NCBI RefSeq assembly: GCF_006538365.1
Contig: NZ_BJKN01000001.1
Location: 551,639-615,638, forward strand
From: Moorella sp. E308F
GTDB taxonomy: Bacteria > Bacillota > DSM-521 > Neomoorellales > Neomoorellaceae
Length of the DNA: 64,000 nt
Direction: 5' to 3'
Shown here: positions 1 to 64,000 of the stretch, one piece after another
Numbering within the stretch: position 1 is the first letter of the stretch
Layout of the letters: each line of letters starts with the position of its first letter
The notes under the pieces: generated by a model
The model's input: only the letters and a program-made list of their open reading frames with translations
The model's database searches: none
What the model was told of the DNA's origin: nothing
Translations under genes and position numbers: made by a program

Positions 1-1442
1 ACAATGTCACCGGCAGCTTGGCCATACTTGCCAATCTCAATATTAGTCTTATCAGCGGATACACTAATAGGAGCAACTACTTTGGCGATGGTAATCTCGC
101 CTTCCAGACCGGCGCTGCCGCCAACTTCTACCACCAGGTCACCGGTCACGCCAGCTTTCAGGGCTACCTGGATGTCTTCAATAGTTAATTCAACAGCATC
201 GTCACCCTCGGAACTTCCGTCCACTGTCAGTTTCAATGTCCGATCGTCAGTTCCTTGGAGCTTGGCGTCTAATCGAACGTCGCCATCTTCTGCTACATTG
301 GTTACGCCATTATCCGGATCAATTTCTTTATCATCAATCTTGACCCACCTGGCGTTGGCGGGTAGGGTCAAAGTAATGGAGCGACCGTTAATAAGGCTAC
401 CGGCTACAGTTTCCTTAATGGTGATGTCGCTGACGTCCTGCTCATTATAACCGGCATAAGCGATGACATCAGGATCATCAGCTTCGATGGTCACGTCGTA
501 ATCGCCGTAGGTACCGACTATGATCTCGTCAGGGGTGGCAGAATAATCCCCTTTAACATCCACCACTACATCGCCATATTCCGCATCATCCGTCTCAGCT
601 ACCTCTATATCTACTGTGAACTCAAAAGCAGATCTTGAAGTTGACTTGCTTGCTTCGCTCTGCAAAGAAATGTGTAACTCATCCTTATCATCCGGATCCA
701 CAACAATATTTAAATCGCTCGCGTTTAAGCTGCCCCATAGGACATTCTTATTACTTGGCTTAGACCACTCAAATCCGTCTGGCAAGACTAAGTCTAACGT
801 GTCCTCTTCATTGAGGCTACCTGCCACGTCTTCTTCTACCCGGATGGTGACCGTGCCGCCTTCGTCAGAGAAAGTATCGTCTTCGACGACGCTGACTTCC
901 ACAGCGCTGCCGCTGACTTTACCGATGACTACCTTGCCATCGCCGAATTGGCCGCTGATACCATCGATAGTTACTTCAATATCGCCTTTGGGAGCACCGT
1001 CGGCTACGTATATATTTTCAAACGGGATGTATATGTTGAGTTCGCCGCTCCCCGACGGAGTATAAGACAGCTTAAAAGAGTTTTCGTCAACCTCAGTTAA
1101 ATATACGGCATTCGTTACATTCGTTACACCGTCATCTTCAAGATACGCGCTTATGCCCGCTGCAAAGTCAGCGAAATTTTGCACGTCGGTACCTTCTTCA
1201 TAAACAATATCAAAATCATCAGGTAAAGAAATCAAGGCTTCTGAAGTTTTACCAGGCACGGTAGGATCGACGTTAATGCGTAGGGTGCCTAGATCCCTTA
1301 CGGCATCGTCTTTTACTGATGGTGCATCTAATGCTTCATAGGTGGTTCCCGCTATCGCTGTCCCGGCGAAGGGCACCATCAGGCCCACCAGCATGGCTAG
1401 GGTGAGCAGGATGGAAATCCATTTTTTCCTCGTCTTTAACAA
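1..1442 (-). CDS. Large secreted surface protein, 3' end outside window
   Basis: The frame is open from a TTG at 1442 to the window edge (about 480 codons, last complete codon at 3). AAGGAGG at 1451-1457 stands 8 nt before the TTG; no ATG gives a comparable start. The N-terminus is a signal peptide: a basic MLKTRKK, then a hydrophobic stretch ending near AIAG. The rest is acidic, beta-rich and repetitive, with lines such as SLINGRSITLTLPANARW. That line closely matches SLVEGRTIILTLPANAKW in the 821-residue protein at 19379-21844, so the two are paralogues. The paralogue ends in a copper-amine-oxidase-N (stalk) domain; here that part would lie outside the window. The product is probably exported and part of the cell surface or S-layer. 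An ECF-type promoter lies at 1676-1705. Function is unknown. Confidence 0.8.
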   Translation of the reverse strand, partial: MLKTRKKWISILLTLAMLVGLMVPFAGTAIAGTTYEALDAPSVKDDAVRDLGTLRINVDPTVPGKTSEALISLPDDFDIVYEEGTDVQNFADFAAGISAYLEDDGVTNVTNAVYLTEVDENSFKLSYTPSGSGELNIYIPFENIYVADGAPKGDIEVTIDGISGQFGDGKVVIGKVSGSAVEVSVVEDDTFSDEGGTVTIRVEEDVAGSLNEEDTLDLVLPDGFEWSKPSNKNVLWGSLNASDLNIVVDPDDKDELHISLQSEASKSTSRSAFEFTVDIEVAETDDAEYGDVVVDVKGDYSATPDEIIVGTYGDYDVTIEADDPDVIAYAGYNEQDVSDITIKETVAGSLINGRSITLTLPANARWVKIDDKEIDPDNGVTNVAEDGDVRLDAKLQGTDDRTLKLTVDGSSEGDDAVELTIEDIQVALKAGVTGDLVVEVGGSAGLEGEITIAKVVAPISVSADKTNIEIGKYGQAAGDI

Positions 1443-1675
1443 CTAGTTTCCCTCCTTGATTTTTTGCCCGTATGTAGGGCGGCAACTTGCTTCTCTGCGG
1501 CCAGGGAGGCCTTTTTGCCCGGTATCTCCCTCCTTATCTCTGATTTCGCAATTGTTGCTACGGCTAAGGCTACGACTACTGCTGGGATTAGGCAAATGTG
1601 CCATGGGAGGAATATTCTACGCCGCCAGCCGTTTTTCTGCCGGACTGGACGGCTTTTCCTCGCCCAACCAGTTAA

Positions 1676-1705
1676 TTAGACACCGCTGAGCGGCGAAAAG
1701 TTCCC
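1676..1705 (-). promoter_or_regulatory. ECF-type promoter for the 1442 surface-protein gene
   Basis: Read on the minus strand, GGAACTT (1698-1704, preceded by another G) is followed by exactly 16 nt and then GTCTAA (1676-1681). The same two boxes with the same spacing stand before the ECF sigma gene at 25871, and with ATCTAA before the copy at 11876. This resembles the RpoE-type promoter pattern. It leaves a GC-rich leader of about 220 nt (1458-1675) before the TTG start, in which I recognise no named RNA family. Confidence 0.6.
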
Positions 1706-1730
1706 GGCCGAGATTAATTTTTTAGGTTCA

Positions 1731-2027
1731 TTACAGAGTTTCGTCGTCTACGTAATAGGTGAAGCTGTCAAGCAAGTTGTAATCGTAATAGTATAAGTAT
1801 ACTCGCATCTCTTCAAGGCTTACGCCGACATCGTCGAAAACGCCGACGACGTCTTCGCAAATATCCAGGACATCATTTTCGATTGTTCTGCTGCTCAGAG
1901 CGTCCCAGGCGTCGCCGGCATCGCCCCCCACGGCTTCCAGGTCGATGGTCGCCATGTCGCTGCTCTCAGAATACCCAGCATAAGTTACCTCAATCTTGAT
2001 ATCATCTATATAATACCGGGGTGACAT
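1731..2027 (-). pseudogene. C-terminal fragment of the acidic stalk protein
   Basis: The 98 codons match the last part of the 354-residue protein at 10571-11635: YAGYSESSDMATIDLEA here against YASYSESSEKATVYLEA there, ending in SFTYYVDDETL against YFTYYVDDETLE. The signal peptide, stalk domain, coiled coil and acidic middle are absent. The reading frame begins about 40 nt after the stop of the macB-like gene, and no good ribosome binding site precedes the ATG. Nucleotide similarity to the full copy is only moderate, so this is an old partial duplication or the 3' remnant of a deleted paralogue. It could still be translated as a small acidic protein, but nothing supports that. Confidence 0.6.
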
Positions 2028-2066
2028 AGGCCCGAATTTTGCCTGGTTGGCCGGGAGTAAGAGAGC

Positions 2067-3278
2067 CTACTCATACCGCAGGGCCTCGATAGGATTGGCC
2101 GTGGCGGCCCGGCGGGCCGGGTAGTAGCCGAAGAAGATTCCCACCAGGGCCGAGAAACCTATGGCCAGCAGGATGGAGGCCGGGGCGATGACTGCCGGCC
2201 AGCCGGCTAGAACGGCTACCAGGCGGCTGCCGGTGAACCCGGCCAGCATCCCGATTATGCCGCCGGCCAGGCTCAATACCAGGGCTTCGATGAGAAACTG
2301 GCTTAATATTGCCCCGCCGGTGGCTCCTACGGCCATGCGGATGCCGATCTCCCGGGTGCGTTCGGTGACGGATACCAGCATGATGTTCATGATGCCGATG
2401 CCCCCTACTAATAGGGATACCGCCGCTACTCCTGCTAATAGCAATGTCATGGTCTTGGTGGTTTCTTCTACGGTTTCCATGATGGCTGTCATGTTCTGGA
2501 TGTTGAAGTCGTCTTCTTCCTGGTCGCTGAGGCGGTGCCGCTGGCGTAATAGGGCGGTTATTTCTTCTTCGACCGTGGCAAGGCTTCCGGCGTCCCGCGC
2601 CTGGACGTTGATGACCTGGACGTTACGGCTGCCGCTGAAGCGCTGCTGGGCTGTTGTTATGGGGATGTAAATCATGTCGTCCTGGTCCTGGCCCCCCATG
2701 CCGCCGCCCTGGGCTTTGAGGACGCCGACGACGGTGAACCTTAAATTGTTCAGGGTGATTGTCCGGCCGACGGCGCTGCTGCCGTCGGGGAAGAGGTTGG
2801 CTTCTACCGTTGGCCCGAGCACGGCTACTTGTCTGGCTTCTTCGCTGTCTTCTTCGGTGAAAAAGGACCCCACGGCTGTCTCCAGGTTTCTTATCTTCGG
2901 GTATGAGGCGCTGGTGCCTTTGACCGTGGTGCTCCAGGTCTGGCTGCCGGCGGCGGCTGTTACCTCCTGGTTGACTTCCGGGGCAACGTTCTGTACCAGA
3001 GGCAGCCCGGCTATGGCCTGCGCGTCTTTTAAGGTGAGGCTTTCGATGCCGGCGGCGCCGCGCACCGGCCCGAACCCTGTCCCGGGACGTATCATCAGGA
3101 TGTTTGACCCCATGCGGGCTATCCTTTCCGTTACCTGGGCTGTTGCTCCCTGGCCGATGCTGACCATGACGATTACTGCGGCGACGCCGATGATGATGCC
3201 CAGCATGGTGAGTAGCGAGCGCATTTTGTTGGCCATGAGTCCCCGCCAGGCTACGGCCAGCGCTGCTCTGAAGTTCAT
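2067..3278 (-). CDS. MacB-like ABC transporter permease
   Basis: 403 residues with the MacB/FtsX architecture. There is one membrane helix at about residues 20-42, a large extracytoplasmic MacB core domain (about 50-275), and three C-terminal helices starting near TLLLAGVAAVSLLVGGIGIM. The conserved line TRTREIGIRMAVGA lies between helices 2 and 3. It overlaps the ATPase gene by 4 nt (ATGA), and the adaptor lies just upstream of that, so the three form one operon. Family members act as mechanotransmission exporters of peptides, lipids or drugs; the substrate here cannot be read from the sequence. No outer-membrane partner is adjacent. Confidence 0.88.
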   Translation of the reverse strand: MNFRAALAVAWRGLMANKMRSLLTMLGIIIGVAAVIVMVSIGQGATAQVTERIARMGSNILMIRPGTGFGPVRGAAGIESLTLKDAQAIAGLPLVQNVAPEVNQEVTAAAGSQTWSTTVKGTSASYPKIRNLETAVGSFFTEEDSEEARQVAVLGPTVEANLFPDGSSAVGRTITLNNLRFTVVGVLKAQGGGMGGQDQDDMIYIPITTAQQRFSGSRNVQVINVQARDAGSLATVEEEITALLRQRHRLSDQEEDDFNIQNMTAIMETVEETTKTMTLLLAGVAAVSLLVGGIGIMNIMLVSVTERTREIGIRMAVGATGGAILSQFLIEALVLSLAGGIIGMLAGFTGSRLVAVLAGWPAVIAPASILLAIGFSALVGIFFGYYPARRAATANPIEALRYE

Positions 3279-4024
3279 GCTTTTTCCTCCCCTGCCGGTT
3301 GCGCTGCCAGCTCTTGTTCTGCCTGCCGCGGTTGTTGTATGTCTTCGTCGGCGACGATCTGGCCGTCGCGTACTCGTACCAGCCGCCGGCAGTAGGCTGC
3401 GATGTCGGGTTCGTGGGTGACGATGACTACCGTCAGTCCTTTTTCGCGGTGCAGCTCCTGGAAGATGGCCATCACCTCGACGCTGGTGCGGGTGTCCAGG
3501 GCGCCGGTGGGTTCGTCGGCTAAGATGATGGCCGGGTCGTTGACCAGGGCGCGGGCGATGGCTACCCGCTGCTGCTGCCCGCCGGACAGCTGGTTGGGCC
3601 GGTGGTGTTCCCGGCCTTCTAATCCTACCTGCTGCAGGGCGGCTATGGCCCGGGCCTGCATTTCCCGCCGGGGCACGCCAGCGTAGATCAGGGGCAGAGC
3701 GACGTTTTCCCAGGCCGTCAGGTTGCCGATGAGGTTGAAGCTCTGGAAGACAAACCCAATCTGCCGGTTGCGGATGTAAGCCAGCTGGTCGGGGGTGAGC
3801 CCGGTGACGTCCTGGCCGTGCAGCAGGTAGCGGCCGCCGGTGGGCTTATCCAGGCAGCCCAGGATGTGCATCAGGGTGGATTTGCCTGACCCGGAGGCGC
3901 CCATGATGGCTACCATTTCCCCGGCGTTGACTTCTAATTCGATGCCTCGCAGGGCATGCACCCGGTTCTCGCCGCTGGCGTAGACTCGGGTCACTCCCTG
4001 CAGTTGGATTACTGGTGTGGTCAC
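3275..4024 (-). CDS. MacB-type ABC transporter ATPase
   Basis: 249 residues, a standard MacB/LolD-family nucleotide-binding subunit. Visible motifs are Walker A GASGSGKST (about 41-49), Q-loop VFQSFN, signature LSGGQQQR, Walker B IILADEP and the H-loop in VIVTHEP. It would energise the permease encoded directly downstream, with which it overlaps by 4 nt. The adaptor gene ends 5 nt upstream. The tail after about residue 225 is rich in Q, E and A and not conserved. Confidence 0.92.
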   Translation of the reverse strand: MTTPVIQLQGVTRVYASGENRVHALRGIELEVNAGEMVAIMGASGSGKSTLMHILGCLDKPTGGRYLLHGQDVTGLTPDQLAYIRNRQIGFVFQSFNLIGNLTAWENVALPLIYAGVPRREMQARAIAALQQVGLEGREHHRPNQLSGGQQQRVAIARALVNDPAIILADEPTGALDTRTSVEVMAIFQELHREKGLTVVIVTHEPDIAAYCRRLVRVRDGQIVADEDIQQPRQAEQELAAQPAGEEKA

Positions 4025-4029
4025 TTCTC

Positions 4030-5541
4030 CTACCTCCCCGGGGGGCCGCCTGCCGGTGGCCCCATCATGGGCCCGGGGGTCATAGGCGTCCTTGATTGGT
4101 TGCTGGAGGACGATCTGGTGGAAGTGCTTGCCGCTGTCCCTTGGGAAGAGCTGATGCCGATGATGACCGCTTCTCCTGCCTGCAGCCCGCTTACTACTTC
4201 TACGTTGCTCTCGTCGCTTATGCCGGTAACGACCTGCCGGGGTACCGGCTGGCCGTTTTCTAATACCAGCACTACGCCCCGGCCGGTGGCTTCTCCAGAG
4301 CTTGCCTCGGTTTCGCTCATACCTGCATTTGATCTAAAGTTTTTGTTTTCCTGCCCGCCATCCTGGCTGGGAGCACTGCCGGAGCCGCCGGCCGCTGTAC
4401 CATTAGCCCGGCTGCCGTTTTTACTGCTGGCCTGGTAGCTGCTGGCAAAGGTCAGGGCCGCTTTGGGTATGGTTAATACGTTGTCTTTACTGGCGATAAT
4501 AAAATCGACGCTGGCCGTCATGCCGGCCTTTAGGGACTGGCTTTTGTCTTTGTCTACGGATATGACTACCTCGTAGAGCTGGACGTTGGAGACGGTCTCG
4601 GCCTTCGGGGCGATCCAGGCTACTTTCCCGGTCAATTCTTCTCCGGGCAGGGCGTTGACGGTGAAGGTTACTTCCTGCCCGACCTTTACTTCGTTGATGT
4701 CGGCTTCGTTTACCTGGGCCCGTACCTGCAGTTCTTCCGTGATCAGGGTGATGAAGCTGGTGTCTTCGCTGTCCGTGCTGCTGCCGACGCGGTATCCTAC
4801 TTCGCCGTTGACGGCGCTGATGATGCCGTCCCACGGGGCGCACAGCCGGGCGCTGTCCAGGTCGTCCCGGGCCAGTTCTACCTGCACCCGCGCCGCTTCT
4901 ACTTCTGCCCGCGCCGCGGCGATTTCTTCCGGCCTGCTGCCGTTTTTCAGGTCTTCCAGGGCGGCTTCGGCTTGGCGTACCGTGGCGGCTGCGGTATCGC
5001 GTTCGCTGATGGCGCTGTCTAGCTCAGCTTTTGATAGCGCCCCGGCGTCGTATAGCGCCTGGCTGCGTTCTGCCGCGGCTGCGGCGTTGTTGTATGCTAT
5101 CCGGGCGGTCTCCAGATTGGCTTCGGCCTGGGCGATCTCTGCGGCCGTGGCGCCGGCTTCCAGCTTCTGCAGGTTGGCCAGGGCGCTGTTGTAGCTTGCC
5201 TGTGCCTGGGCCAGCTGCGCTTCCAGTTCGGTGGTGTCCTGGAGGGCCAGCACCTGCCCGGCTTTGACCGCGTCCCCGGGCTTGACGTAAATGGCTTTGA
5301 TGAGGCCGCTGTTCTTAAAACCCAGGTTTACGCTCTTTACCGGCTCGACGGTGCCGGTGGCGTTGATGGTGCTCTTGATGCTACCTTGAACTGCGGGCAT
5401 GGTTATGTAGGTGACCTCTGCCCGGCGCCCGTGCTGCCACCACAGAAAGGTACCGCCCAGAAGTATAAATATACAAACCCCCAGCACCAACTTGAGCTTT
5501 TTGGGCCGGGGAGGCGTGACTGGGACGGTTGCTGCTGTCAT
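4030..5541 (-). CDS. MacA/HlyD-type adaptor subunit of the ABC exporter
   Basis: 503 residues from the ATG at 5541. That start is preferred over an upstream ATG at 5574 because AGAGGAAG lies 6 nt before it. Domain order: short cytoplasmic N-terminus, one membrane anchor (KLKLVLGVCIFILLGGTFLWW, about 15-36), biotinyl-lipoyl-like half motif, a long Ala/Glu/Gln coiled-coil hairpin (about 95-220), second lipoyl half, and beta-barrel domain. A low-complexity Ser/Gly/Asn insert lies near residues 360-420, and the C-terminal tail is Pro/Gly/Met-rich. It is the first gene of the macAB-like operon. The coiled coil would reach across the wall. Confidence 0.88.
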   Translation of the reverse strand: MTAATVPVTPPRPKKLKLVLGVCIFILLGGTFLWWQHGRRAEVTYITMPAVQGSIKSTINATGTVEPVKSVNLGFKNSGLIKAIYVKPGDAVKAGQVLALQDTTELEAQLAQAQASYNSALANLQKLEAGATAAEIAQAEANLETARIAYNNAAAAAERSQALYDAGALSKAELDSAISERDTAAATVRQAEAALEDLKNGSRPEEIAAARAEVEAARVQVELARDDLDSARLCAPWDGIISAVNGEVGYRVGSSTDSEDTSFITLITEELQVRAQVNEADINEVKVGQEVTFTVNALPGEELTGKVAWIAPKAETVSNVQLYEVVISVDKDKSQSLKAGMTASVDFIIASKDNVLTIPKAALTFASSYQASSKNGSRANGTAAGGSGSAPSQDGGQENKNFRSNAGMSETEASSGEATGRGVVLVLENGQPVPRQVVTGISDESNVEVVSGLQAGEAVIIGISSSQGTAASTSTRSSSSNQSRTPMTPGPMMGPPAGGPPGR

Positions 5542-5608
5542 TACAATCTTCCTCTCTTTTTTTGCCGCGTACAACGTATCTAAATTTTTATATGAAATTA
5601 CACCCAGT

Positions 5609-5644
5609 AAAAAGGGCTGCCAGACTTACATCTCTCCGGCAGCC
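5609..5644 (-). terminator. Rho-independent terminator downstream of the 5781 gene
   Basis: On the minus strand GGCTGCC, a 16-nt loop and GGCAGCC form a stem followed by CTTTTTAC. It lies about 135 nt past the stop of the gene at 5781-6428 and separates it from the macA-like gene. The stretch between, 5645-5780, shows no gene. Confidence 0.6.
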
Positions 5645-5780
5645 TCCTACCGCCGTCTTTCTCGAGCAAAAACACGCCCTGCCCGCCGTGTTCCGTCTAT
5701 AGCGAGCACATTTACACCCAAATTTTAGGCCGGCATCTTATTTATGCCTGGAGATTAGCCTTAAATCAAGTTCATCCAGG

Positions 5781-6428
5781 TTATCGCTGGAAAGAAGTTG
5801 GAGGCAACGGCGGCATCATTCCGGGAGCGCCGAAAGGACTCATCTTACTTAAATCCAACTGCTCAAAATGGGAAATTATTTGGGCGGCAGCTTCCCCGGA
5901 TAGCTCACCCCTGGCCACCTGCTCGTTTAGTTTTTGCCTTTTCCTGGCTATCAGCTTATCTTTCACTTGTTCCAGGGTAAAGCCTTTTTCCGCGGCTATG
6001 CTTTCGAGGGTCTCCCCGTTTTTCAGTTTATTAAAGAATTCACTGCTGTCAATTCCTAGGACAGCGGCCAGCTCCGCCAGGTTGCTGCCCCCATTTCTCC
6101 TGCCAAACCAGGGGTCCATTAATGGCCCAACGTTTAACCAGGTGCCGTTTTCAATCGCCTGCTCGATCCTGTCTGCCTCATCCTGCTTAATAAAACCCTG
6201 GGTTACTCCTTCGGCAAGAGTTTCTTTCCATGATTGTGCTATAGCCTCTTTCAACTCCGATGTATCAATGTCCAGATTAGATGCCAGGTTGGCAATAAAG
6301 AGCTTGCTAATTTCTTGCTGGTTCCAGCCTGACGAACTGGCGGCCATCGCTGCCCCGGCTCCCAGGGTCATCATCACTACCAGAGTTACGACTGGAGCAA
6401 TCCATTTCTTACTTTTGATTTTAAACAT
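5781..6428 (-). CDS. Exported DUF2680/YckD-like helical protein
   Basis: 215 residues from the ATG at 6428; GGGAGGG lies 7 nt before it, while the upstream TTG and GTG are too close to that site. A signal peptide (about 1-30) ends AAMAASSSG. The mature part has two copies of a helical module: a short helix with L..ID/SEL, then GxSLxxIAxxxGF, then a charged helix with a VxxGxLxxExAxxI line. The second module ends before a Pro/Met-rich tail. The module resembles the YckD/DUF2680 family and also the C-terminal half of the lipoprotein encoded divergently at 6784. An 11-bp repeat array covers its promoter. Function is unknown. Confidence 0.72.
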   Translation of the reverse strand: MFKIKSKKWIAPVVTLVVMMTLGAGAAMAASSSGWNQQEISKLFIANLASNLDIDTSELKEAIAQSWKETLAEGVTQGFIKQDEADRIEQAIENGTWLNVGPLMDPWFGRRNGGSNLAELAAVLGIDSSEFFNKLKNGETLESIAAEKGFTLEQVKDKLIARKRQKLNEQVARGELSGEAAAQIISHFEQLDLSKMSPFGAPGMMPPLPPTSFQR

Positions 6429-6471
6429 CACCAATCCCTCCCGTAAATTTTAACTTGCGGATTTTACTTTA

Positions 6472-6541
6472 ATTATATATTCTCCAAGCAATTTTTACCT
6501 GAATGCCGGCTGAAAACTCCTTTAAAATTCCCTTAAATCCA
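6472..6541 (-). promoter_or_regulatory. 11-bp direct-repeat array and -10 box before the 6428 gene
   Basis: Four head-to-tail 11-mers run from 6498 to 6541: CCTGAATGCCG, GCTGAAAACTC, CTTTAAAATTC, CCTTAAATCCA. Read on the minus strand their core is TTTWAG or TTCAG. A TATAAT on the minus strand lies at 6472-6477, so the array covers the -35 region. Eleven-base spacing places the cores on one face of the helix, the usual arrangement for an OmpR/PhoB-family response regulator. Confidence 0.55.
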
Positions 6542-6645
6542 ATTCTCTCCCAGGAAATTTATAGCAGCATCCGCATGCCTTCCAGGTATAATCGCTCCTT
6601 AAAGAAAATCCAATGTCCTGTACCAAACCAGGAAAGTTTAACCAA

Positions 6646-6702
6646 TTTTTAAGCCGTTTTTTAGCTAGATTTCAGTATGATTTCAGATTCCCCTGATATA
6701 AT
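6646..6702 (+). promoter_or_regulatory. 11-bp direct-repeat array and -10 box before the 6784 lipoprotein gene
   Basis: Four 11-mers in tandem at 6646-6689: TTTTTAAGCCG, TTTTTTAGCTA, GATTTCAGTAT, GATTTCAGATT. TATAAT follows at 6697-6702. The last core lies 10 nt before the -10, against 21 nt in the divergent promoter at 6472-6541: a shift of exactly one repeat. No good -35 box is present, as expected for an activated promoter. Confidence 0.58.
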
Positions 6703-6783
6703 GGGCCACGAAATTTGCAGCGTTTCTCAAGACAGCGCTGTAAATTTCACGAAAGATAGATATAGAAGGGAGGTGCACAGATT

Positions 6784-7341
6784 ATGACCAGAAAGCCGGG
6801 ACTGATCCTTTCCGCCATGCTGTTGGTGCTCGGAATGTCGTTACTTGCCGGTTGCGGCTCCAAGGGGACTGCCGTCCAGGGAACAGATAAACAACAGGGA
6901 AATCCGCCCGCCAGTACGACACAAAACACCGGCCAGAAAGCAGATGGAAGCCCGGCCACTACCGGTCCTTCCCAGCCGTTACCCCCTGATAAAAATTTGG
7001 CCCCTAGGACCAACGGTGAAAGCCGCCTGCAGAATATTGCCCTGGCATTAGACATGACGGTGGATGAAGTCCGCAGCTATATGCAGGCGGGCAAATCCCT
7101 GACCAGCCTCGTCCAGGAAAAAGGGTTTGACCAAGACCAGGTCGTCCAAAAGCTTCTGGAACTGGAAAAAGCCCGCCTGGAAGAGGATGTCCAGGGAGGG
7201 AGGATAAGCCAGGAGCAGGCCGACCAGATGCTGGCAGATATGAAAGCAAGAGGTCTGGCAGCATGGGAATGGGTGAGGCCGCAAGGGCCGGCGCCCCAGA
7301 AAGGACAACAATCACAGCCTGACGCCTCCAAATTACCTTAA
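6784..7341 (+). CDS. Lipoprotein with DUF2680-like C-terminal module
   Basis: 185 residues. GGGAGG lies about 9 nt before the ATG. The N-terminus is a lipoprotein signal with lipobox LLAGC (Cys at about 24), followed by a Gly/Ser/Thr/Pro/Gln-rich linker to about 75. The folded part (about 80-160) has the module LALDMTVDEVRSYMQ..KSLTSLVQEKGF, then a charged helix with VQGGRISQEQADQML, as in the divergent protein at 5781. The tail is Pro/Gln-rich. It would be anchored to the outer face of the cytoplasmic membrane. A repeat array lies upstream and a strong terminator 14 nt downstream, so it is a single-gene unit. Function is unknown. Confidence 0.78.
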   Translation: MTRKPGLILSAMLLVLGMSLLAGCGSKGTAVQGTDKQQGNPPASTTQNTGQKADGSPATTGPSQPLPPDKNLAPRTNGESRLQNIALALDMTVDEVRSYMQAGKSLTSLVQEKGFDQDQVVQKLLELEKARLEEDVQGGRISQEQADQMLADMKARGLAAWEWVRPQGPAPQKGQQSQPDASKLP

Positions 7342-7355
7342 GCAACAAACCATTA

Positions 7356-7394
7356 GGGCCTCGCACGGGAATACTCCGCCGAGGCCCTTATATT
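7356..7394 (+). terminator. Rho-independent terminator of the 6784 lipoprotein gene
   Basis: GGGCCTCG and CGAGGCCC pair around a 16-nt loop and are followed by TTATATTTT. Nothing else is evident between here and the fliD stop at 7491. Confidence 0.8.
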
Positions 7395-7490
7395 TTGCTT
7401 ATTATATTCTGCTTAATTGTGCTCAATTGAACTGTTGATTAATTAGGCGTTCTTGCACCGGTATCATGCATTAATTATTCAGATAGCCTG

Positions 7491-8930
7491 CTAGTTCCCC
7501 CATCCATCAATCAGCGAGGCCAGCCAATCTCCCTGGCTCTGCAAAGTCGCCAAAGCTTCCTCCATGGCCGCAAATTGCTCTCGGAGCTGCTCCTCCTTTA
7601 AGGTAAGCCGTTCTTCCATACGCTCGATCTGGTCGTCAAGGTCGTCCATGATTTTCTGTAGGGACTGCTCCCTGAAGGGAATTAGGCCGTCCCCGGAGCG
7701 TACGAGGGAAGTAATATATTCAGCCAGCCTGTCAACCAGCCCGGTACCGCCATCATTGGTAAAGACGGCCATAACTGCCGCCGGATCATCCTCCAAAGCA
7801 GCCGCAAGCGTTTCCGTATCCACGGTTATTTTGCCGCTGCTGTCGAATGTCAAAGTGCCACTGCCTGCTACAGCCCCGGTAGAAAGGCCGATACTCCAGG
7901 GCGTCTGATAGGATCCCGTTAAACCGGTAATTCTATCAGTCATCAATTGACGTAAATAACTCTGTATCCTTGCCAGCGTAGTATCACCCTGCAGATCGCC
8001 TTCATCCCCTAATGCGGTGCTGATAAAATCCATCACTGTATTGTATTGCTCCACAACAGCATTAACAGCGTCGATGGTAGTCTGGATGTCTTGACTTATT
8101 TCCAATCTCAGTGTTTCCGCCGGTTCAATGGCGCCATTGCCGTTGGTGTCTGTTACACCCAGGAGATTGAGAGTAACCCCCTGAATGACGTCGGTAACGG
8201 TATTGGTGGTTCGGGTTATAGTGAGACCGTCAACGGTAAATACGGCGTCCTGAGCCTCCTGGACAACGGCATCTGGTATAATCGTCCCACTGGTATCGGA
8301 AACCAGTTGCAGTCCCTGGAGAACGTTGTCAGGATCTTCAAAAGATATCTCGCCCTCTTCTCCGCTTGTCTTAGAAGTAAGTACAAGACGGTGGTCTATG
8401 ATACTTGCCGAAACAACATCCCCAGCTCCCGAATCGGTTTGCCCGTCCTCCGGAATGGCATTTATAAGATCCATGATATCTGAAAGACTGTCCGTAGCGT
8501 TTACCGTTATGCTCCTGGTTTCACCGTTTACTGTTATGCTGAAAGTACCTTCTAGACCTAAGGCAGCCCCATCATCCGCCGCTACTTGACTGACGCTGGC
8601 CATTCTATGCGCCTGGGCCAGCTGGATGATGCCTATCCGGTAAGTCCCGCTTGCCGTGCCGCTTTTCGCATTAGCCGTCAATGCATTGCTGTCACTTGAA
8701 TTTACTGTCATGCTGGTAAACGTAGAAGATAGTTTTAAATCAGTAAGCTTGCTCAACAGGGTACTTAAACGGGTGTACAAATCATTCCAGGCATTTTTCT
8801 TTTCGCTATATTGTTCCTTACGTTCCTCAAGACTTGTCAGACGGGTATTTTCAATTTCCATTAACTGCTCGATTATAGAATCTGTATCCAGCCCTGATAC
8901 CAGGCCGGAAATATAAATGCTCCCCGCCAT
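7491..8930 (-). CDS. fliD: Flagellar filament cap protein FliD (HAP2)
   Basis: 479 residues, normal length for FliD. The N-terminal FliD_N domain begins SIYISGLVSGLDTDSIIEQLM and continues into a coiled coil. The central variable domains follow, and the C-terminal FliD_C domain (about 240-475) ends in a long coiled coil with LQKIMDDLDDQIERMEERL. The protein caps the filament tip and promotes flagellin folding. GGGGAGG lies 7 nt before the ATG. A frameshifted flaG lies directly upstream, the usual neighbour, but no flagellin, fliS or other flagellar gene is present within the window. Whether flagella are assembled from loci elsewhere cannot be seen. Confidence 0.93.
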   Translation of the reverse strand: MAGSIYISGLVSGLDTDSIIEQLMEIENTRLTSLEERKEQYSEKKNAWNDLYTRLSTLLSKLTDLKLSSTFTSMTVNSSDSNALTANAKSGTASGTYRIGIIQLAQAHRMASVSQVAADDGAALGLEGTFSITVNGETRSITVNATDSLSDIMDLINAIPEDGQTDSGAGDVVSASIIDHRLVLTSKTSGEEGEISFEDPDNVLQGLQLVSDTSGTIIPDAVVQEAQDAVFTVDGLTITRTTNTVTDVIQGVTLNLLGVTDTNGNGAIEPAETLRLEISQDIQTTIDAVNAVVEQYNTVMDFISTALGDEGDLQGDTTLARIQSYLRQLMTDRITGLTGSYQTPWSIGLSTGAVAGSGTLTFDSSGKITVDTETLAAALEDDPAAVMAVFTNDGGTGLVDRLAEYITSLVRSGDGLIPFREQSLQKIMDDLDDQIERMEERLTLKEEQLREQFAAMEEALATLQSQGDWLASLIDGWGN

Positions 8931-9060
8931 TTATAAAACCTCCCCTATGGAAATTTGTTCTCCCACCGCCAGCGCCGGCGACCCTCACCCCTGCAGCAGT
9001 TCGGGCCATATTCTTATGCGTAAATCTGGTATCCGGCACGTCTCCCGGGGCAATTTCATA

Positions 9061-9446
9061 TCAACTCAACAAGGAGTCCACCATGTATTTCATCTGGCTG
9101 GTCACCTTCAGCACATTCTCCGGCAGGATACGGCTGATAATATTGCCCTCGTTGGCGTTGATCGCCAGTATAATTAAGGTATACTGGCGGTCTTCTTCGA
9201 TCGCAAAACCGTCTTTTTGTTCAGTGTTTTAAGTAATCCAGCAATTTCTAAAGCGTTACTTCCATCCCCAGAACCACTGCCGTCGGTTGCTGCTGCTACT
9301 TTGGTAACATCAGCTTGAATGTTAGAATTTACCTTTATAATATTTACGGCCGTAATTTCCGTTCCATCCTCAGCAGAATGCATCCCGCAGTCGGCGTATT
9401 TCTTGGCTGTACCTAAAAATAATTCCTTCTTCCTTCTTGTTACCAA
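9061..9446 (-). pseudogene. flaG: flaG with a single-base frameshift
   Basis: Two overlapping frames together give a FlaG-like protein. The first, from about 9446, runs through SNALEIAGLLKTLNKK and then leaves frame. The second, closed upstream by a stop, reads DGFAIEEDRQYTLIILAINA, then EGNIISRILPENVLKVTSQM, then KYMVDSLLS and stops at 9061. This matches the FlaG/YvyC C-terminal pattern (acidic strand, hydrophobic strand, EVIRxIPPExxL, helix, GLLxD). The frames join at an A5 run (T at 9214-9218 on the plus strand); one extra A would restore TLNKKDGFAI. Order flaG-fliD is the canonical one. The true start is unclear. A sequencing error is the main alternative. Confidence 0.62.
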
Positions 9447-9719
9447 ATTATAGCAACTGAAGCTGAAATTATCCTGAAAAACATCTTAATACTAGCTAAA
9501 AATTACTATTGTTTTCTTGATTTCTTTGGAATATATTAGGAGGACCCATCGCGCCCCCCAACTTTCCTAAATAAAAGACCCATCGCCGCTTATTTGTTCA
9601 CCAAAAATTGTTAACTGAGGCGAGTCTTGTAGTTTCACTTCTAGGTTAACGCAAATATTATATTAGCCTGGGATTTTACTATGTTTTGCCAACTCTTTCG
9701 GATGGTCTAGCCTCTATGA
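9447..9719. other. AT-rich intergenic stretch, no gene recognised
   Basis: Stop codons are frequent in all frames and no conserved protein fragment, promoter or hairpin stands out. It separates the flaG remnant from the hairpin-rich segment beginning near 9720. It is probably decayed flagellar or mobile-element sequence. Confidence 0.4.
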
Positions 9720-9868
9720 AGTTCTAGTTCATCGGGCCGTGGCTTTGCCTCCGGCTTCCTTCAGACTCCACCTCACGGTGGACACCCTTGCCTTTGGCTG
9801 GCAGGCTGGTGCTGCCTCGCCTGCATTGGACTTTCACCACCAAGTTAACGCCCATGTCGGGCGCACGC
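9720..9868. ncRNA. Candidate structured non-coding element beside the IS66 remnant
   Basis: A run of short hairpins is visible: CCACC/GGTGG with a 4-nt loop (9768-9781), GCAGGC/GCCTGC (9801-9824) and CGCCC/GGGCG with a 5-nt loop (9849-9863). Between them are the words CTTGCCTTTGGCT and GGACTTTCACCACC. From memory, closely similar word sets recur beside transposase genes in many genomes, but I cannot name the family or the transcribed strand. The only frame, 63 codons on the minus strand, looks non-coding. Confidence 0.35.
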
Positions 9869-9869
9869 A

Positions 9870-9901
9870 AAAAAAGATCGCATTGTAAATGCGATCTTTG
9901 T
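9870..9901 (-). terminator. Terminator-like perfect hairpin
   Basis: An 11-bp perfect stem AAAGATCGCAT / ATGCGATCTTT encloses a short loop. On the minus strand it is followed directly by a run of Ts, so it would end transcription in that direction. No minus-strand gene ends just upstream, so it may belong to the structured element at 9720-9868 or to a lost gene. Confidence 0.55.
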
Positions 9902-9990
9902 AAGATAAGCGTCAAACCCTACCCACCTGGCACCAAAACAAGATTTATAGGATAATCTCCCTCGAGAACACCAACGGAGGGAAGATTTTT

Positions 9991-10317
9991 ATGACCAAAG
10001 CCGAACTGCAAGAACTATGGGCAACCCGGATAGCCGAATACCAGGCCAGCGGGCAAAGTATTAAAGAATGGTTGGCCTCCCATGAAGGCATTAACCCCCG
10101 GCAGTTATGGTACTGGCTACGGAAGTATAAAAACCAGAACGGAGTTTCCTCGGGGAAATCAAATCGGTGGCTGCCAGTAGAAGTAAGCGAGCAGGCATCT
10201 ATAGAGCAAGGCAATACCTAGCTTGTTAAAGTGGGGCAGGCCGGCATCGAAGTAAGACCTGGCTTTGATCCGGCTTTGCTCGCCCAGGTGATCCGGGTCC
10301 TGGTATCGTTATGCTGA
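9991..10317 (+). pseudogene. tnpA: IS66-family TnpA with internal stop
   Basis: The frame begins MTKAELQELWATRIAEYQAS and contains SIKEWLASHEGINPRQLWYW, the helix-turn-helix-like accessory protein of IS66 elements. A TAG at codon 77 (10219-10221) interrupts it. The same frame continues after the TAG as LVKVGQAGIEVRPGFDPALL and ends at TGA 10317, giving about 108 codons, the normal length. GGAGGGAAGA lies just before the ATG. The stop and the loss of the rest of the element show this is a decaying copy. Confidence 0.78.
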
Positions 10318-10440
10318 ACGAATTTGGCATCGACCGGGTTTTCTCGCCTGCGGCGCCACCGATTTGCGCAAGTCCATTGACGGGCAGGCGGTACTGTTCA
10401 AGTAAGGGTTCGAGCTGGATCCCCTCCACCCCTTATTGAT
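10311..10440 (+). pseudogene. tnpB: IS66-family TnpB remnant
   Basis: The ATG overlaps the tnpA stop in ATGCTGA, as usual in IS66. It reads MLNEFGIDRVF, then shifts frame; the following frame gives ACGATDLRKSIDGQAVLFK, a stop, and then GFELDPLHPLL. These are the N-terminal hallmarks of IS66 TnpB. Only about 40 of roughly 115 codons remain, and the main transposase gene (tnpC) is absent. Confidence 0.7.
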
Positions 10441-10570
10441 GAAGATGATAAAGAAGGCTTGATCTATCTTCTTAGACTTCATCATATAAAATGAAAAACT
10501 AAGAAAGCAGGAGCTTTAACAAGCTAGAAGCAAATTATTGAGATAGGTGGGGATAATTTTACGTTTGCTT

Positions 10571-11635
10571 TCATTCCAGAGTTTCATCGTCTACGTAGTA
10601 GGTGAAGTAATCAAGCCTATTATCATCATAGTCATATAAGTATGTCCGCACCTCTTCCAGGCTGATGCCGGCGTCGTCAAAGATATCGACCACTTCCTCG
10701 CAAATATCCGTGACATCGTCTTCAATTGTGCTGCTGTTTAAATCATCCCAGGCGTCGGCTGCGTCGCTGTCCTCGGCTTCCAGGTAGACGGTCGCCTTTT
10801 CGCTGCTCTCGGAATAGCTGGCATAGGATACCGTAAACTCGATGTCGCCCACGTAATAGGCCTGCCCTTCCAGCTCGTCAATAGCCTCGTCGGCATCGCC
10901 GCTTTCCCGGTAATCTTCGTCCTCGTAATCGATTTCCAGGTCGTCGTCGCCGTCTTTATAGAATTCCACCAGGGTGTCGTCATCGACGCTGTTGAGGATT
11001 TCGCCGTACACTTCCGTATCCTCCGACAGCTCGTCCTGGATGTCCTCCACCAGCTCTTCCAGCCAGTCCTCGATATCGTCGTCGCTCAGGTCGGCCCACT
11101 CGTCTTCATATTCATCCAGGTCCACCCATACTTCCACCTCGACGCTATCTTCGTCGCCGTCAAGCTCGAGGTCGTCGAGATCGACATCGCCTATCGAGTC
11201 GTAATCGTCCAGGAGTTCGTCTTCCAGGTCGCCCAGATCGCTACTTTCCTCTTCTATGGCCGCCAGCTCCCGCTGTAATTGCGCCACTTGCTGCTTTAAG
11301 CTCTGGAGCTCCTGGTCTTTCTGGGTCAGCTGCAGCCTGAGGTTGATGACTTCCGGCGACGTCTTGCTGTTGATAACTACAGTGCTAGTATCACCCTGCC
11401 AGTCAACATTGCAGTTCAGGGCTTCGGCCACCACCCGCAGGGGCAAAAAGGTGATGCCGTTAAAAATGAAGGGCTCCTGGTCGGGTGAAAAAGTGATGAT
11501 GGACCCGTTGACATTGATCTGGACATTGTTGTAGTCGACGGTGAGGGCTTTCTTGCCTACGCTCGCCTCAGCCGTTCCCGCCGCCGTCATCAGCGCCAAG
11601 ACGAGAAATGTCGTCAGCAGTCCTTTTTTTAACAA
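10571..11635 (-). CDS. Exported stalk-domain protein with very acidic C-terminal region
   Basis: 354 residues from a TTG at 11635. GGAGGG lies 7 nt before it and the sequence MLKKGLLTTFLVLALMTAAG is a signal peptide; the upstream ATG at 11689 would bury that signal. Residues about 25-90 form a copper-amine-oxidase-N (stalk) domain with NGITFLPLRVVAEALNCNVD. A coiled coil follows (about 95-125, LQLTQKDQELQSLKQQVAQL). A long Asp/Glu-dominated section comes next (about 125-270), then a C-terminal domain ending YFTYYVDDETLE. A truncated relative of that last domain is at 1731-2027. The gene diverges from the sigma gene at 11876 and carries an 11-bp repeat array. Metal or surface-polymer binding is possible but not shown. 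Confidence 0.78.
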   Translation of the reverse strand: MLKKGLLTTFLVLALMTAAGTAEASVGKKALTVDYNNVQINVNGSIITFSPDQEPFIFNGITFLPLRVVAEALNCNVDWQGDTSTVVINSKTSPEVINLRLQLTQKDQELQSLKQQVAQLQRELAAIEEESSDLGDLEDELLDDYDSIGDVDLDDLELDGDEDSVEVEVWVDLDEYEDEWADLSDDDIEDWLEELVEDIQDELSEDTEVYGEILNSVDDDTLVEFYKDGDDDLEIDYEDEDYRESGDADEAIDELEGQAYYVGDIEFTVSYASYSESSEKATVYLEAEDSDAADAWDDLNSSTIEDDVTDICEEVVDIFDDAGISLEEVRTYLYDYDDNRLDYFTYYVDDETLE

Positions 11636-11687
11636 CTGCCATCCCTCCAATTTTTTAGTCGCAATGTTGTTTTCTGTATCTAAGCCC

Positions 11688-11746
11688 ATTATTCCTTCTA
11701 CCCGAGGAAAATCTTGGCTTAAAATTGGCTTAAAATAAGCTGAAAA
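11688..11746 (-). promoter_or_regulatory. 11-bp direct-repeat array before the 11635 stalk gene
   Basis: Two identical 11-mers TTGGCTTAAAA (11714-11724, 11725-11735) are followed by TAAGCTGAAAA (11736-11746). Read on the minus strand the cores are TTTTAAGC and TTTTCAGC, the same as in the arrays at 6498-6541 and 6646-6689. A weak -10, AATAAT on the minus strand, lies at 11688-11693. Confidence 0.55.
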
Positions 11747-11807
11747 AATACATCATTTGCCAGGTTGCGGCCGGGGTATAGCTATTATATACTTATTAAT
11801 ACACAAC

Positions 11808-11837
11808 GGGAACTTTTTGTCCTTCAAATTTATCTAA
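11808..11837 (+). promoter_or_regulatory. ECF-type promoter of sigma copy 1
   Basis: GGAACTT (11809-11815, preceded by G), 16 nt, then ATCTAA (11832-11837). It aligns base for base with the promoter of copy 2 at 25801-25830 except in the spacer and the first base of the -10 box. Its place directly before a sigma gene suggests autoregulation. Confidence 0.62.
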
Positions 11838-11875
11838 TAAGTGTCCGGGAATCCGGACCTCCAGGGGTGTTCTTC

Positions 11876-12468
11876 TTGAACCTTGGGAGTAAAAAGGCGC
11901 CGGGCAAAAAACCGGTGCTGTTTCCTTTGAAGAACTGGTCCTGACCTATCAAGATAGAGTATATAATTTGAGCTACCAGCTGACGGGCAACCATACCGAC
12001 GCCCAGGACCTGGCCCAGGAGGTTTTTGTCCGGGCCTACATGGGGCTGGATAAGTTCCGGTACGAGGCCGACCCGGGCACCTGGCTGCACCGCATCACCG
12101 TAAATTTATTTTTAAACCTGCGCCGGAAAATAGCCCGCCACCCGGCGGTTTCCCTGGACGCCCCCCTGGATACGGGTGAGGGCGAGGTCACCAGGGAAGT
12201 GGCCGCTGCCGGGGGCGACCCCCAGGAACTGGTAGAGGACATGGAGCTGAGGGGCTTTGTCCGCAGCGCCTTAAGGCAGCTGCCGGCGGAGTACCAGGCG
12301 GTGCTGGTGCTGCGGGAACTGCAGGGTTACAGTTATGAGGAAATTGCGTCCCTGCTGGGCTGCCCGCCGGGGACGGTGAAATCGCGCCTCAACCGGGCGC
12401 GGCAGGCTATGAGAGAGAAAGTAACGCAGATGGCAGAGGAGAAGCCGCCTGAGCACAGGCAGCCTTGA
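11876..12468 (+). pseudogene. ECF sigma factor, copy 1, frameshifted near its start
   Basis: The TTG start with upstream AGGGGTG matches the start of copy 2 (25871). Near 11905-11915 one base is missing relative to copy 2, so the N-terminal frame runs into a stop while the sigma frame begins after its own upstream stop. From 11917 the protein is identical to copy 2: region 2 with DLAQEVFVRAYMGLDKF and region 4 with YSYEEIASLLGCPPGTVKSR. Internal initiation, for example at the TTG at 11968, would give 166 residues lacking the first helix of region 2. The anti-sigma gene starts 12 nt after the stop. The gene is either inactive, truncated, or affected by a sequencing error. Confidence 0.7.
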
Positions 12469-12905
12469 GGTGAGAGGTTATGCAGTGCCGTGAAGCGCGG
12501 GAGTTTTTCTCGCCCTACCTGGACGGGGAACTCGCCACAGAAGAAATGGAAGTTTTACAGCAGCACCTGGAAGGCTGCCCGGCCTGCCGGGAGGAACTGG
12601 CCCGCTGGCGAAAGCTTTCCCTGGCGCTGCAGGGGTTGAAGGCGCCGGTGGCGGCGCCGCCGGGGTTTGCTACGGCGGCCAACGCCAGGCTGGCGGAACG
12701 GCAAAGGGTCCGGCCCTGGCGAGGTATCCGGCGCTGGGCGGCTGCCGCTGCAGCCGTGGCTGTACTGGCCGCCGGCTCTATCGGCTACGCCGCCCGGGGA
12801 ATATGGCAGCACTTGCCTGCACCTGTAGCCAGTGTGCAGCACAGCGATGGCCGGCAGGTAGCTGTTGACAACCCCGTTCCGAACGCGGAGCCGCCGGCGT
12901 CAAAT
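11917..12905 (+). repeat. 989-bp block apparently identical to 25913-26901 (copy 1)
   Basis: It covers most of the sigma gene and the first 142 codons of the anti-sigma gene. By eye the two blocks match base for base at an offset of 13,996, whereas sequence on both sides is homologous but clearly diverged. Same orientation. Confidence 0.85.
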
Positions 12906-13547
12906 CTGCCGCCGGACAGCGGGCAAAGCCAGCCGGTAAAGCCGGACGGCCAGCAGCCGGGCAGTGGCAACGCGGCAGGCAGAAAGCCCTTGCCGGAGAC
13001 TTCACCTGGAAATGAGAGCGAGCGGCACGCAACGACACCGGACAGCGGTAAGCCGGGCCAGCAACCCACACGGCTGGCTGACAGCGAGCCATATACCGCC
13101 CGGACCTTTTTAAGCGCCGAGCGCCAGGCGACCAGTACAATGATAAAAATCACCGTAGCTGATATAACAGGGGCCAAAGGAAAGGCTTTAAGTTTAGCCA
13201 GCAGCAGCGGCGCCGCAATTCAGGTCATCGCTGACCAGGATAACGGCCAGGTGAAGCGGGTAATCTACAAGTTCACCGTGGCAGAAAGCCAGGCCGCTGC
13301 CCTCCTGGCTGGATTGAGCCAGTTGGGCCAGGTAATCTCCAAAAATACCACCACCCAGGACCTGACGCAGCAGTTCAGCGCCACCCTGAAGCAGTACCAG
13401 GCCAAGGTGGCCCAGGTTAATGCCGCTGCCGACCCGGAGGAGAGGGCAAAGCTCACTAAGGAAGCTAAAGCCCTGGAACAACAGCTCAGTACCTGGGAAG
13501 AGGAAACAAAACAGCGCACCATCATATTATGGCTGGAGACGAAATAA
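12480..13547 (+). CDS. Zinc-finger anti-sigma factor with DUF4349-like domain, copy 1
   Basis: 355 residues. The N-terminus is a ZAS-type finger: MQCREAREFFSPYLDGELA, then HLEGCPACREEL (HxxxCxxC). A cytoplasmic linker and one membrane helix (about 84-103, WAAAAAAVAVLAAGSIGYAA) follow. Next comes a Pro/Gly/Ser/Asn-rich extracytoplasmic linker and a C-terminal domain (about 200-355) with strands, QDLTQQFSATLKQYQAKVAQ and a coiled coil, resembling DUF4349. It would hold its sigma factor at the membrane and release it on an envelope signal. It starts 12 nt after the sigma gene; GAGGTGAGAG precedes the ATG. Up to residue 142 it is identical to copy 2, then it diverges. Confidence 0.83.
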   Translation: MQCREAREFFSPYLDGELATEEMEVLQQHLEGCPACREELARWRKLSLALQGLKAPVAAPPGFATAANARLAERQRVRPWRGIRRWAAAAAAVAVLAAGSIGYAARGIWQHLPAPVASVQHSDGRQVAVDNPVPNAEPPASNLPPDSGQSQPVKPDGQQPGSGNAAGRKPLPETSPGNESERHATTPDSGKPGQQPTRLADSEPYTARTFLSAERQATSTMIKITVADITGAKGKALSLASSSGAAIQVIADQDNGQVKRVIYKFTVAESQAAALLAGLSQLGQVISKNTTTQDLTQQFSATLKQYQAKVAQVNAAADPEERAKLTKEAKALEQQLSTWEEETKQRTIILWLETK

Positions 13548-13568
13548 GGGACCGCAAGGTCCCTTATT
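13543..13568. terminator. Bidirectional terminator between anti-sigma copy 1 and the RND gene
   Basis: AATAAGGGACC GCAA GGTCCCTTATT is a perfect stem with a 4-nt loop, A-rich on one side and T-rich on the other, lying between two convergent genes. The core GGGACC-GCRA-GGTCCC recurs at 25588 and 27553. Confidence 0.82.
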
Positions 13569-13569
13569 T

Positions 13570-16500
13570 CTACCGGCCTGCGCCGCCGGGGTGCATATCC
13601 ATGTGAACGGCTGGAGCGGAGGGGCCAGTATCTATACCGCCAGCGGCCTTCTTGCCAACTATAAAGTAGAGTAAAGGAATGACAACAAGGGTTAAGAGCG
13701 TCGCTACCAGGGTGCCAAAAATAAGGGATATCGCCAGCCCCTGGAATATAGGATCGAACAAGATAACAAAACTCCCGACCATGACAGCAGCAGCTGTTAA
13801 CAGTATAGGTTTAGCCCGGACGATGCCGGCTTCAATTACGGCTTCTTGTAAGGGTATGCCTTCCTCAACCCGCTGTTTGGCGAACTCAACTAGCAATATC
13901 GAATTGCGGACGATTATACCGGCTAGGGCAATAAAACCGATCATGGAAGTTGCTGTAAAGAAGGCTTGCATCAGCATATGCCCGGGTATGATACCTATTA
14001 AAGTTAAAGGTATGGGCGACATAATCACCAGCGGGACGACAAAGGACTGGAACCAGCCAACAATCAACAAATACATCACAATTATGCCGACCATAAAGGC
14101 CAGGCCTAAATCGCGGAATACCTCGTAAGTAATCTGCCATTCCCCGTCCCACTTCAGGCTCACTCCTTTCTCGTCTTCCGGTTGACGGGTAAGGTATATT
14201 TTTACAGGTTGGCCGTTGCTAGAAGTAAGGGATTTTATTTGATCGCGAACCGCCAGCATGGCATATACGGGGCTCTCCTCTTTTCCCGCTACATCGGCTA
14301 CCACATAAATGACCCGCTGCAAATTCTTATGGTCGATGGTTTTATCGGCCAGGCCCTTTTCTAACTCGACCAGTTCGGCTAAGGATACAAGCTGGCCGCC
14401 GGGAGCCTGTACCTTATAAGACAGCAGGTTCGCCATATCAGAGCGCTCGGCCCTGGGAGCCCGGACTATTACTTTTGCCCCTTCCAGGCTGCCTGACTGG
14501 TCCATGGTGCCGGCCTCATAGCCGCTCAAAAGTAGGCGTATGGTACGGACAATTTGATCTTCAGTCACGCCGCTTGCCCGCGCTTTATCCTTAATGTTAA
14601 AACGGTACTCAGTCTGGTCATCATTAACAAACCAGTCAACGTCCACTACCCCGGGGGTATTCTTAAGGATTTCCATTACTTTACTTGCCACCGCGACCTG
14701 GTCACGGCTGTTTTCACCATAAATCTCAGCCACCAGCGTCGATAGCACCGGCGGTCCGGGGGGTACTTCCGCTACTTTTACATTGGCCCCGTATTGCGCC
14801 GCAATCTTTTGGACCGCCGGGCGGATTTCTTTGGCGATATCATGGCTTTGTTTACGGCGCATGTGTTTGGGTAATAAGTTTACCTGGATATCGGCGTAAT
14901 TGCTCCCTTCCCGCAGGTAATAGTGCCGCACCAGGCCGTTAAAATTAAAAGGAGCGGGAATACCAACGTATAATTGATAATTGGTTACCTCTTTGACAGT
15001 TTTGAGATAGTCACCGATAGCCAGGGCTACCTTGCTGGTTTGCTCCAGGGTTGTACCCTCGGGCATGTCAACTACAATTTCAAATTCGCTTTTGTTATCA
15101 AAGGGTAACATTTTAAAAGTAACCATCTTGCTTCCAATCAAGCCAAAGCATAGCAACAGCAAGAAAACTACCCCGCCCAAAAAGAAATTTCTTTTCCAGG
15201 TGTTCTCCAGGAGGGTATTCATCATCACTGAATACCTGCTGGCAAGAAGTGAAGTGGCAACCGCCGGTTGGCCGCAACTCTCGCTATGTTGCCGGCGTAA
15301 GAGACGGAACGCCGCCCAGGGAGTTACGATAAAAGCTACCAGTAAAGAAAAAAACATGGCTACGGAAGCGTTAATTGGAATCGGGCTCATATAGGGACCC
15401 ATCAAACCGCTGACAAAGGCCATAGGTAAAAGGACGGCAATTACCGTAAAGGTTGCCAGGATGGTCGGGTTACCGACTTCATCGACAGCTGAAACTGCCG
15501 TTTCTATATCGCTGCATTTTTTCATGGTGAACCAGCGGTGAATATTTTCGATCACGACAATAGCGTCATCAACTAAAATGCCGATGGCAAAGATTAAAGC
15601 GAAAAGGGTAACCCGGTTTAAGGTGTAGCCAAACATCCGGCTTAAAAATAAAGCAATAGCCAGGGTAACCGGGACAGCCACGGCAACTATTATTCCCGCC
15701 CGTATTCCCAGGGTTATACTGATAAGTATAGTGACTGAAAGGGTAGCTATTAGCAGGTGCTTGATTAATTCGTTAGATTTTTCGGCTGCCGTTTCACCAT
15801 AATTCCTGGTAACTGTGACCTCTACTCCTGCGGGAATGACCTCTCCTTGCAACTTGTGAACCTTGTCAATAACTTCTTCGGCAACTTTAACCGCGTTGGT
15901 GCCTTTCTTTTTGCTTATCGAAATGGTTACCGCCGGGTATACTCCTTTTTCCTCCGCCTGGGACCCCGTGCCAAAAAATACATAACTATCGACTTCCTGG
16001 GGGCCTGCCTTAATGGTGGCCACATCCCTTAAATAAACCGGTTTTCCATCTGCCATTGTAATTAAAAGGTTGGCTATCTCTTCTTCATTGCGGAAAAAAT
16101 GACCTGTTTTAACCTGGATTTCATTGTTATTACCATTAAAACTGCCGCTGCCTAAAGAAACATTCGCCTGCTGCAACGCCCTCGATACTGCCAGCGGGGA
16201 GAGACCGTAGGCGGCCAGCCTGCTGGCATCCAGGTATACATTGACCTGCTCGGAGCGGCCGCCGTAAATTTTGGTGTCGGCCACATTTTCAATTTTCTTT
16301 AATTCATCCTCCAAGACCAGGGCAATTTTCCTTAACTGGTAATCATTGAACTCTTTGCTCCATAGAGTAAAGGTTACAATTGGGACATCGTCGATGGATT
16401 TTAGTTTAATTAGAGGTTGCGTAACCCCCGGTGGCAGGCGATCTAAATTGGCAAATATCTTGTTGTATAATTTAACCAGGCTGGCTTCCGGGTCGGACCC

Positions 16501-16809
16501 CACCTTAAAGCGAACCGTCACCAGGGCCATTTCTGCCCGCGACGTTGAATATACATATTCCACGCCCTCGATTTCCCACATGAGCTTTTCCAGGGGTTTA
16601 GTAACTTTTGTTTCTACTTCCTCTACTCGTGAGCCGGGGGCGGCTACCATAATGTCTACCATCGGCACTTTTATCTGGGGTTCTTCTTCCCGGGGAGTAA
16701 CTAAAACGGCCATCGTGCCCATTAAAAGGGCAGCAATAATTAGCAGGGGTGTTAACCTGGAATTAATGAACTTCCGGGCTATCTGGCCGGCCAGGCTATA
16801 TTGTTTCAT
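13570..16809 (-). CDS. RND-family efflux permease
   Basis: 1079 residues, full length for an HAE-type RND pump. One helix near residues 19-35 is followed by a large porter domain, six helices from about 345 to 500 with the proton-relay line GILVDDAIVVIENIHRW, a helix at about 545-563, a second porter domain, and the last helices (about 890-1060). The early line TPREEEPQIKVPMVDIMVAA is typical of the VexF/HAE1 group. The C-terminal tail contains VHMDMHPGG. It starts in a TAATG overlap with the adaptor gene, so the two are translationally coupled. The substrate is unknown. Confidence 0.92.
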   Translation of the reverse strand: MKQYSLAGQIARKFINSRLTPLLIIAALLMGTMAVLVTPREEEPQIKVPMVDIMVAAPGSRVEEVETKVTKPLEKLMWEIEGVEYVYSTSRAEMALVTVRFKVGSDPEASLVKLYNKIFANLDRLPPGVTQPLIKLKSIDDVPIVTFTLWSKEFNDYQLRKIALVLEDELKKIENVADTKIYGGRSEQVNVYLDASRLAAYGLSPLAVSRALQQANVSLGSGSFNGNNNEIQVKTGHFFRNEEEIANLLITMADGKPVYLRDVATIKAGPQEVDSYVFFGTGSQAEEKGVYPAVTISISKKKGTNAVKVAEEVIDKVHKLQGEVIPAGVEVTVTRNYGETAAEKSNELIKHLLIATLSVTILISITLGIRAGIIVAVAVPVTLAIALFLSRMFGYTLNRVTLFALIFAIGILVDDAIVVIENIHRWFTMKKCSDIETAVSAVDEVGNPTILATFTVIAVLLPMAFVSGLMGPYMSPIPINASVAMFFSLLVAFIVTPWAAFRLLRRQHSESCGQPAVATSLLASRYSVMMNTLLENTWKRNFFLGGVVFLLLLCFGLIGSKMVTFKMLPFDNKSEFEIVVDMPEGTTLEQTSKVALAIGDYLKTVKEVTNYQLYVGIPAPFNFNGLVRHYYLREGSNYADIQVNLLPKHMRRKQSHDIAKEIRPAVQKIAAQYGANVKVAEVPPGPPVLSTLVAEIYGENSRDQVAVASKVMEILKNTPGVVDVDWFVNDDQTEYRFNIKDKARASGVTEDQIVRTIRLLLSGYEAGTMDQSGSLEGAKVIVRAPRAERSDMANLLSYKVQAPGGQLVSLAELVELEKGLADKTIDHKNLQRVIYVVADVAGKEESPVYAMLAVRDQIKSLTSSNGQPVKIYLTRQPEDEKGVSLKWDGEWQITYEVFRDLGLAFMVGIIVMYLLIVGWFQSFVVPLVIMSPIPLTLIGIIPGHMLMQAFFTATSMIGFIALAGIIVRNSILLVEFAKQRVEEGIPLQEAVIEAGIVRAKPILLTAAAVMVGSFVILFDPIFQGLAISLIFGTLVATLLTLVVIPLLYFIVGKKAAGGIDTGPSAPAVHMDMHPGGAGR

Positions 16810-18023
16810 TAGTGATAATCCACCTCCACCTGCATGCCATCTGCCAGGCTTTCCGCTCCTTTAATGACAACACTCTCCCCGGGGTTTACCCCGGATAAAA
16901 TTTCGATGCCGTCTTTTAATTTTTTACCCGGTTCTACGTAACGCAGGTGGGCCGTCCCTTCAGCATCGACAATATATACCCCGGAAAAATCATACTTTTT
17001 GATGATGGCCTCTTCGGGTAGCACAATACCCTTTTTGAGCCCGGCAGGCAGATATACCCTGGCAAACATCCCCGGTTTGGCGCCGTTTTTTTCCGGCAAG
17101 TCGATTTTAATCTTAAATGTCCTGGACACAGGATCAACGGCGGGGTTTATTTCCGCAACCCTGCCAGTAATCTCTTGCCCCAGGGTATCTACTTTAATTT
17201 TTAAAGGATCGCCGAGATGAATATCCTGCAGGTATTTTTCATTCACGGCCGCTTCCACCCTCCAGGGCGGCCTATCAACAATCAAGAGGGGCTGTCCCGG
17301 CCCCACCAGGTCGCCTTCTTCGGCCAGTTTTTGGACAACATAACCGTCAAAAGGAGCGTTTATAGCGGCATAGCTTAATTGAATGGCCATTGCCTCGACA
17401 CTTGCCTGGGCCTCTTTTACTTTGGCCATAGCCTGTTCCCGCTGGGCCAGCAGGGCCTGTTCCTGGGCTTCTAAGCGCTCCATTTGCGCCTTCGTTGCCT
17501 TGAAACGCTCAGTAGCGTTATCAAAATCTTGAGTAGTGGCTGCGCCCACCTGGAAAAGCTTTTTTGTTCGTTCATAAGTGCTTTGGGCGTTAGCCAGGCT
17601 GGCCTCCGCAGCTTTCTTAGCCGCGGCTACGTCTTCTAAAGCGGCTTCTGCTGCGTTTACAGCCTTTAAAGCTTGTTCCAGGCCGGCCCTGGCCTGGTCG
17701 CTGTGGGCTACAATCTCGCGCTGGTCCAGTCTCACCAGTAACTGGCCCCTATGGAAGCTATCTCCTTCGCGGACATAAATCTTTTCTACATGAGCCATTA
17801 TTTTAGATGCCAGTTTAACCCTTTCCTGGGGAATTACAGTAGCGGTAACATAGGAAGCTTCTGTAATGGTCTGTTCTTTTACCTTGATTGCTGTTACTTT
17901 AATTTTTTCCTGGCCTGCCTCATCTTTTTTTATATCAGCATGGTCTTTTTTCCAGACAGCGGCGACCGCTACCAGGATAGCCACAACTGCGATAATAACC
18001 AGGAACTTTGTCTTCCCCCTCAT
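16809..18023 (-). CDS. RND efflux adaptor (membrane fusion protein)
   Basis: 404 residues. An uncleaved membrane anchor (TKFLVIIAVVAILVAVAAVW, about 5-24) is followed by the first lipoyl half, an Ala-rich coiled-coil hairpin (about 95-205), the second lipoyl half with APFDGYVVQKLAEEGDLV, then beta-barrel and membrane-proximal domains. AGGTGAGG lies 8 nt before the ATG. It joins the RND permease (1-nt overlap) and follows the TolC-like gene by 152 nt; that gap contains an inverted repeat. Confidence 0.9.
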   Translation of the reverse strand: MRGKTKFLVIIAVVAILVAVAAVWKKDHADIKKDEAGQEKIKVTAIKVKEQTITEASYVTATVIPQERVKLASKIMAHVEKIYVREGDSFHRGQLLVRLDQREIVAHSDQARAGLEQALKAVNAAEAALEDVAAAKKAAEASLANAQSTYERTKKLFQVGAATTQDFDNATERFKATKAQMERLEAQEQALLAQREQAMAKVKEAQASVEAMAIQLSYAAINAPFDGYVVQKLAEEGDLVGPGQPLLIVDRPPWRVEAAVNEKYLQDIHLGDPLKIKVDTLGQEITGRVAEINPAVDPVSRTFKIKIDLPEKNGAKPGMFARVYLPAGLKKGIVLPEEAIIKKYDFSGVYIVDAEGTAHLRYVEPGKKLKDGIEILSGVNPGESVVIKGAESLADGMQVEVDYH

Positions 18024-18122
18024 AAAATGTCCTCACCTTTTCCCCTTAATTAAATTTGATTTTATTATGCTGATGCAATAGTTCGCTGTTAATGGCTTTT
18101 TGCGAAATATAAAGGATTAATA

Positions 18123-18149
18123 ATGTAGCTTACATATTGCAAGCTACAT
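18123..18149 (-). promoter_or_regulatory. Inverted repeat between the TolC-like and adaptor genes
   Basis: ATGTAGCTT and AAGCTACAT form a perfect 9-bp inverted repeat with a 9-nt spacer. No T run follows on the minus strand, so it looks more like an operator or an mRNA hairpin than a terminator. It lies about 100 nt before the adaptor start. Confidence 0.45.
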
Positions 18150-18175
18150 CATCGTAAACAATTGGTTCTGCCGGT

Positions 18176-19309
18176 TTATTTATCAAACTGCTTTATATCC
18201 TTACCGGTAAGCCATTTGAATGCCGCCACACTGGCGTAATGGGCTGCCTTTAAAGAATTTAGAGCTGTCGTTGCTTCAACAGCCTGTGCCTCTAACTTGA
18301 GGAGTTGCTCCCGGGTAATTACCCCTACTTCATACTGCACCTTCCCGGTGCGGACATTTTCCTCAGCAGCGGCAACTCCTTTCTGGGCTGCAACAATTTG
18401 CTCTTCCAGGTTTAATATGTCGCGGTACGCTTTCCTTACCTGCTCGCGTACGGCATCCTCGGCACTGAGCCGGGCAAAATTGACTGAGTAGACATCATGT
18501 TTTTCCACGTCGTAATCTTTAACAGCAGTACCGTTAGGTCCATAGGTAAAGGGGTAATCCAGGTCCCAGTTTTCAATGTCGGTTTTCCGCCGCAACAGCC
18601 AGACGTCATAATTTGTATCTACCGCCCTCTCTGCTTCCACCTCTACATCCTGGATATCCATTTTTCTATAATCGGGAACAATAACCTCGTAACGTTTACT
18701 TAATTCAACGCCCATGAGCCTGTTTAAGGCTTCATAGGCTTTTTCCAGGTTCTGCCGGGCAACTTCCAAACTCTTTTGTGCATTTTCTGCCTGGGCCTCT
18801 ATACCGCTTAAATTCGCTTGAGTCGCCATGCCTACGGCTACCATAGCCTGCATATTTTTTAGCGATACTGTGTCCCTGCTGGCAATAATCTCTGCTCTTT
18901 TTAAATTTTCCTGGGCGGTAACAACATCCATATATTTACTTATAATATCAAGGGCCAGTTTGCGCCTTGCCTCTTCCAGTTCCCTTTTTTTAATGCGCCA
19001 GTTGATATCTACGTTTAACAAGCTGGTCCACATGCTTTGAGCTTCCGCAGTGACTGCTCCCACTCCGGGAGCAGGAGCATAATTTACATCATCGGCCACA
19101 TCTTTTCGCTGTTCCCATAACCGCTCCACCTGTTCTTGAATCGACTTTAAATCGTTACTATTTTTTAGCGCGGTATCTATAGCCTCATCTACAGTCAGGG
19201 TTTCCTGGCCATAGGCGCTACCAGATGGTACGAGTAAGCTCATTATAAGCAGAATAATAAAGACTGGCAGCCATTTTTTCCCGGGTTGGTACATTATGTT
19301 ATCCCTCAT
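18176..19309 (-). CDS. TolC-like (outer membrane factor family) protein, shortened
   Basis: 377 residues from the ATG at 19309 (GGAGGG 5 nt upstream; an ATG at 19294 is also possible). A signal peptide ends SAYGQETL. Two halves with long helices are visible: ETLTVDEAIDTALKNSNDLK at the start and GKVQYEVGVITREQLLKLEA near the end, both typical of the TolC family. The parts between helices that form the beta-barrel in TolC are short here (about 25 residues with MWTSLLNVDINWR in half one, a charged stretch in half two). The whole is below the usual 420-490 residues. It lies upstream of the RND adaptor and permease, so a joint role is likely. Whether it sits in an outer membrane is doubtful. Confidence 0.75.
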   Translation of the reverse strand: MRDNIMYQPGKKWLPVFIILLIMSLLVPSGSAYGQETLTVDEAIDTALKNSNDLKSIQEQVERLWEQRKDVADDVNYAPAPGVGAVTAEAQSMWTSLLNVDINWRIKKRELEEARRKLALDIISKYMDVVTAQENLKRAEIIASRDTVSLKNMQAMVAVGMATQANLSGIEAQAENAQKSLEVARQNLEKAYEALNRLMGVELSKRYEVIVPDYRKMDIQDVEVEAERAVDTNYDVWLLRRKTDIENWDLDYPFTYGPNGTAVKDYDVEKHDVYSVNFARLSAEDAVREQVRKAYRDILNLEEQIVAAQKGVAAAEENVRTGKVQYEVGVITREQLLKLEAQAVEATTALNSLKAAHYASVAAFKWLTGKDIKQFDK

Positions 19310-19333
19310 GTTATCCCTCCACAATATACAGGA

Positions 19334-19360
19334 GACGGGACCGTTAAAAGCGGCCCCGTC
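19334..19360 (-). terminator. Hairpin between the 821-residue stalk gene and the TolC-like gene
   Basis: On the minus strand GACGGGGCCG pairs with CGGTCCCGTC (one G-U) around a 7-nt loop. The following bases are not a clear T run. With a 69-nt gap between stop and start, it may be a weak terminator or attenuator rather than a full stop. Confidence 0.45.
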
Positions 19361-19378
19361 CCAGCACCATATGCAACG

Positions 19379-21844
19379 CTACAGGGTCATGGTTACCGTC
19401 CGGGTGGCTTCGTCCCAGTCAACCTGGGCACCGAAGGCCTGGGCAACCCAGCGGAAGGGCACCATGATCCGGCCGTTGACCACCTCGGTAGGTACGTCCA
19501 TGGTAATGGGGGCACCATTGATGGACATGATCATGCTGCCAGGAATTACCTGGACAACCCGGCCGTTGCCGATAAAGGTTGCTGTCCTACCGTCCCAGAG
19601 GATATTCTCGGGAGTAATCCCCAGGGCGTAGGCGGCATAGCGCATGGGCAAGTAGGTCCGGCCGTTCTTCGTATAAGCAACTACGTCCATGGTGCTCTGC
19701 ACGTCATTGACAGTGTAAGTGTTGCTACCAATTACGAAGCTAGCTGTCTTCTTACCAGTTTCACCGGGCACCGGATTGACAACCTTGGCGATGAGCGCCT
19801 TGGCTGCTGTGGAGGTCTTCGGGAAGATCTTGTAGTCGCTTCCTACTACGAAGGCCTCTTTTCCGGCCACCTCAAGGGTTGTACCATCATACTCATATTC
19901 CTTCTGCACTTCTGTCTTATCGTTCACTTCGGCCACAGCAGGACCCTGGACCTTGGCGATGACATCACCGTCGGGAACACTCCGGTCGGCAACAATTTTG
20001 ATGCCGCTGATTTTGATAGTGCTGGCTACTGAACTCTTAGTATCAACCGGGATTACCAGCTGGTTATCATCGGTATTGCTGGCGCCGACGGTGCGAATAT
20101 CTCCGGACAGGAATTTAATGTTACCTTCAACAACCTCTACTTTCGGCGCAGCAACAAACTTTACTCCTTCCGGCAGGTCGATGATTAAATCCTTATCATC
20201 GTCAATAGCACCGGCGTATTTTTCTTTCACAAGCAAATCCCCGACTTCCGTTACTTCACCGGCTTTAACCTCGGTGGTTGCGGAAGCTTCCATAGTTACG
20301 GGGGACTCAACTTTGGCCACCACCACACTGCCACTGACCCCAGCCGTACCGCTGGCCTCAATCACCAGGTCTCCGCTCGAACCGGGCTCCAGAGCAACTT
20401 CCATGTCCTCAAGCACCAGTTCAGCGCCTTCGCTCGTCGATTTACCCCTGACTATCCACTTGGCATCGCGCCCGTCGGTGCCGGGGAAGCCGGCAAACTC
20501 CAGGCTCACGCCCTTATCGCTGTCCTCATCGATCTTGTGCCACTTGGCGTTGGCGGGCAGAGTCAGGATAATGGTCCTTCCCTCCACCAGGCTGCCGGCG
20601 ATGGATTCTTTAATCACAACCTTGCCAATCCTGGCGTCGATCTGGCCGGAATACAGCAGCGGCGCATCCATAGCTTCCAGGGTCGATTCATATTGGCCGT
20701 ACTCGGCAATGGTCAACTCGCTGGGTGTTAAGTCGCTCTTGCTGCCGGTAGTAGAGATAATTACATCTCCCCGCTGGGCGTCCTGCTCATCTACTACCGC
20801 TATATTGATCTTAATCTCGAAGGCGGTTTCCTTGTAGGTTCCGTCGCGGCCATCCGCTGTCTCCAGGACCCAACCCCCGTCAGGAGTACCGTCATTGTTG
20901 ATGTCCTTCTGGGGGTCCCATACCTTGAGATTTACTTTTAACTCGTCATCATTAAAACCAGTAAATTCTAAACCGATGGCAGGCTGAGCTGGATCAGCCG
21001 GCTTATTGGAAGTATCGCTTAATGTGCCGGTTGTATAAACAATCTGGTCGCCCCACAGACGGGTTACCGTCAGCCCGTCGCCGATCCACTCAAAATCAGA
21101 GGGTAGCTTAAACTTCAGCGATTCGCTGCCGCTATCCAGAGCGCTGGGCTTTTTCTCGGTAACACGGATCTTAATTGGATCATCGATGGTGTTGTCGCTG
21201 AAGGACGGGATGTTAGTCGCCGCCAGCTCTACCTTGTTAGCTCCGGTGACCACGCGGCCGACTACCACGCTGCCGGTGGGGAAACCAGAACCGCTGGAAG
21301 TAGTGGCGGTCAATTTAATGTCGCCATCAAAGCCGCTATCTACATAAACGCGCGGGAATTCGAGTTTAATTATGGAAGCGTCGGTAGGCTCGGTACCATT
21401 CATTGGCTGCGGTGTGCCTACTACAGTGAGTTTGAATTCTTCATCGCTGACCTGACTTAAGGCAATATCGGTAATTTGGGTAAGTTCGTTGATCTTGCCG
21501 GCCAGCGAATAGGGGACAAACGCTTTGACCGTAATATTGCCGGCGCTGTCTTTTAAATACGCATACCCACTAACAGTATCATAACCGCTAATGCTGCCGA
21601 TCACGAAATCACTGGGAAACATCAGGTTAACCGAATCGCCCTGCTTCAAGGTCCCTCCGTCAATTTCCACGACTACGCTGCCCAGTTCCTGCCACACACC
21701 GTCCAGGACGCTGGGCACCGTGAGGGCCCGGTACTCGCTGGCGGCCAGAGCGCTCCCCGCACCCAAGGGGAACAGGGTAACCAGCATGGTTAGTACCAAC
21801 AACACTGAAATAAGTTTACCACGCTTCTTAAAATCTCTCGCCAT
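19379..21844 (-). CDS. Large stalk-domain surface protein
   Basis: 821 residues. A signal peptide (about 1-34) ends SALAASEY. About 650 residues of repeated beta-rich, acidic segments follow, including SLVEGRTIILTLPANAKW and GDLVIEASGTAGVSGSVVVA. The C-terminus is a copper-amine-oxidase-N (stalk) domain (about 690-821) with GRTYLPMRYAAYALGITPEN and VVNGRIMVPFRWVAQAFGAQ. The protein is a paralogue of the partial gene at 1-1442. GGGAGGG lies 6 nt before the ATG. It is likely exported as a cell-surface component. It lies directly upstream of the TolC-like gene on the same strand. Function is inferred from architecture only. Confidence 0.82.
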   Translation of the reverse strand: MARDFKKRGKLISVLLVLTMLVTLFPLGAGSALAASEYRALTVPSVLDGVWQELGSVVVEIDGGTLKQGDSVNLMFPSDFVIGSISGYDTVSGYAYLKDSAGNITVKAFVPYSLAGKINELTQITDIALSQVSDEEFKLTVVGTPQPMNGTEPTDASIIKLEFPRVYVDSGFDGDIKLTATTSSGSGFPTGSVVVGRVVTGANKVELAATNIPSFSDNTIDDPIKIRVTEKKPSALDSGSESLKFKLPSDFEWIGDGLTVTRLWGDQIVYTTGTLSDTSNKPADPAQPAIGLEFTGFNDDELKVNLKVWDPQKDINNDGTPDGGWVLETADGRDGTYKETAFEIKINIAVVDEQDAQRGDVIISTTGSKSDLTPSELTIAEYGQYESTLEAMDAPLLYSGQIDARIGKVVIKESIAGSLVEGRTIILTLPANAKWHKIDEDSDKGVSLEFAGFPGTDGRDAKWIVRGKSTSEGAELVLEDMEVALEPGSSGDLVIEASGTAGVSGSVVVAKVESPVTMEASATTEVKAGEVTEVGDLLVKEKYAGAIDDDKDLIIDLPEGVKFVAAPKVEVVEGNIKFLSGDIRTVGASNTDDNQLVIPVDTKSSVASTIKISGIKIVADRSVPDGDVIAKVQGPAVAEVNDKTEVQKEYEYDGTTLEVAGKEAFVVGSDYKIFPKTSTAAKALIAKVVNPVPGETGKKTASFVIGSNTYTVNDVQSTMDVVAYTKNGRTYLPMRYAAYALGITPENILWDGRTATFIGNGRVVQVIPGSMIMSINGAPITMDVPTEVVNGRIMVPFRWVAQAFGAQVDWDEATRTVTMTL

Positions 21845-21848
21845 TCTT

Positions 21849-22268
21849 TACCCTCCCAATAGTTTGAAGTTGCTCTTCTCCGGGACCGCTGCTTCAGGCC
21901 CGGCGGCGCTTCCAGCGCCTTACCTTTAGCCTCGCCTTCTCCTGCTCTTTGCTTTTACCTCACAGATATTTCCCAACTGCTCCTCAGGCAACACGGCCCC
22001 GCTGGTTATACTGCCTTTTCCCACGAGGCCACCCCCGGGACCAGGTGATCCCCAGGGACACCTTTTTGCTTCTCCTGGTGCCTATCTTGCTCCGTTAATG
22101 ACACTACTGGCACCCCACGGGTTATGATGCCGGCCAGAGAAGCTTTCAGCAGTCAGGATAGCATCCCCCCTTTCACAGGTTTCTCCCCCGCCTTCGGCGC
22201 TTGAAACTCCGGCAGGAAGGTGTTTTTCTTAACAACCTTCCCGCTAACTGGTTATCCAAAATCATTAC
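21849..22268 (-). other. 420-bp GC-rich leader or intergenic region before the stalk gene
   Basis: No gene fits in any frame. Several possible hairpins are visible on the minus strand, including GGAAGGT/ACCTTCC (near 22214-22246) and a segment GCAAAAAGGTGTCCCTGG near 22050. The latter resembles GCAAAAAGGCCTCCCTGG in the leader of the paralogue at 1443-1675. Neither of the ECF boxes found elsewhere in the window is present. I recognise no known riboswitch. Confidence 0.4.
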
Positions 22269-23381
22269 CTATCTGGCCATAAGCCATATGTTTACGATTT
22301 CGTGACCGGCCTCCAGCGATTCTTTTTCTAATGCTTCCAGCTGTTGCTGCAGCATTTTAAGCATGCCGGCGCTGGCATTTGCCTTCTCCTTTTGCCCAGC
22401 CAGCAGTTGATATTCGGCCAGCTTCCTGTTGTACTCCGCTGTGATGTCATTTGTCTCCTGATGGCGCTCCAGTTCTTCCCCCAGGGCAGCTACTTCCTCG
22501 ACCAGCTTGCCTGCTGCTTGCACCGGTACTACCAGGCGGAGAATAGTCTCTTCGTTTTGCCATACCCACACCACCTGTGGGGATTCCGCTCCTGCCTGCG
22601 TGGCCAGGGTTAATACCTTCTCTTGAACCGCTGGTAGGTTAGCTACCTTTAGCTTGAGCAGCGTACTGCGGCTATGCCTGGTATTGCTCAGGAAAACCCG
22701 GGCAGGCTGGCCTTCTTGTTTTTGAGACGCAGGTTGCGGGCTGGTTACTTCAGGCTGTTGCCCTGAGATTTGTCCCTTATTCACTTCTTGCTGGGGTTTA
22801 GCGAGTTCAGGGTTGATTTTTTTCGTATCTACCTGTTGCGTTACCCTTCCTTCGTTTTTATCCTTAAGGGCAGCTGCCTTCCCGGTAGATCCTGTCTCCT
22901 TTGATGCCCTTCCACCATCTCCACGTTGTCCCTGTAAATTTGTTTCCTGGGTTTGTTCCCCTGGTGCCAGGGCTACCGCCGGGGGCTCTACTTGCGAGCT
23001 GTCCTGCCAGGCCACACTTCCATCCGTTGCGCCCCCCGGCCTTTCCTTGTAGGCCAGGAACACGGTGCCTCCGGCCAGTACCGCCACTGCCGCCGCTGCC
23101 GCCAGATGTCTCATCCAGGCAGGCCTCCGTAGCGCAGCATTCGCTTCCCGCTGCCGGGCCTGCTGCTTTATCCTGGTGATGACCGCCGTGCTGAAACCCG
23201 GCGGTGCTTTAACATGCCTGTATATTTCCTGCAGCCCCGCGGATATTTTCCTCATGGCTTCCAGTTCTTCACGGCAGGCGGGACAAACGGCAAGGTGCTT
23301 TTCTATCGCGTCTCTTTCTTTAACCCCCACTTCATTGTCAAAGTAGGGGGAAAGCAAGCGCCGGGCCTGCCGGCAGTTCAT
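22269..23381 (-). CDS. Zinc-finger anti-sigma factor, third paralogue
   Basis: 370 residues from the ATG at 23381. GGAGGAGGAGGG lies 9 nt upstream, whereas the ATG at 23390 directly abuts it. MNCRQARRLLSPYFDNEVGV and HLAVCPACREEL form the HxxxCxxC finger. A membrane helix lies at about 96-115. A Gln/Lys/Gly-rich linker follows, then a C-terminal domain with ITAEYNRKLAEYQLL and a coiled coil, as in the two other anti-sigma proteins. It is about 160 nt downstream of its sigma gene and has its own promoter motif (23468-23495), so it can be made independently. Likely role: membrane tether for the sigma factor at 23541. Confidence 0.83.
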   Translation of the reverse strand: MNCRQARRLLSPYFDNEVGVKERDAIEKHLAVCPACREELEAMRKISAGLQEIYRHVKAPPGFSTAVITRIKQQARQREANAALRRPAWMRHLAAAAAVAVLAGGTVFLAYKERPGGATDGSVAWQDSSQVEPPAVALAPGEQTQETNLQGQRGDGGRASKETGSTGKAAALKDKNEGRVTQQVDTKKINPELAKPQQEVNKGQISGQQPEVTSPQPASQKQEGQPARVFLSNTRHSRSTLLKLKVANLPAVQEKVLTLATQAGAESPQVVWVWQNEETILRLVVPVQAAGKLVEEVAALGEELERHQETNDITAEYNRKLAEYQLLAGQKEKANASAGMLKMLQQQLEALEKESLEAGHEIVNIWLMAR

Positions 23382-23467
23382 AGCAGTCATCCCTCCTCCT
23401 CCAGCCGTTCCGACTTTTTTTGCTCCCGGAGCTACATGCGGTCTCTTCCACCGGCCTTTCTGCATAT

Positions 23468-23495
23468 TAACACGCATAACGAACCCGAAAGTTTC
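23468..23495 (-). promoter_or_regulatory. ECF-type promoter of the third anti-sigma gene
   Basis: On the minus strand GAAACTT (23489-23495), 15 nt, GTGTTA (23468-23473). The same boxes and spacing, with GTGTTT, stand before the sigma gene at 24168-24195. It lies in the gap between the sigma stop and the anti-sigma start. Confidence 0.55.
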
Positions 23496-23540
23496 GCTCC
23501 ATCAGGAAAAATTTTTATGGCCCTCCATACTATTTTGGCC

Positions 23541-24119
23541 CTAGAGATAGAACCCGGCAGCCGCTAACTTTTGTTTCAACCGCTGCCGGCAGCGGTTCAA
23601 CTGGGACTTGAGGCCCGCCTCAGAGTTTTTCAAGATAACGGTAATTTCTTTATAGGAATAACCGTCAATCGCCCTTAATTTGAGCGCCACCCGGCAGTTT
23701 TCCGGGAGTTCGCCCATGGTACGCCACAGCGCCCTCCAGAACTCTTTCTTTTTTAATTCTTCTTCCGGATTGTTCCCTTCACTTGCTATTTCCCAGCTTA
23801 TTCCGCCATCATCGGTACCCCCTCCGGCATCCAGGGAAAATATCTGTACCTTCTTGCGCCTTCTCCACCAGTCAATCCACAGATTAACACCAATTCTATG
23901 CACCCAGGCGTCAAACCCTCGCTCGTCATTAACGAAATTTGGCAGTGCTATGTACACTTTCAGCAAGATTTCCTGGGCCAGATCTTCAGCGTCGGCATGG
24001 TTGCCTGCCAGGGTGAAGGCCAGGGAGTAAATCTTCTCCTGGTAGGCTCTTACCAGCTCTTCAAAAGCGTACATATCCCCTTGCTGGACCCTGGCTATCA
24101 GGCCTTTGACTTCATCCAT
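23541..24119 (-). CDS. ECF RNA polymerase sigma factor, third paralogue
   Basis: 192 residues with sigma region 2 (about 20-90: FEELVRAYQEKIYSLAFTLA, then DAEDLAQEILLKVY) and region 4 (about 125-185: LPENCRVALKLRAIDGYSYK, then EAGLKSQLNRCRQRLKQKL). It is clearly related to copies 1 and 2 but far from identical. It would direct RNA polymerase to promoters such as its own (24168-24195) and that of the anti-sigma gene. The signal sensed is unknown; the envelope genes on either side suggest envelope stress. Confidence 0.9.
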   Translation of the reverse strand: MDEVKGLIARVQQGDMYAFEELVRAYQEKIYSLAFTLAGNHADAEDLAQEILLKVYIALPNFVNDERGFDAWVHRIGVNLWIDWWRRRKKVQIFSLDAGGGTDDGGISWEIASEGNNPEEELKKKEFWRALWRTMGELPENCRVALKLRAIDGYSYKEITVILKNSEAGLKSQLNRCRQRLKQKLAAAGFYL

Positions 24120-24167
24120 GGATAGACACCCTTAATCCGGTTCCTGCCTTTTTCGTTTTCTGCTTAT

Positions 24168-24195
24168 AAACACGAAAAACGCCAGCAAAAGTTTC
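24168..24195 (-). promoter_or_regulatory. ECF-type promoter of the third sigma gene
   Basis: GAAACTT (24189-24195 on the minus strand), 15 nt, GTGTTT (24168-24173). It is paired with the near-identical motif before the anti-sigma gene, which supports an autoregulated circuit with a specificity different from that of copies 1 and 2. Confidence 0.55.
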
Positions 24196-24301
24196 GGCCT
24201 GAAGAAATAAATTTTTTAACGAAGAGCAGGTTAATTTTTCGGAAATACTCTCCCGTCCTGATGGCAGAATAAAATGTGGTGTGCACCCTTACCGGGCATA
24301 C

Positions 24302-24333
24302 AAAAAAGCACCCGCGCCAAACAGCCCGGGTGC
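24302..24333 (-). terminator. Minus-strand terminator upstream of the third sigma gene
   Basis: GCACCCG and CGGGTGC pair around a 12-nt loop and are followed on the minus strand by six Ts. It would shield the sigma promoter from readthrough. No minus-strand gene remains just upstream, which suggests a lost gene. Confidence 0.7.
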
Positions 24334-24527
24334 ATAGACAGCATGCCTTTACTATTTTGCTATATTCCTATTACGCTGTCAATTCACAGTCATCTCACCT
24401 TGCCGAAAGCGCCTGGCAAAAGAAAGCCCATACTAGCGCTTGCACCGGCTCGTCAGTTGAGGTTTAAAATATGGCCATCAAAATATGACCTCAGTCTGGA
24501 ATGCAGGCAATGAGGCTGCAAAGAAAA

Positions 24528-24569
24528 ATAAAACGGGGTGAAAGCGAAAAGGGTACGGCGTTGGGCCGG
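24528..24569 (+). repeat. 42-bp direct repeat flanking the Rpn gene, left copy
   Basis: ATAAAACGGGGTGAAAGC, then GAAAAGGGTACGGCG and TTGGGCCGG, matches 25657-25698 with only a few differences. The repeats flank the nuclease gene in the same orientation. Confidence 0.7.
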
Positions 24570-24680
24570 CGGCTGGAGATGCAATAAGGAAGCAAGAGTT
24601 CCCTTGTTATTTAAGGGTTTCCTGAAAGTATCTTTTGCCCCAAAGATATGGTATAATGATAGCCGGAAGAAGGTGTTTCC

Positions 24681-25543
24681 ATGCCGGAAAACGAAGGGCA
24701 AGCGGAGCAACCCATCACCCCCATGACAAAGGTTACAAGCAACTTCTATCCGACAAAAGGGTGTTCCTGGAACTCATAAAGACCTTCGTCCGGGAAAAAT
24801 GGGTAGAAACCATTGATGCCGACGACCTCATCCTGGTGAACAAATCCTACGTCCTCCAGGATTTCAGCGAGAAAGAAGCCGATATCGTCTACCGGCTTAA
24901 GACCAGAGATAAAAACGTCATCTTTTACGTCCTGCTGGAGCTGCAGTCAACGGTAGACTACCTCATACCCTTCCGTCTATTGCTTTATATGGTAGAGATC
25001 TGGCGGGAAATCTTCAACAACACGCCGCAGTATGAGCGGGAAAGCAAACATTTCCGCCTGCCGCCCATCATCCCGGCCGTCCTCTACAACGGAGCCGGCT
25101 CCTGGACAGCGGCGCTCTCTTTCAAAGAAATGCTGGACCGTTACCAGGATTTTTGCGGGCATCTCCTGGACTTCCGCTATCTTCTCTTTGACGTCAACCG
25201 TTACAGCGAAGAAGAACTTATCAGGGCGGCAAACCTGATCGCCGGTGTCTTTCTCCTGGACCAGAAGATGCGCCCGGAAGAGCTGGTGGGACGGATGATT
25301 TACAACCTGGAATTAACCCTGGCAGAGATGCAGCAGCAGGCTTTATTGAAAGGCAAGATGGAAGGCAAGATTGAAGGTAAGATTGAGGGTAAGTTGGAGG
25401 GCAAGTTGGAAGGCAAGCTGGAAGCCCAACAGGAAATAGCCAGAAACTTGCTGCTGCTCAACATAGACATTGACACCATTATCAAGGCTACCGGACTTAG
25501 CCCGGAAGAGATAAATGTCCTGAGAAAGCAACTGGAAAATTGA
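24681..25543 (+). pseudogene. Rpn-family (PD-(D/E)XK) nuclease/transposase-like gene with frameshift
   Basis: The natural start is the ATG at 24681 with AAGGTG 5 nt upstream: MPENEGQAEQPITP. At a C5 run (about 24717-24721) the frame slips; one more C would give PITPHDKGYKQLL and join the long frame that runs to 25543. That frame holds the Rpn/PD-(D/E)XK core (VFLELIKTFVREKW, then DLILVNKSYV, then VIFYVLLELQSTVDYLIPFR) and a C-terminal EGK-repeat helix. The family comprises recombination-promoting nucleases related to transposases. As given, the long frame has no good start of its own. True mutation and sequencing error are both possible. Confidence 0.72.
25352..25423 (+). repeat. Six 12-bp tandem repeats inside the Rpn gene
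   Basis: Six units of the GGCAAGATGGAA type encode a repeated Gly-Lys-x-Glu helix (GKMEGKIEGK and so on). Such Lys/Glu repeats near the C-terminus are common in Rpn proteins, and their number may vary by slippage. Confidence 0.85.
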
Positions 25544-25587
25544 GGATGGCGCAGATTAAAGGACAGGTATTGGCTTTAGTCACTATG

Positions 25588-25610
25588 AGGGACCGCGAGG
25601 TCCCTGTTTT
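25588..25610 (+). terminator. Terminator after the Rpn gene
   Basis: AGGGACC GCGA GGTCCCT followed by GTTTT. It has the same core as the terminators at 13543 and 27553, 45 nt after the Rpn stop. Confidence 0.75.
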
Positions 25611-25656
25611 AATGGCTGCAATCCTGTTTAAATACAACTTTATGACGCAATAGTTC

Positions 25657-25698
25657 ATAAAACGGAGTGAAAGCGGAGAGGGTACGGCGTGGGTCCGG
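25657..25698 (+). repeat. 42-bp direct repeat flanking the Rpn gene, right copy
   Basis: ATAAAACGGAGTGAAAGC, then GGAGAGGGTACGGCG and TGGGTCCGG. Pairs with 24528-24569. Between here and 25800 nothing else is evident. Confidence 0.7.
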
Positions 25699-25800
25699 AT
25701 CAGCAATTAAGTTTATTTAACAGGGAATAAATAAAAGCTAAATACATTATTTGCCAGGTTGCAGGGGACCCGTGGCTATAATATACTAGAAATGCAAAAT

Positions 25801-25830
25801 GGGAACTTTTTGTCCTTCAATGTTGTCTAA
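25801..25830 (+). promoter_or_regulatory. ECF-type promoter of sigma copy 2
   Basis: GGAACTT (25802-25808), 16 nt, GTCTAA (25825-25830). Boxes and spacing are identical to those before the surface-protein gene at 1442. A TATAAT at 25777-25782 could mark a second, vegetative promoter. Confidence 0.65.
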
Positions 25831-25870
25831 TAAGTGTCCGGGTAATACCGGGCCTCCAGGGGTGTTCTTC

Positions 25871-26464
25871 TTGAACCTTGGGAGTAAAAAAGCGCCTGGC
25901 AAAAAGAATGGCGCTGTTTCCTTTGAAGAACTGGTCCTGACCTATCAAGATAGAGTATATAATTTGAGCTACCAGCTGACGGGCAACCATACCGACGCCC
26001 AGGACCTGGCCCAGGAGGTTTTTGTCCGGGCCTACATGGGGCTGGATAAGTTCCGGTACGAGGCCGACCCGGGCACCTGGCTGCACCGCATCACCGTAAA
26101 TTTATTTTTAAACCTGCGCCGGAAAATAGCCCGCCACCCGGCGGTTTCCCTGGACGCCCCCCTGGATACGGGTGAGGGCGAGGTCACCAGGGAAGTGGCC
26201 GCTGCCGGGGGCGACCCCCAGGAACTGGTAGAGGACATGGAGCTGAGGGGCTTTGTCCGCAGCGCCTTAAGGCAGCTGCCGGCGGAGTACCAGGCGGTGC
26301 TGGTGCTGCGGGAACTGCAGGGTTACAGTTATGAGGAAATTGCGTCCCTGCTGGGCTGCCCGCCGGGGACGGTGAAATCGCGCCTCAACCGGGCGCGGCA
26401 GGCTATGAGAGAGAAAGTAACGCAGATGGCAGAGGAGAAGCCGCCTGAGCACAGGCAGCCTTGA
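25871..26464 (+). CDS. ECF RNA polymerase sigma factor, copy 2 (intact)
   Basis: 197 residues from the TTG at 25871, with AGGGGTG 6 nt upstream. A further upstream in-frame ATG at 25801 lies inside the promoter and is rejected. The N-terminus MNLGSKKAPGKKNGAVSFEE leads into region 2 (LSYQLTGNHTDAQDLAQEVF) and region 4 (YSYEEIASLLGCPPGTVKSR). The last residues are KPPEHRQP. It is the intact counterpart of the frameshifted copy at 11876. It is followed after 11 nt by its anti-sigma gene. Expected targets by motif are its own promoter, that of copy 1 and that of the stalk gene at 1442. Confidence 0.88.
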   Translation: MNLGSKKAPGKKNGAVSFEELVLTYQDRVYNLSYQLTGNHTDAQDLAQEVFVRAYMGLDKFRYEADPGTWLHRITVNLFLNLRRKIARHPAVSLDAPLDTGEGEVTREVAAAGGDPQELVEDMELRGFVRSALRQLPAEYQAVLVLRELQGYSYEEIASLLGCPPGTVKSRLNRARQAMREKVTQMAEEKPPEHRQP

Positions 26465-26901
26465 GGTGAGAGGTTATGCAGTGCCGTGAAGCGCGGGAGT
26501 TTTTCTCGCCCTACCTGGACGGGGAACTCGCCACAGAAGAAATGGAAGTTTTACAGCAGCACCTGGAAGGCTGCCCGGCCTGCCGGGAGGAACTGGCCCG
26601 CTGGCGAAAGCTTTCCCTGGCGCTGCAGGGGTTGAAGGCGCCGGTGGCGGCGCCGCCGGGGTTTGCTACGGCGGCCAACGCCAGGCTGGCGGAACGGCAA
26701 AGGGTCCGGCCCTGGCGAGGTATCCGGCGCTGGGCGGCTGCCGCTGCAGCCGTGGCTGTACTGGCCGCCGGCTCTATCGGCTACGCCGCCCGGGGAATAT
26801 GGCAGCACTTGCCTGCACCTGTAGCCAGTGTGCAGCACAGCGATGGCCGGCAGGTAGCTGTTGACAACCCCGTTCCGAACGCGGAGCCGCCGGCGTCAAA
26901 T
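25913..26901 (+). repeat. 989-bp block apparently identical to 11917-12905 (copy 2)
   Basis: Partner of the block in copy 1 at an offset of 13,996, same orientation. It begins inside the sigma gene and ends in the linker of the anti-sigma gene, where the first mismatch follows CAAAT. Confidence 0.85.
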
Positions 26902-27558
26902 TTGCTGCCGGACAGCGGGACCAGCCAGACGGTAAAGCCAGACGGCCGGCAGCCGGGTGGCGGTGAAGCGCCCGGTAAAGACACGGCACCCGTGATCGCC
27001 AGCAGCGGCAAAGAGTCTTCCAAACCCGCCGACGGAGCGGTTACACCTACAGGCAACGGCAATTCTGGCGGGCAGCCCACGCAGGTAGCTGCAGCTGAAC
27101 CCTATGTAGCCCGCGCCTTCTTGGGCGACCGGCGCCAGGCGACCAGCACCATGCTTAAAATTACGGTGGCTGATATGGCAGTGGCTAGGGCAAGGGCCTT
27201 GAGCCTGGCGGCCGGCAGCGGCGCGGACACCCAGGTCATCGCCGACCAGGACAACGGCCAGGAAAAACGGGTAATTTACACATTCAAGGTAGCAGAAGGC
27301 CAGGCCGCTGCCCTCCTGGACGGACTGAGCCAGCTGGGTCAGGTGATCTCCAAAAATACCACTACCCTGGACCTGACCGAGCAGTTCAGCGCCACCCTGG
27401 AGCAGTACCAGGCCAAGGTGGCCCAGGTGAACGCCGCCGCCGATTCGGCGGAAAAAGAAAAACTCGCTAAGGAAGCCAAAGCCCTGGAACAACAGCTCAG
27501 CACCTGGGAAGAGGAAACGAAACAGCACACCATCATATTATGGCTGGAGACGAATTAA
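26476..27558 (+). CDS. Zinc-finger anti-sigma factor with DUF4349-like domain, copy 2
   Basis: 360 residues. The first 142 are identical to copy 1 (HxxxCxxC finger, basic linker, membrane helix at about 84-103). The extracytoplasmic linker then differs in sequence and length (SSGKESSKPADGAVTPTGNG), and the C-terminal domain is similar but diverged (LDLTEQFSATLEQYQAKVAQ). The sensor parts have therefore drifted while the sigma-binding part has been kept identical. It ends at a bidirectional terminator facing the subtilase gene. Confidence 0.84.
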   Translation: MQCREAREFFSPYLDGELATEEMEVLQQHLEGCPACREELARWRKLSLALQGLKAPVAAPPGFATAANARLAERQRVRPWRGIRRWAAAAAAVAVLAAGSIGYAARGIWQHLPAPVASVQHSDGRQVAVDNPVPNAEPPASNLLPDSGTSQTVKPDGRQPGGGEAPGKDTAPVIASSGKESSKPADGAVTPTGNGNSGGQPTQVAAAEPYVARAFLGDRRQATSTMLKITVADMAVARARALSLAAGSGADTQVIADQDNGQEKRVIYTFKVAEGQAAALLDGLSQLGQVISKNTTTLDLTEQFSATLEQYQAKVAQVNAAADSAEKEKLAKEAKALEQQLSTWEEETKQHTIILWLETN

Positions 27559-27580
27559 GGGACCGCGAGGTCCCTTAATT
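27553..27580. terminator. Bidirectional terminator between anti-sigma copy 2 and the subtilase gene
   Basis: AATTAAGGGACC GCGA GGTCCCTTAATT, a perfect stem with a 4-nt loop between two convergent genes. Same core as at 13543 and 25588. Confidence 0.82.
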
Positions 27581-27585
27581 TATAT

Positions 27586-30500
27586 CTACATCCGTGCCAG
27601 GACGGCCGCGGCCTGGGCGCGGGTGAGGGGGGAGAGGGGGGCAAAGACGTCCGGCGCCACGCCGCGCATGAGGCCTTTTGTATAGGCGCGGGCCACGGCC
27701 TCCCGGCCCCACGCCGGGACGTCGTCCCGGTCGCGGAAGGGGAGGGAATCCGGCATGGAGGTACCAGGTGCCGCGCCGGTAAGGGGGCTGCCCGCGTTAG
27801 ATACACCCGTCCGGGAGTTTTCTGCCTGTCCGGCCGGGGAAGCTGCCGGGAGCGGCGCGGTCGTTCCGGAGGGAGGGGCGGCCTCGTCTGCGGCGCTGCC
27901 GTTCCCGGTGCCTTTACTTACTATCTCCAGGTAACGGGTGAAAAAGGCCGCCGCTTCCACGCGGCTGACGGGCCGGTCCGGTCGGAAGGTGCCGTCTTCA
28001 TAGCCGGCTACCAGGCCGTGGGTCCGGGCCGCGGCCACAATGCCCTGCGCCCAGGCCGGGATGGCGGCCGCGTCTCTGAAAGGCAGGGGTTCCCCGCTGC
28101 CGGGCGCCCAGCCGGCCAGGCGGACCAGCATGGCTACCAGCTCCACCCGCCGCACCGGGCTGTCCGGACGAAAGCTGCCGTCCTCATAGCCCTCCAGTAT
28201 ACCCCGGGCGGCCATTTTCTTGATGTCCTCTTCCGCCCAGTGGCCAAAGGTATCCCAGAAACCCTCTCCTACCGTGCTTTCCAGGTCGATTTTCTGCCCC
28301 GTCACCCCGCTCGTCGCCTGGTCCAGGGCCACCAGGAGGACGCTTTTTTCCCCGCCTGATAAAGGCCACTGGAAATTGCCCCTGGCATCCAGCGGAATTA
28401 TCTCCTGTCTGCCGTCATCATAGTTTAAATACAGGCGGCTGGCGGTAGTGGTCCCTTTAAGGATGAAGCCGGTTTCCCGTGGCAGGACCGAGACGGCCAG
28501 TTCCGGCGGCCGGCTGGCGGGAAAGCTCGCAGCTGCTACCCGGGCCAGGATGGACCCTTCCGGCCCTTCCAGAAGGGTAAGGGTCACGGGCACCCAGGCC
28601 GGCAGGCCGGCAGCGTCCACCCGGTAGCCGTTTAGAGTGACCAGGGTGCGGTCGCTTAAAAAGTAGCTGCCGCCGTCGGCGGTGCGCAGGAGGCCCTGCC
28701 GCCCGTCAACGCCGGCCAGGACTTTACCGGTTTCACCGGCCGGGGCAGCTATATCGGCGCGCCAGGCCTTTTCTCCTCCCGGAGCTATCGTCAGGCGCAC
28801 CCAGTCGCCCGGACTTAAAGTAGCGACGCTGACGGGGAGCCCCCAGCGAAATACTTCCGTGCTATCATCCAGTCCGTAAATCCGAAACTGATTGGCATAA
28901 TCCATGAGGTACAGGCTGCGCCGGTTCGCGCTCACATAGAGGACGCGGCCGTAAGTGACATTGCTGTAAGCCGTCAGGGCTATTATCTGCCGGCTGCCGG
29001 ACATAAGGTTCAGAACCGCCCAGTCGCCGGGGCGGACGGCGGCCACCTGCGCCGGCTCGCCGTCGCGCTTGACGGGCGCGCCGGGAAAAAGGGTATAGGT
29101 GGCGCCGGTGGCCAGGGTGAGGCTATTGCCCTCAACCCTGGTCACCTGTCCCAGGGCCAGCTCTCTTTTTACGGCGATGTATTCCACCAGGCCTGTTGCC
29201 GGATCGAAAACCAGGTGCACGGCCATACCCGGCACCAGGGACCCGGCTTCGGCCCGCCCGGCGGCGCCGTAAGGGAGATCCTCCCTGCCGGCATCTACCA
29301 GTTTATCGGCAAAGGTTACGGCGACATGCGGACTGAAGGTATAGGGGGCATCGCGTCCCAGGAGCCAGAGTTCTCGCTTTTCCAGGTCAATGCGGGCGAG
29401 AATGCCTTCCTTTTCCTGATAGCCGGCCCGGACCCGCCACAGAGTCTGGGTTGCCGGATTGAGGGTGGCGTCCAGGGAAAAGCCGGGCGGCAGGTCCGCG
29501 GCTATGCCGGGACGGTCGTTGACGGAAAGGCTCCCGGCAGGATTGAAGTAGTAGCCGCCGGTCCGGGCCTGGCTGTTAATCTCCAGGAACAGGCTGCCCT
29601 GGCCGGTCTGCAGGGCCTGGACGCCGGCGGCCTGCCAGCTACGGCCTACTATATACAGGGTTTGCGGCCCCAGGTAGGCTTCGGAGCCCGGCAGGATGGA
29701 GGCGCTATCGGCCGGGGCCACAGCGCCGTCGACGCAGTTTTTGATGCCCCCTGGCGGGGCGGTAATGGTGCGGCCGTCGCTTAAAATCACGCTGTTGCCG
29801 TTTACCCCGGCCACCACTCCCCGCTCCAGGGGCCGACCGAAGGCCAGGGCAAAATCCTGGACCGGCTGCCGGGTCCCGGGCAGAGCGCTTTTGGTGATGG
29901 TTATGGCCCGTACTTTAACGGTGTAAGTGCCGGGGGCCGGGTCTTTTATGTAAACTTTTTCCAGATTGTTGCGGCGGTCGGCTTTACCGGTATCGTTATA
30001 ATCATTACCGAAAAACTGGCGGCCGTCGGGCGCAATTACCACCAGGTCCAGGTCATTGACCAGGGCGGCCTCGGCTCCGGGTGCCGGTGCCGGGTCGGTC
30101 CAGGCCAGGGTGGCCTTGAAAGGCGCAGCTGCGGCATTCACTTCGACCTGGAAGGTCATCTCCTGCCCCGCTGCCAGGCCTTCTCCGGCATCCACAAGGT
30201 GCATGCTCTTTTCCTCCAGGGCCAGGACAGTTCCGGCCAGGTCCAGGATGCCGGGAAAAGCAGCCGTCGGCCCTTCCGGCGGCGTCCAGGCGCCGTTGAC
30301 CAGGGCGGCCTTCAACAGTGCCGCAGAGGGGTCGGAAAAACCCCTTGTTTTCAGGTACTGGCGTAAGATAGCCGCGGCACCGCCGGTCACGGCCGCTGCC
30401 TGGCTGGTGCCGCTCTGGACGTTATAGCTGGCATTGGGCGGGAAATTGCCTTCTACCAGGCGGGAGCGGGGAGCGACGATACCCGTACCCGGCGCCAGGA

Positions 30501-31314
30501 GATCGGGTTTATTGCGCCCGTCACCGGTGGGGCCGCGGCTGGAGAAATCGGCCTGGCGGCTGGCATCATTGGCGTCGGGGCTGAAAGCGGGGCGCACGGA
30601 CTCGCTCGCCCCTACCACCAGGGCGTTTTTGCTGTTGGCTTCGGTTGTAAGGGACCCCTGGACCGGCCCGCTGTTGCCGGCGCCGAAGATGGGAAGGAAG
30701 TCGGGGTACTGGCGGACAAAGCTGTCAATCTGGGCGGCAGCGTCGCGGTAGGCGTTGGGACCGCCGCCCCAGCCGTCGACGTGAATGCGGACGCCGGCCT
30801 CATAGGCGGGTCGGAAGAGGCGGGAAAGGTCTTCGGGGATCGCCATTTCCCCCCTGGAGTTTAACAGGCCCTGGAAATAGATGCTGGCCCCGGGGGCGAT
30901 GCCGCGGTACTGATCGTTTGAGGCCGCACCTGTACCGGCGATAATACCGGCCAGGTGGGTGCCGTGGCCGACAGGGTCGTCGGCCTTTTCCCTCCCCGCC
31001 CAGCTCTTGAGCATGACCACTTTGGGCATCTGGCCGGGAGCGCCCTGCAGGTCGGGGTGAATGTCGCTCGCACTACCGACATCCAGGCCGCTGTCGGCCA
31101 GGCCCACAATCTCGCCCTTGCCGGTAAGACCGGCCGGTGCCACCAGGCCCGGCGCCGCCAGGGGCCGGGCGCCGATGATATCCGCGGCGCGGTCGGTGAG
31201 GAAGCCCCGGCCCTGCCGCCCAGGGGGAGGTCCCAGGAGGACCAGCAGGAGCAGGAACATAGAAAAGACAAGTACCCTGGTAACGGTTTTTGTTTTATGT
31301 AAACTTATGCCCAT
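27586..31314 (-). CDS. Secreted S8 subtilisin-like protease with three SLH domains
   Basis: 1242 residues. The signal peptide covers about 1-35. The S8 domain (about 60-370) shows the full triad: D74 in LADSGLD, H117 in GHGTHLAG, S304 in SGTSQAAA, and the oxyanion Asn in GAGNSG. A PPC-like beta domain follows (about 375-485), then a long region of small beta modules (about 490-1040). Three S-layer-homology domains close it (about 1050-1242: FGHWAEEDIKKMAARGILEG, GYEDGTFRPDRPVSRVEAAA, LSPLTRAQAAAVLARM). SLH domains bind secondary wall polymer, so it would be a cell-surface protease. AAGGAG lies 7 nt before the ATG. Wall-polymer genes follow on the same strand. Confidence 0.93.
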   Translation of the reverse strand: MGISLHKTKTVTRVLVFSMFLLLLVLLGPPPGRQGRGFLTDRAADIIGARPLAAPGLVAPAGLTGKGEIVGLADSGLDVGSASDIHPDLQGAPGQMPKVVMLKSWAGREKADDPVGHGTHLAGIIAGTGAASNDQYRGIAPGASIYFQGLLNSRGEMAIPEDLSRLFRPAYEAGVRIHVDGWGGGPNAYRDAAAQIDSFVRQYPDFLPIFGAGNSGPVQGSLTTEANSKNALVVGASESVRPAFSPDANDASRQADFSSRGPTGDGRNKPDLLAPGTGIVAPRSRLVEGNFPPNASYNVQSGTSQAAAVTGGAAAILRQYLKTRGFSDPSAALLKAALVNGAWTPPEGPTAAFPGILDLAGTVLALEEKSMHLVDAGEGLAAGQEMTFQVEVNAAAAPFKATLAWTDPAPAPGAEAALVNDLDLVVIAPDGRQFFGNDYNDTGKADRRNNLEKVYIKDPAPGTYTVKVRAITITKSALPGTRQPVQDFALAFGRPLERGVVAGVNGNSVILSDGRTITAPPGGIKNCVDGAVAPADSASILPGSEAYLGPQTLYIVGRSWQAAGVQALQTGQGSLFLEINSQARTGGYYFNPAGSLSVNDRPGIAADLPPGFSLDATLNPATQTLWRVRAGYQEKEGILARIDLEKRELWLLGRDAPYTFSPHVAVTFADKLVDAGREDLPYGAAGRAEAGSLVPGMAVHLVFDPATGLVEYIAVKRELALGQVTRVEGNSLTLATGATYTLFPGAPVKRDGEPAQVAAVRPGDWAVLNLMSGSRQIIALTAYSNVTYGRVLYVSANRRSLYLMDYANQFRIYGLDDSTEVFRWGLPVSVATLSPGDWVRLTIAPGGEKAWRADIAAPAGETGKVLAGVDGRQGLLRTADGGSYFLSDRTLVTLNGYRVDAAGLPAWVPVTLTLLEGPEGSILARVAAASFPASRPPELAVSVLPRETGFILKGTTTASRLYLNYDDGRQEIIPLDARGNFQWPLSGGEKSVLLVALDQATSGVTGQKIDLESTVGEGFWDTFGHWAEEDIKKMAARGILEGYEDGSFRPDSPVRRVELVAMLVRLAGWAPGSGEPLPFRDAAAIPAWAQGIVAAARTHGLVAGYEDGTFRPDRPVSRVEAAAFFTRYLEIVSKGTGNGSAADEAAPPSGTTAPLPAASPAGQAENSRTGVSNAGSPLTGAAPGTSMPDSLPFRDRDDVPAWGREAVARAYTKGLMRGVAPDVFAPLSPLTRAQAAAVLARM

Positions 31315-31397
31315 ATGTATACTCCTTGCCGAGTATAACTGCCGGTGAACCCGGTGGTGGTCACATTAACAGGCCCGGCCGATAGCAGGCACGGGCC

Positions 31398-32129
31398 TCA
31401 GCCCTTTTTGCAGGCCTGCCGCAGTACTGCCAGCATAAACTTCGGCAGGGCCAGCGTTCTTTTGACCCTTGCCGGCTCCTGGAGCACCCGGTACAGCCAT
31501 TCCAGGTTCAGCCGCTGCACCCAGGCCGGTGCCCGCCGCGCCCGTCCCGCCAGGACATCGAAGCTTCCCCCCACGCCCATGGCCACCGGCACCTGGAGCT
31601 CTTTGAGGTGGCCGGCGATCCAGTATTCCTGCTTCGGGGCGCCGAGGCCCACAAGGAGAATATGGGGTCGCGCTTCTTTGATAGCCTCTATAAGTCCCGG
31701 TATTTCCCGGGCTGACAGGTAACCATGGCTGGTGCCGGCCACCACCAGGCCGGGATGTTCCCTGACTAATCTGGCAGCCGCCGCCTCAGCCACGCCGGGG
31801 GCGGCGCCGTAGAGGTAAAAACGCCAGCCCCGGCGGGCGCCCTCTGCCGCCAGGGCCTGGAGGAGGTCGATGCCCGTAACCCGTTCCGGCAGCAGCGTTC
31901 CCAGCTTGCGGGCCGCCCAGAGGATGCCGGCGCCGTCGGCCGTTACCAGGTGGGCGCGGTTGATGACGGCCCGGAGATCCGGCTCACGGTAGGCCCGGTA
32001 GGCGATTTCCGCGTTCAGCGTCACCACATGGTGGGGGTTACCGGCCGCGATAAACTCTGCCACCCTGGCCACAGCCCCGGCCAGGGTGAGGGGATCGACC
32101 CGGTTGCCCAGGACATAGCAGCTTGACAT
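31398..32129 (-). CDS. WecG/TagA/CpsF-family glycosyltransferase
   Basis: 243 residues spanning one GT26 domain, with NAEIAYRAYREPDLRAVINR, TADGAGILWAAR and the family line LLVGLGAPKQEYWIA. TagA-type enzymes transfer ManNAc from UDP-ManNAc to undecaprenyl-PP-GlcNAc at the inner membrane face, making the linkage unit of wall polymers. The UDP-GlcNAc 2-epimerase at 52457 would supply UDP-ManNAc, and the LCP protein directly upstream would attach the finished polymer. The exact sugar is inferred from the family. Confidence 0.88.
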   Translation of the reverse strand: MSSCYVLGNRVDPLTLAGAVARVAEFIAAGNPHHVVTLNAEIAYRAYREPDLRAVINRAHLVTADGAGILWAARKLGTLLPERVTGIDLLQALAAEGARRGWRFYLYGAAPGVAEAAAARLVREHPGLVVAGTSHGYLSAREIPGLIEAIKEARPHILLVGLGAPKQEYWIAGHLKELQVPVAMGVGGSFDVLAGRARRAPAWVQRLNLEWLYRVLQEPARVKRTLALPKFMLAVLRQACKKG

Positions 32130-32225
32130 AATCCTGCCCTCTCCTTCGTGAGGGATAGCCGGAGGCCGGCCTTCCTCTCCCTGCTGCCTGGCCGGTGCCG
32201 GCTAAGAGTAGCGGCCGGGCTTTCT

Positions 32226-33188
32226 TTACCGCAGGTTGGGTATGGCGGCCAGGGTTTCCGCCAGCTTTTTCTGGTCGACCAGGTAATAGCTGATGCCGTT
32301 GATGTACCTGCCTTCTCCGGGAAGCAAGTATGAGGTCACGGCGCTGCCGTTTAAATCCTTCATACTTATCGCCAGGGAAAGCATTTCCTTAATGCTCAGG
32401 TTGGTCGTGACTTCCTTGCTGATTTCATTAACCAGCTTTGGGATTTTAGGGATGGTGCTTAGTTTCAGGGTCTGGTCAATGAGGGCCTTGATAAATTTCT
32501 GCTGGCGGCCGATCCTGGTGATGTCTCCTTCCGGGTCGTAGCGATAACGCACGTAGCCCAGGGCATCGTGGCCGTTCAAGTGCTGGAATCCCGGGCGGAG
32601 ATTAATGCCCTCTTCCGGGTAATACATGCGCTTGTCCACGTCAATATCAACGCCGCCCAGGATGTCAATGATTTTTTCAAACCCCTGGAAGTCGACTTCC
32701 ACATACTTCTCGATATGGGTGCCCAGGAAATCGTTGATGGTGTCCATTAGCAGCTGCGGGCCGCCCAGGGCGTGGGCGGCGTTGATTTTATCATAGCCGT
32801 GGCCGGGTATTTTTACCCGCGTGTCCCGCGGTATGGAGAGGAGGTCAACCCCCGGTTTCCCGGGATCGAGGACCGCCAGGATAATGGTATCGGACCGGGA
32901 AGGCTCCTGGGGCTGGCGCCGGTCGATGCCGATGAGCAAAATGGTCTGGGGCCGGCCGGGTGCCGCCTCGGCCAGGCCGCTGCCGTCCTTATTCCCCTGG
33001 CCGGTCGCCAGGCCCCCGGTCAGCCAGAGGTTGGCCAGCCGGTAACCGGCAAAGGCGAAGACGCCAAAGGTAAAAAAGGCCAGCAGCATTAAACCCAAAA
33101 TCAAAGGAAGGGAGCTGCGGCGGCGGCGCCTGGCCAGGGCCGACCTTTCACCCCAGAATTCGGTTTGATACTGGTCTGGTGTCGCCAT
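32226..33188 (-). CDS. LytR-CpsA-Psr (LCP) family wall-polymer ligase
   Basis: 320 residues from the ATG at 33188, chosen because GGAGGAAG lies just upstream; an earlier in-frame ATG has no such site. A basic N-terminus with RRRRR leads into one membrane helix (about 28-50), then the extracytoplasmic LCP domain. Its conserved lines are ILLIGIDRR, SRSDTIILAVLDP, DLLSIPRDTRVKIPG and KINAAHALGG. LCP enzymes move lipid-linked wall polymers onto peptidoglycan or proteins. It lies in a wall cluster with the TagA-type enzyme and the SLH protease. Confidence 0.9.
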   Translation of the reverse strand: MATPDQYQTEFWGERSALARRRRRSSLPLILGLMLLAFFTFGVFAFAGYRLANLWLTGGLATGQGNKDGSGLAEAAPGRPQTILLIGIDRRQPQEPSRSDTIILAVLDPGKPGVDLLSIPRDTRVKIPGHGYDKINAAHALGGPQLLMDTINDFLGTHIEKYVEVDFQGFEKIIDILGGVDIDVDKRMYYPEEGINLRPGFQHLNGHDALGYVRYRYDPEGDITRIGRQQKFIKALIDQTLKLSTIPKIPKLVNEISKEVTTNLSIKEMLSLAISMKDLNGSAVTSYLLPGEGRYINGISYYLVDQKKLAETLAAIPNLR

Positions 33189-33327
33189 GAACTCTTCCTC
33201 CAAACTTATAGACGATAAATTAACCTTTCGGGTTCCCCTGCCTGCAAAAATTTTTCGCCGTGACATAGGAAGGGGCGCCTGACGCGCCCTTTACGTTGCT
33301 TCTGCCGTACCTGCACAGATTCTAAAG

Positions 33328-33954
33328 TCATGGCCTGATGGTAATGGTCATCGTAGCCTGATCCCAATCCACCCTGGCTCCCAGACCCTGGCTGATGACC
33401 CGCACCGGCACCATGGTCGTCCCGTTTATCAAGGTGGCCGGCGCAGGAATGTCGACTTTCCGGCCGTCAAAGGTACCGCTCAGAGTACCGATTTTCAGTA
33501 TAACGGAATGTGCTGCCGTGGTATAACTGACAGTTTGCGTCGCTGCATTATAATCAACTTTAGCCCCCAGGGCCTCGCCGATAAAGCGGAAGGGAACCAT
33601 GGAGGTACCGTTGCCCGTCTGGTAGGGAGCAACCGGCAGCTGTTTGGCGGTGCCGCCCACATAGGCCGTTTTGCTGCCGATTGTTAACTTAATCACCGGC
33701 CGCTGCTCCAGGGCCGTTACCCTGGCTTCCAGCTCGGCAATCTGCCTGTTTATGTTATCAAGCTGCCCCTGCAGTTCCCGAACGCGGCTGTTGATATAAT
33801 TGTCGACATAAGATTTAGTCACCAGGGGGTCCTGGCTGCTGCCCGGCTCCGGTCCTCCGGCCTGGACTGACCGGCCGGTAAAATAAATGCCGGCAGCCAT
33901 TAGCAGGACCAGGGGCAGGGCTATTTTCCAGTTACGTAAGGAAGAACGCTCCAT
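33328..33954 (-). CDS. Short stalk-domain (copper-amine-oxidase-N-like) exported protein
   Basis: 208 residues. An N-terminal membrane or signal segment (about 9-31) is followed by a coiled coil (about 45-85, YVDNYINSRVRELQGQLDNI). The stalk domain fills about 90-208, with YQTGNGTSMVPFRFIGEALG, then INGTTMVPVRVISQGLGARV, and a terminal TMTITIRP. This domain does not imply oxidase activity; it is common in exported clostridial proteins. GGAGGAG lies about 10 nt before the ATG. It stands alone between the LCP gene and the small ORF at 34230. Confidence 0.8.
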   Translation of the reverse strand: MERSSLRNWKIALPLVLLMAAGIYFTGRSVQAGGPEPGSSQDPLVTKSYVDNYINSRVRELQGQLDNINRQIAELEARVTALEQRPVIKLTIGSKTAYVGGTAKQLPVAPYQTGNGTSMVPFRFIGEALGAKVDYNAATQTVSYTTAAHSVILKIGTLSGTFDGRKVDIPAPATLINGTTMVPVRVISQGLGARVDWDQATMTITIRP

Positions 33955-34101
33955 TCTCCAGGGCTCCTCCCGGAAATAACTTGGTCACAAAAGCTCGCTT
34001 AAGGTTTATCTAAGTCTAATTCGACACAAAGGGCTAGATTCCTGTTAGCATTTTTTTGTCCTGACGAGGAGAAATAATTGCAATTTTTTATCAAGCTATA
34101 A

Positions 34102-34131
34102 TTCACAAAGTACCTGTCTTTATGGTATAAT
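34102..34131 (+). promoter_or_regulatory. Vegetative-type promoter of the 61-codon gene
   Basis: TTCACA (34102-34107), 18 nt, TATAAT (34126-34131), about 100 nt before the start codon. The remainder of 33955-34229 shows no gene. Confidence 0.6.
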
Positions 34132-34229
34132 AAAAACGGGGGCAACGAGAGATACTATTTAGCAAAAGAATCTAGTTTCCTGCAATTCCCCCGGTTTACT
34201 TATTTATAACGAAGAAGGGAGGCATAAAA

Positions 34230-34415
34230 ATGTTAAAGGACATCCAGCGCAATCTCCTCCGCGAACGCAAGGCGCTCTTGGAACAGTGGGCCTATGCTTC
34301 GGAAAGAGAGCGGCCCCACCTGCTCGTCAGGATTATGGACATCGACGAGCAGCTTGAACTGGGCAAAAGCAAAAGCAGACCCCGGGCAAGGCTTCCCAAG
34401 CGAAATGTGGTCTAG
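34230..34415 (+). CDS. Small charged protein of 61 residues
   Basis: GGGAGG lies 7 nt before the ATG. A promoter with a perfect -10 stands upstream and a strong terminator downstream, so this is a complete single-gene unit. The sequence is highly charged and helical: MLKDIQRNLLRERKALLEQW, then MDIDEQLELGK, with a basic Arg/Lys/Pro tail. There is no signal peptide or membrane segment. I do not recognise the family. A cytoplasmic nucleic-acid or protein-binding role would be a guess. Confidence 0.7.
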   Translation: MLKDIQRNLLRERKALLEQWAYASERERPHLLVRIMDIDEQLELGKSKSRPRARLPKRNVV

Positions 34416-34423
34416 GAGGAGTA

Positions 34424-34452
34424 AAAGGCGCGGTTTACGACCGCGCTTTTTA
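34424..34452 (+). terminator. Terminator of the 61-codon gene
   Basis: GCGCGGT TTACG ACCGCGC followed by TTTTTAC. Confidence 0.85.
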
Positions 34453-34555
34453 CTTACCGGCCCGGGGCAGGTAGGGCAAGCGCCCGGGTGAGGCGGTGGG
34501 ATCAGGAGCCATGCCGGGCTGCAGGCGCTCGGCGGCCCGGACAGTTCCGCTTTCC

Positions 34556-35137
34556 CTAGCCGCCGATACCCTGGAGAATCATCTCCGTGGCTGCGCTGGC
34601 GATGCTGGCCGGATCGAAATCCGTATCGCTTTCAAAGAAAAGCTGGTGGCCCAGGGCAGCGATGAAACCCAAGATCAGGTTGGCGGCCAGCCGGGGCGAC
34701 ACCGGGCGCATCTCTCCTCGTTTCCCGGCAACCTGGAGATAAAGCGCCAGGCGGTGCAGCTTCTCTTGTTGGGTGGCGAAAAGCAGCCGCTGGGTGGCGG
34801 CGTCGATGGGCGGGTGATCGCTCAAGAGAATTCTGGCAATTTCCCGGTGAGCCTGGAACTCGCTCAGGCTTTCCCTGAAAAGGCGCTCCAGGAACCCGGC
34901 CAGGGTCGGCTCCTGGCTCACTTGCTGCAGGCGGTCCAGGTAGGTGTTGGAAAGATACAGCAGCAGCTGCTGGAAGAGATCCTTTTTGCTGCGGAAATAC
35001 TCGTAGACGGTCCCCTTCCCCACCCCGGCGGCCGCGGCGATGTCGGCTATTTTAGCCTGGTAAAAGCCGCGGGCGGCAAAGATCTCGGTGGCGGCGGCCA
35101 GGATCTGCTGGCGCTTGTCGCCTGTCGCGCGGGTCAT
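34556..35137 (-). CDS. TetR/AcrR-family transcriptional regulator
   Basis: 193 residues. The N-terminal TetR helix-turn-helix spans about 8-55 ([20 protein letters not shown], then [20 protein letters not shown]), and a C-terminal helical ligand domain follows. It is the last gene of the adaptor-RND operon, 118 nt after the pump stop. A 16-bp partial palindrome at 39574-39589, just downstream of the operon promoter, is a plausible binding site, so it probably represses its own operon until an effector binds. Effector unknown. Confidence 0.88.
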
Positions 35138-35255
35138 ATCTCTCCCCTCTCCTTTTCCGTGTTTTCCATACCTGCTATTTACATTTCCGGCCGCAGGCAG
35201 GCGGTGCCGGCGGCGGTTTGCCCCGCCGCCGGAATCTGCCGGCGAACCGGCGGCC

Positions 35256-38200
35256 TTATACCCCTACCCCCTGCCGGCGCCGCGCCGGCCGCAGCAAGCG
35301 GGCCAGGCGCTGCCCCAGGTCTTCTAAGACGGTATACAATACCGGTATCAGGACCAGGGTCAGCAGCGTAGATGCCAGGAGGCCGCCGATAACGGCCGTA
35401 GCCAGGCCGGCTTCCATTTCGGCCCCTTCGCCGATGCCGGTAGCGAGAGGCAGCATGGCGAGGATTGTGGTCAGGGCCGTCATCAGGATGGGCCGCAGGC
35501 GGGTGCGGCCGGCCGTCAAGATAGCCTCCTGCCGCGGCACGCCTTCCCGCCTCAGGATGTTGATGTAGTCCACCAGGACAATGGCGTTGGAGAGTACAAT
35601 GCCGGCCAGCATGATGATCCCGATAAAGGCGACGACGTTGAAAGTTCTTCCCGTTGCCAGCAGAGCCAGTACCACCCCTGTTAAAGACACCGGGATGGAA
35701 AACATAATGATAAAGGGGTGGAAGAAGGATTCAAACTGGGCGGCCATGACCAGGTAGACCAGGATTATGGCCATAACCATGGCCAGGCCCAGCTGGCCGA
35801 AGGTCTCAGTCATCATCTCGTTCTGGCCGGTATACTCGATGCTGTAGCCCGGGGGCAATTCCAGCCGGGCCATCTGCGCCCGGACGTCGCGCAGCACGTC
35901 CGCGAGGGGGCGCGTCCCGCTCAAATTGGCGGTGATGCTGGCCACCCGGTCCTGGTTGTAGCGGTTGATGGTGCTGGGAGTGGTGTCCAGCTTGAGGCTG
36001 GCGATCTCTTTTAAAGGCACCTGTACCCCCAGAGGGGACAGAACCGTGAGATTCTCCAGGTCGGCAATACTGCGACGGCTGGCTTCCGGCAGAATGACGC
36101 GGATGTCGTATTCGTCACCGCCGGTGCGGTAGCGGGTGGCTACCGTGCCGCCTACGGCCGTGGCCACCACCGCACCGACCTGCCCCGCCCCCAGCCGGTA
36201 CAGGGCGGCCTTTTCCCGGTCGACGGTGATCTCTACCTGGGGCCGGCCTTTAGCCAGGCTGTTTTCCACGCCTACCGCGCCCGGCACGGCGGCCACCAGC
36301 TGTTGCGCCGTATTAGCAAGCTCTTTCAGGCGCTCCAGGTCGGGTCCGTGAATGTCGACCTGCACCGGCGCGCCGCTCATCGCCCCACCGAAGCTGGAAG
36401 AGGTAGTGACGTTAATCCTGGCGCCCGCAATTTTCCGGACCTGCGCCCGGATAGCCGCTGCCACGTCGGTCGAACTGCGACGGCGCTCCTCCAGCGGTAC
36501 CAGGTTGATGCTGATGCTGGCTGCCTCCGGCGTCTCACCGCTCATAAAGCTGGCCCTGCCGCCGGTACTGCCGATCTGCTGGTAGATGCTCTGGACCTCC
36601 GGCTGTTGCTGGGCCACCTGCACCACCTGGTCGGCCACCGCGGCGGTGGCCTCCAGGGCCGACCCTTTGGGGAGCTCGATGGATACGTTGATTGTTCCTT
36701 CGTCGGTGGCAGGCATAAACTCTACCCCCACCAGGGGTATCAGCGCCAGGCTCCCAGCAAAAATAAGGATTACCACCGCAATTACAGTTTTACGGTGTCC
36801 CAGGGCCCAGTTCAGGAAGCGGCTGTAAGCATTGCTTAAACGCGCCAGCCACAGACCGTTAACCAGGCTCTGCCAGAAACTCCGGGCTGTCGTGGCCTCC
36901 GGTGGCAGGGTGCCTGCCAGGAGGCGGGCTGCCACAGTGGGGGTGACGGTCATGGAAACTGCCAGGGAAGCCATCAGGGAGCAGACCACCGCCAGGGCCA
37001 GGGGGCCGAAGATTTCCCGCGCCAATCCCTCAATAAAGGCGATGGGCAAAAAGACAGATACGGTAGTCAGGGTGGAGGCCACCACGGCCGTGGTCACCTG
37101 CCGGGTCCCCGAGACGGCCGCTGCCATAGCTTCCCGGCCCTCCTGGCGGTGGCGGTAGATGTTGTCAAAGACGACAATGGCGTCGTCGACCATGCGGCCT
37201 ATGCCCAGGGAGAGACCGCCCAGGGTCATCATATTGAGGGTCATCTTGCCAAAATAGAGCAGAACAAAAGTCGTAATTACCGAGATGGGAATGGTGAGGC
37301 CGATGACCAGGGTGGCGCGGAAGTTCCGCAGGAAAATGAAAATAATAAGCATGGCCAGCAGCCCGCCATACAGCATATCCCGGTAAACGCCGTTGATGGC
37401 GCTTTCGATGTAACGGGACTGGTCGACAACCGGCTCCAGGGTTACCCCCGGCGGCAGCTCCTTTTGCAGTTCCCTGACAGTTTGTTTTACAGCATGGGCG
37501 ATCTGCACCGTATTGCCGCTAGTCTGTTTCTGGATAGACAGGCCGATGGCCGGCCGGCCGTTGAACAGGGCATAGTTCTGCCGCTCGGCATGATAATCCC
37601 GCACTTCCGCTATATCGCCCAGGCGCACCGTCCCCGCGGCGGTGGTCAGGGTCACCTGGCGGATCTGGTCCAGGTCTTTAAACTCGCCATCGACCCGAAC
37701 CAGAACGTCCTTGCCGGCATCGCTGACCTTGCCGGCGGAAAAGGTGCTGTTCTCCGCCTGCAGGGCCTGGACCACCTGGCTGATGGACAGGCCGTAGAGC
37801 TGCAGCCGGGCCGGGTCTACCAGCACCTGGATCTCGCGCTCCAGGCCGCCGGTGATGTTGACCGAGGCGACGCCGTCCAGGCGCTCAAGGCGCGTCTTGA
37901 CGGTGTTTTCCGCCAGGTCTTTCAGCTGCTGCTCGTCCAGGGCGCCGTACATGGCCAGGGTCATTACGGGCATCATGTTGGGGTCAAACTTCATTACCAT
38001 CGGTTTGTCGGCGGCCTCTGGTAAAAAGCGCTCCGTCTGGTCGACTTTCTCCCGCATATTCAGGGCCGCAAAATCCATATCCTGGCCCCAGTTAAACTCC
38101 AGCAGGACAACGGATGTGCCGGACATACTGTATGATTGGATATTTTTGACTCCCTGGACCGTGCCCAGGACGTCTTCCAGGGGTTTAGTAATGCTCTTTT

Positions 38201-38378
38201 CGATTTCTTCCGGCCCGGCACCCTGGTAGGTGGTAATCACCGCGGCGTAGGGCAGGTTCATATCGGGCAGGAGGTCTATCTGCAGGCGCGATAGGGACAC
38301 GGCTCCCACGATAAACGCTACCAGTACGGCCACGGTTACCGCTACCGGCCGCCTGACCAGTGCCTGAAGCCAGTTCAT
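35256..38378 (-). CDS. RND-family efflux permease (AcrB/SwrC type)
   Basis: 1040 residues, full length. The first helix lies near 12-30, then a porter domain ([40 protein letters not shown]), helices from about 335 with the proton-relay line [19 protein letters not shown], a second porter domain, and the final helices ending [20 protein letters not shown]. The start overlaps the adaptor stop by 4 nt. It would work with the lipoprotein adaptor upstream; no outer membrane factor is encoded in this operon. SwrC-like RND pumps in Gram-positive bacteria export drugs or surfactant-like molecules; the substrate here is unknown. Confidence 0.92.
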
Positions 38379-39547
38379 GCCCCTGCACCCCCGTTTACGA
38401 CTTCCACCGGCTGGCCTTCGCTGACGAAGTCCTGGCCTTTTACTATAATGCTGTCCTGGTCAGTCAGGCCCTTGACGATCTCGACGTTTTTATCGTCAGC
38501 TATACCGGTGGTGACTACCCGACCTGCCGCCTTGCCTTCAACGACTGTATAGACCACGTCCTGGGCGCCGCGCTTGATAACGGCGTTTTTGGGTACCAGA
38601 AGGGCGTTTTTGACCTGCCTGGTGGTGTAGATAACTGTGGCGGCCATACCCGGCCTGACAGCCGGCTTGGCGTTGACAAGGCTGACCTCGACTTTAAAAA
38701 GGCGGGAAAGTTCGTCGGCTGCCGGGCTGACGCTGGCGACCCTCCCCTTCAAGGATTCTGCCGCAGCCGGCACCTCCACAGTAACCTCCCGGCCCGGCTG
38801 GAGGTAGTTGACATCCTGTTCGGTAACGCCAATCTCCACCTGGCGTTCGCCGGAGGTCACCAGGGTGACCACCGCCCCCTGGGCCAGGGCGCCGGGCTCC
38901 AGCAGGCGCGCCGCTACTTCCCCGCTCACCGGCGCCTTGATGTATGTATTCTCCAGGGCTACTTCGGCCTGGCGCACGGCCGCCTCGGCCGCGGCGACCT
39001 GGGCCTGAGCGGCCGCCAGGGCGGCGCGGGCTACAGCCAGGTCTTCCTGGCTGACGGCCGCGGCTGTGCGGGCGGCGTCCAGCTGCTGCTGGGATGCTGC
39101 GCCCTGTTCAAACAGCGCCTGGGTGCGCTTCAGGTTGGTCTCATCCAGCTCCGCCTTGACTTCCGCCTGCTTCACCCGGGCGTCAGCCTGGTCCAAGCCG
39201 AGGCGCGCCTGCTCCAGGTTCGCCTTTGCCTGCTGCAGGCGCGCTTCCAGGTCGCTGTTTTCCAGCTCGGCGATTACCTGGCCCCGGGAGACTTTATCGC
39301 CGACATCCACCAGAACCGACTTTATCTTCCCCGCGCTGGCGGCCATCACCTGGACGGTGGCTCCGGCCTGAACTATCCCGGTAACCCGGGCCAGCTGGGC
39401 GATATTTCCCCGTTTGACAGGTGCCACTTCCACCGGCACCCTGGGTGTTTCCACCTGGCCTGCCGTATTTTTACCACAGCCACCTAAAGTTACAGCCAGG
39501 AGGAAAAGGACAAGGACAACACCGGCAAAGTTCCTTTTTGGCCTCAC
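38375..39547 (-). CDS. RND efflux adaptor lipoprotein
   Basis: 390 residues from the GTG at 39547, with GGGGGAG about 8 nt upstream. An ATG at 39733 is in frame but would run through the promoter and operator and is rejected. The N-terminus is a lipoprotein signal (VLVLFLLAVTLGGCGKN, lipobox LGGC). Lipoyl half domains flank an Ala/Gln-rich coiled-coil hairpin (about 95-200), followed by beta-barrel and membrane-proximal domains. It is the first gene of the operon adaptor-RND-TetR. Confidence 0.88.
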   Translation of the reverse strand: MRPKRNFAGVVLVLFLLAVTLGGCGKNTAGQVETPRVPVEVAPVKRGNIAQLARVTGIVQAGATVQVMAASAGKIKSVLVDVGDKVSRGQVIAELENSDLEARLQQAKANLEQARLGLDQADARVKQAEVKAELDETNLKRTQALFEQGAASQQQLDAARTAAAVSQEDLAVARAALAAAQAQVAAAEAAVRQAEVALENTYIKAPVSGEVAARLLEPGALAQGAVVTLVTSGERQVEIGVTEQDVNYLQPGREVTVEVPAAAESLKGRVASVSPAADELSRLFKVEVSLVNAKPAVRPGMAATVIYTTRQVKNALLVPKNAVIKRGAQDVVYTVVEGKAAGRVVTTGIADDKNVEIVKGLTDQDSIIVKGQDFVSEGQPVEVVNGGAGA

Positions 39548-39573
39548 GGTTACAGCTCCCCCATCTTTAAATT

Positions 39574-39589
39574 GACCGGACGGTCGGTC
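39574..39589 (-). promoter_or_regulatory. Probable TetR-type operator
   Basis: GACCGGACGGTCGGTC is an imperfect palindrome built from ACCG/CGGT half-sites. It lies between the promoter at 39609-39637 and the adaptor start, where a repressor would block transcription. The tetR gene is the last gene of the same operon. Confidence 0.6.
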
Positions 39590-39608
39590 GGAGTATAATA
39601 ACGTTTTA

Positions 39609-39637
39609 ATAATAGCATCATGTGGTAAGGTGATCAA
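39609..39637 (-). promoter_or_regulatory. Promoter of the adaptor-RND-tetR operon
   Basis: On the minus strand TTGATC (39632-39637), 17 nt, TATTAT (39609-39614). The operator lies about 20 nt downstream of the -10. Confidence 0.6.
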
Positions 39638-39687
39638 TGCTTGCCATTCCAATTTCGATGCAAAATTTCTCGCATACAATAAATAAG

Positions 39688-39721
39688 AAGAGGCAAGTCG
39701 CTGCCAATCTACTTGCCTCTT
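39688..39721 (-). terminator. Terminator of mbl
   Basis: AAGAGGCAAGT and ACTTGCCTCTT form a perfect 11-bp stem with a 12-nt loop, followed on the minus strand by CTTATTTATT. It begins 8 nt after the mbl stop. Confidence 0.75.
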
Positions 39722-39729
39722 ACAAATTC

Positions 39730-40764
39730 TCACCGGCCCGGGCGCCGGTTTTCTGAAGGGTTGCTCTGCCGCAGGACGTCCAGCATGGTCAGGGCTTTGC
39801 CTGTCCCCAGGGCCACACAGGAGACGGGATCGTCGGCCACATGCACCGGCAGTCCCGTCTCTTCGCTTAAAGTTATGTCCAAGCCGTGGAGGAGGCTGCC
39901 CCCGCCGGTCATGACGATGCCTTTGTTCACCAGGTCCGCCGCCAGTTCCGGCGGCGTTTTTTCCAGCACTTCTTTAACTGCCCCGGTTATCTGCTGCAGG
40001 GGCTCCTGGATGGCAATATAGATTTCCCTGGAAGTGATCTTTACCGTCTTGGGCAGGCCGGTTACCAGGTCGCGGCCGCGGACATCCATACTGGCTTCAG
40101 CCCGGGACGAAGGATGGGCCGTGCCAATGTTGATTTTTAACTCCTCGGCGCTACGCTCGCCGATCATCAGGTTGTGCTCGCGGCGGATATAACGGACAAT
40201 GGCTTCATCGAGCTTGTCCCCGGCCACCCGTAAAGAATTGCTGCAGACAATACCCCCGAGGGAAAGAACGGCGATGTCGGTGGTCCCCCCGCCGATATCT
40301 ACCACCATGGAACCGCTGGGTTCGGCAATGTCCAGGCCGGCCCCCAGGGCCGCCGCCAGGGGTTCTTCAATGACATAGGCCTGCCTGGCCCCGGCCTGGA
40401 GGGCCGCCTGGCGGACCGCCCGCTCCTCCACGCTGGTAACCCCGGAGGGGATACAGACCATTACCCGCGGCCGGAGCAGTCCCTGGCGGCCGCAGGCTTT
40501 TTCTATAAAGTAGCGCAACATTTTTTCGGTGCTGTCGTAGTCGGCAATTACCCCATCCCTCAAAGGGCGCAGGGCGATAATATTTCCCGGTGTCCGACCA
40601 AGCATACGCCGGGCTTCTTCCCCGACGGCAAAAATCTGACCGTTATCCCGGTTAAAGGCTACCACCGAAGGTTCCCGTAACATAATCCCCTTACCCTGCA
40701 CATATACCAGAACAGTGGCTGTCCCCAAATCGATGCCGATATCCTGATGACCCAGGCCGAACAT
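39730..40764 (-). CDS. mbl: MreB-family actin-like protein (Mbl)
   Basis: 344 residues from the ATG at 40764, preceded by AGGAG motifs; an upstream in-frame ATG at 40794 lacks one. Actin-fold motifs: phosphate 1 DIGIDLGTATVLVYV, phosphate 2 VVDIGGGTTDIAVLS, adenosine GIVMTGGGSLLHGLD. The protein forms membrane-associated filaments that steer lateral wall synthesis. I call it Mbl because it directly follows spoIIID, the conserved order in Bacillus and Clostridia. MreB proper is usually beside mreC and mreD, which are absent here. Confidence 0.92.
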   Translation of the reverse strand: MFGLGHQDIGIDLGTATVLVYVQGKGIMLREPSVVAFNRDNGQIFAVGEEARRMLGRTPGNIIALRPLRDGVIADYDSTEKMLRYFIEKACGRQGLLRPRVMVCIPSGVTSVEERAVRQAALQAGARQAYVIEEPLAAALGAGLDIAEPSGSMVVDIGGGTTDIAVLSLGGIVCSNSLRVAGDKLDEAIVRYIRREHNLMIGERSAEELKINIGTAHPSSRAEASMDVRGRDLVTGLPKTVKITSREIYIAIQEPLQQITGAVKEVLEKTPPELAADLVNKGIVMTGGGSLLHGLDITLSEETGLPVHVADDPVSCVALGTGKALTMLDVLRQSNPSENRRPGR

Positions 40765-40840
40765 TACTCCTGCTCCTTTCCTCTCCCATGGCAATCTTGT
40801 TAATTATTCTCCAGAAGAGGAAAGAATTCCTGTCTTTCTT

Positions 40841-41098
40841 TCAGGAAACCCGGGGTTCTTTATATTTTTTCCTGGTAGCTTCTCCACCCCGCAGGTGCCG
40901 TTCGGCCTTGTTGGCGTTGAGCACCGCTCGTACCTCCCGGGCCAGGTTGTTATTAAGGCGCGGCAGGCGTTCGGTAACATCCTTGTGCACGGTGCTTTTG
41001 CTGACATTAAAAACAGTAGCCGCCTGGCGGACAGTACAGCGGTACTCCACAATGTAGGCGGCTATTTGCAATACCCTCTCCTGGATATAATCCTGCAT
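40841..41098 (-). CDS. spoIIID: Sporulation transcription factor SpoIIID
   Basis: 85 residues, the usual size. The helix-turn-helix lies at about 22-42 (CTVRQAATVFNVSKSTVHKD), followed by the conserved ERLPRLNNNLAREVRAVLNAN. In sporulating cells it acts in the mother cell, adjusting the SigE regulon. GGGAGG lies 8 nt before the ATG and is part of an inverted repeat (41102-41149). It sits between the spoIIQ-like gene and mbl. Confidence 0.95.
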   Translation of the reverse strand: MQDYIQERVLQIAAYIVEYRCTVRQAATVFNVSKSTVHKDVTERLPRLNNNLAREVRAVLNANKAERHLRGGEATRKKYKEPRVS

Positions 41099-41101
41099 GG
41101 G

Positions 41102-41149
41102 GGCAGCCTCCCAATTTCAACTCCGCTATAATTTTATTGGCAGGCTGCC
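41102..41149 (-). promoter_or_regulatory. Inverted repeat covering the spoIIID ribosome binding site
   Basis: On the minus strand GGCAGCCT (41142-41149) and AGGCTGCC (41102-41109) are perfect complements 32 nt apart. The second arm overlaps the GGGAGG of spoIIID. In a transcript containing both arms the ribosome binding site would be paired. No T run follows, so it is not a standard terminator. Confidence 0.5.
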
Positions 41150-41160
41150 GAAAAAAGAAC

Positions 41161-41877
41161 TTATTGCAGGGCGGAAACCGGATCGATGGCTTTGCCGTTT
41201 TTTAGTAATTCCAGGTGCAGGTGGGCTGAGGTCCCCGCTTCGGCCGTGCCCGGATCACCCAGCTCACCCAAAACGGTACCTGCCTGAACCTTATCCCCCT
41301 TGGCGACCTTGATGCTGCTTAAGTGGGCATAGACGAGCTGATAGCCGTTGCCCAGGTCGATGCTCAGGCGGTAACGCCAGGCGTTGCTGTGCTCTACCTG
41401 CTTCACTACCCCGGCAGCGGCGGCTTTAACCTCGCTGCCAGCAGGGGCTTCCAGGTCTATACCGGGGTGGAAGCGGTAATCGCCAAAGGCCGGGGCATAG
41501 GTAAAGCCGTAGCCCTTGCCTATTTTTCCGGCAACGGGCAGGGCCAGGGAAGGTGAAGCCGTAGCCGGGGCAGCATGGGCCCCGGTCTGCTCTTTGAGTT
41601 CAGGCGGTACAGTGGTAGAGCCGGCAAGGGGTTCCCGGGGCGCCGGCGCTCCCTGGGGGGCCGCCGGTTGGCCGGCCAGGGTGAAGGTCTGGACGGCGGG
41701 CTTTTTGAACACGGCGTCGTTGGTAACCAGGTAGTAGCTGCCGCCAAAGAGAAGGACCAGCAGCGCCAGGTAGAGGCCGCGACGCTTTAATGCCCGCTCA
41801 AGCCGTCCCAGGTTTTCCTGCCCGGCCAGGGGGTTCCGTGATAAAAGTTTTTTCCATGAGGCCAGAATCTTCAGCAT
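41161..41877 (-). CDS. spoIIQ: SpoIIQ-like M23 peptidase-domain protein
   Basis: 238 residues. A basic cytoplasmic N-terminus is followed by one membrane helix (about 34-51) and a Pro/Ala linker. The C-terminal M23 domain (about 115-238) keeps the whole zinc site: H137 and D141 in FHPGIDLEA, H221 in HLHLEL, plus the catalytic H185 in YAHLS. SpoIIQ links forespore and mother-cell membranes during engulfment; Bacillus SpoIIQ lacks an intact site while clostridial ones often keep it. The position between spoIID and spoIIID supports the assignment over a generic wall peptidase. Confidence 0.82.
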   Translation of the reverse strand: MLKILASWKKLLSRNPLAGQENLGRLERALKRRGLYLALLVLLFGGSYYLVTNDAVFKKPAVQTFTLAGQPAAPQGAPAPREPLAGSTTVPPELKEQTGAHAAPATASPSLALPVAGKIGKGYGFTYAPAFGDYRFHPGIDLEAPAGSEVKAAAAGVVKQVEHSNAWRYRLSIDLGNGYQLVYAHLSSIKVAKGDKVQAGTVLGELGDPGTAEAGTSAHLHLELLKNGKAIDPVSALQ

Positions 41878-41989
41878 GTAGTTGCATCACCTCAGCTGGA
41901 TTCTACCCCATTTTCTGGTATTTAATACCTGTTATTCCCCGCATGCCGCTGCCGGTTCTTACAAAATGCTTCGCTGTCGAAATAATTCC

Positions 41990-42970
41990 TCACCGGTTTT
42001 CAATCTTTACTCCCCGGTAGTAGTAGGTAAGAATCTCAGCGAAGTTTTTACCCTCCCTGGCCATACCGTTGGCGCCGTACTGGCTCATGCCTACGCCGTG
42101 GCCATAACCGGTAGTATTGAAGATTATGCGGTCCCCCTGGACCTGCCAGGTAAAATCGGTTGAGGGCAGGCCCAGAAGCTGTCGTAACTCGGTGGCGGCA
42201 AAGGTCTTGTTACCGATTTTTATGGTCTTGATGCGGCCGGTGGCGGTCTTTTCCAGAACCTTCATGGCCGTACCCCCGGACGGAGCCAGAGCTGCCGCCG
42301 GTACGGCCTTGAGATTTACCCCCAGCTTCCGGTCCATTTCTTCCAGGGTGAAGGCAATGGTGGCCTGGTAGTGAGGGGCTTCCTTATCCCAGGGGGAGGA
42401 TACGCTCTGGAGGTAGGGCAGGTCCCGGCCCCAGACGGCAGCAGCGCTTTCCGTCCGGCCGCCGCTGTTGGCATGGTAGACGGGGTCAATGAGCTTGCCC
42501 TGGTAGGTCAGGACCATCCCCTGGGTGGCCCGGACGGCTTCCTGGATTTTGCTTTTATAGCGCCAGAAATTAAAGAAACCCCAGCGTTGCCGCAAAACGT
42601 CATCAGCGGCAAAGGCCTGGCAGTGGGCCGGGTCGGTGCAGATATCGGCGCTGGGATGGTGGTCGTCGGGCTTGTTCCTGGCTTCTTCTATCTTTTTGAG
42701 GGTATAGGTGCGAGCGGCCACGGCCTGGGCTTTAAGGGCTTCCGGCTCAAAGTTGGCCGGCATTTCCCCGGCTACTACCCCGATTATATACTGTTCCAGG
42801 GGCATGATCTTGATGTCATCGCTCTGGTGAAAGTAGACCCGTACCAGTTGTTGCCCCGCCTGGACCTGGACCGGCGGCTGAAAAAGACGTATACCTTCGA
42901 TAATCATGGCCGGTACGATAATTACGGCCGCAAAAATAAGGATAATGAAAATGCCCATTACTTTACGCAT
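41990..42970 (-). CDS. spoIID: Stage II sporulation protein D
   Basis: 326 residues from the ATG at 42970, with GGAGGGGGAG about 4 nt upstream; an earlier in-frame start lacks a site. A single N-terminal membrane helix (about 5-25) anchors the SpoIID lytic transglycosylase domain, with LEQYIIGVVAGEMPANFEPE, LKAQAVAARTYTL and YHANSGGRTESAA. The C-terminal line ending TTGYGHGVGMSQYGANGMA is the family hallmark. The enzyme cuts peptidoglycan glycan strands during engulfment. murA lies upstream behind a terminator, so spoIID should have its own sporulation promoter. Confidence 0.95.
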   Translation of the reverse strand: MRKVMGIFIILIFAAVIIVPAMIIEGIRLFQPPVQVQAGQQLVRVYFHQSDDIKIMPLEQYIIGVVAGEMPANFEPEALKAQAVAARTYTLKKIEEARNKPDDHHPSADICTDPAHCQAFAADDVLRQRWGFFNFWRYKSKIQEAVRATQGMVLTYQGKLIDPVYHANSGGRTESAAAVWGRDLPYLQSVSSPWDKEAPHYQATIAFTLEEMDRKLGVNLKAVPAAALAPSGGTAMKVLEKTATGRIKTIKIGNKTFAATELRQLLGLPSTDFTWQVQGDRIIFNTTGYGHGVGMSQYGANGMAREGKNFAEILTYYYRGVKIENR

Positions 42971-43037
42971 GGTGCTCCCCCTCCGGCGGCTTGAGGTTTT
43001 GTCCACCTGCTATGTCCATGTATATGAGGGCTTGACC

Positions 43038-43067
43038 AAAAAAAGACCGCCCCTGGTAAGGGCGGTC
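43038..43067 (-). terminator. Terminator of murA
   Basis: GACCGCCC and GGGCGGTC pair around a 7-nt loop and are followed on the minus strand by seven Ts. It lies between murA and spoIID. Confidence 0.88.
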
Positions 43068-43105
43068 AGTATAAAAACGATAATCCGACGCCAGGCCGGA
43101 TATCT

Positions 43106-44362
<1,257 letters not shown>

Positions 44363-44420
44363 TTTCCCTTAGCCCCTTCGGATATGAAGCTTATTTAAAT
44401 TTTATTATAACATATACTGG

Positions 44421-45275
44421 CTAATACTCGCCACCTAAAAGGGGAGATCCTAAATGCATATAGGTGTTGCCGTCGGTGGCGTGGTAACGCAGGGCCACGT
44501 TAGCGTTTACCGGACGACCGGCAACTTCCAGGGAACGTGGTAACCAGGGGGAATAGGCGCTGATGGAGAGGAGTTCCTCATCTTCCACGCCCTCTACCTT
44601 TTCAGCCTTAAGGGCGTCCAGGACGGCCCTGGCCCGCTGCTCCCTTTCCGCTGGTGAAAGTTTTCCGGGAATAACGCCTGTCAGGGTGTAGATAAAGTGG
44701 GGCTCCACCTGCCAGGAGCGGAAGGCCGCCTTCACCATTTCCTGCCAGGCCAGCATCTCCCCTTCACCCTGCCGGGGCCGGCCTTCTACGTTGATGAGGA
44801 GGTAGGTCTCGCCCCCCTCCCCCGTTCCGGCCAGGCTCTGGAGAGAAAAAAACAGGGCCACCCCCGGCTGCATTTCCCCTTCCCAGTACAGGGCGTGGAA
44901 ACCGGCGTCATCCTGCCTGGTAAAACTTGTTATTTCCTCCAGCCCCAGGGCGGCTGCCGTCCGTCCGGCCATCTCGCCGAGGGCCTCGCTGTCCATAAAA
45001 GTAGAATTGAGGCTGCCCCATGCTTCCAGGGCCATGGTATCCAGACGGGCTCCGCCGGCGATAAAGGCGTTAAACAAAAGGTGAGGTGCCTGGTCCTTCC
45101 CGTCCACAGCCCGGCTGATACTGGTAGCGTTTCTACCTGCAGCGAAGAGTTCCCGCGCCCCCGGCAATAACAGGTGCCTGGCCAGGGCCAGGCCTCCGGT
45201 GAAGCTCAGGAGGAAAAGGATTAACAGGACAGTTTTAAAATGAAAAGGAAGAGAATTAAATAAAAACCGACGCAA
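44421..45275 (-). CDS. ywmB: YwmB-family protein
   Basis: 284 residues. An N-terminal hydrophobic segment (about 12-34) suggests export or anchoring. The body has an alpha/beta pattern (LLFNAFIAGGARLDTMALEA, then TRQDDAGFHALYWEGEMQPG, then VEPHFIYTLTGVIPGKLSPA) of the YwmB family, whose fold is TATA-box-binding-protein-like but whose function is unknown. It lies between the atp operon and murA, as in Bacillus, where the ywm genes sit next to the atp and spoIID loci. Confidence 0.82.
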   Translation of the reverse strand: MRRFLFNSLPFHFKTVLLILFLLSFTGGLALARHLLLPGARELFAAGRNATSISRAVDGKDQAPHLLFNAFIAGGARLDTMALEAWGSLNSTFMDSEALGEMAGRTAAALGLEEITSFTRQDDAGFHALYWEGEMQPGVALFFSLQSLAGTGEGGETYLLINVEGRPRQGEGEMLAWQEMVKAAFRSWQVEPHFIYTLTGVIPGKLSPAEREQRARAVLDALKAEKVEGVEDEELLSISAYSPWLPRSLEVAGRPVNANVALRYHATDGNTYMHLGSPLLGGEY

Positions 45276-45282
45276 ATTAAAT

Positions 45283-45326
45283 GCCCCCTCGCAGGAATAG
45301 GTTCATACCTATTCTTGCCAGGGGGC
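45283..45326 (-). terminator. Long hairpin after the atp operon
   Basis: On the minus strand GCCCCCT pairs with AGGGGGC outside an inner stem AATAGGT/ACCTATT; ATTTAATTT follows. It lies between atpC and ywmB and probably ends the atp transcript. Confidence 0.72.
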
Positions 45327-45341
45327 CAGGGGAATAAACTA

Positions 45342-45746
45342 TCACAGGGCGCCCGCGGCCTTGAGGCGAGCCGTAGCCCGCTGCAGGGCGGCCTCAGCCC
45401 GGGCCACATCCAGGCCGGGCGGCCGTTCCCGGAGGCGCTTTTCCGCCCTCGCTTTCGCCTGGCGCGCCCGCTCTACGTCGATTTCGGCGGCTTTTTCCGC
45501 CGTATCCGCCAGGATGACCACATGCTCCGGTCCGGCTTCCAGGAAACCGCCCGATACAGCCAGGCGCTCCTCCCCGCCGCCTTGCTGGCGATAGGTTACC
45601 ACCCCGGCCTTAAGGGGGGTAATGAGGGGAGCATGGCCGGGCAAAATGCCCAGGTAGCCCAGGATGCCCGGCGCGATAACGCCTTCAGCCTCCGTCTTTA
45701 AGGTCACCCTCTCGGGAGTAATAACCTCCAATTTCAGAGGGGCCAT
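45342..45746 (-). CDS. atpC: F1 ATP synthase epsilon subunit
   Basis: 134 residues. The N-terminal beta-sandwich has LEVITPERVTLKTEAEGVIA and GYLGILPGHAPLITPLKAGV. The C-terminal helical hairpin is Arg/Ala-rich (RARQAKARAEKRLRERP). It is the central-stalk subunit that couples rotation and can inhibit ATP hydrolysis. It starts immediately after the atpD stop and is the last gene of the operon. Confidence 0.95.
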   Translation of the reverse strand: MAPLKLEVITPERVTLKTEAEGVIAPGILGYLGILPGHAPLITPLKAGVVTYRQQGGGEERLAVSGGFLEAGPEHVVILADTAEKAAEIDVERARQAKARAEKRLRERPPGLDVARAEAALQRATARLKAAGAL

Positions 45747-47150
<1,404 letters not shown>

Positions 47151-47999
47151 TTACTTCAGGGCGTCGGCGCCGGCCACAACCTCCACGATCTCCATGGTAA
47201 TGGCCGCCTGGCGGGCGCGGTTGAAGGATAGGGTTAATTTATCGATCATTTCGGCTGCATTCTCGGTGGCGTTATCCATGGCCGTCATCCTGGCTCCATG
47301 CTCACTGGCCTTGGCCTCCAAGAGGGCCTGGTAGACCTTGATCTCGCAGTAACGGGGTAGCAGGGCCTTTAAGACCTCGGCGGGAGAAGGTTCATAGATA
47401 TAATCCCCGCTGTCCTCCCCGGTCGCGCCGGCTTTGATGGGCAGGAGGCGGTCGATCCGGGGTACCTGGCGGAGGGCGGAGTAAAAACGGGTATAGATGA
47501 GGTTTACCTCATCCACGGTTCCCTCCAGGTACAGATCTACCAGCTGGCGGGCCAGCTCGCGGGCCTGGATGAGGTCCGGTTCATCGCCGATATCGGTAAA
47601 GGACCGGACTATCTCCACCCGGCGGCGGCGGAAATAATCCCTTCCTTTCCGGCCTACAGTCACCAGGGCCACCGGGCGTTCTTCCGCCTGCAGGCGTTCT
47701 TCCGCCATGCGGATGAGGTTGGCATTATAGCCGCCGGCCAGGCCCCGGTCACCGGTAATCAGCACGTAGCCGGCTTTTTTGATTTCCCGGGTTGCCGCCA
47801 GGGGCTGGGTCTCCGGATCAACGGCGCCGATCAGGCGGCCGATGACTTCCTCAAGTTTCTCGGCGTAGGGCCGGGCTGCCGTGACCTGGGCCTGGGCCTT
47901 GCGCAGTTTGGCCGCCGCCACCATTTTCATGGCCCGGGTGATGTGCTGAGTGCTCCTGATACTGCGGATACGGCGCTTCAGGTCACGCATATTGGGCAT
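47151..47999 (-). CDS. atpG: F1 ATP synthase gamma subunit
   Basis: 282 residues. The terminal coiled coils that form the rotor shaft are visible: N-terminal MRDLKRRIRSIRSTQHITRA and C-terminal MDNATENAAEMIDKLTLSFN, then RARQAAITMEIVEVVAGADA. The conserved ITGDRGLAGGYNANL lies in the middle. 14 nt separate it from atpA. Confidence 0.97.
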   Translation of the reverse strand: MPNMRDLKRRIRSIRSTQHITRAMKMVAAAKLRKAQAQVTAARPYAEKLEEVIGRLIGAVDPETQPLAATREIKKAGYVLITGDRGLAGGYNANLIRMAEERLQAEERPVALVTVGRKGRDYFRRRRVEIVRSFTDIGDEPDLIQARELARQLVDLYLEGTVDEVNLIYTRFYSALRQVPRIDRLLPIKAGATGEDSGDYIYEPSPAEVLKALLPRYCEIKVYQALLEAKASEHGARMTAMDNATENAAEMIDKLTLSFNRARQAAITMEIVEVVAGADALK

Positions 48000-48013
48000 G
48001 CCGGCTCACCACC

Positions 48014-49537
<1,524 letters not shown>

Positions 49538-49572
49538 GACTGTTTTTCACCCCTTTGCACGTCTGGTTTTGT

Positions 49573-50109
49573 TTATGCGCCCTTCAAGTGCTCGCCCAAA
49601 AGTTCCAGCTTTTTCTTCAGGCTGGCGTCCAGGACCCTGTCCCCCACGCGGATGACCATCCCGCCCAGGAGGGACGGATCCACTCTGGTTTGCAGGCGGA
49701 CGTTTTGTCCCGTTATCCGGGCCAGCCTTTCTTTCAGAGCGGCGGTGATCTCCTCAGAAAGAGGTGCTGCTGCCTGCACTTCCACCGGCAGCACCCTGTT
49801 TTCCCGGTCAACCATGCGCCGGAATTGGGCCGCTATCTCCGGCAGGGCCCGCTCCCGACCTTTGGCCATGACCAGGTGGAAAAAGTTCTTTAACAACGGG
49901 TCGACGTCCGGGAAGAGGGTATCCATTATTCTTTGCTTCTCCCGGACGGGAATGAGCTGGTGATAAAGGACACGGCGCAGTTCAGGGTTCTCTACCAGGG
50001 CCCGGCCGGCTGCTTCCAGGACGGCGGCAAAGCCTTCCGTAGCGCCCTTCTGCCGGGCAACTTCATAGAGGGCGCGGGCATAGCGCCTGGCGATGGTCTG
50101 GCTGCTCAT
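49573..50109 (-). CDS. atpH: F1 ATP synthase delta subunit
   Basis: 178 residues. The N-terminal helical domain starts ARRYARALYEVARQKG; the C-terminal part has LLGGMVIRVGDRVLDASLKK, the most conserved line of the family. It is the peripheral-stalk cap on F1. It overlaps atpF by 4 nt (ATGA). Confidence 0.95.
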   Translation of the reverse strand: MSSQTIARRYARALYEVARQKGATEGFAAVLEAAGRALVENPELRRVLYHQLIPVREKQRIMDTLFPDVDPLLKNFFHLVMAKGRERALPEIAAQFRRMVDRENRVLPVEVQAAAPLSEEITAALKERLARITGQNVRLQTRVDPSLLGGMVIRVGDRVLDASLKKKLELLGEHLKGA

Positions 50110-50612
50110 TGCAATCGCTCCACCTCAGCCAGCGCTTCCCGGGCCAGGCGTTCCTGGTCGTCAGGGGTTAAGGTGCGCCCTAAAACCTTTCCCGCCGCCA
50201 GGACGGCCAGGGTCGCTGCTTCATTGCGGATAGCGGCCAGGGCCTTGCTCTTTTCGCCTTCAATCTCGGCTCGTGCCTGTTCCAGCGCGCGGCTAGCTTC
50301 CTCTTTGGCCTTGGCAACTATCTCCGCCCGCGTCTCTTCGGCCATCCTGTTAGCCCGGTCCAATATCGCCTGGGCTTCCTGGCGAGCGCCGCGGAGCTGC
50401 TGCTGATACTCGGCGAGCATCTGTTCCGCCTTCTCTTTGGCCGTCGCCGCGTCCCTTAAATTGCCCTCAATTTTCGCCTCGCGGTCGGCCAGGATCTTGC
50501 CCAGGGGTTTGTAAAGGAGAATATAAAGAACCCCCATGACTACCAGGAGGTTGATGACCTGGAACAAAAAGGTCCAACCGCTTAAATTCAAGGCCTGAAA
50601 GATGCCCTGCAC
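50106..50612 (-). CDS. atpF: F0 ATP synthase b subunit
   Basis: 168 residues from a GTG at 50612 (GGGGGG 7 nt upstream). One membrane helix (about 12-32, WTFLFQVINLLVVMGVLYIL) is followed by KPLGKILADREAKIEGNLRD and a long charged coiled coil that forms the peripheral stalk. A hairpin-forming stretch lies between it and atpE (50640-50695), a common place for adjusting c-subunit yield. Confidence 0.95.
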   Translation of the reverse strand: MQGIFQALNLSGWTFLFQVINLLVVMGVLYILLYKPLGKILADREAKIEGNLRDAATAKEKAEQMLAEYQQQLRGARQEAQAILDRANRMAEETRAEIVAKAKEEASRALEQARAEIEGEKSKALAAIRNEAATLAVLAAGKVLGRTLTPDDQERLAREALAEVERLQ

Positions 50613-50696
50613 GTGGCCACCCCCCTTTCACTGTTCCCAAAAACAGGTCAGGGGCGAATAAGACGGTTTTAACCGCCTTACTCGCCCGTAGGTATT

Positions 50697-50921
50697 TTAG
50701 AGCTTGGTCCACATGAGGATGGCTATAACGAAGGAAAAGAGCGTCAGCGCTTCCATAAAGGCCAGGGCCAGGAGCAGGGTGGTACGGATGTTGCCGCTGG
50801 CCTCGGGCTGACGAGCGATACCTTCCATCGCTCCGCGGGAAGCAAAACCCTGGCCGAGGCCCGAACCTAGTGCTGCCAGGCCAATGGCCAGACCGACGCC
50901 GATAAAACCTAGTGCTGTCAT
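50697..50921 (-). CDS. atpE: F0 ATP synthase c subunit
   Basis: 74 residues from the ATG at 50921. GAGGAGG ends about 8 nt upstream; an ATG two codons earlier is too close, and a longer frame is unlikely. Two membrane helices are joined by the polar loop ARQPEASG. The ion-binding Glu is E57 in FMEALTLF. Q24 in GLGQG occupies the place of the Gln used in sodium-type rings, but the residue after E57 is Ala rather than Ser or Thr, which favours protons. Confidence 0.96.
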
Positions 50922-51033
50922 GTGCATATCCTCCTCTAAAAATGGCTTCCTTTGTGGGCTGGCCATGTTGGTGGTTAGCCAGCCACTAATTTCCGTTCAT
51001 TCCCCGGGAACTAATCCCGTAAGTGCGGCTCCT

Positions 51034-51717
51034 TTAATGCCCGTGAATAAAGTTAGCGATATAAGTAACTGTAAGCAGGGTAAAAACAAAGGCCTGGATC
51101 AAGCCCATAAGGACGCCCAGGATCATAATGGGCGTCGGTAATAAAAAGGGCAGCATGATAAACAGGATGGTTACCACCATCTCTTCCCCGAACATATTGC
51201 CGAATAGACGTAAGGAAAGGGATACCGGCTTGACCAGCTCCTCAATTACATTCAGGGGAAAGAGAAAGGGCACCGGCTGGAAAAAGTGCTTGATGTAGCC
51301 CACCAGGCCCCTTTTCCGGATGCCGATAAGCTGGACCAGGATAATGGTAGTCACAGCAAAGGCCGCCGTAGTGGAAAGGTCCATGGTCGGGGGCTTCATC
51401 CCGGGGATAAACCAGGAAAGATTGAGGCTCAGGATGAAAATAAACAGGGTGGCTACCAGAGGCAGGTAGCGCCGGCCTTCCTTGCCCATGGTTTCCTCCA
51501 GGAGGCCATAGAAAAATTCCAGGAGCAGCTCAAAAATGTGCTGGATACCCCGGGGGATAAAGTTTAATTTCCGGCTTGCCAGGAAAACCCCCAGGAATAA
51601 GAGAGCCATGACAATCCAGGTGTTGACCACCGTGGAGTAGACCGGGATGGGCCCCAGGTAAAATACTTCATGGGGCCGGACATGGGCCATTATCTCCCCT
51701 AAGGCTCGCAGTCCCAT
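51034..51717 (-). CDS. atpB: F0 ATP synthase a subunit
   Basis: 227 residues from the ATG at 51717 (GGAGGG 8 nt upstream); a longer in-frame start would overlap atpI and adds no conserved sequence. Five or six membrane helices are visible. The essential Arg lies in LSLRLFGNMFGEEM. The region KPVSLSLRLF and the C-terminal helix AFVFTLLTVTYIANFIHGH are typical. It forms the ion channel with the c ring. Confidence 0.96.
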   Translation of the reverse strand: MGLRALGEIMAHVRPHEVFYLGPIPVYSTVVNTWIVMALLFLGVFLASRKLNFIPRGIQHIFELLLEFFYGLLEETMGKEGRRYLPLVATLFIFILSLNLSWFIPGMKPPTMDLSTTAAFAVTTIILVQLIGIRKRGLVGYIKHFFQPVPFLFPLNVIEELVKPVSLSLRLFGNMFGEEMVVTILFIMLPFLLPTPIMILGVLMGLIQAFVFTLLTVTYIANFIHGH

Positions 51718-51721
51718 TATT

Positions 51722-52090
51722 CTATCCCTCCTTTCCCAGGATAATGAGAATGGCCTCGCCCATGTAGACCAGGACCTGAAGGAGCAGCCCTGCAAACACA
51801 CCAAAAAGAAATTCTATCCCCCCGGCCAGGGCCAGACCCAGAAGGGCCAGGGCCAGGGAGGATCGCATGAGGGAACGGCCAAAGAAACGATTAAAGGCCT
51901 TCTGGGGCGGCAGGTTGTCCAGGTTGGCGACGGCTCCCAGCTGCCAGCGGAACAACCCCAGGGAGACAGGCAAAGCTACCCCCAGGCCCGCTACAAAGGC
52001 ATAATAACCGCCTCCCAGGCCAGCTACTGCTGCCAGGGCAGCCAGGGCCAGCATCCCTTTTTCAGTCCGGGTGAGTTTTATCTTGATCAT
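51722..52090 (-). CDS. atpI: ATP synthase subunit I (AtpI)
   Basis: 122 residues with four membrane helices (about 14-30, 32-47, 72-90, 95-117) and the family pattern FFGRSLMRSSLALALL. Family members assist c-ring assembly or magnesium supply. It overlaps atpZ by 29 nt and precedes atpB by 4 nt. Confidence 0.8.
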   Translation of the reverse strand: MIKIKLTRTEKGMLALAALAAVAGLGGGYYAFVAGLGVALPVSLGLFRWQLGAVANLDNLPPQKAFNRFFGRSLMRSSLALALLGLALAGGIEFLFGVFAGLLLQVLVYMGEAILIILGKEG

Positions 52091-52334
52091 TGGTTTTAAT
52101 CTTTGGTGCTTCCTTTTCCAGGATACGCAATTCGCTTAAGATAGAGCGAAATCCCACCCCTACCCCCAGAAAAACGCCGGCCAGCATGAAAAGGGGTGAC
52201 GTACCCAACCGCCGGTCCAGCCATGCCCCGCCATAAAGGCCGAGGAGGATGGCGGCAATCATGGTAACTCCGAAGGAAAAGGCCATATTGGCAAATCTCG
52301 CGTAATCCCAGTAGTGACGTTTCTTGGCTGCCAT
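52062..52334 (-). CDS. atpZ: AtpZ/AtpI-family small membrane protein
   Basis: 90 residues with two helices (about 18-37 and 48-66) and the family line GLYGGAWLDRRLGTSPLFML. It is the first gene of the atp operon, where AtpZ usually stands. The last 29 nt overlap atpI in another frame. Proposed family role: cation transport or assembly of the F0 sector. Confidence 0.85.
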   Translation of the reverse strand: MAAKKRHYWDYARFANMAFSFGVTMIAAILLGLYGGAWLDRRLGTSPLFMLAGVFLGVGVGFRSILSELRILEKEAPKIKTNDQDKTHPD

Positions 52335-52456
52335 TGATGTTAAATTGTACCTGGAGGAAATTTTTATACCCTGCCAGTGTTAAAAAGTATTCTCTTTTGT
52401 CAATGAAATTCCTGCCGCAAAGATGTTTATTTTTTAATCCAACACATAGGGAAACT

Positions 52457-53614
52457 TTATGCGGGCGTAAATTCCTGTGGCCTAGCAATTGTCAGGCCAA
52501 AATAATGACGCAGGGCGCCGCGGATACGCCGTGAAGCCTGGCCGTCTCCATAGGGGTTGACAGCATGGGCCATGCGCAGGTAAGCCTGCCGGTCTTCCAG
52601 GAGTTCGCCGGCCGCTGCCAGGATCTCGTGGTAGCCCGTGCCCACCAGGCGTACGGTACCGGCAGCAACGGCTTCCGGGCGTTCGGTGACTTCCCGCAGG
52701 ACCAGCACCGGTTTGCCGAGGGCCGGCGCTTCTTCCTGGAGGCCACCGGAGTCTGTCAACACCAGGTAGGAACGGGCCATAAGGTTGACAAAGGGCTCGT
52801 AGTCCAGGGGGTCGATCAAGTAAATACGCTCCCGGTTACCGAGGATTTCTCCGGCCAGCTCGCGGACACGGGGGTTGTAGTGAACGGGGAAAACGACGGC
52901 AATATCGCTATAGCGCTTTACCAGGTCCCGCAAGGCGCTGAATATTTCCCGCATGGGCTCGCCCCAGTTTTCCCGGCGGTGGGCTGTTACCAGAACGACC
53001 CGCCACCTCTCCATATCCAGCTCTTGCAGGCGGGGATCGCTGAAGCAGTATCCGGGGCGGACGGTAGCCTTCAAGGCATCGATAACGGTATTACCGGTGA
53101 CGTAGATATGCTCTGCCGGTACACCTTCCCGCAAAAGGTTGTCCCGGGCAGTGGCCGTGGGGGCAAAATGAATGTCGGCCAGGGCTCCGGCCAGGCGGCG
53201 GTTCATCTCCTCCGGGAATGGGGCGTAGCGGTCACCCGTCCTTAAGCCGGCTTCGACATGACCGACAGGAATTTGCTGGTAAAAGGCAGCCAGGGCCGCT
53301 ACGAAGGTGGTGGTGGTGTCCCCGTGAACCAGGACCACGTCCGGTCGGGAGGTTTTTAAAACCCCGGAAAGGCCGTTTAAAGCTCTGGTAGTCACTTCTT
53401 CCAGGGTCTGCCGGGGCCGCATGATATCCAGGTCATAGCCGGGCTGGATCTGGAACAGTTGGAGGACCTGATCCAGCATTTCCCGGTGCTGGGCCGTGAC
53501 GGCCACCTGGCAGTTGAATTCTTCCGGATAACGGTTTAGTTCTTTTACGACCGGGGCCATTTTGATGGCCTCGGGACGGGTGCCAAAGACAGTTAAGACC
53601 TTTAAGGGCGGCAT
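52457..53614 (-). CDS. wecB: UDP-N-acetylglucosamine 2-epimerase (non-hydrolysing)
   Basis: 385 residues. Hallmarks are LTVFGTRPEAIKMAPVVKEL, VTAQHREMLDQVLQLF, HGDTTTTFVAALAAF, HVEAGLRTGD, VTAHRRENWGEPM and TDSGGLQEEAPALGKPVLVL. It interconverts UDP-GlcNAc and UDP-ManNAc in the cytoplasm, supplying ManNAc for wall polymers. The TagA-type transferase at 31398 would use that product. GGAGGAAAC lies upstream of the ATG. Directly upstream of the atp operon on the same strand. Confidence 0.96.
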   Translation of the reverse strand: MPPLKVLTVFGTRPEAIKMAPVVKELNRYPEEFNCQVAVTAQHREMLDQVLQLFQIQPGYDLDIMRPRQTLEEVTTRALNGLSGVLKTSRPDVVLVHGDTTTTFVAALAAFYQQIPVGHVEAGLRTGDRYAPFPEEMNRRLAGALADIHFAPTATARDNLLREGVPAEHIYVTGNTVIDALKATVRPGYCFSDPRLQELDMERWRVVLVTAHRRENWGEPMREIFSALRDLVKRYSDIAVVFPVHYNPRVRELAGEILGNRERIYLIDPLDYEPFVNLMARSYLVLTDSGGLQEEAPALGKPVLVLREVTERPEAVAAGTVRLVGTGYHEILAAAGELLEDRQAYLRMAHAVNPYGDGQASRRIRGALRHYFGLTIARPQEFTPA

Positions 53615-53652
53615 GAAAAGTTTCCTCCGTAAACCCTTAAAAAGGGCCTCCT

Positions 53653-53976
53653 TTACTTTAGATACTTTTTCGCCCGGAGTTTATTGATGTGCTCCTCCAG
53701 GGCCTGCTGGATGTCGACGCCGTACTGGTCTTCCAGGACAAACATGAGGGAAACGGCCGTCTGGGCCACGTCCAGCAGCTCGCGGGTAATGGCCGCCAGG
53801 ACGGCGTTATGGTCCATCTTGATCTCCTCGCCGCTTAAACCCCGGAGCTTGCCGATAGCCTGGGCCAGTTCTCCGGCTTCTTCCATAAGTTTTAAAGCGG
53901 TAGATTCCATAGTGGGTGTCAGGTTGTCCAGTTTGGGTAAAGCGATAATCTTTTGCTGCAAAATTTTTCCCTCCAA
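53653..53976 (-). CDS. MazG-like nucleotide pyrophosphohydrolase
   Basis: 107 residues, all alpha. The metal-binding pattern ALKLMEEAGELAQAIGK (ExxE) and ELLDVAQTAVSLMFVLEDQ (ExxD) is that of the MazG/dUTPase-like superfamily, which hydrolyses nucleoside triphosphates to monophosphates. Its neighbours are a dCMP deaminase and a UDP-sugar epimerase, so a pyrimidine substrate is plausible but not shown. Confidence 0.78.
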   Translation of the reverse strand: MEGKILQQKIIALPKLDNLTPTMESTALKLMEEAGELAQAIGKLRGLSGEEIKMDHNAVLAAITRELLDVAQTAVSLMFVLEDQYGVDIQQALEEHINKLRAKKYLK

Positions 53977-54042
53977 CCGGAGAGGCTCCTTAAAAGCTCC
54001 TACGACCTTCGCCGCTGGAAAAACAATGCCGGCTGTTGCCCT

Positions 54043-54450
54043 CTAGCGGGGCAGGTGAACGATTTCCAGCCCGGCTTCCCGCAGCCAATTATGGGCGACC
54101 GGGTAGGGCCGGGCATAGACAATCCTTTTAATCCCGGCCTGGATAATGATCAGGGCGCACCTCTCGCAGGGATAATCGGTCACATACATGGTCGCCCCGG
54201 CCCTTTCTTCCGGTGAACACTCCAGGAGGGCATTGATTTCGGCGTGGATGGTCCGCTGGCAGTGCTCCCCATCCATGAGGCAGCCGACATCCAGGCAGTG
54301 GGGCAGGCCATGGGGGGCGCCGTTGTAACCGGTACCTTTGATGCGCTTGTCCTTGACCACCAGGGCACCCACGGCCCGCCGGTTGCAGGTGCTCCGGCTG
54401 GCCACCTGGAAGGCGATATCCAGGAAGTATTCATCCCAGTCTTTACGCAT
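54043..54450 (-). CDS. comEB: dCMP deaminase (ComEB-type)
   Basis: 135 residues. Zinc ligands lie in TIHAEINALL (H and catalytic E) and DYPCERCALIIIQAGI (two Cys). The N-terminal line ASRSTCNRRAVGALVV and the loop GYNGAPHGLPHC are typical of deoxycytidylate deaminases. It converts dCMP to dUMP for dTMP synthesis. The comEB name follows the Bacillus orthologue; no competence genes are nearby. Confidence 0.93.
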   Translation of the reverse strand: MRKDWDEYFLDIAFQVASRSTCNRRAVGALVVKDKRIKGTGYNGAPHGLPHCLDVGCLMDGEHCQRTIHAEINALLECSPEERAGATMYVTDYPCERCALIIIQAGIKRIVYARPYPVAHNWLREAGLEIVHLPR

Positions 54451-54570
54451 AAACTCACCTGTGGCGTAAAATACAGGTAAAATTTTAGCGGGTCGTACCC
54501 GCCGAAATTAAAAATTAAATTGCGCGTATCCCGGGCTTATTTTAGCATAATTTTTCCCTGGCTACTAGAG

Positions 54571-54612
54571 TTTTTTAAAACCAAACCCGCTGGACTTTTA
54601 CCTCCAGCGGGC
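54571..54612 (-). terminator. Terminator of glyA
   Basis: CCCGCTGGA and TCCAGCGGG pair around an 8-nt loop and are followed on the minus strand by TTTGGTTTT. Confidence 0.88.
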
Positions 54613-54620
54613 CTTTTAGC

Positions 54621-55871
54621 TCAATCAAGCTCCGGGTACAGGGGATAGGCCTGGCAGAGTTCGGCGACAATGCCTCGCGCTTCATCAAGTTTCTTGGCAT
54701 CAGGGCCGTAGGAGAGGGCGAGGTCTATAGCCCGGGCTACCATCCGCATGGCGTCGGTATCCATACCCCGGGTGGTCAGCGCAGCTGTGCCCAGGCGGAT
54801 GCCGCTGGTTACGCTGGGCTTTTCCGGGTCGAAGGGGATAGCGTTTTTATTGACGGTTATCTGCACGGAACCCAGGATTTCCTCGGCCTCGCGACCGGTA
54901 ACGCCTTTATTGCGCAGGTCCACGAGGATCAGGTGGTTGTCGGTACCGCCGGATACCAGGTTAAAGCCGTAACCCTGCAAAGCTTCGGCCAGGGTACGGG
55001 CGTTGGCGACAATTCTTTCCTGGTAGCGCTTGAATTCCGGCTGCATGGCTTCCTTCAAGGCCACCGCCTTGGCGGCGATGACGTGCATCAGGGGCCCGCC
55101 CTGGATGCCTGGAAAGACCGCCTTGTCGATTTCCCTGGCGTATTCCCGGGTGGTGAAAATAATACCTCCCCGCGGCCCCCGCATGGTCTTGTGGGTGGTA
55201 GTGGTCACAAAATGGGCGTAAGGTATGGGGCTGGGGTGGATGCCGGCGGCCACCAGGCCGGCAATATGGGCCATGTCCACCATGAGAAGGGCGCCGACTT
55301 CGTCGGCTATCTCCCGGAAACGGGCAAAATCGATTACCCGCGGGTATGCGCTGGCCCCGGCGACAATTAGCTTGGGCCTTACTTCCCGTGCTATCCGGGC
55401 CACTTCATCGTAATCAATCCGCCCGGTATCGGGGTTGACGCCGTAAAAGGAAAAATTATAATACCGGCCGGAGATGCTGACCGGGCTACCGTGAGTCAGG
55501 TGACCGCCGTGGGCCAGGTTCATCCCCAGGGCTTTATCGCCCGGCTTTAGGACAGCGAGGTAGACGGCTGTATTGGCCTGGCTGCCGGAATGGGGCTGGA
55601 CGTTGGCATGTTCAGCGCCAAAGAGGACTTTGGCCCGTTCCCGGGCCAGGTTTTCGACCACATCTACCCACTCGCAGCCGCCGTAATACCGTTTGCCCGG
55701 GTAACCTTCGGCGTACTTATTGGTCAGAACCGAACTGTAGGTTTCCATGACGGCCCGGCTGACAAAGTTCTCCGAGGCGATGAGTTCCAGGTGGGTACGC
55801 TGGCGTTGCAACTCACCCTTGACGGCCTCAACCAGTTCCGGGTCCACCCGCGCTACGGTTTCTAAGTTCAT
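54621..55871 (-). CDS. glyA: Serine hydroxymethyltransferase
   Basis: 416 residues. A PLP enzyme interconverting serine and glycine with tetrahydrofolate; the PLP Lys is in [15 protein letters not shown]. Other hallmarks are [40 protein letters not shown] and [19 protein letters not shown]. In an acetogen it would also link one-carbon units to the folate branch. GGAGGGAAA lies upstream of the ATG. The leader 55872-56006 has no gene and no riboswitch that I recognise. Confidence 0.97.
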
Positions 55872-56006
55872 TAAAATTTCCCTCCTGTTTTTGCTGCTGG
55901 AAACTCTTCCTCTACCAGCTTCTAACTTCCTGGTTCTGGCTCCTCATCCTTATCTCGCCTCAAGCTGCAGCAGCCGGTTATTTCTCCTGCCTTTTAACTA
56001 CCCTGA

Positions 56007-56103
56007 AAATAACTTCGCTCCAGGCTGGCATTGTTTTTGCTCGCTCCAAACAAATGCCATCCCGTTATTTTCATCCTTCTGATGGTGCCGGGTTAGCGGT
56101 ATG
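56007..56103 (-). repeat. 97-bp palindromic element, copy A
   Basis: It differs from copy B (57217-57313) at three positions. On the minus strand it has nested inverted repeats: an outer GAAAATAAC/GTTATTTTC and an inner TGGCAT/ATGCCA near the centre. It encodes the last seven codons (NPAPSEG) and the stop of the 56071 gene. Confidence 0.8.
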
Positions 56104-56667
56104 AGGGTCTTGTTCCCTCTGAAATCTATATACAGCCCGTTCACCACCAATCAAGGGTGGGCGCGTCCGAGCCGCCGTTACGGGGGCGCTGCCGATGGTT
56201 TTGACCTGCAGGCGGACGGGCACGGCTACCGGCCGCAGGTGCATGCCGATGAGGGTGGCGCCGATATCCAGGCCGGCATGGGCCTGGAGCCCGGCGACCA
56301 CCACCGGCCGGTGCAGGGCGGAAAAAGCCGCCGCGGCCAGAGAACCGCCGGCCTTTGGCGCCGGAACGACTGTTACCACCGGCAGGTTGTAAAGCCTGGC
56401 GGCGCCGGCCTCGATGACCAGGGCCCTGTTTAAATGCTCGCAGCACTGGGCTGCCAGGTACACCTGGGCGGCATTGGTGGCCTGGAGCAGGCCCGCTACC
56501 ACGGCCTGCCCGATTTCCAGGGAAGAGGCCGTGCCAATCCTCTGGCCCGTAATCTCACTGGTGCTGCAGCCGGCTACCAGGATCTGGCCGGGCTTTAGAG
56601 CGGCAACTTCAATAAGTTCCATGGCAGCTGCTTTAACCGCCGCTGTAATGGCGCTTAAGTCGGCCAT
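56071..56667 (-). CDS. ywlG: YwlG-family (TIGR01440/DUF436) protein
   Basis: 198 residues. The conserved line LVAGCSTSEITGQRIGTASS is followed by AAQCCEHLNRALVIE and HAGLDIGATLIGMHLRPVAV, the marks of this family of unknown function. The Cys/His clusters suggest metal or nucleotide binding, but this is not established. Its last residues, ANPAPSEG, come from the palindromic element and are shared with the unrelated phosphatase at 57281. The order with rpiB and ywlE upstream and glyA downstream matches Bacillus. Confidence 0.88.
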   Translation of the reverse strand: MADLSAITAAVKAAAMELIEVAALKPGQILVAGCSTSEITGQRIGTASSLEIGQAVVAGLLQATNAAQVYLAAQCCEHLNRALVIEAGAARLYNLPVVTVVPAPKAGGSLAAAAFSALHRPVVVAGLQAHAGLDIGATLIGMHLRPVAVPVRLQVKTIGSAPVTAARTRPPLIGGERAVYRFQREQDPHTANPAPSEG

Positions 56668-56684
56668 TCTATCCGTCCTTTCTC

Positions 56685-57143
56685 CTACTTTTCCTGGCAG
56701 CGGTAACTGGCCTCTATGGCACTAATTTTGGCCACCCGGCGGGCATGACGGCCGCCGCTGAAGCCGGCCGCCAGCCAGGTGGCGACAATTTCCAGGGCCA
56801 GGCCGGGACCGATGACCCGCTCGCCCATGGTCAGGATATTGGCATCATTATGTTCCCGCGCCGCCCGGGCTGAAAAGGTATCGTGGCAAAGGGCGGCGCG
56901 AATGCCGGGGACTTTATTGGCCGCGATGCAGACGCCGATCCCCGTGCCGCAACAGAGGATGCCCCGATCGTATTCACCGCTGGCCACAGCTTCGGCCACC
57001 TTACGGGCATAGTCAGGGTAATCTACCGCGCTGGCATCATAGGTGCCGAAATCGTGATTGGCAATACCCTGCCGGTCCAGGTACTCTTTAATTGCTGCCT
57101 TGAGGTGAAAACCGCCGTGATCACTACCCAGGGCGACGCGCAA
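56685..57143 (-). CDS. rpiB: Ribose-5-phosphate isomerase B
   Basis: 152 residues. MRVALGSDHGGFHLKAAIKE and GILCCGTGIGVCIAANKVPG (catalytic Cys) mark the RpiB/LacAB family, followed by the conserved AREHNDANILTMGERVIGPG. It interconverts ribose-5-phosphate and ribulose-5-phosphate. Between ywlE and ywlG, as in Bacillus. Confidence 0.95.
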   Translation of the reverse strand: MRVALGSDHGGFHLKAAIKEYLDRQGIANHDFGTYDASAVDYPDYARKVAEAVASGEYDRGILCCGTGIGVCIAANKVPGIRAALCHDTFSARAAREHNDANILTMGERVIGPGLALEIVATWLAAGFSGGRHARRVAKISAIEASYRCQEK

Positions 57144-57216
57144 TTTAACTGCACCTCTTGCCGTAAAGATTAAATACTATTTAATTATTCGCCGTGTTAA
57201 CGCTAATTCCTGCTGC

Positions 57217-57313
57217 AAATAACTTCTCTCCAGGCTGGCATTGTTTTTGCTCGCTCCAAACAAATGCCAGCCCGTTATTTTCATCCTTCTGATGGTGCCG
57301 GGTTAGCGGCATG
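57217..57313 (-). repeat. 97-bp palindromic element, copy B
   Basis: Near-identical partner of copy A, in the same orientation. It covers the last codons and stop of ywlE and part of the gap before rpiB. Outer arms on the minus strand are GAAAATAAC and GTTATTTGC, with inner GGCTGGCAT/ATGCCAGCC. Confidence 0.8.
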
Positions 57314-57844
57314 GGTGTCTTGGGTATATTTCTCCAGGGCCTGTCCTATAAGGCTGGCCAGTTCCCTGGCAGTAGCCTGGTAAATTTCCAGGGGGCGGCC
57401 AAAGGGATCGGGAATATCGTCATCAACACTAGCGGACTGTTCTCCTGCGGCCGCCTTTGCACCCGCCTCTTCCCGCAGCTCCTCCCGGGAGGGCTTTTCT
57501 TCTCCTTTCCGGACATACTCCTTCAAGGTAAAGGTTTTGCCCCTGGCGGCCGGGTAAAACTGCAGGAGAAATTCCTTGTGGGACCTGGTCATGGTTAAAA
57601 TCAGGTCGGCGTCTTCCACCAAGGCCCCTGTAACCTGCCGGGCGCGGTGATCCTGGAGATTAATGCCCATGGCCGCCAGTGCCTGGATGGCTTCCGGTGT
57701 CGCCGGGTCGCCCTCCCGGGCTGCCAGGCCGGCCGAGGCAATAGCAATATCTAAACCCCGTTCATCCTTTATGCGGGAGGCAATGGCCGCCGCCATGCTG
57801 CTGCGGCAGGTGTTACCGGTACAAATAAAAAGAATACCCGGCAT
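57281..57844 (-). CDS. ywlE: Low-molecular-weight phosphatase, YwlE-type protein-arginine phosphatase
   Basis: 187 residues. The signature CTGNTCRSSM holds the nucleophile C8 and R14; T12 is the residue that favours phospho-arginine over phospho-tyrosine in Bacillus YwlE. The general acid Asp is in IPDPFGRPLEIY. A long insert (KGEEKPSREELREEAGAKAA) makes it larger than the usual 150 residues. The C-terminal ANPAPSEG is encoded by the palindromic element. The matching kinase McsB is not in the window. Confidence 0.9.
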   Translation of the reverse strand: MPGILFICTGNTCRSSMAAAIASRIKDERGLDIAIASAGLAAREGDPATPEAIQALAAMGINLQDHRARQVTGALVEDADLILTMTRSHKEFLLQFYPAARGKTFTLKEYVRKGEEKPSREELREEAGAKAAAGEQSASVDDDIPDPFGRPLEIYQATARELASLIGQALEKYTQDTHAANPAPSEG

Positions 57845-57847
57845 ATC

Positions 57848-58432
57848 CTATACCCCCATCAACATTTTTAAGCCGATACCTACCAGAATCAGGCCGCCGA
57901 CAATCTCGGCCCTGCTGCCCAGGTAGGCGCCCAGGCGCCGGCCGGCCAGGAGCCCCAAGGCCGTCATGGTCCCGGCAATAAAGCCCATGGTCAGGACCGT
58001 CAGAGGGATATTGACGCTGATGGCGCCGAGGCCAAAGCCGACGCTGAGGGCATCCAGGCTAACGCTGCCGGCCATGAGCAGGACGGCCATCAGGCCGCCG
58101 ATCACGCTCTCCTGGCCTGGTACGGCCCGCAGCACCTGCCCGGCCAGACCGCCGCCTTCTTTCGGGGAGGCAACAGCCTCCCAGAGCATCAGCCCGCCTA
58201 TGCCGGCCAGGACCAGGGCGCCGATAATGGCCGCCAGTTTCCCCAGGATCCGGCCCAGGAGCAGGCCCAGGTAGAGCCCCGTCAGGGGCATAATGATGTG
58301 AAAAACACCCACCGTCCCGGCGAAGAGCAGGGCCTGCCGGCCCCGGAGGCCTCCCAGGGCCAGGCCGGTAGCCAGGGAAAAGGCATCGGTCCCCAGGGCC
58401 ATGGCTACCAGGATGAGACCTAAAGGCTCCAT
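57848..58432 (-). CDS. mntP: Manganese efflux pump MntP
   Basis: 194 residues from the ATG at 58432 (GGAGGT 7 nt upstream); a longer in-frame start would run through the ywlC 3' end. Six membrane helices, with the paired acidic motifs ALGTDAFSLATGLALGG and AGSVSLDALSVGFGLG of the MntP (DUF204) family. Exports Mn(II) from the cytoplasm. No mntP-type riboswitch is seen; the gene follows ywlC by 14 nt and probably shares its transcript. Confidence 0.92.
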   Translation of the reverse strand: MEPLGLILVAMALGTDAFSLATGLALGGLRGRQALLFAGTVGVFHIIMPLTGLYLGLLLGRILGKLAAIIGALVLAGIGGLMLWEAVASPKEGGGLAGQVLRAVPGQESVIGGLMAVLLMAGSVSLDALSVGFGLGAISVNIPLTVLTMGFIAGTMTALGLLAGRRLGAYLGSRAEIVGGLILVGIGLKMLMGV

Positions 58433-58446
58433 GTCAATACCTCCAC

Positions 58447-59517
58447 TTAAGCATGGATGATGCGGTTGGCTGCTGACTTGCGCAGGCGGTTCATAATGGC
58501 CAGGCCCAGGCCTTCTTCGGCAATGGCTTCGGCCAGAATGATGTCGGCCCGGTGGCGGTCGCAGTTGCGCAGCGCGTTGAAGAGATTGGCGGCAATGGTA
58601 GCCGGCTGGGAGCGGCTGCCCAGGACCTCCAGGTAATCCGGCCGGGGGTCCTGCTGGTAGGCCGCGGCCGTTTCTCGGGTTGCCAGGACGGCCACCCGGC
58701 GCCCCCCTTGCTGCCACGCTGCCACCAGGGCGCGGATCTTGGCCGTCACCCGCTCCAGCTCACCGGTAACGACAAAAACTTCGCCCCGTGGGGCATAGTG
58801 TTTGTACTTCATTCCCGGGGCGCGCGGCTGCGCTACCTGGCTGCCACGGACGGCCGGGTCAATGGCGACTTCGCCGAGAACGGCTTTGAGCTCCTCATAG
58901 GTCACTCCCCCCGGTCTTAAAATGGTGGGCACCGGGGTTGTCAGGTCCAGGACCGTTGATTCTACCCCCACGGTAGCCGGCCCGCCATCGACGACGGCAT
59001 CGATCTTGCCCCTCAGGTCCTTAAGGACGTGCCGGCCGGTGGTAGGGCTGGGACGTCCGGAGATATTGGCGCTGGGCGCGGCTATGGGCAGGCGGGCGAC
59101 CCGGATGAGGGCCTGGGCTACCGGGTGGGCAGGCATGCGGATGCCTACCGTATCCAGGCCGGCGGTCACGATATCCGGGATCAGGTCGCCCCGCGGCAGG
59201 ACCAGGGTCAGGGGCCCGGGCCAGAAGCGCTGCATGAGCAGGGTCGCCCGCGGCGGCAGGTAGGCCACCAGGTCCTGGACATCCCGGAAACTGGCAATAT
59301 GGACAATAAGGGGGTTGTCGGCCGGCCGTCCCTTGGCGCGAAAGATACGCCGCACCGCTCGGCTGTCCAGGGCATTGGCCCCCAGGCCGTAGACCGTTTC
59401 CGTGGGGAAGGCCACCACCCCGCCCCGGTTAAGAATCCGGGCTACCAGGCGAATTTTATGGAGTTCCGGCACGCGGGGGTCTATTTTTAAGTATTTCGTT
59501 CGCTTACCCACAGCCAC
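58447..59517 (-). CDS. ywlC: L-threonylcarbamoyladenylate synthase (Sua5/YwlC)
   Basis: 356 residues from the GTG at 59517, with GAGGTG 6 nt upstream; an earlier frame lacks a site. The YrdC/TsaC domain (about 20-210) has VVAFPTETVYGLGANALDSR, FRAKGRPADNPLIVHI and PSANISGRPSPTTGRHV. A linker and a C-terminal Sua5 domain (about 225-350) follow. It makes threonylcarbamoyl-AMP for the t6A37 tRNA modification. Order prmC-ywlC-mntP-ywlE is as in Bacillus. Confidence 0.95.
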   Translation of the reverse strand: MAVGKRTKYLKIDPRVPELHKIRLVARILNRGGVVAFPTETVYGLGANALDSRAVRRIFRAKGRPADNPLIVHIASFRDVQDLVAYLPPRATLLMQRFWPGPLTLVLPRGDLIPDIVTAGLDTVGIRMPAHPVAQALIRVARLPIAAPSANISGRPSPTTGRHVLKDLRGKIDAVVDGGPATVGVESTVLDLTTPVPTILRPGGVTYEELKAVLGEVAIDPAVRGSQVAQPRAPGMKYKHYAPRGEVFVVTGELERVTAKIRALVAAWQQGGRRVAVLATRETAAAYQQDPRPDYLEVLGSRSQPATIAANLFNALRNCDRHRADIILAEAIAEEGLGLAIMNRLRKSAANRIIHA

Positions 59518-59548
59518 CCATTTCACCTCTATGTATTTATCGCAGTTA

Positions 59549-60406
59549 TTATTCTTCCCGGCGATAGGCCAGGAAACAACGATCGCGGCCGCCATAATCG
59601 GGTAACACCGCCATATCCCGGTAAGCCCCGGTGGACGCTGCCAGCTCCAGGACGGCCCTGCCTTGATTATACCCTATTTCCAGGGCCAGGAGCCCTCCTG
59701 CCTTTAAAACTTCCGGTGCCCCGGGTAACAGGACATGGTAGGCGCGCAAACCGTCGGGGCCGCCGTCCAGGGCCAGGCGCGGCTCGGCCCGGACCTCCGG
59801 CGGCAGCCTGTCCAGCTCGGCCGCAGGTATGTAGGGAGGGTTGGCCACCAGGGCGTCTAACTTTAAACCCTTAAGGGGCGCCAAAAAATCGCCCTGCAGG
59901 AAAGTAACCCGGCCTGCCAGGCCTAAAGCGCGGGCATTCTGCCGGGCTACATCCAGGGCTGCCGGGCTTATATCAGTGGCGTAAACTTTGGCGTTGGGCA
60001 GGTAGTAGGCCAGGCTTAAAGCTATGGCCCCGCTGCCCGTGCCGCAATCGGCAATAACAGAACTTCCCCTTGCGTCAAGGCGCTCTAAGACGGCTTCCAC
60101 CACCACTTCCGTATCCCGGCGGGGGATTAAAACCGCAGGGGTAACTTTAAACTCCAGAGACATGAACTCCTGGCTGCCGGTAAGGTACTGGAGGGGGTAC
60201 CCGGCCACCCGGCGCTCCACGGCCGGCCAAAACCTGGCCGCAACGGCAGGCTCCAGTTCCTCCTCCAGACGGGCCAGGAGCTGGGGCCGGGTATACCGTC
60301 CGGCCCAGCCGAGCAGTACTTCCGCCTCCAGGCGAGGCCGGGGTATTCCTGCCGCCGCAAATTTCAGGCTTGCTTCTTTTAAGGCTTCCTGGAGGGTCAA
60401 CGCCAA
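59549..60406 (-). CDS. prmC: Release factor glutamine methyltransferase
   Basis: 285 residues. An N-terminal helical domain precedes a Rossmann methyltransferase with the SAM motif DCGTGSGAIALSLAYYLP and the catalytic NPPYIPAAEL. It methylates the Gln of the GGQ motif of release factors. It starts 4 nt after the prfA stop, its substrate's gene. Confidence 0.96.
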   Translation of the reverse strand: MALTLQEALKEASLKFAAAGIPRPRLEAEVLLGWAGRYTRPQLLARLEEELEPAVAARFWPAVERRVAGYPLQYLTGSQEFMSLEFKVTPAVLIPRRDTEVVVEAVLERLDARGSSVIADCGTGSGAIALSLAYYLPNAKVYATDISPAALDVARQNARALGLAGRVTFLQGDFLAPLKGLKLDALVANPPYIPAAELDRLPPEVRAEPRLALDGGPDGLRAYHVLLPGAPEVLKAGGLLALEIGYNQGRAVLELAASTGAYRDMAVLPDYGGRDRCFLAYRREE

Positions 60407-60410
60407 TGCC

Positions 60411-61481
60411 TTAAGCCTCCATATTCTTTAACCTTTCGGCCTGATCACTGGTCACCAGGGCGTCGATGATTTCGTCCAGCTCGCCATCCAGGATGGTATC
60501 CAGGTGGTGCAGGGTCAGGCCGATGCGGTGGTCGGTGACCCGGTTCTGGGGAAAATTGTAGGTGCGGATCCGCTCGCTGCGGTCACCGGTACCCACCTGG
60601 GAGCGCCGTTCGGCCGCCAGTTCTCCCTCCTGTTCAGCCCTGGCCATATCCAGGAGCCGCGCCCGCAGGACTTTCAGTGCCTTCTCCTTATTCTTCAGCT
60701 GGGATTTCTCGTCCTGGCAGGATACTACCAGGCCTGTCGGGAGGTGGGTGATCCGTACCGCCGAGTAAGTGGTGTTAACGGACTGGCCCCCGGGCCCGCT
60801 GGAACAAAAGATGTCAATCCGCAGGTCCTCGGGGTTTATCTCTACATCTACTTCTTCCGCTTCTGGCAGGACGGCTACGGTTGCTGTGGAGGTATGAATC
60901 CGCCCGCCGGACTCGGTAGTAGGGATGCGCTGCACCCGGTGGACGCCGCTTTCAAACTTCAGGCGGCTGTACACTCCCTGGCCTTCAATCAGGAAAATAA
61001 TCTCCTTGAAGCCTCCCAGTTCCGTAGGATGGGAGCTCATAATCTCCGTCCGCCAGCGTTTTTTTTCCGCATAGCGCTGGTACATGCGGAAAAGGTCGCC
61101 GGCAAAAAGGGCCGCTTCATCGCCGCCGGCTCCGGCCCGGATCTCCATGATGATGTTCTTTTCGTCGTTGGGATCTTTGGGCAGGAGCAGGATCTTTAAC
61201 TGCCGTTCCAGGTTCTCCCTTTCCTCTTCCAGGCGTTTTATTTCATCTGTAAGGAAGTCGCGGAACTCCGGATCCTTTTCTTCTTCCAGAAGGTTGCGGC
61301 TTTCTTCCAGGTCGGACATGACCCGGCGATACTGGCGAAAGGTCATAACTATTTCTTCCAGGGCCGCGTGGGCCCGGGCATGCTTCTGCAATTGCTCCGG
61401 GTCGGCTATTACTGCCGGGTCGCCCATGAGCCGTCCCAGCTCTTCATATTTAGCTTCGATCTGTTCTAGCTTCTCCAGCAA
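60411..61481 (-). CDS. prfA: Peptide chain release factor 1
   Basis: 356 residues, usual length. The catalytic GGQ lies in [20 protein letters not shown]. The middle has [20 protein letters not shown] and the C-terminus [20 protein letters not shown], all RF1-typical. It ends translation at UAA and UAG. Upstream lies a diverged half copy of the palindromic element, then the DUF1385 gene. Confidence 0.97.
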
Positions 61482-61495
61482 ATGGCATCACCTCT

Positions 61496-61546
61496 TTTCT
61501 TACCCTGAGAAAACAACTCCCCTCCAGGCCGGCACCTTTTTGCGCT
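61496..61546 (-). repeat. Diverged half copy of the palindromic element
   Basis: On the minus strand GGAGCGCAAAAAGGTGCCGG, then CCTGGAGGGGAGTTGTTTTC and TCAGGGTA, aligns with the right half of copies A and B with several differences. It lies in the gap between the DUF1385 gene and prfA. Confidence 0.45.
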
Positions 61547-61610
61547 CCCCTGGCCCTCGCGGAGCGCCCGCACTCAACTCTTTTAAGTAGCAGCTGCTCA
61601 GGTCAAAAGC

Positions 61611-62552
61611 TTATGCGAAAGCATCACTTTCCCGATGGGGCTTTTCCCGCACCGCCTCCAGGGCGGCCAGGGCTACCTCCAGCATGCCGTCGTCGGGCTC
61701 CCGTGTAGTAAGTTTCTGCAGCCAGAGTCCCGGGGCGGCTATGGCCCGCACCAGGGGTACGTTTAAATGGCGGCCGGTGAATTTGAGCAGTTCATAGGCC
61801 AGGCCGGCTACTACCGGTAGCAACACCAGGCGGGAGGCCAGGCGCCAGGCAATTCCACCCCGGCCAACGATAGAAAAAAAGACAATAGTTAATACCAGGA
61901 CCAGCAGGAGAAAACTGGTACCGCACCGGGGGTGCAGGGTCGGATAGGACCGCACCGTTTCCACCCTTAAATCTTCTCCTGCCTCAAGGGCATTAATTAC
62001 TTTATGCTCGGCCCCGTGATACTGGAAGACGCGCTGGACGTCTTTGACCCGGCCAATGGCCGCCACGTAGCCTAAAAAGAGGAGCATCCTGAGCAGCCCC
62101 TCGACTACATTCTGCCAGAAGATAGATAAATGGTTATGGAGGAGCAGGGCCGCCCCGGCCGGAAGGAGGACAAAGAAACCCACGGTTGCCGCCAGGGCAA
62201 TGGCTACCGTCAGGACCAGGTCCCTGGTGCTTAACTCCTCCTCTTCTCCCTCCATAGCCTGGTTGGCCGAAAAGGTTAGATACCGGATACCCAGGATTAA
62301 AGACTCAAATAAGGCCACAACGCCGCGGAGCAGGGGCAGTTTTAAAACAGGGTAACGGGCAGTGATGGAACTGTTGGGTTCGGCCTCGACCAGGATCTCG
62401 CCGCCGGCTTTACGGATGGCTACTGCCGTTTTGTGCGGCCCCCGCATCATCACGCCCTCAATGACGGCCTGGCCGCCGTATTGCACCTCGGGGGCCGCCG
62501 GCAATAGGAAAAAGCAGAGCCTGCGGCTCCGCCTTCTTGCCCTAGCGACCAT
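61611..62552 (-). CDS. DUF1385 (YqhQ-like) membrane protein
   Basis: 313 residues from the ATG at 62552, which overlaps the rpmE stop by 11 nt; a GTG at the EVQYGGQAV line is an alternative start. Family lines [20 protein letters not shown] and [20 protein letters not shown], then [17 protein letters not shown], are clear. Several membrane helices lie at about 115-260. The function is unestablished. The position between rpmE and prfA is conserved in many Firmicutes. Confidence 0.88.
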
Positions 62553-62742
62553 ATTTTTTCCGGAAACGCTCAATCCGCCCGCCACGCTCAACTACCCTTT
62601 GCCGGGTACCGGTGTAAAAGGGATGGCACTGGGAGCATATCTCTACCCGGATCTCTTTTTTTGTGGAGCGTGTCTCAATGACATTACCGCAGGCACATAT
62701 AATCCGCGCTTTGTCGTAATTGGGATGAATATCCGGTTTCAC
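62542..62742 (-). CDS. rpmE: 50S ribosomal protein L31
   Basis: 66 residues starting [20 protein letters not shown]. Four Cys (CACG and CSQC) make it the zinc-containing form. [20 protein letters not shown] is the conserved C-terminal line. The gene upstream, a LysM/M23 protein, is behind its own terminator. Confidence 0.97.
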
Positions 62743-62841
62743 GCCATCTTCACCTCCGCGGAAAAATCAAACTCATATCAGTATAACATGAAAGAGCCGC
62801 CAGTGCAAAGAAAAAAATTGGCGCGGAATACCGTTACCATC

Positions 62842-62868
62842 AAAAAAGGCCGGCGAACCGGCCTTTTT
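62842..62868 (-). terminator. Terminator of the LysM/M23 gene
   Basis: AAGGCCGG TTCG CCGGCCTT followed by TTTTGA on the minus strand. The stem begins at the stop codon. Confidence 0.9.
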
Positions 62869-63763
62869 ACCTGTTTAAGAAACGTTCGGGATTGACGGCC
62901 TTGCCCCTTTCCCTGATTTCAAAATGAAGATGGGGACCGGTGGCATTGCCCGTACCACCCACTTCGGCAACGGGCTCGCCGGCCCGGACGTACTCGCCAA
63001 CCTTGACCAGGTTGCGGGAGTTATGGGCATAAACAGTCTCCAGGCCGTTGCCATGGTCGAGTTTAACCATGTTGCCATAGATACCGTTACCCCAGCCGGA
63101 AAAAGTTACCACCCCGGACCAGGCAGCCCGGATTTTATCTCCGACCTTACCTGCTATATCCAGGCCGTGGTGGAACTCATTATCCCGCCAGCCAAAGCCG
63201 GAGGTAATGGCACCGATGAGGGGCCAGAGAAAGGAAATCAGCCTTAAGCTACGGGAAGCAGGTACCGCCTCTACCCTGGTGACCGGTACCCCACCCGGTG
63301 AACCGGGGATGGTAAGGACCATACCAATTCGCAGCCGCCTGGCATCGACAATACCGTTGGCGGCGGCCAGGTTTTCCACGCTGGTGTCAAAACGCCGCGC
63401 AATATCCCAGAGGGTGTCCCCGGCAGCTACCGTATAGCTCTGCTCTGCTTCGTGAGGCAACACCAGGAACTGTCCCGGTACCAGGGCGGCATCAGGTTCC
63501 AGGTAGTTCATCACCGCCACCAGTTCGGGGTCTGTCTGGTAGCGGCGGGCAATGCGTTCCAGGGTATCGCCCTCTTCTACCCGGTAGATGCGGGTATAGT
63601 TATTAACCCGGGCGGCCAATTCCTGGTAGGTTTCCGGGGCGAGGACAGTGGCCACCTGCTGCAAATCCTCGATGACGGCCCCTTGCGCCGGGAGGGCGAA
63701 AAAGCTGTTAACCAGCAGGGCCAACCCCAGGGCCAGGCTTACCGCCATCTTTTTGTACAGCAT
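62867..63763 (-). CDS. Secreted M23 peptidase with two LysM domains
   Basis: 298 residues from the ATG at 63763 (AGGAGTG 5 nt upstream). A signal peptide (about 1-30) ends LPAQGAVIE. LysM domains lie at about 57-100 (YRVEEGDTLERIARRYQTDP) and 107-150 (YTVAAGDTLWDIARRFDTSV). The M23 domain (about 190-298) has its zinc site: H and D in FHHGLDIAG and HLHFEI near the end. LysM binds peptidoglycan, so the enzyme would be a wall endopeptidase; a role in growth or sporulation cannot be told apart. Confidence 0.92.
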   Translation of the reverse strand: MLYKKMAVSLALGLALLVNSFFALPAQGAVIEDLQQVATVLAPETYQELAARVNNYTRIYRVEEGDTLERIARRYQTDPELVAVMNYLEPDAALVPGQFLVLPHEAEQSYTVAAGDTLWDIARRFDTSVENLAAANGIVDARRLRIGMVLTIPGSPGGVPVTRVEAVPASRSLRLISFLWPLIGAITSGFGWRDNEFHHGLDIAGKVGDKIRAAWSGVVTFSGWGNGIYGNMVKLDHGNGLETVYAHNSRNLVKVGEYVRAGEPVAEVGGTGNATGPHLHFEIRERGKAVNPERFLNR

Positions 63764-63841
63764 TTTTTCACTCCTGTTCTTTACCATTATGGTATAAGTT
63801 GCCTTTCTTCCCATTTAGCCTTTATTTTAGCCATACGTGAA

Positions 63842-63869
63842 CAAAAATATACCCCGTTCTGGACGGGGT
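63842..63869 (-). terminator. Terminator upstream of the LysM/M23 gene
   Basis: On the minus strand ACCCCGT and ACGGGGT pair around a 5-nt loop, followed by ATATTTTTGT. It ends the transcript of a gene lying mostly outside the window. Confidence 0.8.
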
Positions 63870-63954
63870 TAGTCTTGCAATTGCCAACTGCCGATTTTGG
63901 CTGGGCTTAGTTTATACTATTTTTAGCATTTTGCTAACGGGGTTGCTAGCCTCA

Positions 63955-64000
63955 CTAATGCTCCCGGGGGAACATGGCCGGGAGGGCGCGCAGGAGGTCT
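63955..64000 (-). CDS. 3' end of a gene cut by the window edge
   Basis: Fourteen codons (DLLRALPAMFPREH) and a stop are visible on the minus strand, about 85 nt before the terminator at 63842-63869. The length is too short to assign a family. Confidence 0.35.
   Translation of the reverse strand, partial: DLLRALPAMFPREH

Follow-up and report, generated by a model that had tools for sequence, protein, structure and literature searches.

Arrays of 11-bp direct repeats very probably mark a small cell-envelope regulon of an OmpR-family response regulator in Moorella

Direct repeats at a spacing of 11 bp in front of genes for exported proteins raise the question whether these genes answer to one regulator, and to which. 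In the 64 kb stretch of Moorella sp. E308F analyzed here (the window), a preliminary description had reported three such arrays and proposed a response-regulator regulon. All three proved to be real and to follow an exact 11-bp period, although their coordinates had been placed a few bases off, and a fourth array (A4) had been overlooked. In all arrays of the window, hexamers resembling TTTMAG are spaced exactly 11 bp apart:

6499..6537, reverse strand: array A1, four units at an 11-bp period, starting at 6537 (TTTAAG), 6526 (TTTAAA), 6515 (TTTCAG) and 6504 (ATTCAG); precedes an exported DUF2680-like gene
6637..6686, forward strand: array A2, five units at an 11-bp period, starting at 6637 (TTTAAC), 6648 (TTTAAG), 6659 (TTTTAG), 6670 (TTTCAG) and 6681 (TTTCAG)
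9463..9501, reverse strand: array A4, four units starting at 9501, 9490, 9479 and 9468
11718..11745, reverse strand: array A3, three good units starting at 11745 (TTTCAG), 11734 (TTTAAG) and 11723 (TTTAAG), then one degenerate unit

The three-unit pattern TTTHAG-N5-TTTHAG-N5-TTTHAG, with up to three mismatches allowed, was matched 11 times in the window against 0.56 expected (100 dinucleotide shuffles, maximum 4). The following -10 boxes were assigned to the arrays:

6472..6477, reverse strand: -10 box of A1, TATAAT, 21 bp (10 + 11) past the last good unit
6697..6702, forward strand: -10 box of A2, TATAAT with TGn, 10 bp past the last unit
9447..9452, reverse strand: -10 box of A4, TATAAT with TGn, 10 bp past the last unit
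11688..11693, reverse strand: candidate -10 box of A3, AATAAT, 24 bp past the last good unit and off phase

As described before, the distances in the divergent pair (A2, 10 bp; A1, 21 bp) differ by exactly one repeat. At the -35 position of the array promoters, 2.56 of 6 bases agree with TTGACA compared to 2.52 at random, as in activator-dependent promoters.

The genes and open frames behind these promoters are:

2067..5574, reverse strand: genes for HlyD, a LolD-type ATPase and a MacB-type permease, downstream of the A1 gene
5781..6434, reverse strand: A1 gene, exported, predicted all-helical protein of the DUF2680-like family
6784..7341, forward strand: A2 gene, lipoprotein (lipobox LAGC) with a DUF2680-like helical domain
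9174..9446, reverse strand: open frame downstream of A4, probably a gene remnant
10571..11641, reverse strand: A3 gene, exported protein with a copper amine oxidase N-terminal-like domain, a coiled coil and an acidic region

The designation DUF2680-like, adopted from the preliminary description, is a fair one: the A1 and A2 proteins of the window score 13.8 and 14.0 bits with DUF2680 (PF10925) and thus below the cut-off of 25, though of the 16 proteins aligned for the family, 15 match the domain at E <=0.05 (best 6.3e-10). A fold search of the PDB with a model of the A1 protein (pLDDT 69.6, pTM 0.41) returned no structure at E <=0.001. Elsewhere, homologues of the A1 protein adjoin OmpR two-component systems. 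The HlyD-LolD-MacB exporter genes are possibly read from the A1 promoter, although a terminator-like hairpin between them and the A1 gene (about 5610-5650) may separate the two. The open frame behind A4 found no match in Pfam or NCBIfam and is adjoined by a group II intron remnant; the original target of A4 appears to have been lost.

The genome that contains the window comprises 3.06 Mb and five OmpR-type regulators. It had been suggested to look for an OmpR-family two-component system with the array in its own promoter, and such a system is present outside the window. Searched with the pattern, the whole genome revealed, besides the window arrays, an array at C3:419962-420000, which ends 54 bp upstream of the start of an OmpR-family response regulator gene (RR2, 227 aa, G000:C3:420055-420735) and has a GATAAT -10 box 10 bp away. 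RR2 consists of a receiver domain (PF00072, 112.6 bits) and a winged-helix domain (Trans_reg_C, PF00486, 88.4 bits), and its gene is followed by that of a histidine kinase, HK2. Behind HK2, an array of six units with TATTAT 10 bp downstream heads an operon of YkcB-, YkcC- and GtrA-like genes, so that six array sites are known in the genome (the A1 to A4, RR2 and YkcB promoters). A class II geometry, with the array in place of the -35 and in phase with the -10 box, fits A1, A2, A4, RR2 and YkcB; A3 does not fit.

These sites were scored with a matrix derived from 72 units in 18 arrays, taken from RR2-bearing genomes only and none from the genome of the window (unit consensus WTTCAG). On the window this foreign matrix gave 34.0 for A2, 33.9 for A4, 33.1 for A1 and 18.8 for A3, with a maximum of 17.3 in 40 Markov surrogates, and no other place in the 64 kb reached 12. 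A sequence-only model of the same foreign arrays (R1) was run over the whole genome and ranked the six arrays at the top: the RR2 promoter (E = 2e-9), YkcB (2.3e-6), A2 (3.2e-6), A4 (7.3e-5), A3 (0.31) and A1 (0.43), followed by the next unrelated match at 0.67. A1 is weak in this model probably because it is shifted in phase by one unit, and A3 because its array is short. The genome-wide matrix search proposed earlier hence returned the window arrays together with the RR2 and YkcB promoters as best matches. The pattern also matched at C1:910647, apparently within coding sequence; the model did not return this place.

Orthologues of RR2 with 66 to 94% identity occur in Moorella sulfitireducens, Desulforamulus putei, Paradesulfitobacterium and Desulfosporosinus as well as in Ectobacillus, Brevibacillus, Cohnella and several Paenibacillus; a plasmid collection held one Paenibacillus orthologue and no entry named YclJ. 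Most of these orthologues share the array in their own promoter: among 54 scored promoters, some of which were used in training the matrix while most were not, a 4-unit array was found in 32 and an array of at least two units in 43, and in 33 a -10 match lies exactly 10 bp past the last unit (L105 was misread in this count and does carry the array). Other OmpR-family paralogues (n = 26) have no 4-unit array and a 2-unit array in two cases. According to the model, arrays are present in all ten RR2-bearing genomes versus three of the 16 genomes without RR2. Without an intact RR2, genome G004 still has YkcB preceded by an array, with fragments of RR2 and HK2 next to it; lacking RR2, G009 has kept one before a homologue of the A2 gene that carries an in-frame stop, and G005 shows one weak match.

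Homologues of the A1 protein in G005, G009 and G010, all without RR2, have no RR2-type array upstream, nor has the orthologue of the acidic A3 protein (68% identical) in G002, likewise a genome without RR2. Absence of the arrays before orthologues in relatives had been named as an outcome that would speak against the regulon; it does occur, but in Moorella genomes without RR2, where it is what loss of the regulator predicts. The A1 gene has no orthologue in G003, whose RR2 is the closest one among the congeners, and the targets in the window are therefore not conserved in the genus. By eye, the upstream similarity between G002 and the window genome still extends as far as the edge of the array.

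In the genomes compared, RR2-type arrays stand before genes for RR2 itself, YkcB (in several other genomes too), GalE, a trypsin-PDZ protease (HtrA-like), YceI-domain proteins, an MBOAT acyltransferase, HlyD (G319), lipoprotein-LolD (G352 and G218) and DUF2680-like exported proteins (Desulforamulus putei, L100; G053, L297). RR2 furthermore lies within a LolD-MacB-RR2-HK2 operon at L241 and adjoins HlyD-LolD-MacB in Cohnella. The putative RR2 target set is envelope-directed.

The arrays thus exist, are phased to the -10 box, conserved and linked to RR2. The four promoters of the window and the RR2 promoter very probably form one small cell-envelope regulon, and the earlier reading as a response-regulator regulon is supported, with its regulator outside the window and six sites in the genome. 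We are confident, though short of certain, in the prediction that the arrays are RR2 sites and that RR2 activates its own promoter, that of YkcB-YkcC-GtrA and the envelope promoters of the window in a class II manner. We infer RR2 binding, activation and a role in envelope stress, the first two by analogy with the regulator family.

Three other explanations were weighed against this prediction. It is improbable that the DUF2680-like genes behind A1 and A2 are controlled by a paralogous OmpR regulator, RR-d (C2:318356) or RR-c (C2:157591), even though both stand next to a gene for an exported DUF2680-like paralogue of the proteins behind A1 and A2, and each such gene likewise has an 11-bp array 10 bp before its -10 box. 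The RR2 matrix is only slightly favoured over the RR-d matrix by A2 (34.0 vs 32.3) and A3 (18.8 vs 17.3), so that cross-regulation is possible at these two. However, RR-d arrays begin with TCTTA (consensus TCTTAT / TCTCAG) and give 8 to 15 with the RR2 matrix, A1 and A4 fit that matrix better than the RR-d one by 8 to 9 bits, the RR2-trained genome scan recovers the window arrays and misses those of RR-d and RR-c, and A1 homologues in genomes with RR-d and without RR2 have no RR2-type arrays.

The arrays could also be repressor sites, where bound RR2 would overlap the promoter and block RNA polymerase. The arrays do overlap the -35 position, and repression from similar repeats is frequent in the OmpR family, for instance with ArcA (PMC3798270). 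Yet there is little to recommend repression in promoters that possess -10 boxes and a -35 not above random, the more so as the spacing to the -10 box is fixed in phyletically distant genomes, as it should be if an activator touches the polymerase, and as YclJ, the likely counterpart, is reported to activate ykcBC and yngABC (PMC7961091). A chance origin as T-rich, low-complexity repeats without function is scarcely credible and already contradicted for A1, A2 and A4, since, for all that T runs increase the number of near matches and A3 lies little above the null (18.8 vs 17.3), the observed match count was reached by no shuffle, the foreign-trained matrix selects the window arrays alone, and the pattern is conserved and phased to the -10 box across orders.

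Under the preferred reading, activation by RR2, the phosphorylated regulator would occupy the 11-bp repeats in the form of head-to-tail dimers. The array would sit where the -35 hexamer is missing, in most promoters with 10 bp between its last unit and the -10 box, and bound RR2 would recruit RNA polymerase by PhoB-like class II activation. In this way RR2 would control its own operon and the adjacent YkcB-YkcC-GtrA glycosylation operon, the A1 exported DUF2680-like protein, perhaps together with the following HlyD-LolD-MacB exporter, the A2 DUF2680-like lipoprotein and the acidic exported A3 protein.

Several exported proteins of unknown function are hereby tied to one regulator and one DNA code, which is readable in many Bacillota from Moorella to Paenibacillus. 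The prediction is that one signal acts on the YkcB-YkcC-GtrA glycosylation system, on MacB-type exporters and on DUF2680-like proteins alike, and the matrix is a portable means of mapping a widespread, little-studied envelope system. Of most interest is that OmpR systems are repeatedly paired with array-controlled DUF2680-like exported proteins. In the Cpx system, CpxP feeds back on the sensor kinase CpxA. Tentatively, and with more doubt than confidence, it may be suggested that bacteria of the Moorella type possess at least three parallel envelope circuits, each consisting of an OmpR system and its own exported DUF2680-like protein with an 11-bp array that differs in consensus from circuit to circuit and keeps a constant 10 bp to the -10 box behind it; the protein may feed back on the kinase like CpxP, and the DUF2680-like genes of the window would be detached partners of RR2.

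A literature search on two-component systems in Moorella found nothing with the terms used. The pho box is located 10 bp before the -10 box and replaces the -35. In E. coli PhoB it comprises two 11-bp repeats (PMC3978041), and ArcA sites often hold three to five (PMC3798270). RR2 arrays share the 11-bp direct repeats with both, whereas their hexamer is unlike those of PhoB and ArcA. PmrA (BasR) of Salmonella and E. coli recognizes a TTAAG-type half-site at 11-bp spacing and controls the arn lipid A operon. A likeness to it lies in YkcB and YkcC, which are distantly ArnT- and ArnC-like. RR2 remains below the PhoB equivalog cut-off (NCBIfam TIGR02154; 207.8 vs 296.2 bits) and far below that of PmrA/BasR (NCBIfam NF007928; 151.7 vs 330 bits).

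YrkP/YrkQ of B. subtilis and HexR/HexK of Clostridioides difficile resemble the RR2 system as two-component systems with small membrane or envelope regulons. The YrkP regulon includes YkcB and YkcC (PMC10128005), whereas hexSDF, controlled by HexRK, was not found among the RR2 targets here.

The closest resemblance is probably to YclJ/YclK. In B. subtilis the gene order is yclHI-yclJK, and yclJ is under the control of ResD. The LolD-MacB-RR-HK operon of the RR2 orthologue at L241 resembles this order, and a ykcB/ykcC-like operon is also among the predicted RR2 targets, behind the 6-unit array. Differences are that RR2 carries its own array, and that DUF2680-like proteins and the acidic exported A3 protein belong to its predicted targets. 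We know of no signal for YclJK, the likely B. subtilis counterpart. YclJ activates ykcBC and yngABC, and a transmembrane glycosylation system YkcC-YngA-YkcB was proposed in B. subtilis (PMC7961091, PMC5836110). From the shared targets and the gene order, RR2 is probably a regulator of the YclJ type, and its regulon is a new member of a type of control system that is already known.

Decayed remnants of RR2/HK2, the OmpR-family response regulator and histidine kinase proposed to act on the arrays, were found in the related genome G004 (locus L281) as pieces of 93% and 86% identity, and they adjoin a YkcB gene which has retained its array. Read from the sequence of these remnants beside the array-bearing YkcB gene, a recent loss of the regulator in G004 is indicated.

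The two-component systems of the paralogous OmpR regulators RR-c and RR-d (L036, 2715-3407, and L037, 2240-2924) are each adjoined by an exported DUF2680-like gene. Both of these neighbours possess their own 11-bp array close to the -10 box, and that of RR-d is kept in several relatives.

Further features of the window are as follows:

1731-2027 (-), short frame sharing 66% identity with the last 95 residues (C-terminus) of the acidic exported protein
9613-9782 (-), group II intron remnant (Rfam RF02001, E 6e-9)
9991-10221 (+), frame, possibly transposase-related
11968-13547 (+), gene for an ECF-type sigma factor and, behind it, a zf-HC2 anti-sigma-like gene that includes a DUF4349 domain

The intron remnant, accompanied by the frame at 9991-10221, lies near array A4 (9501-9463, -), the original gene of which may have been lost by rearrangement. 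The short frame, lying where the MacB gene cluster ends, is a partial duplicate of the 10571-11641 gene. As listed, the sigma factor frame has a TTG start and an incomplete N-terminus of region 2. Despite a Pfam Sigma70_r3 match above the cut-off (33 against 25.3 bits), the A2 lipoprotein (6784-7341, +) carries a lipobox, and the match is probably a helical look-alike.
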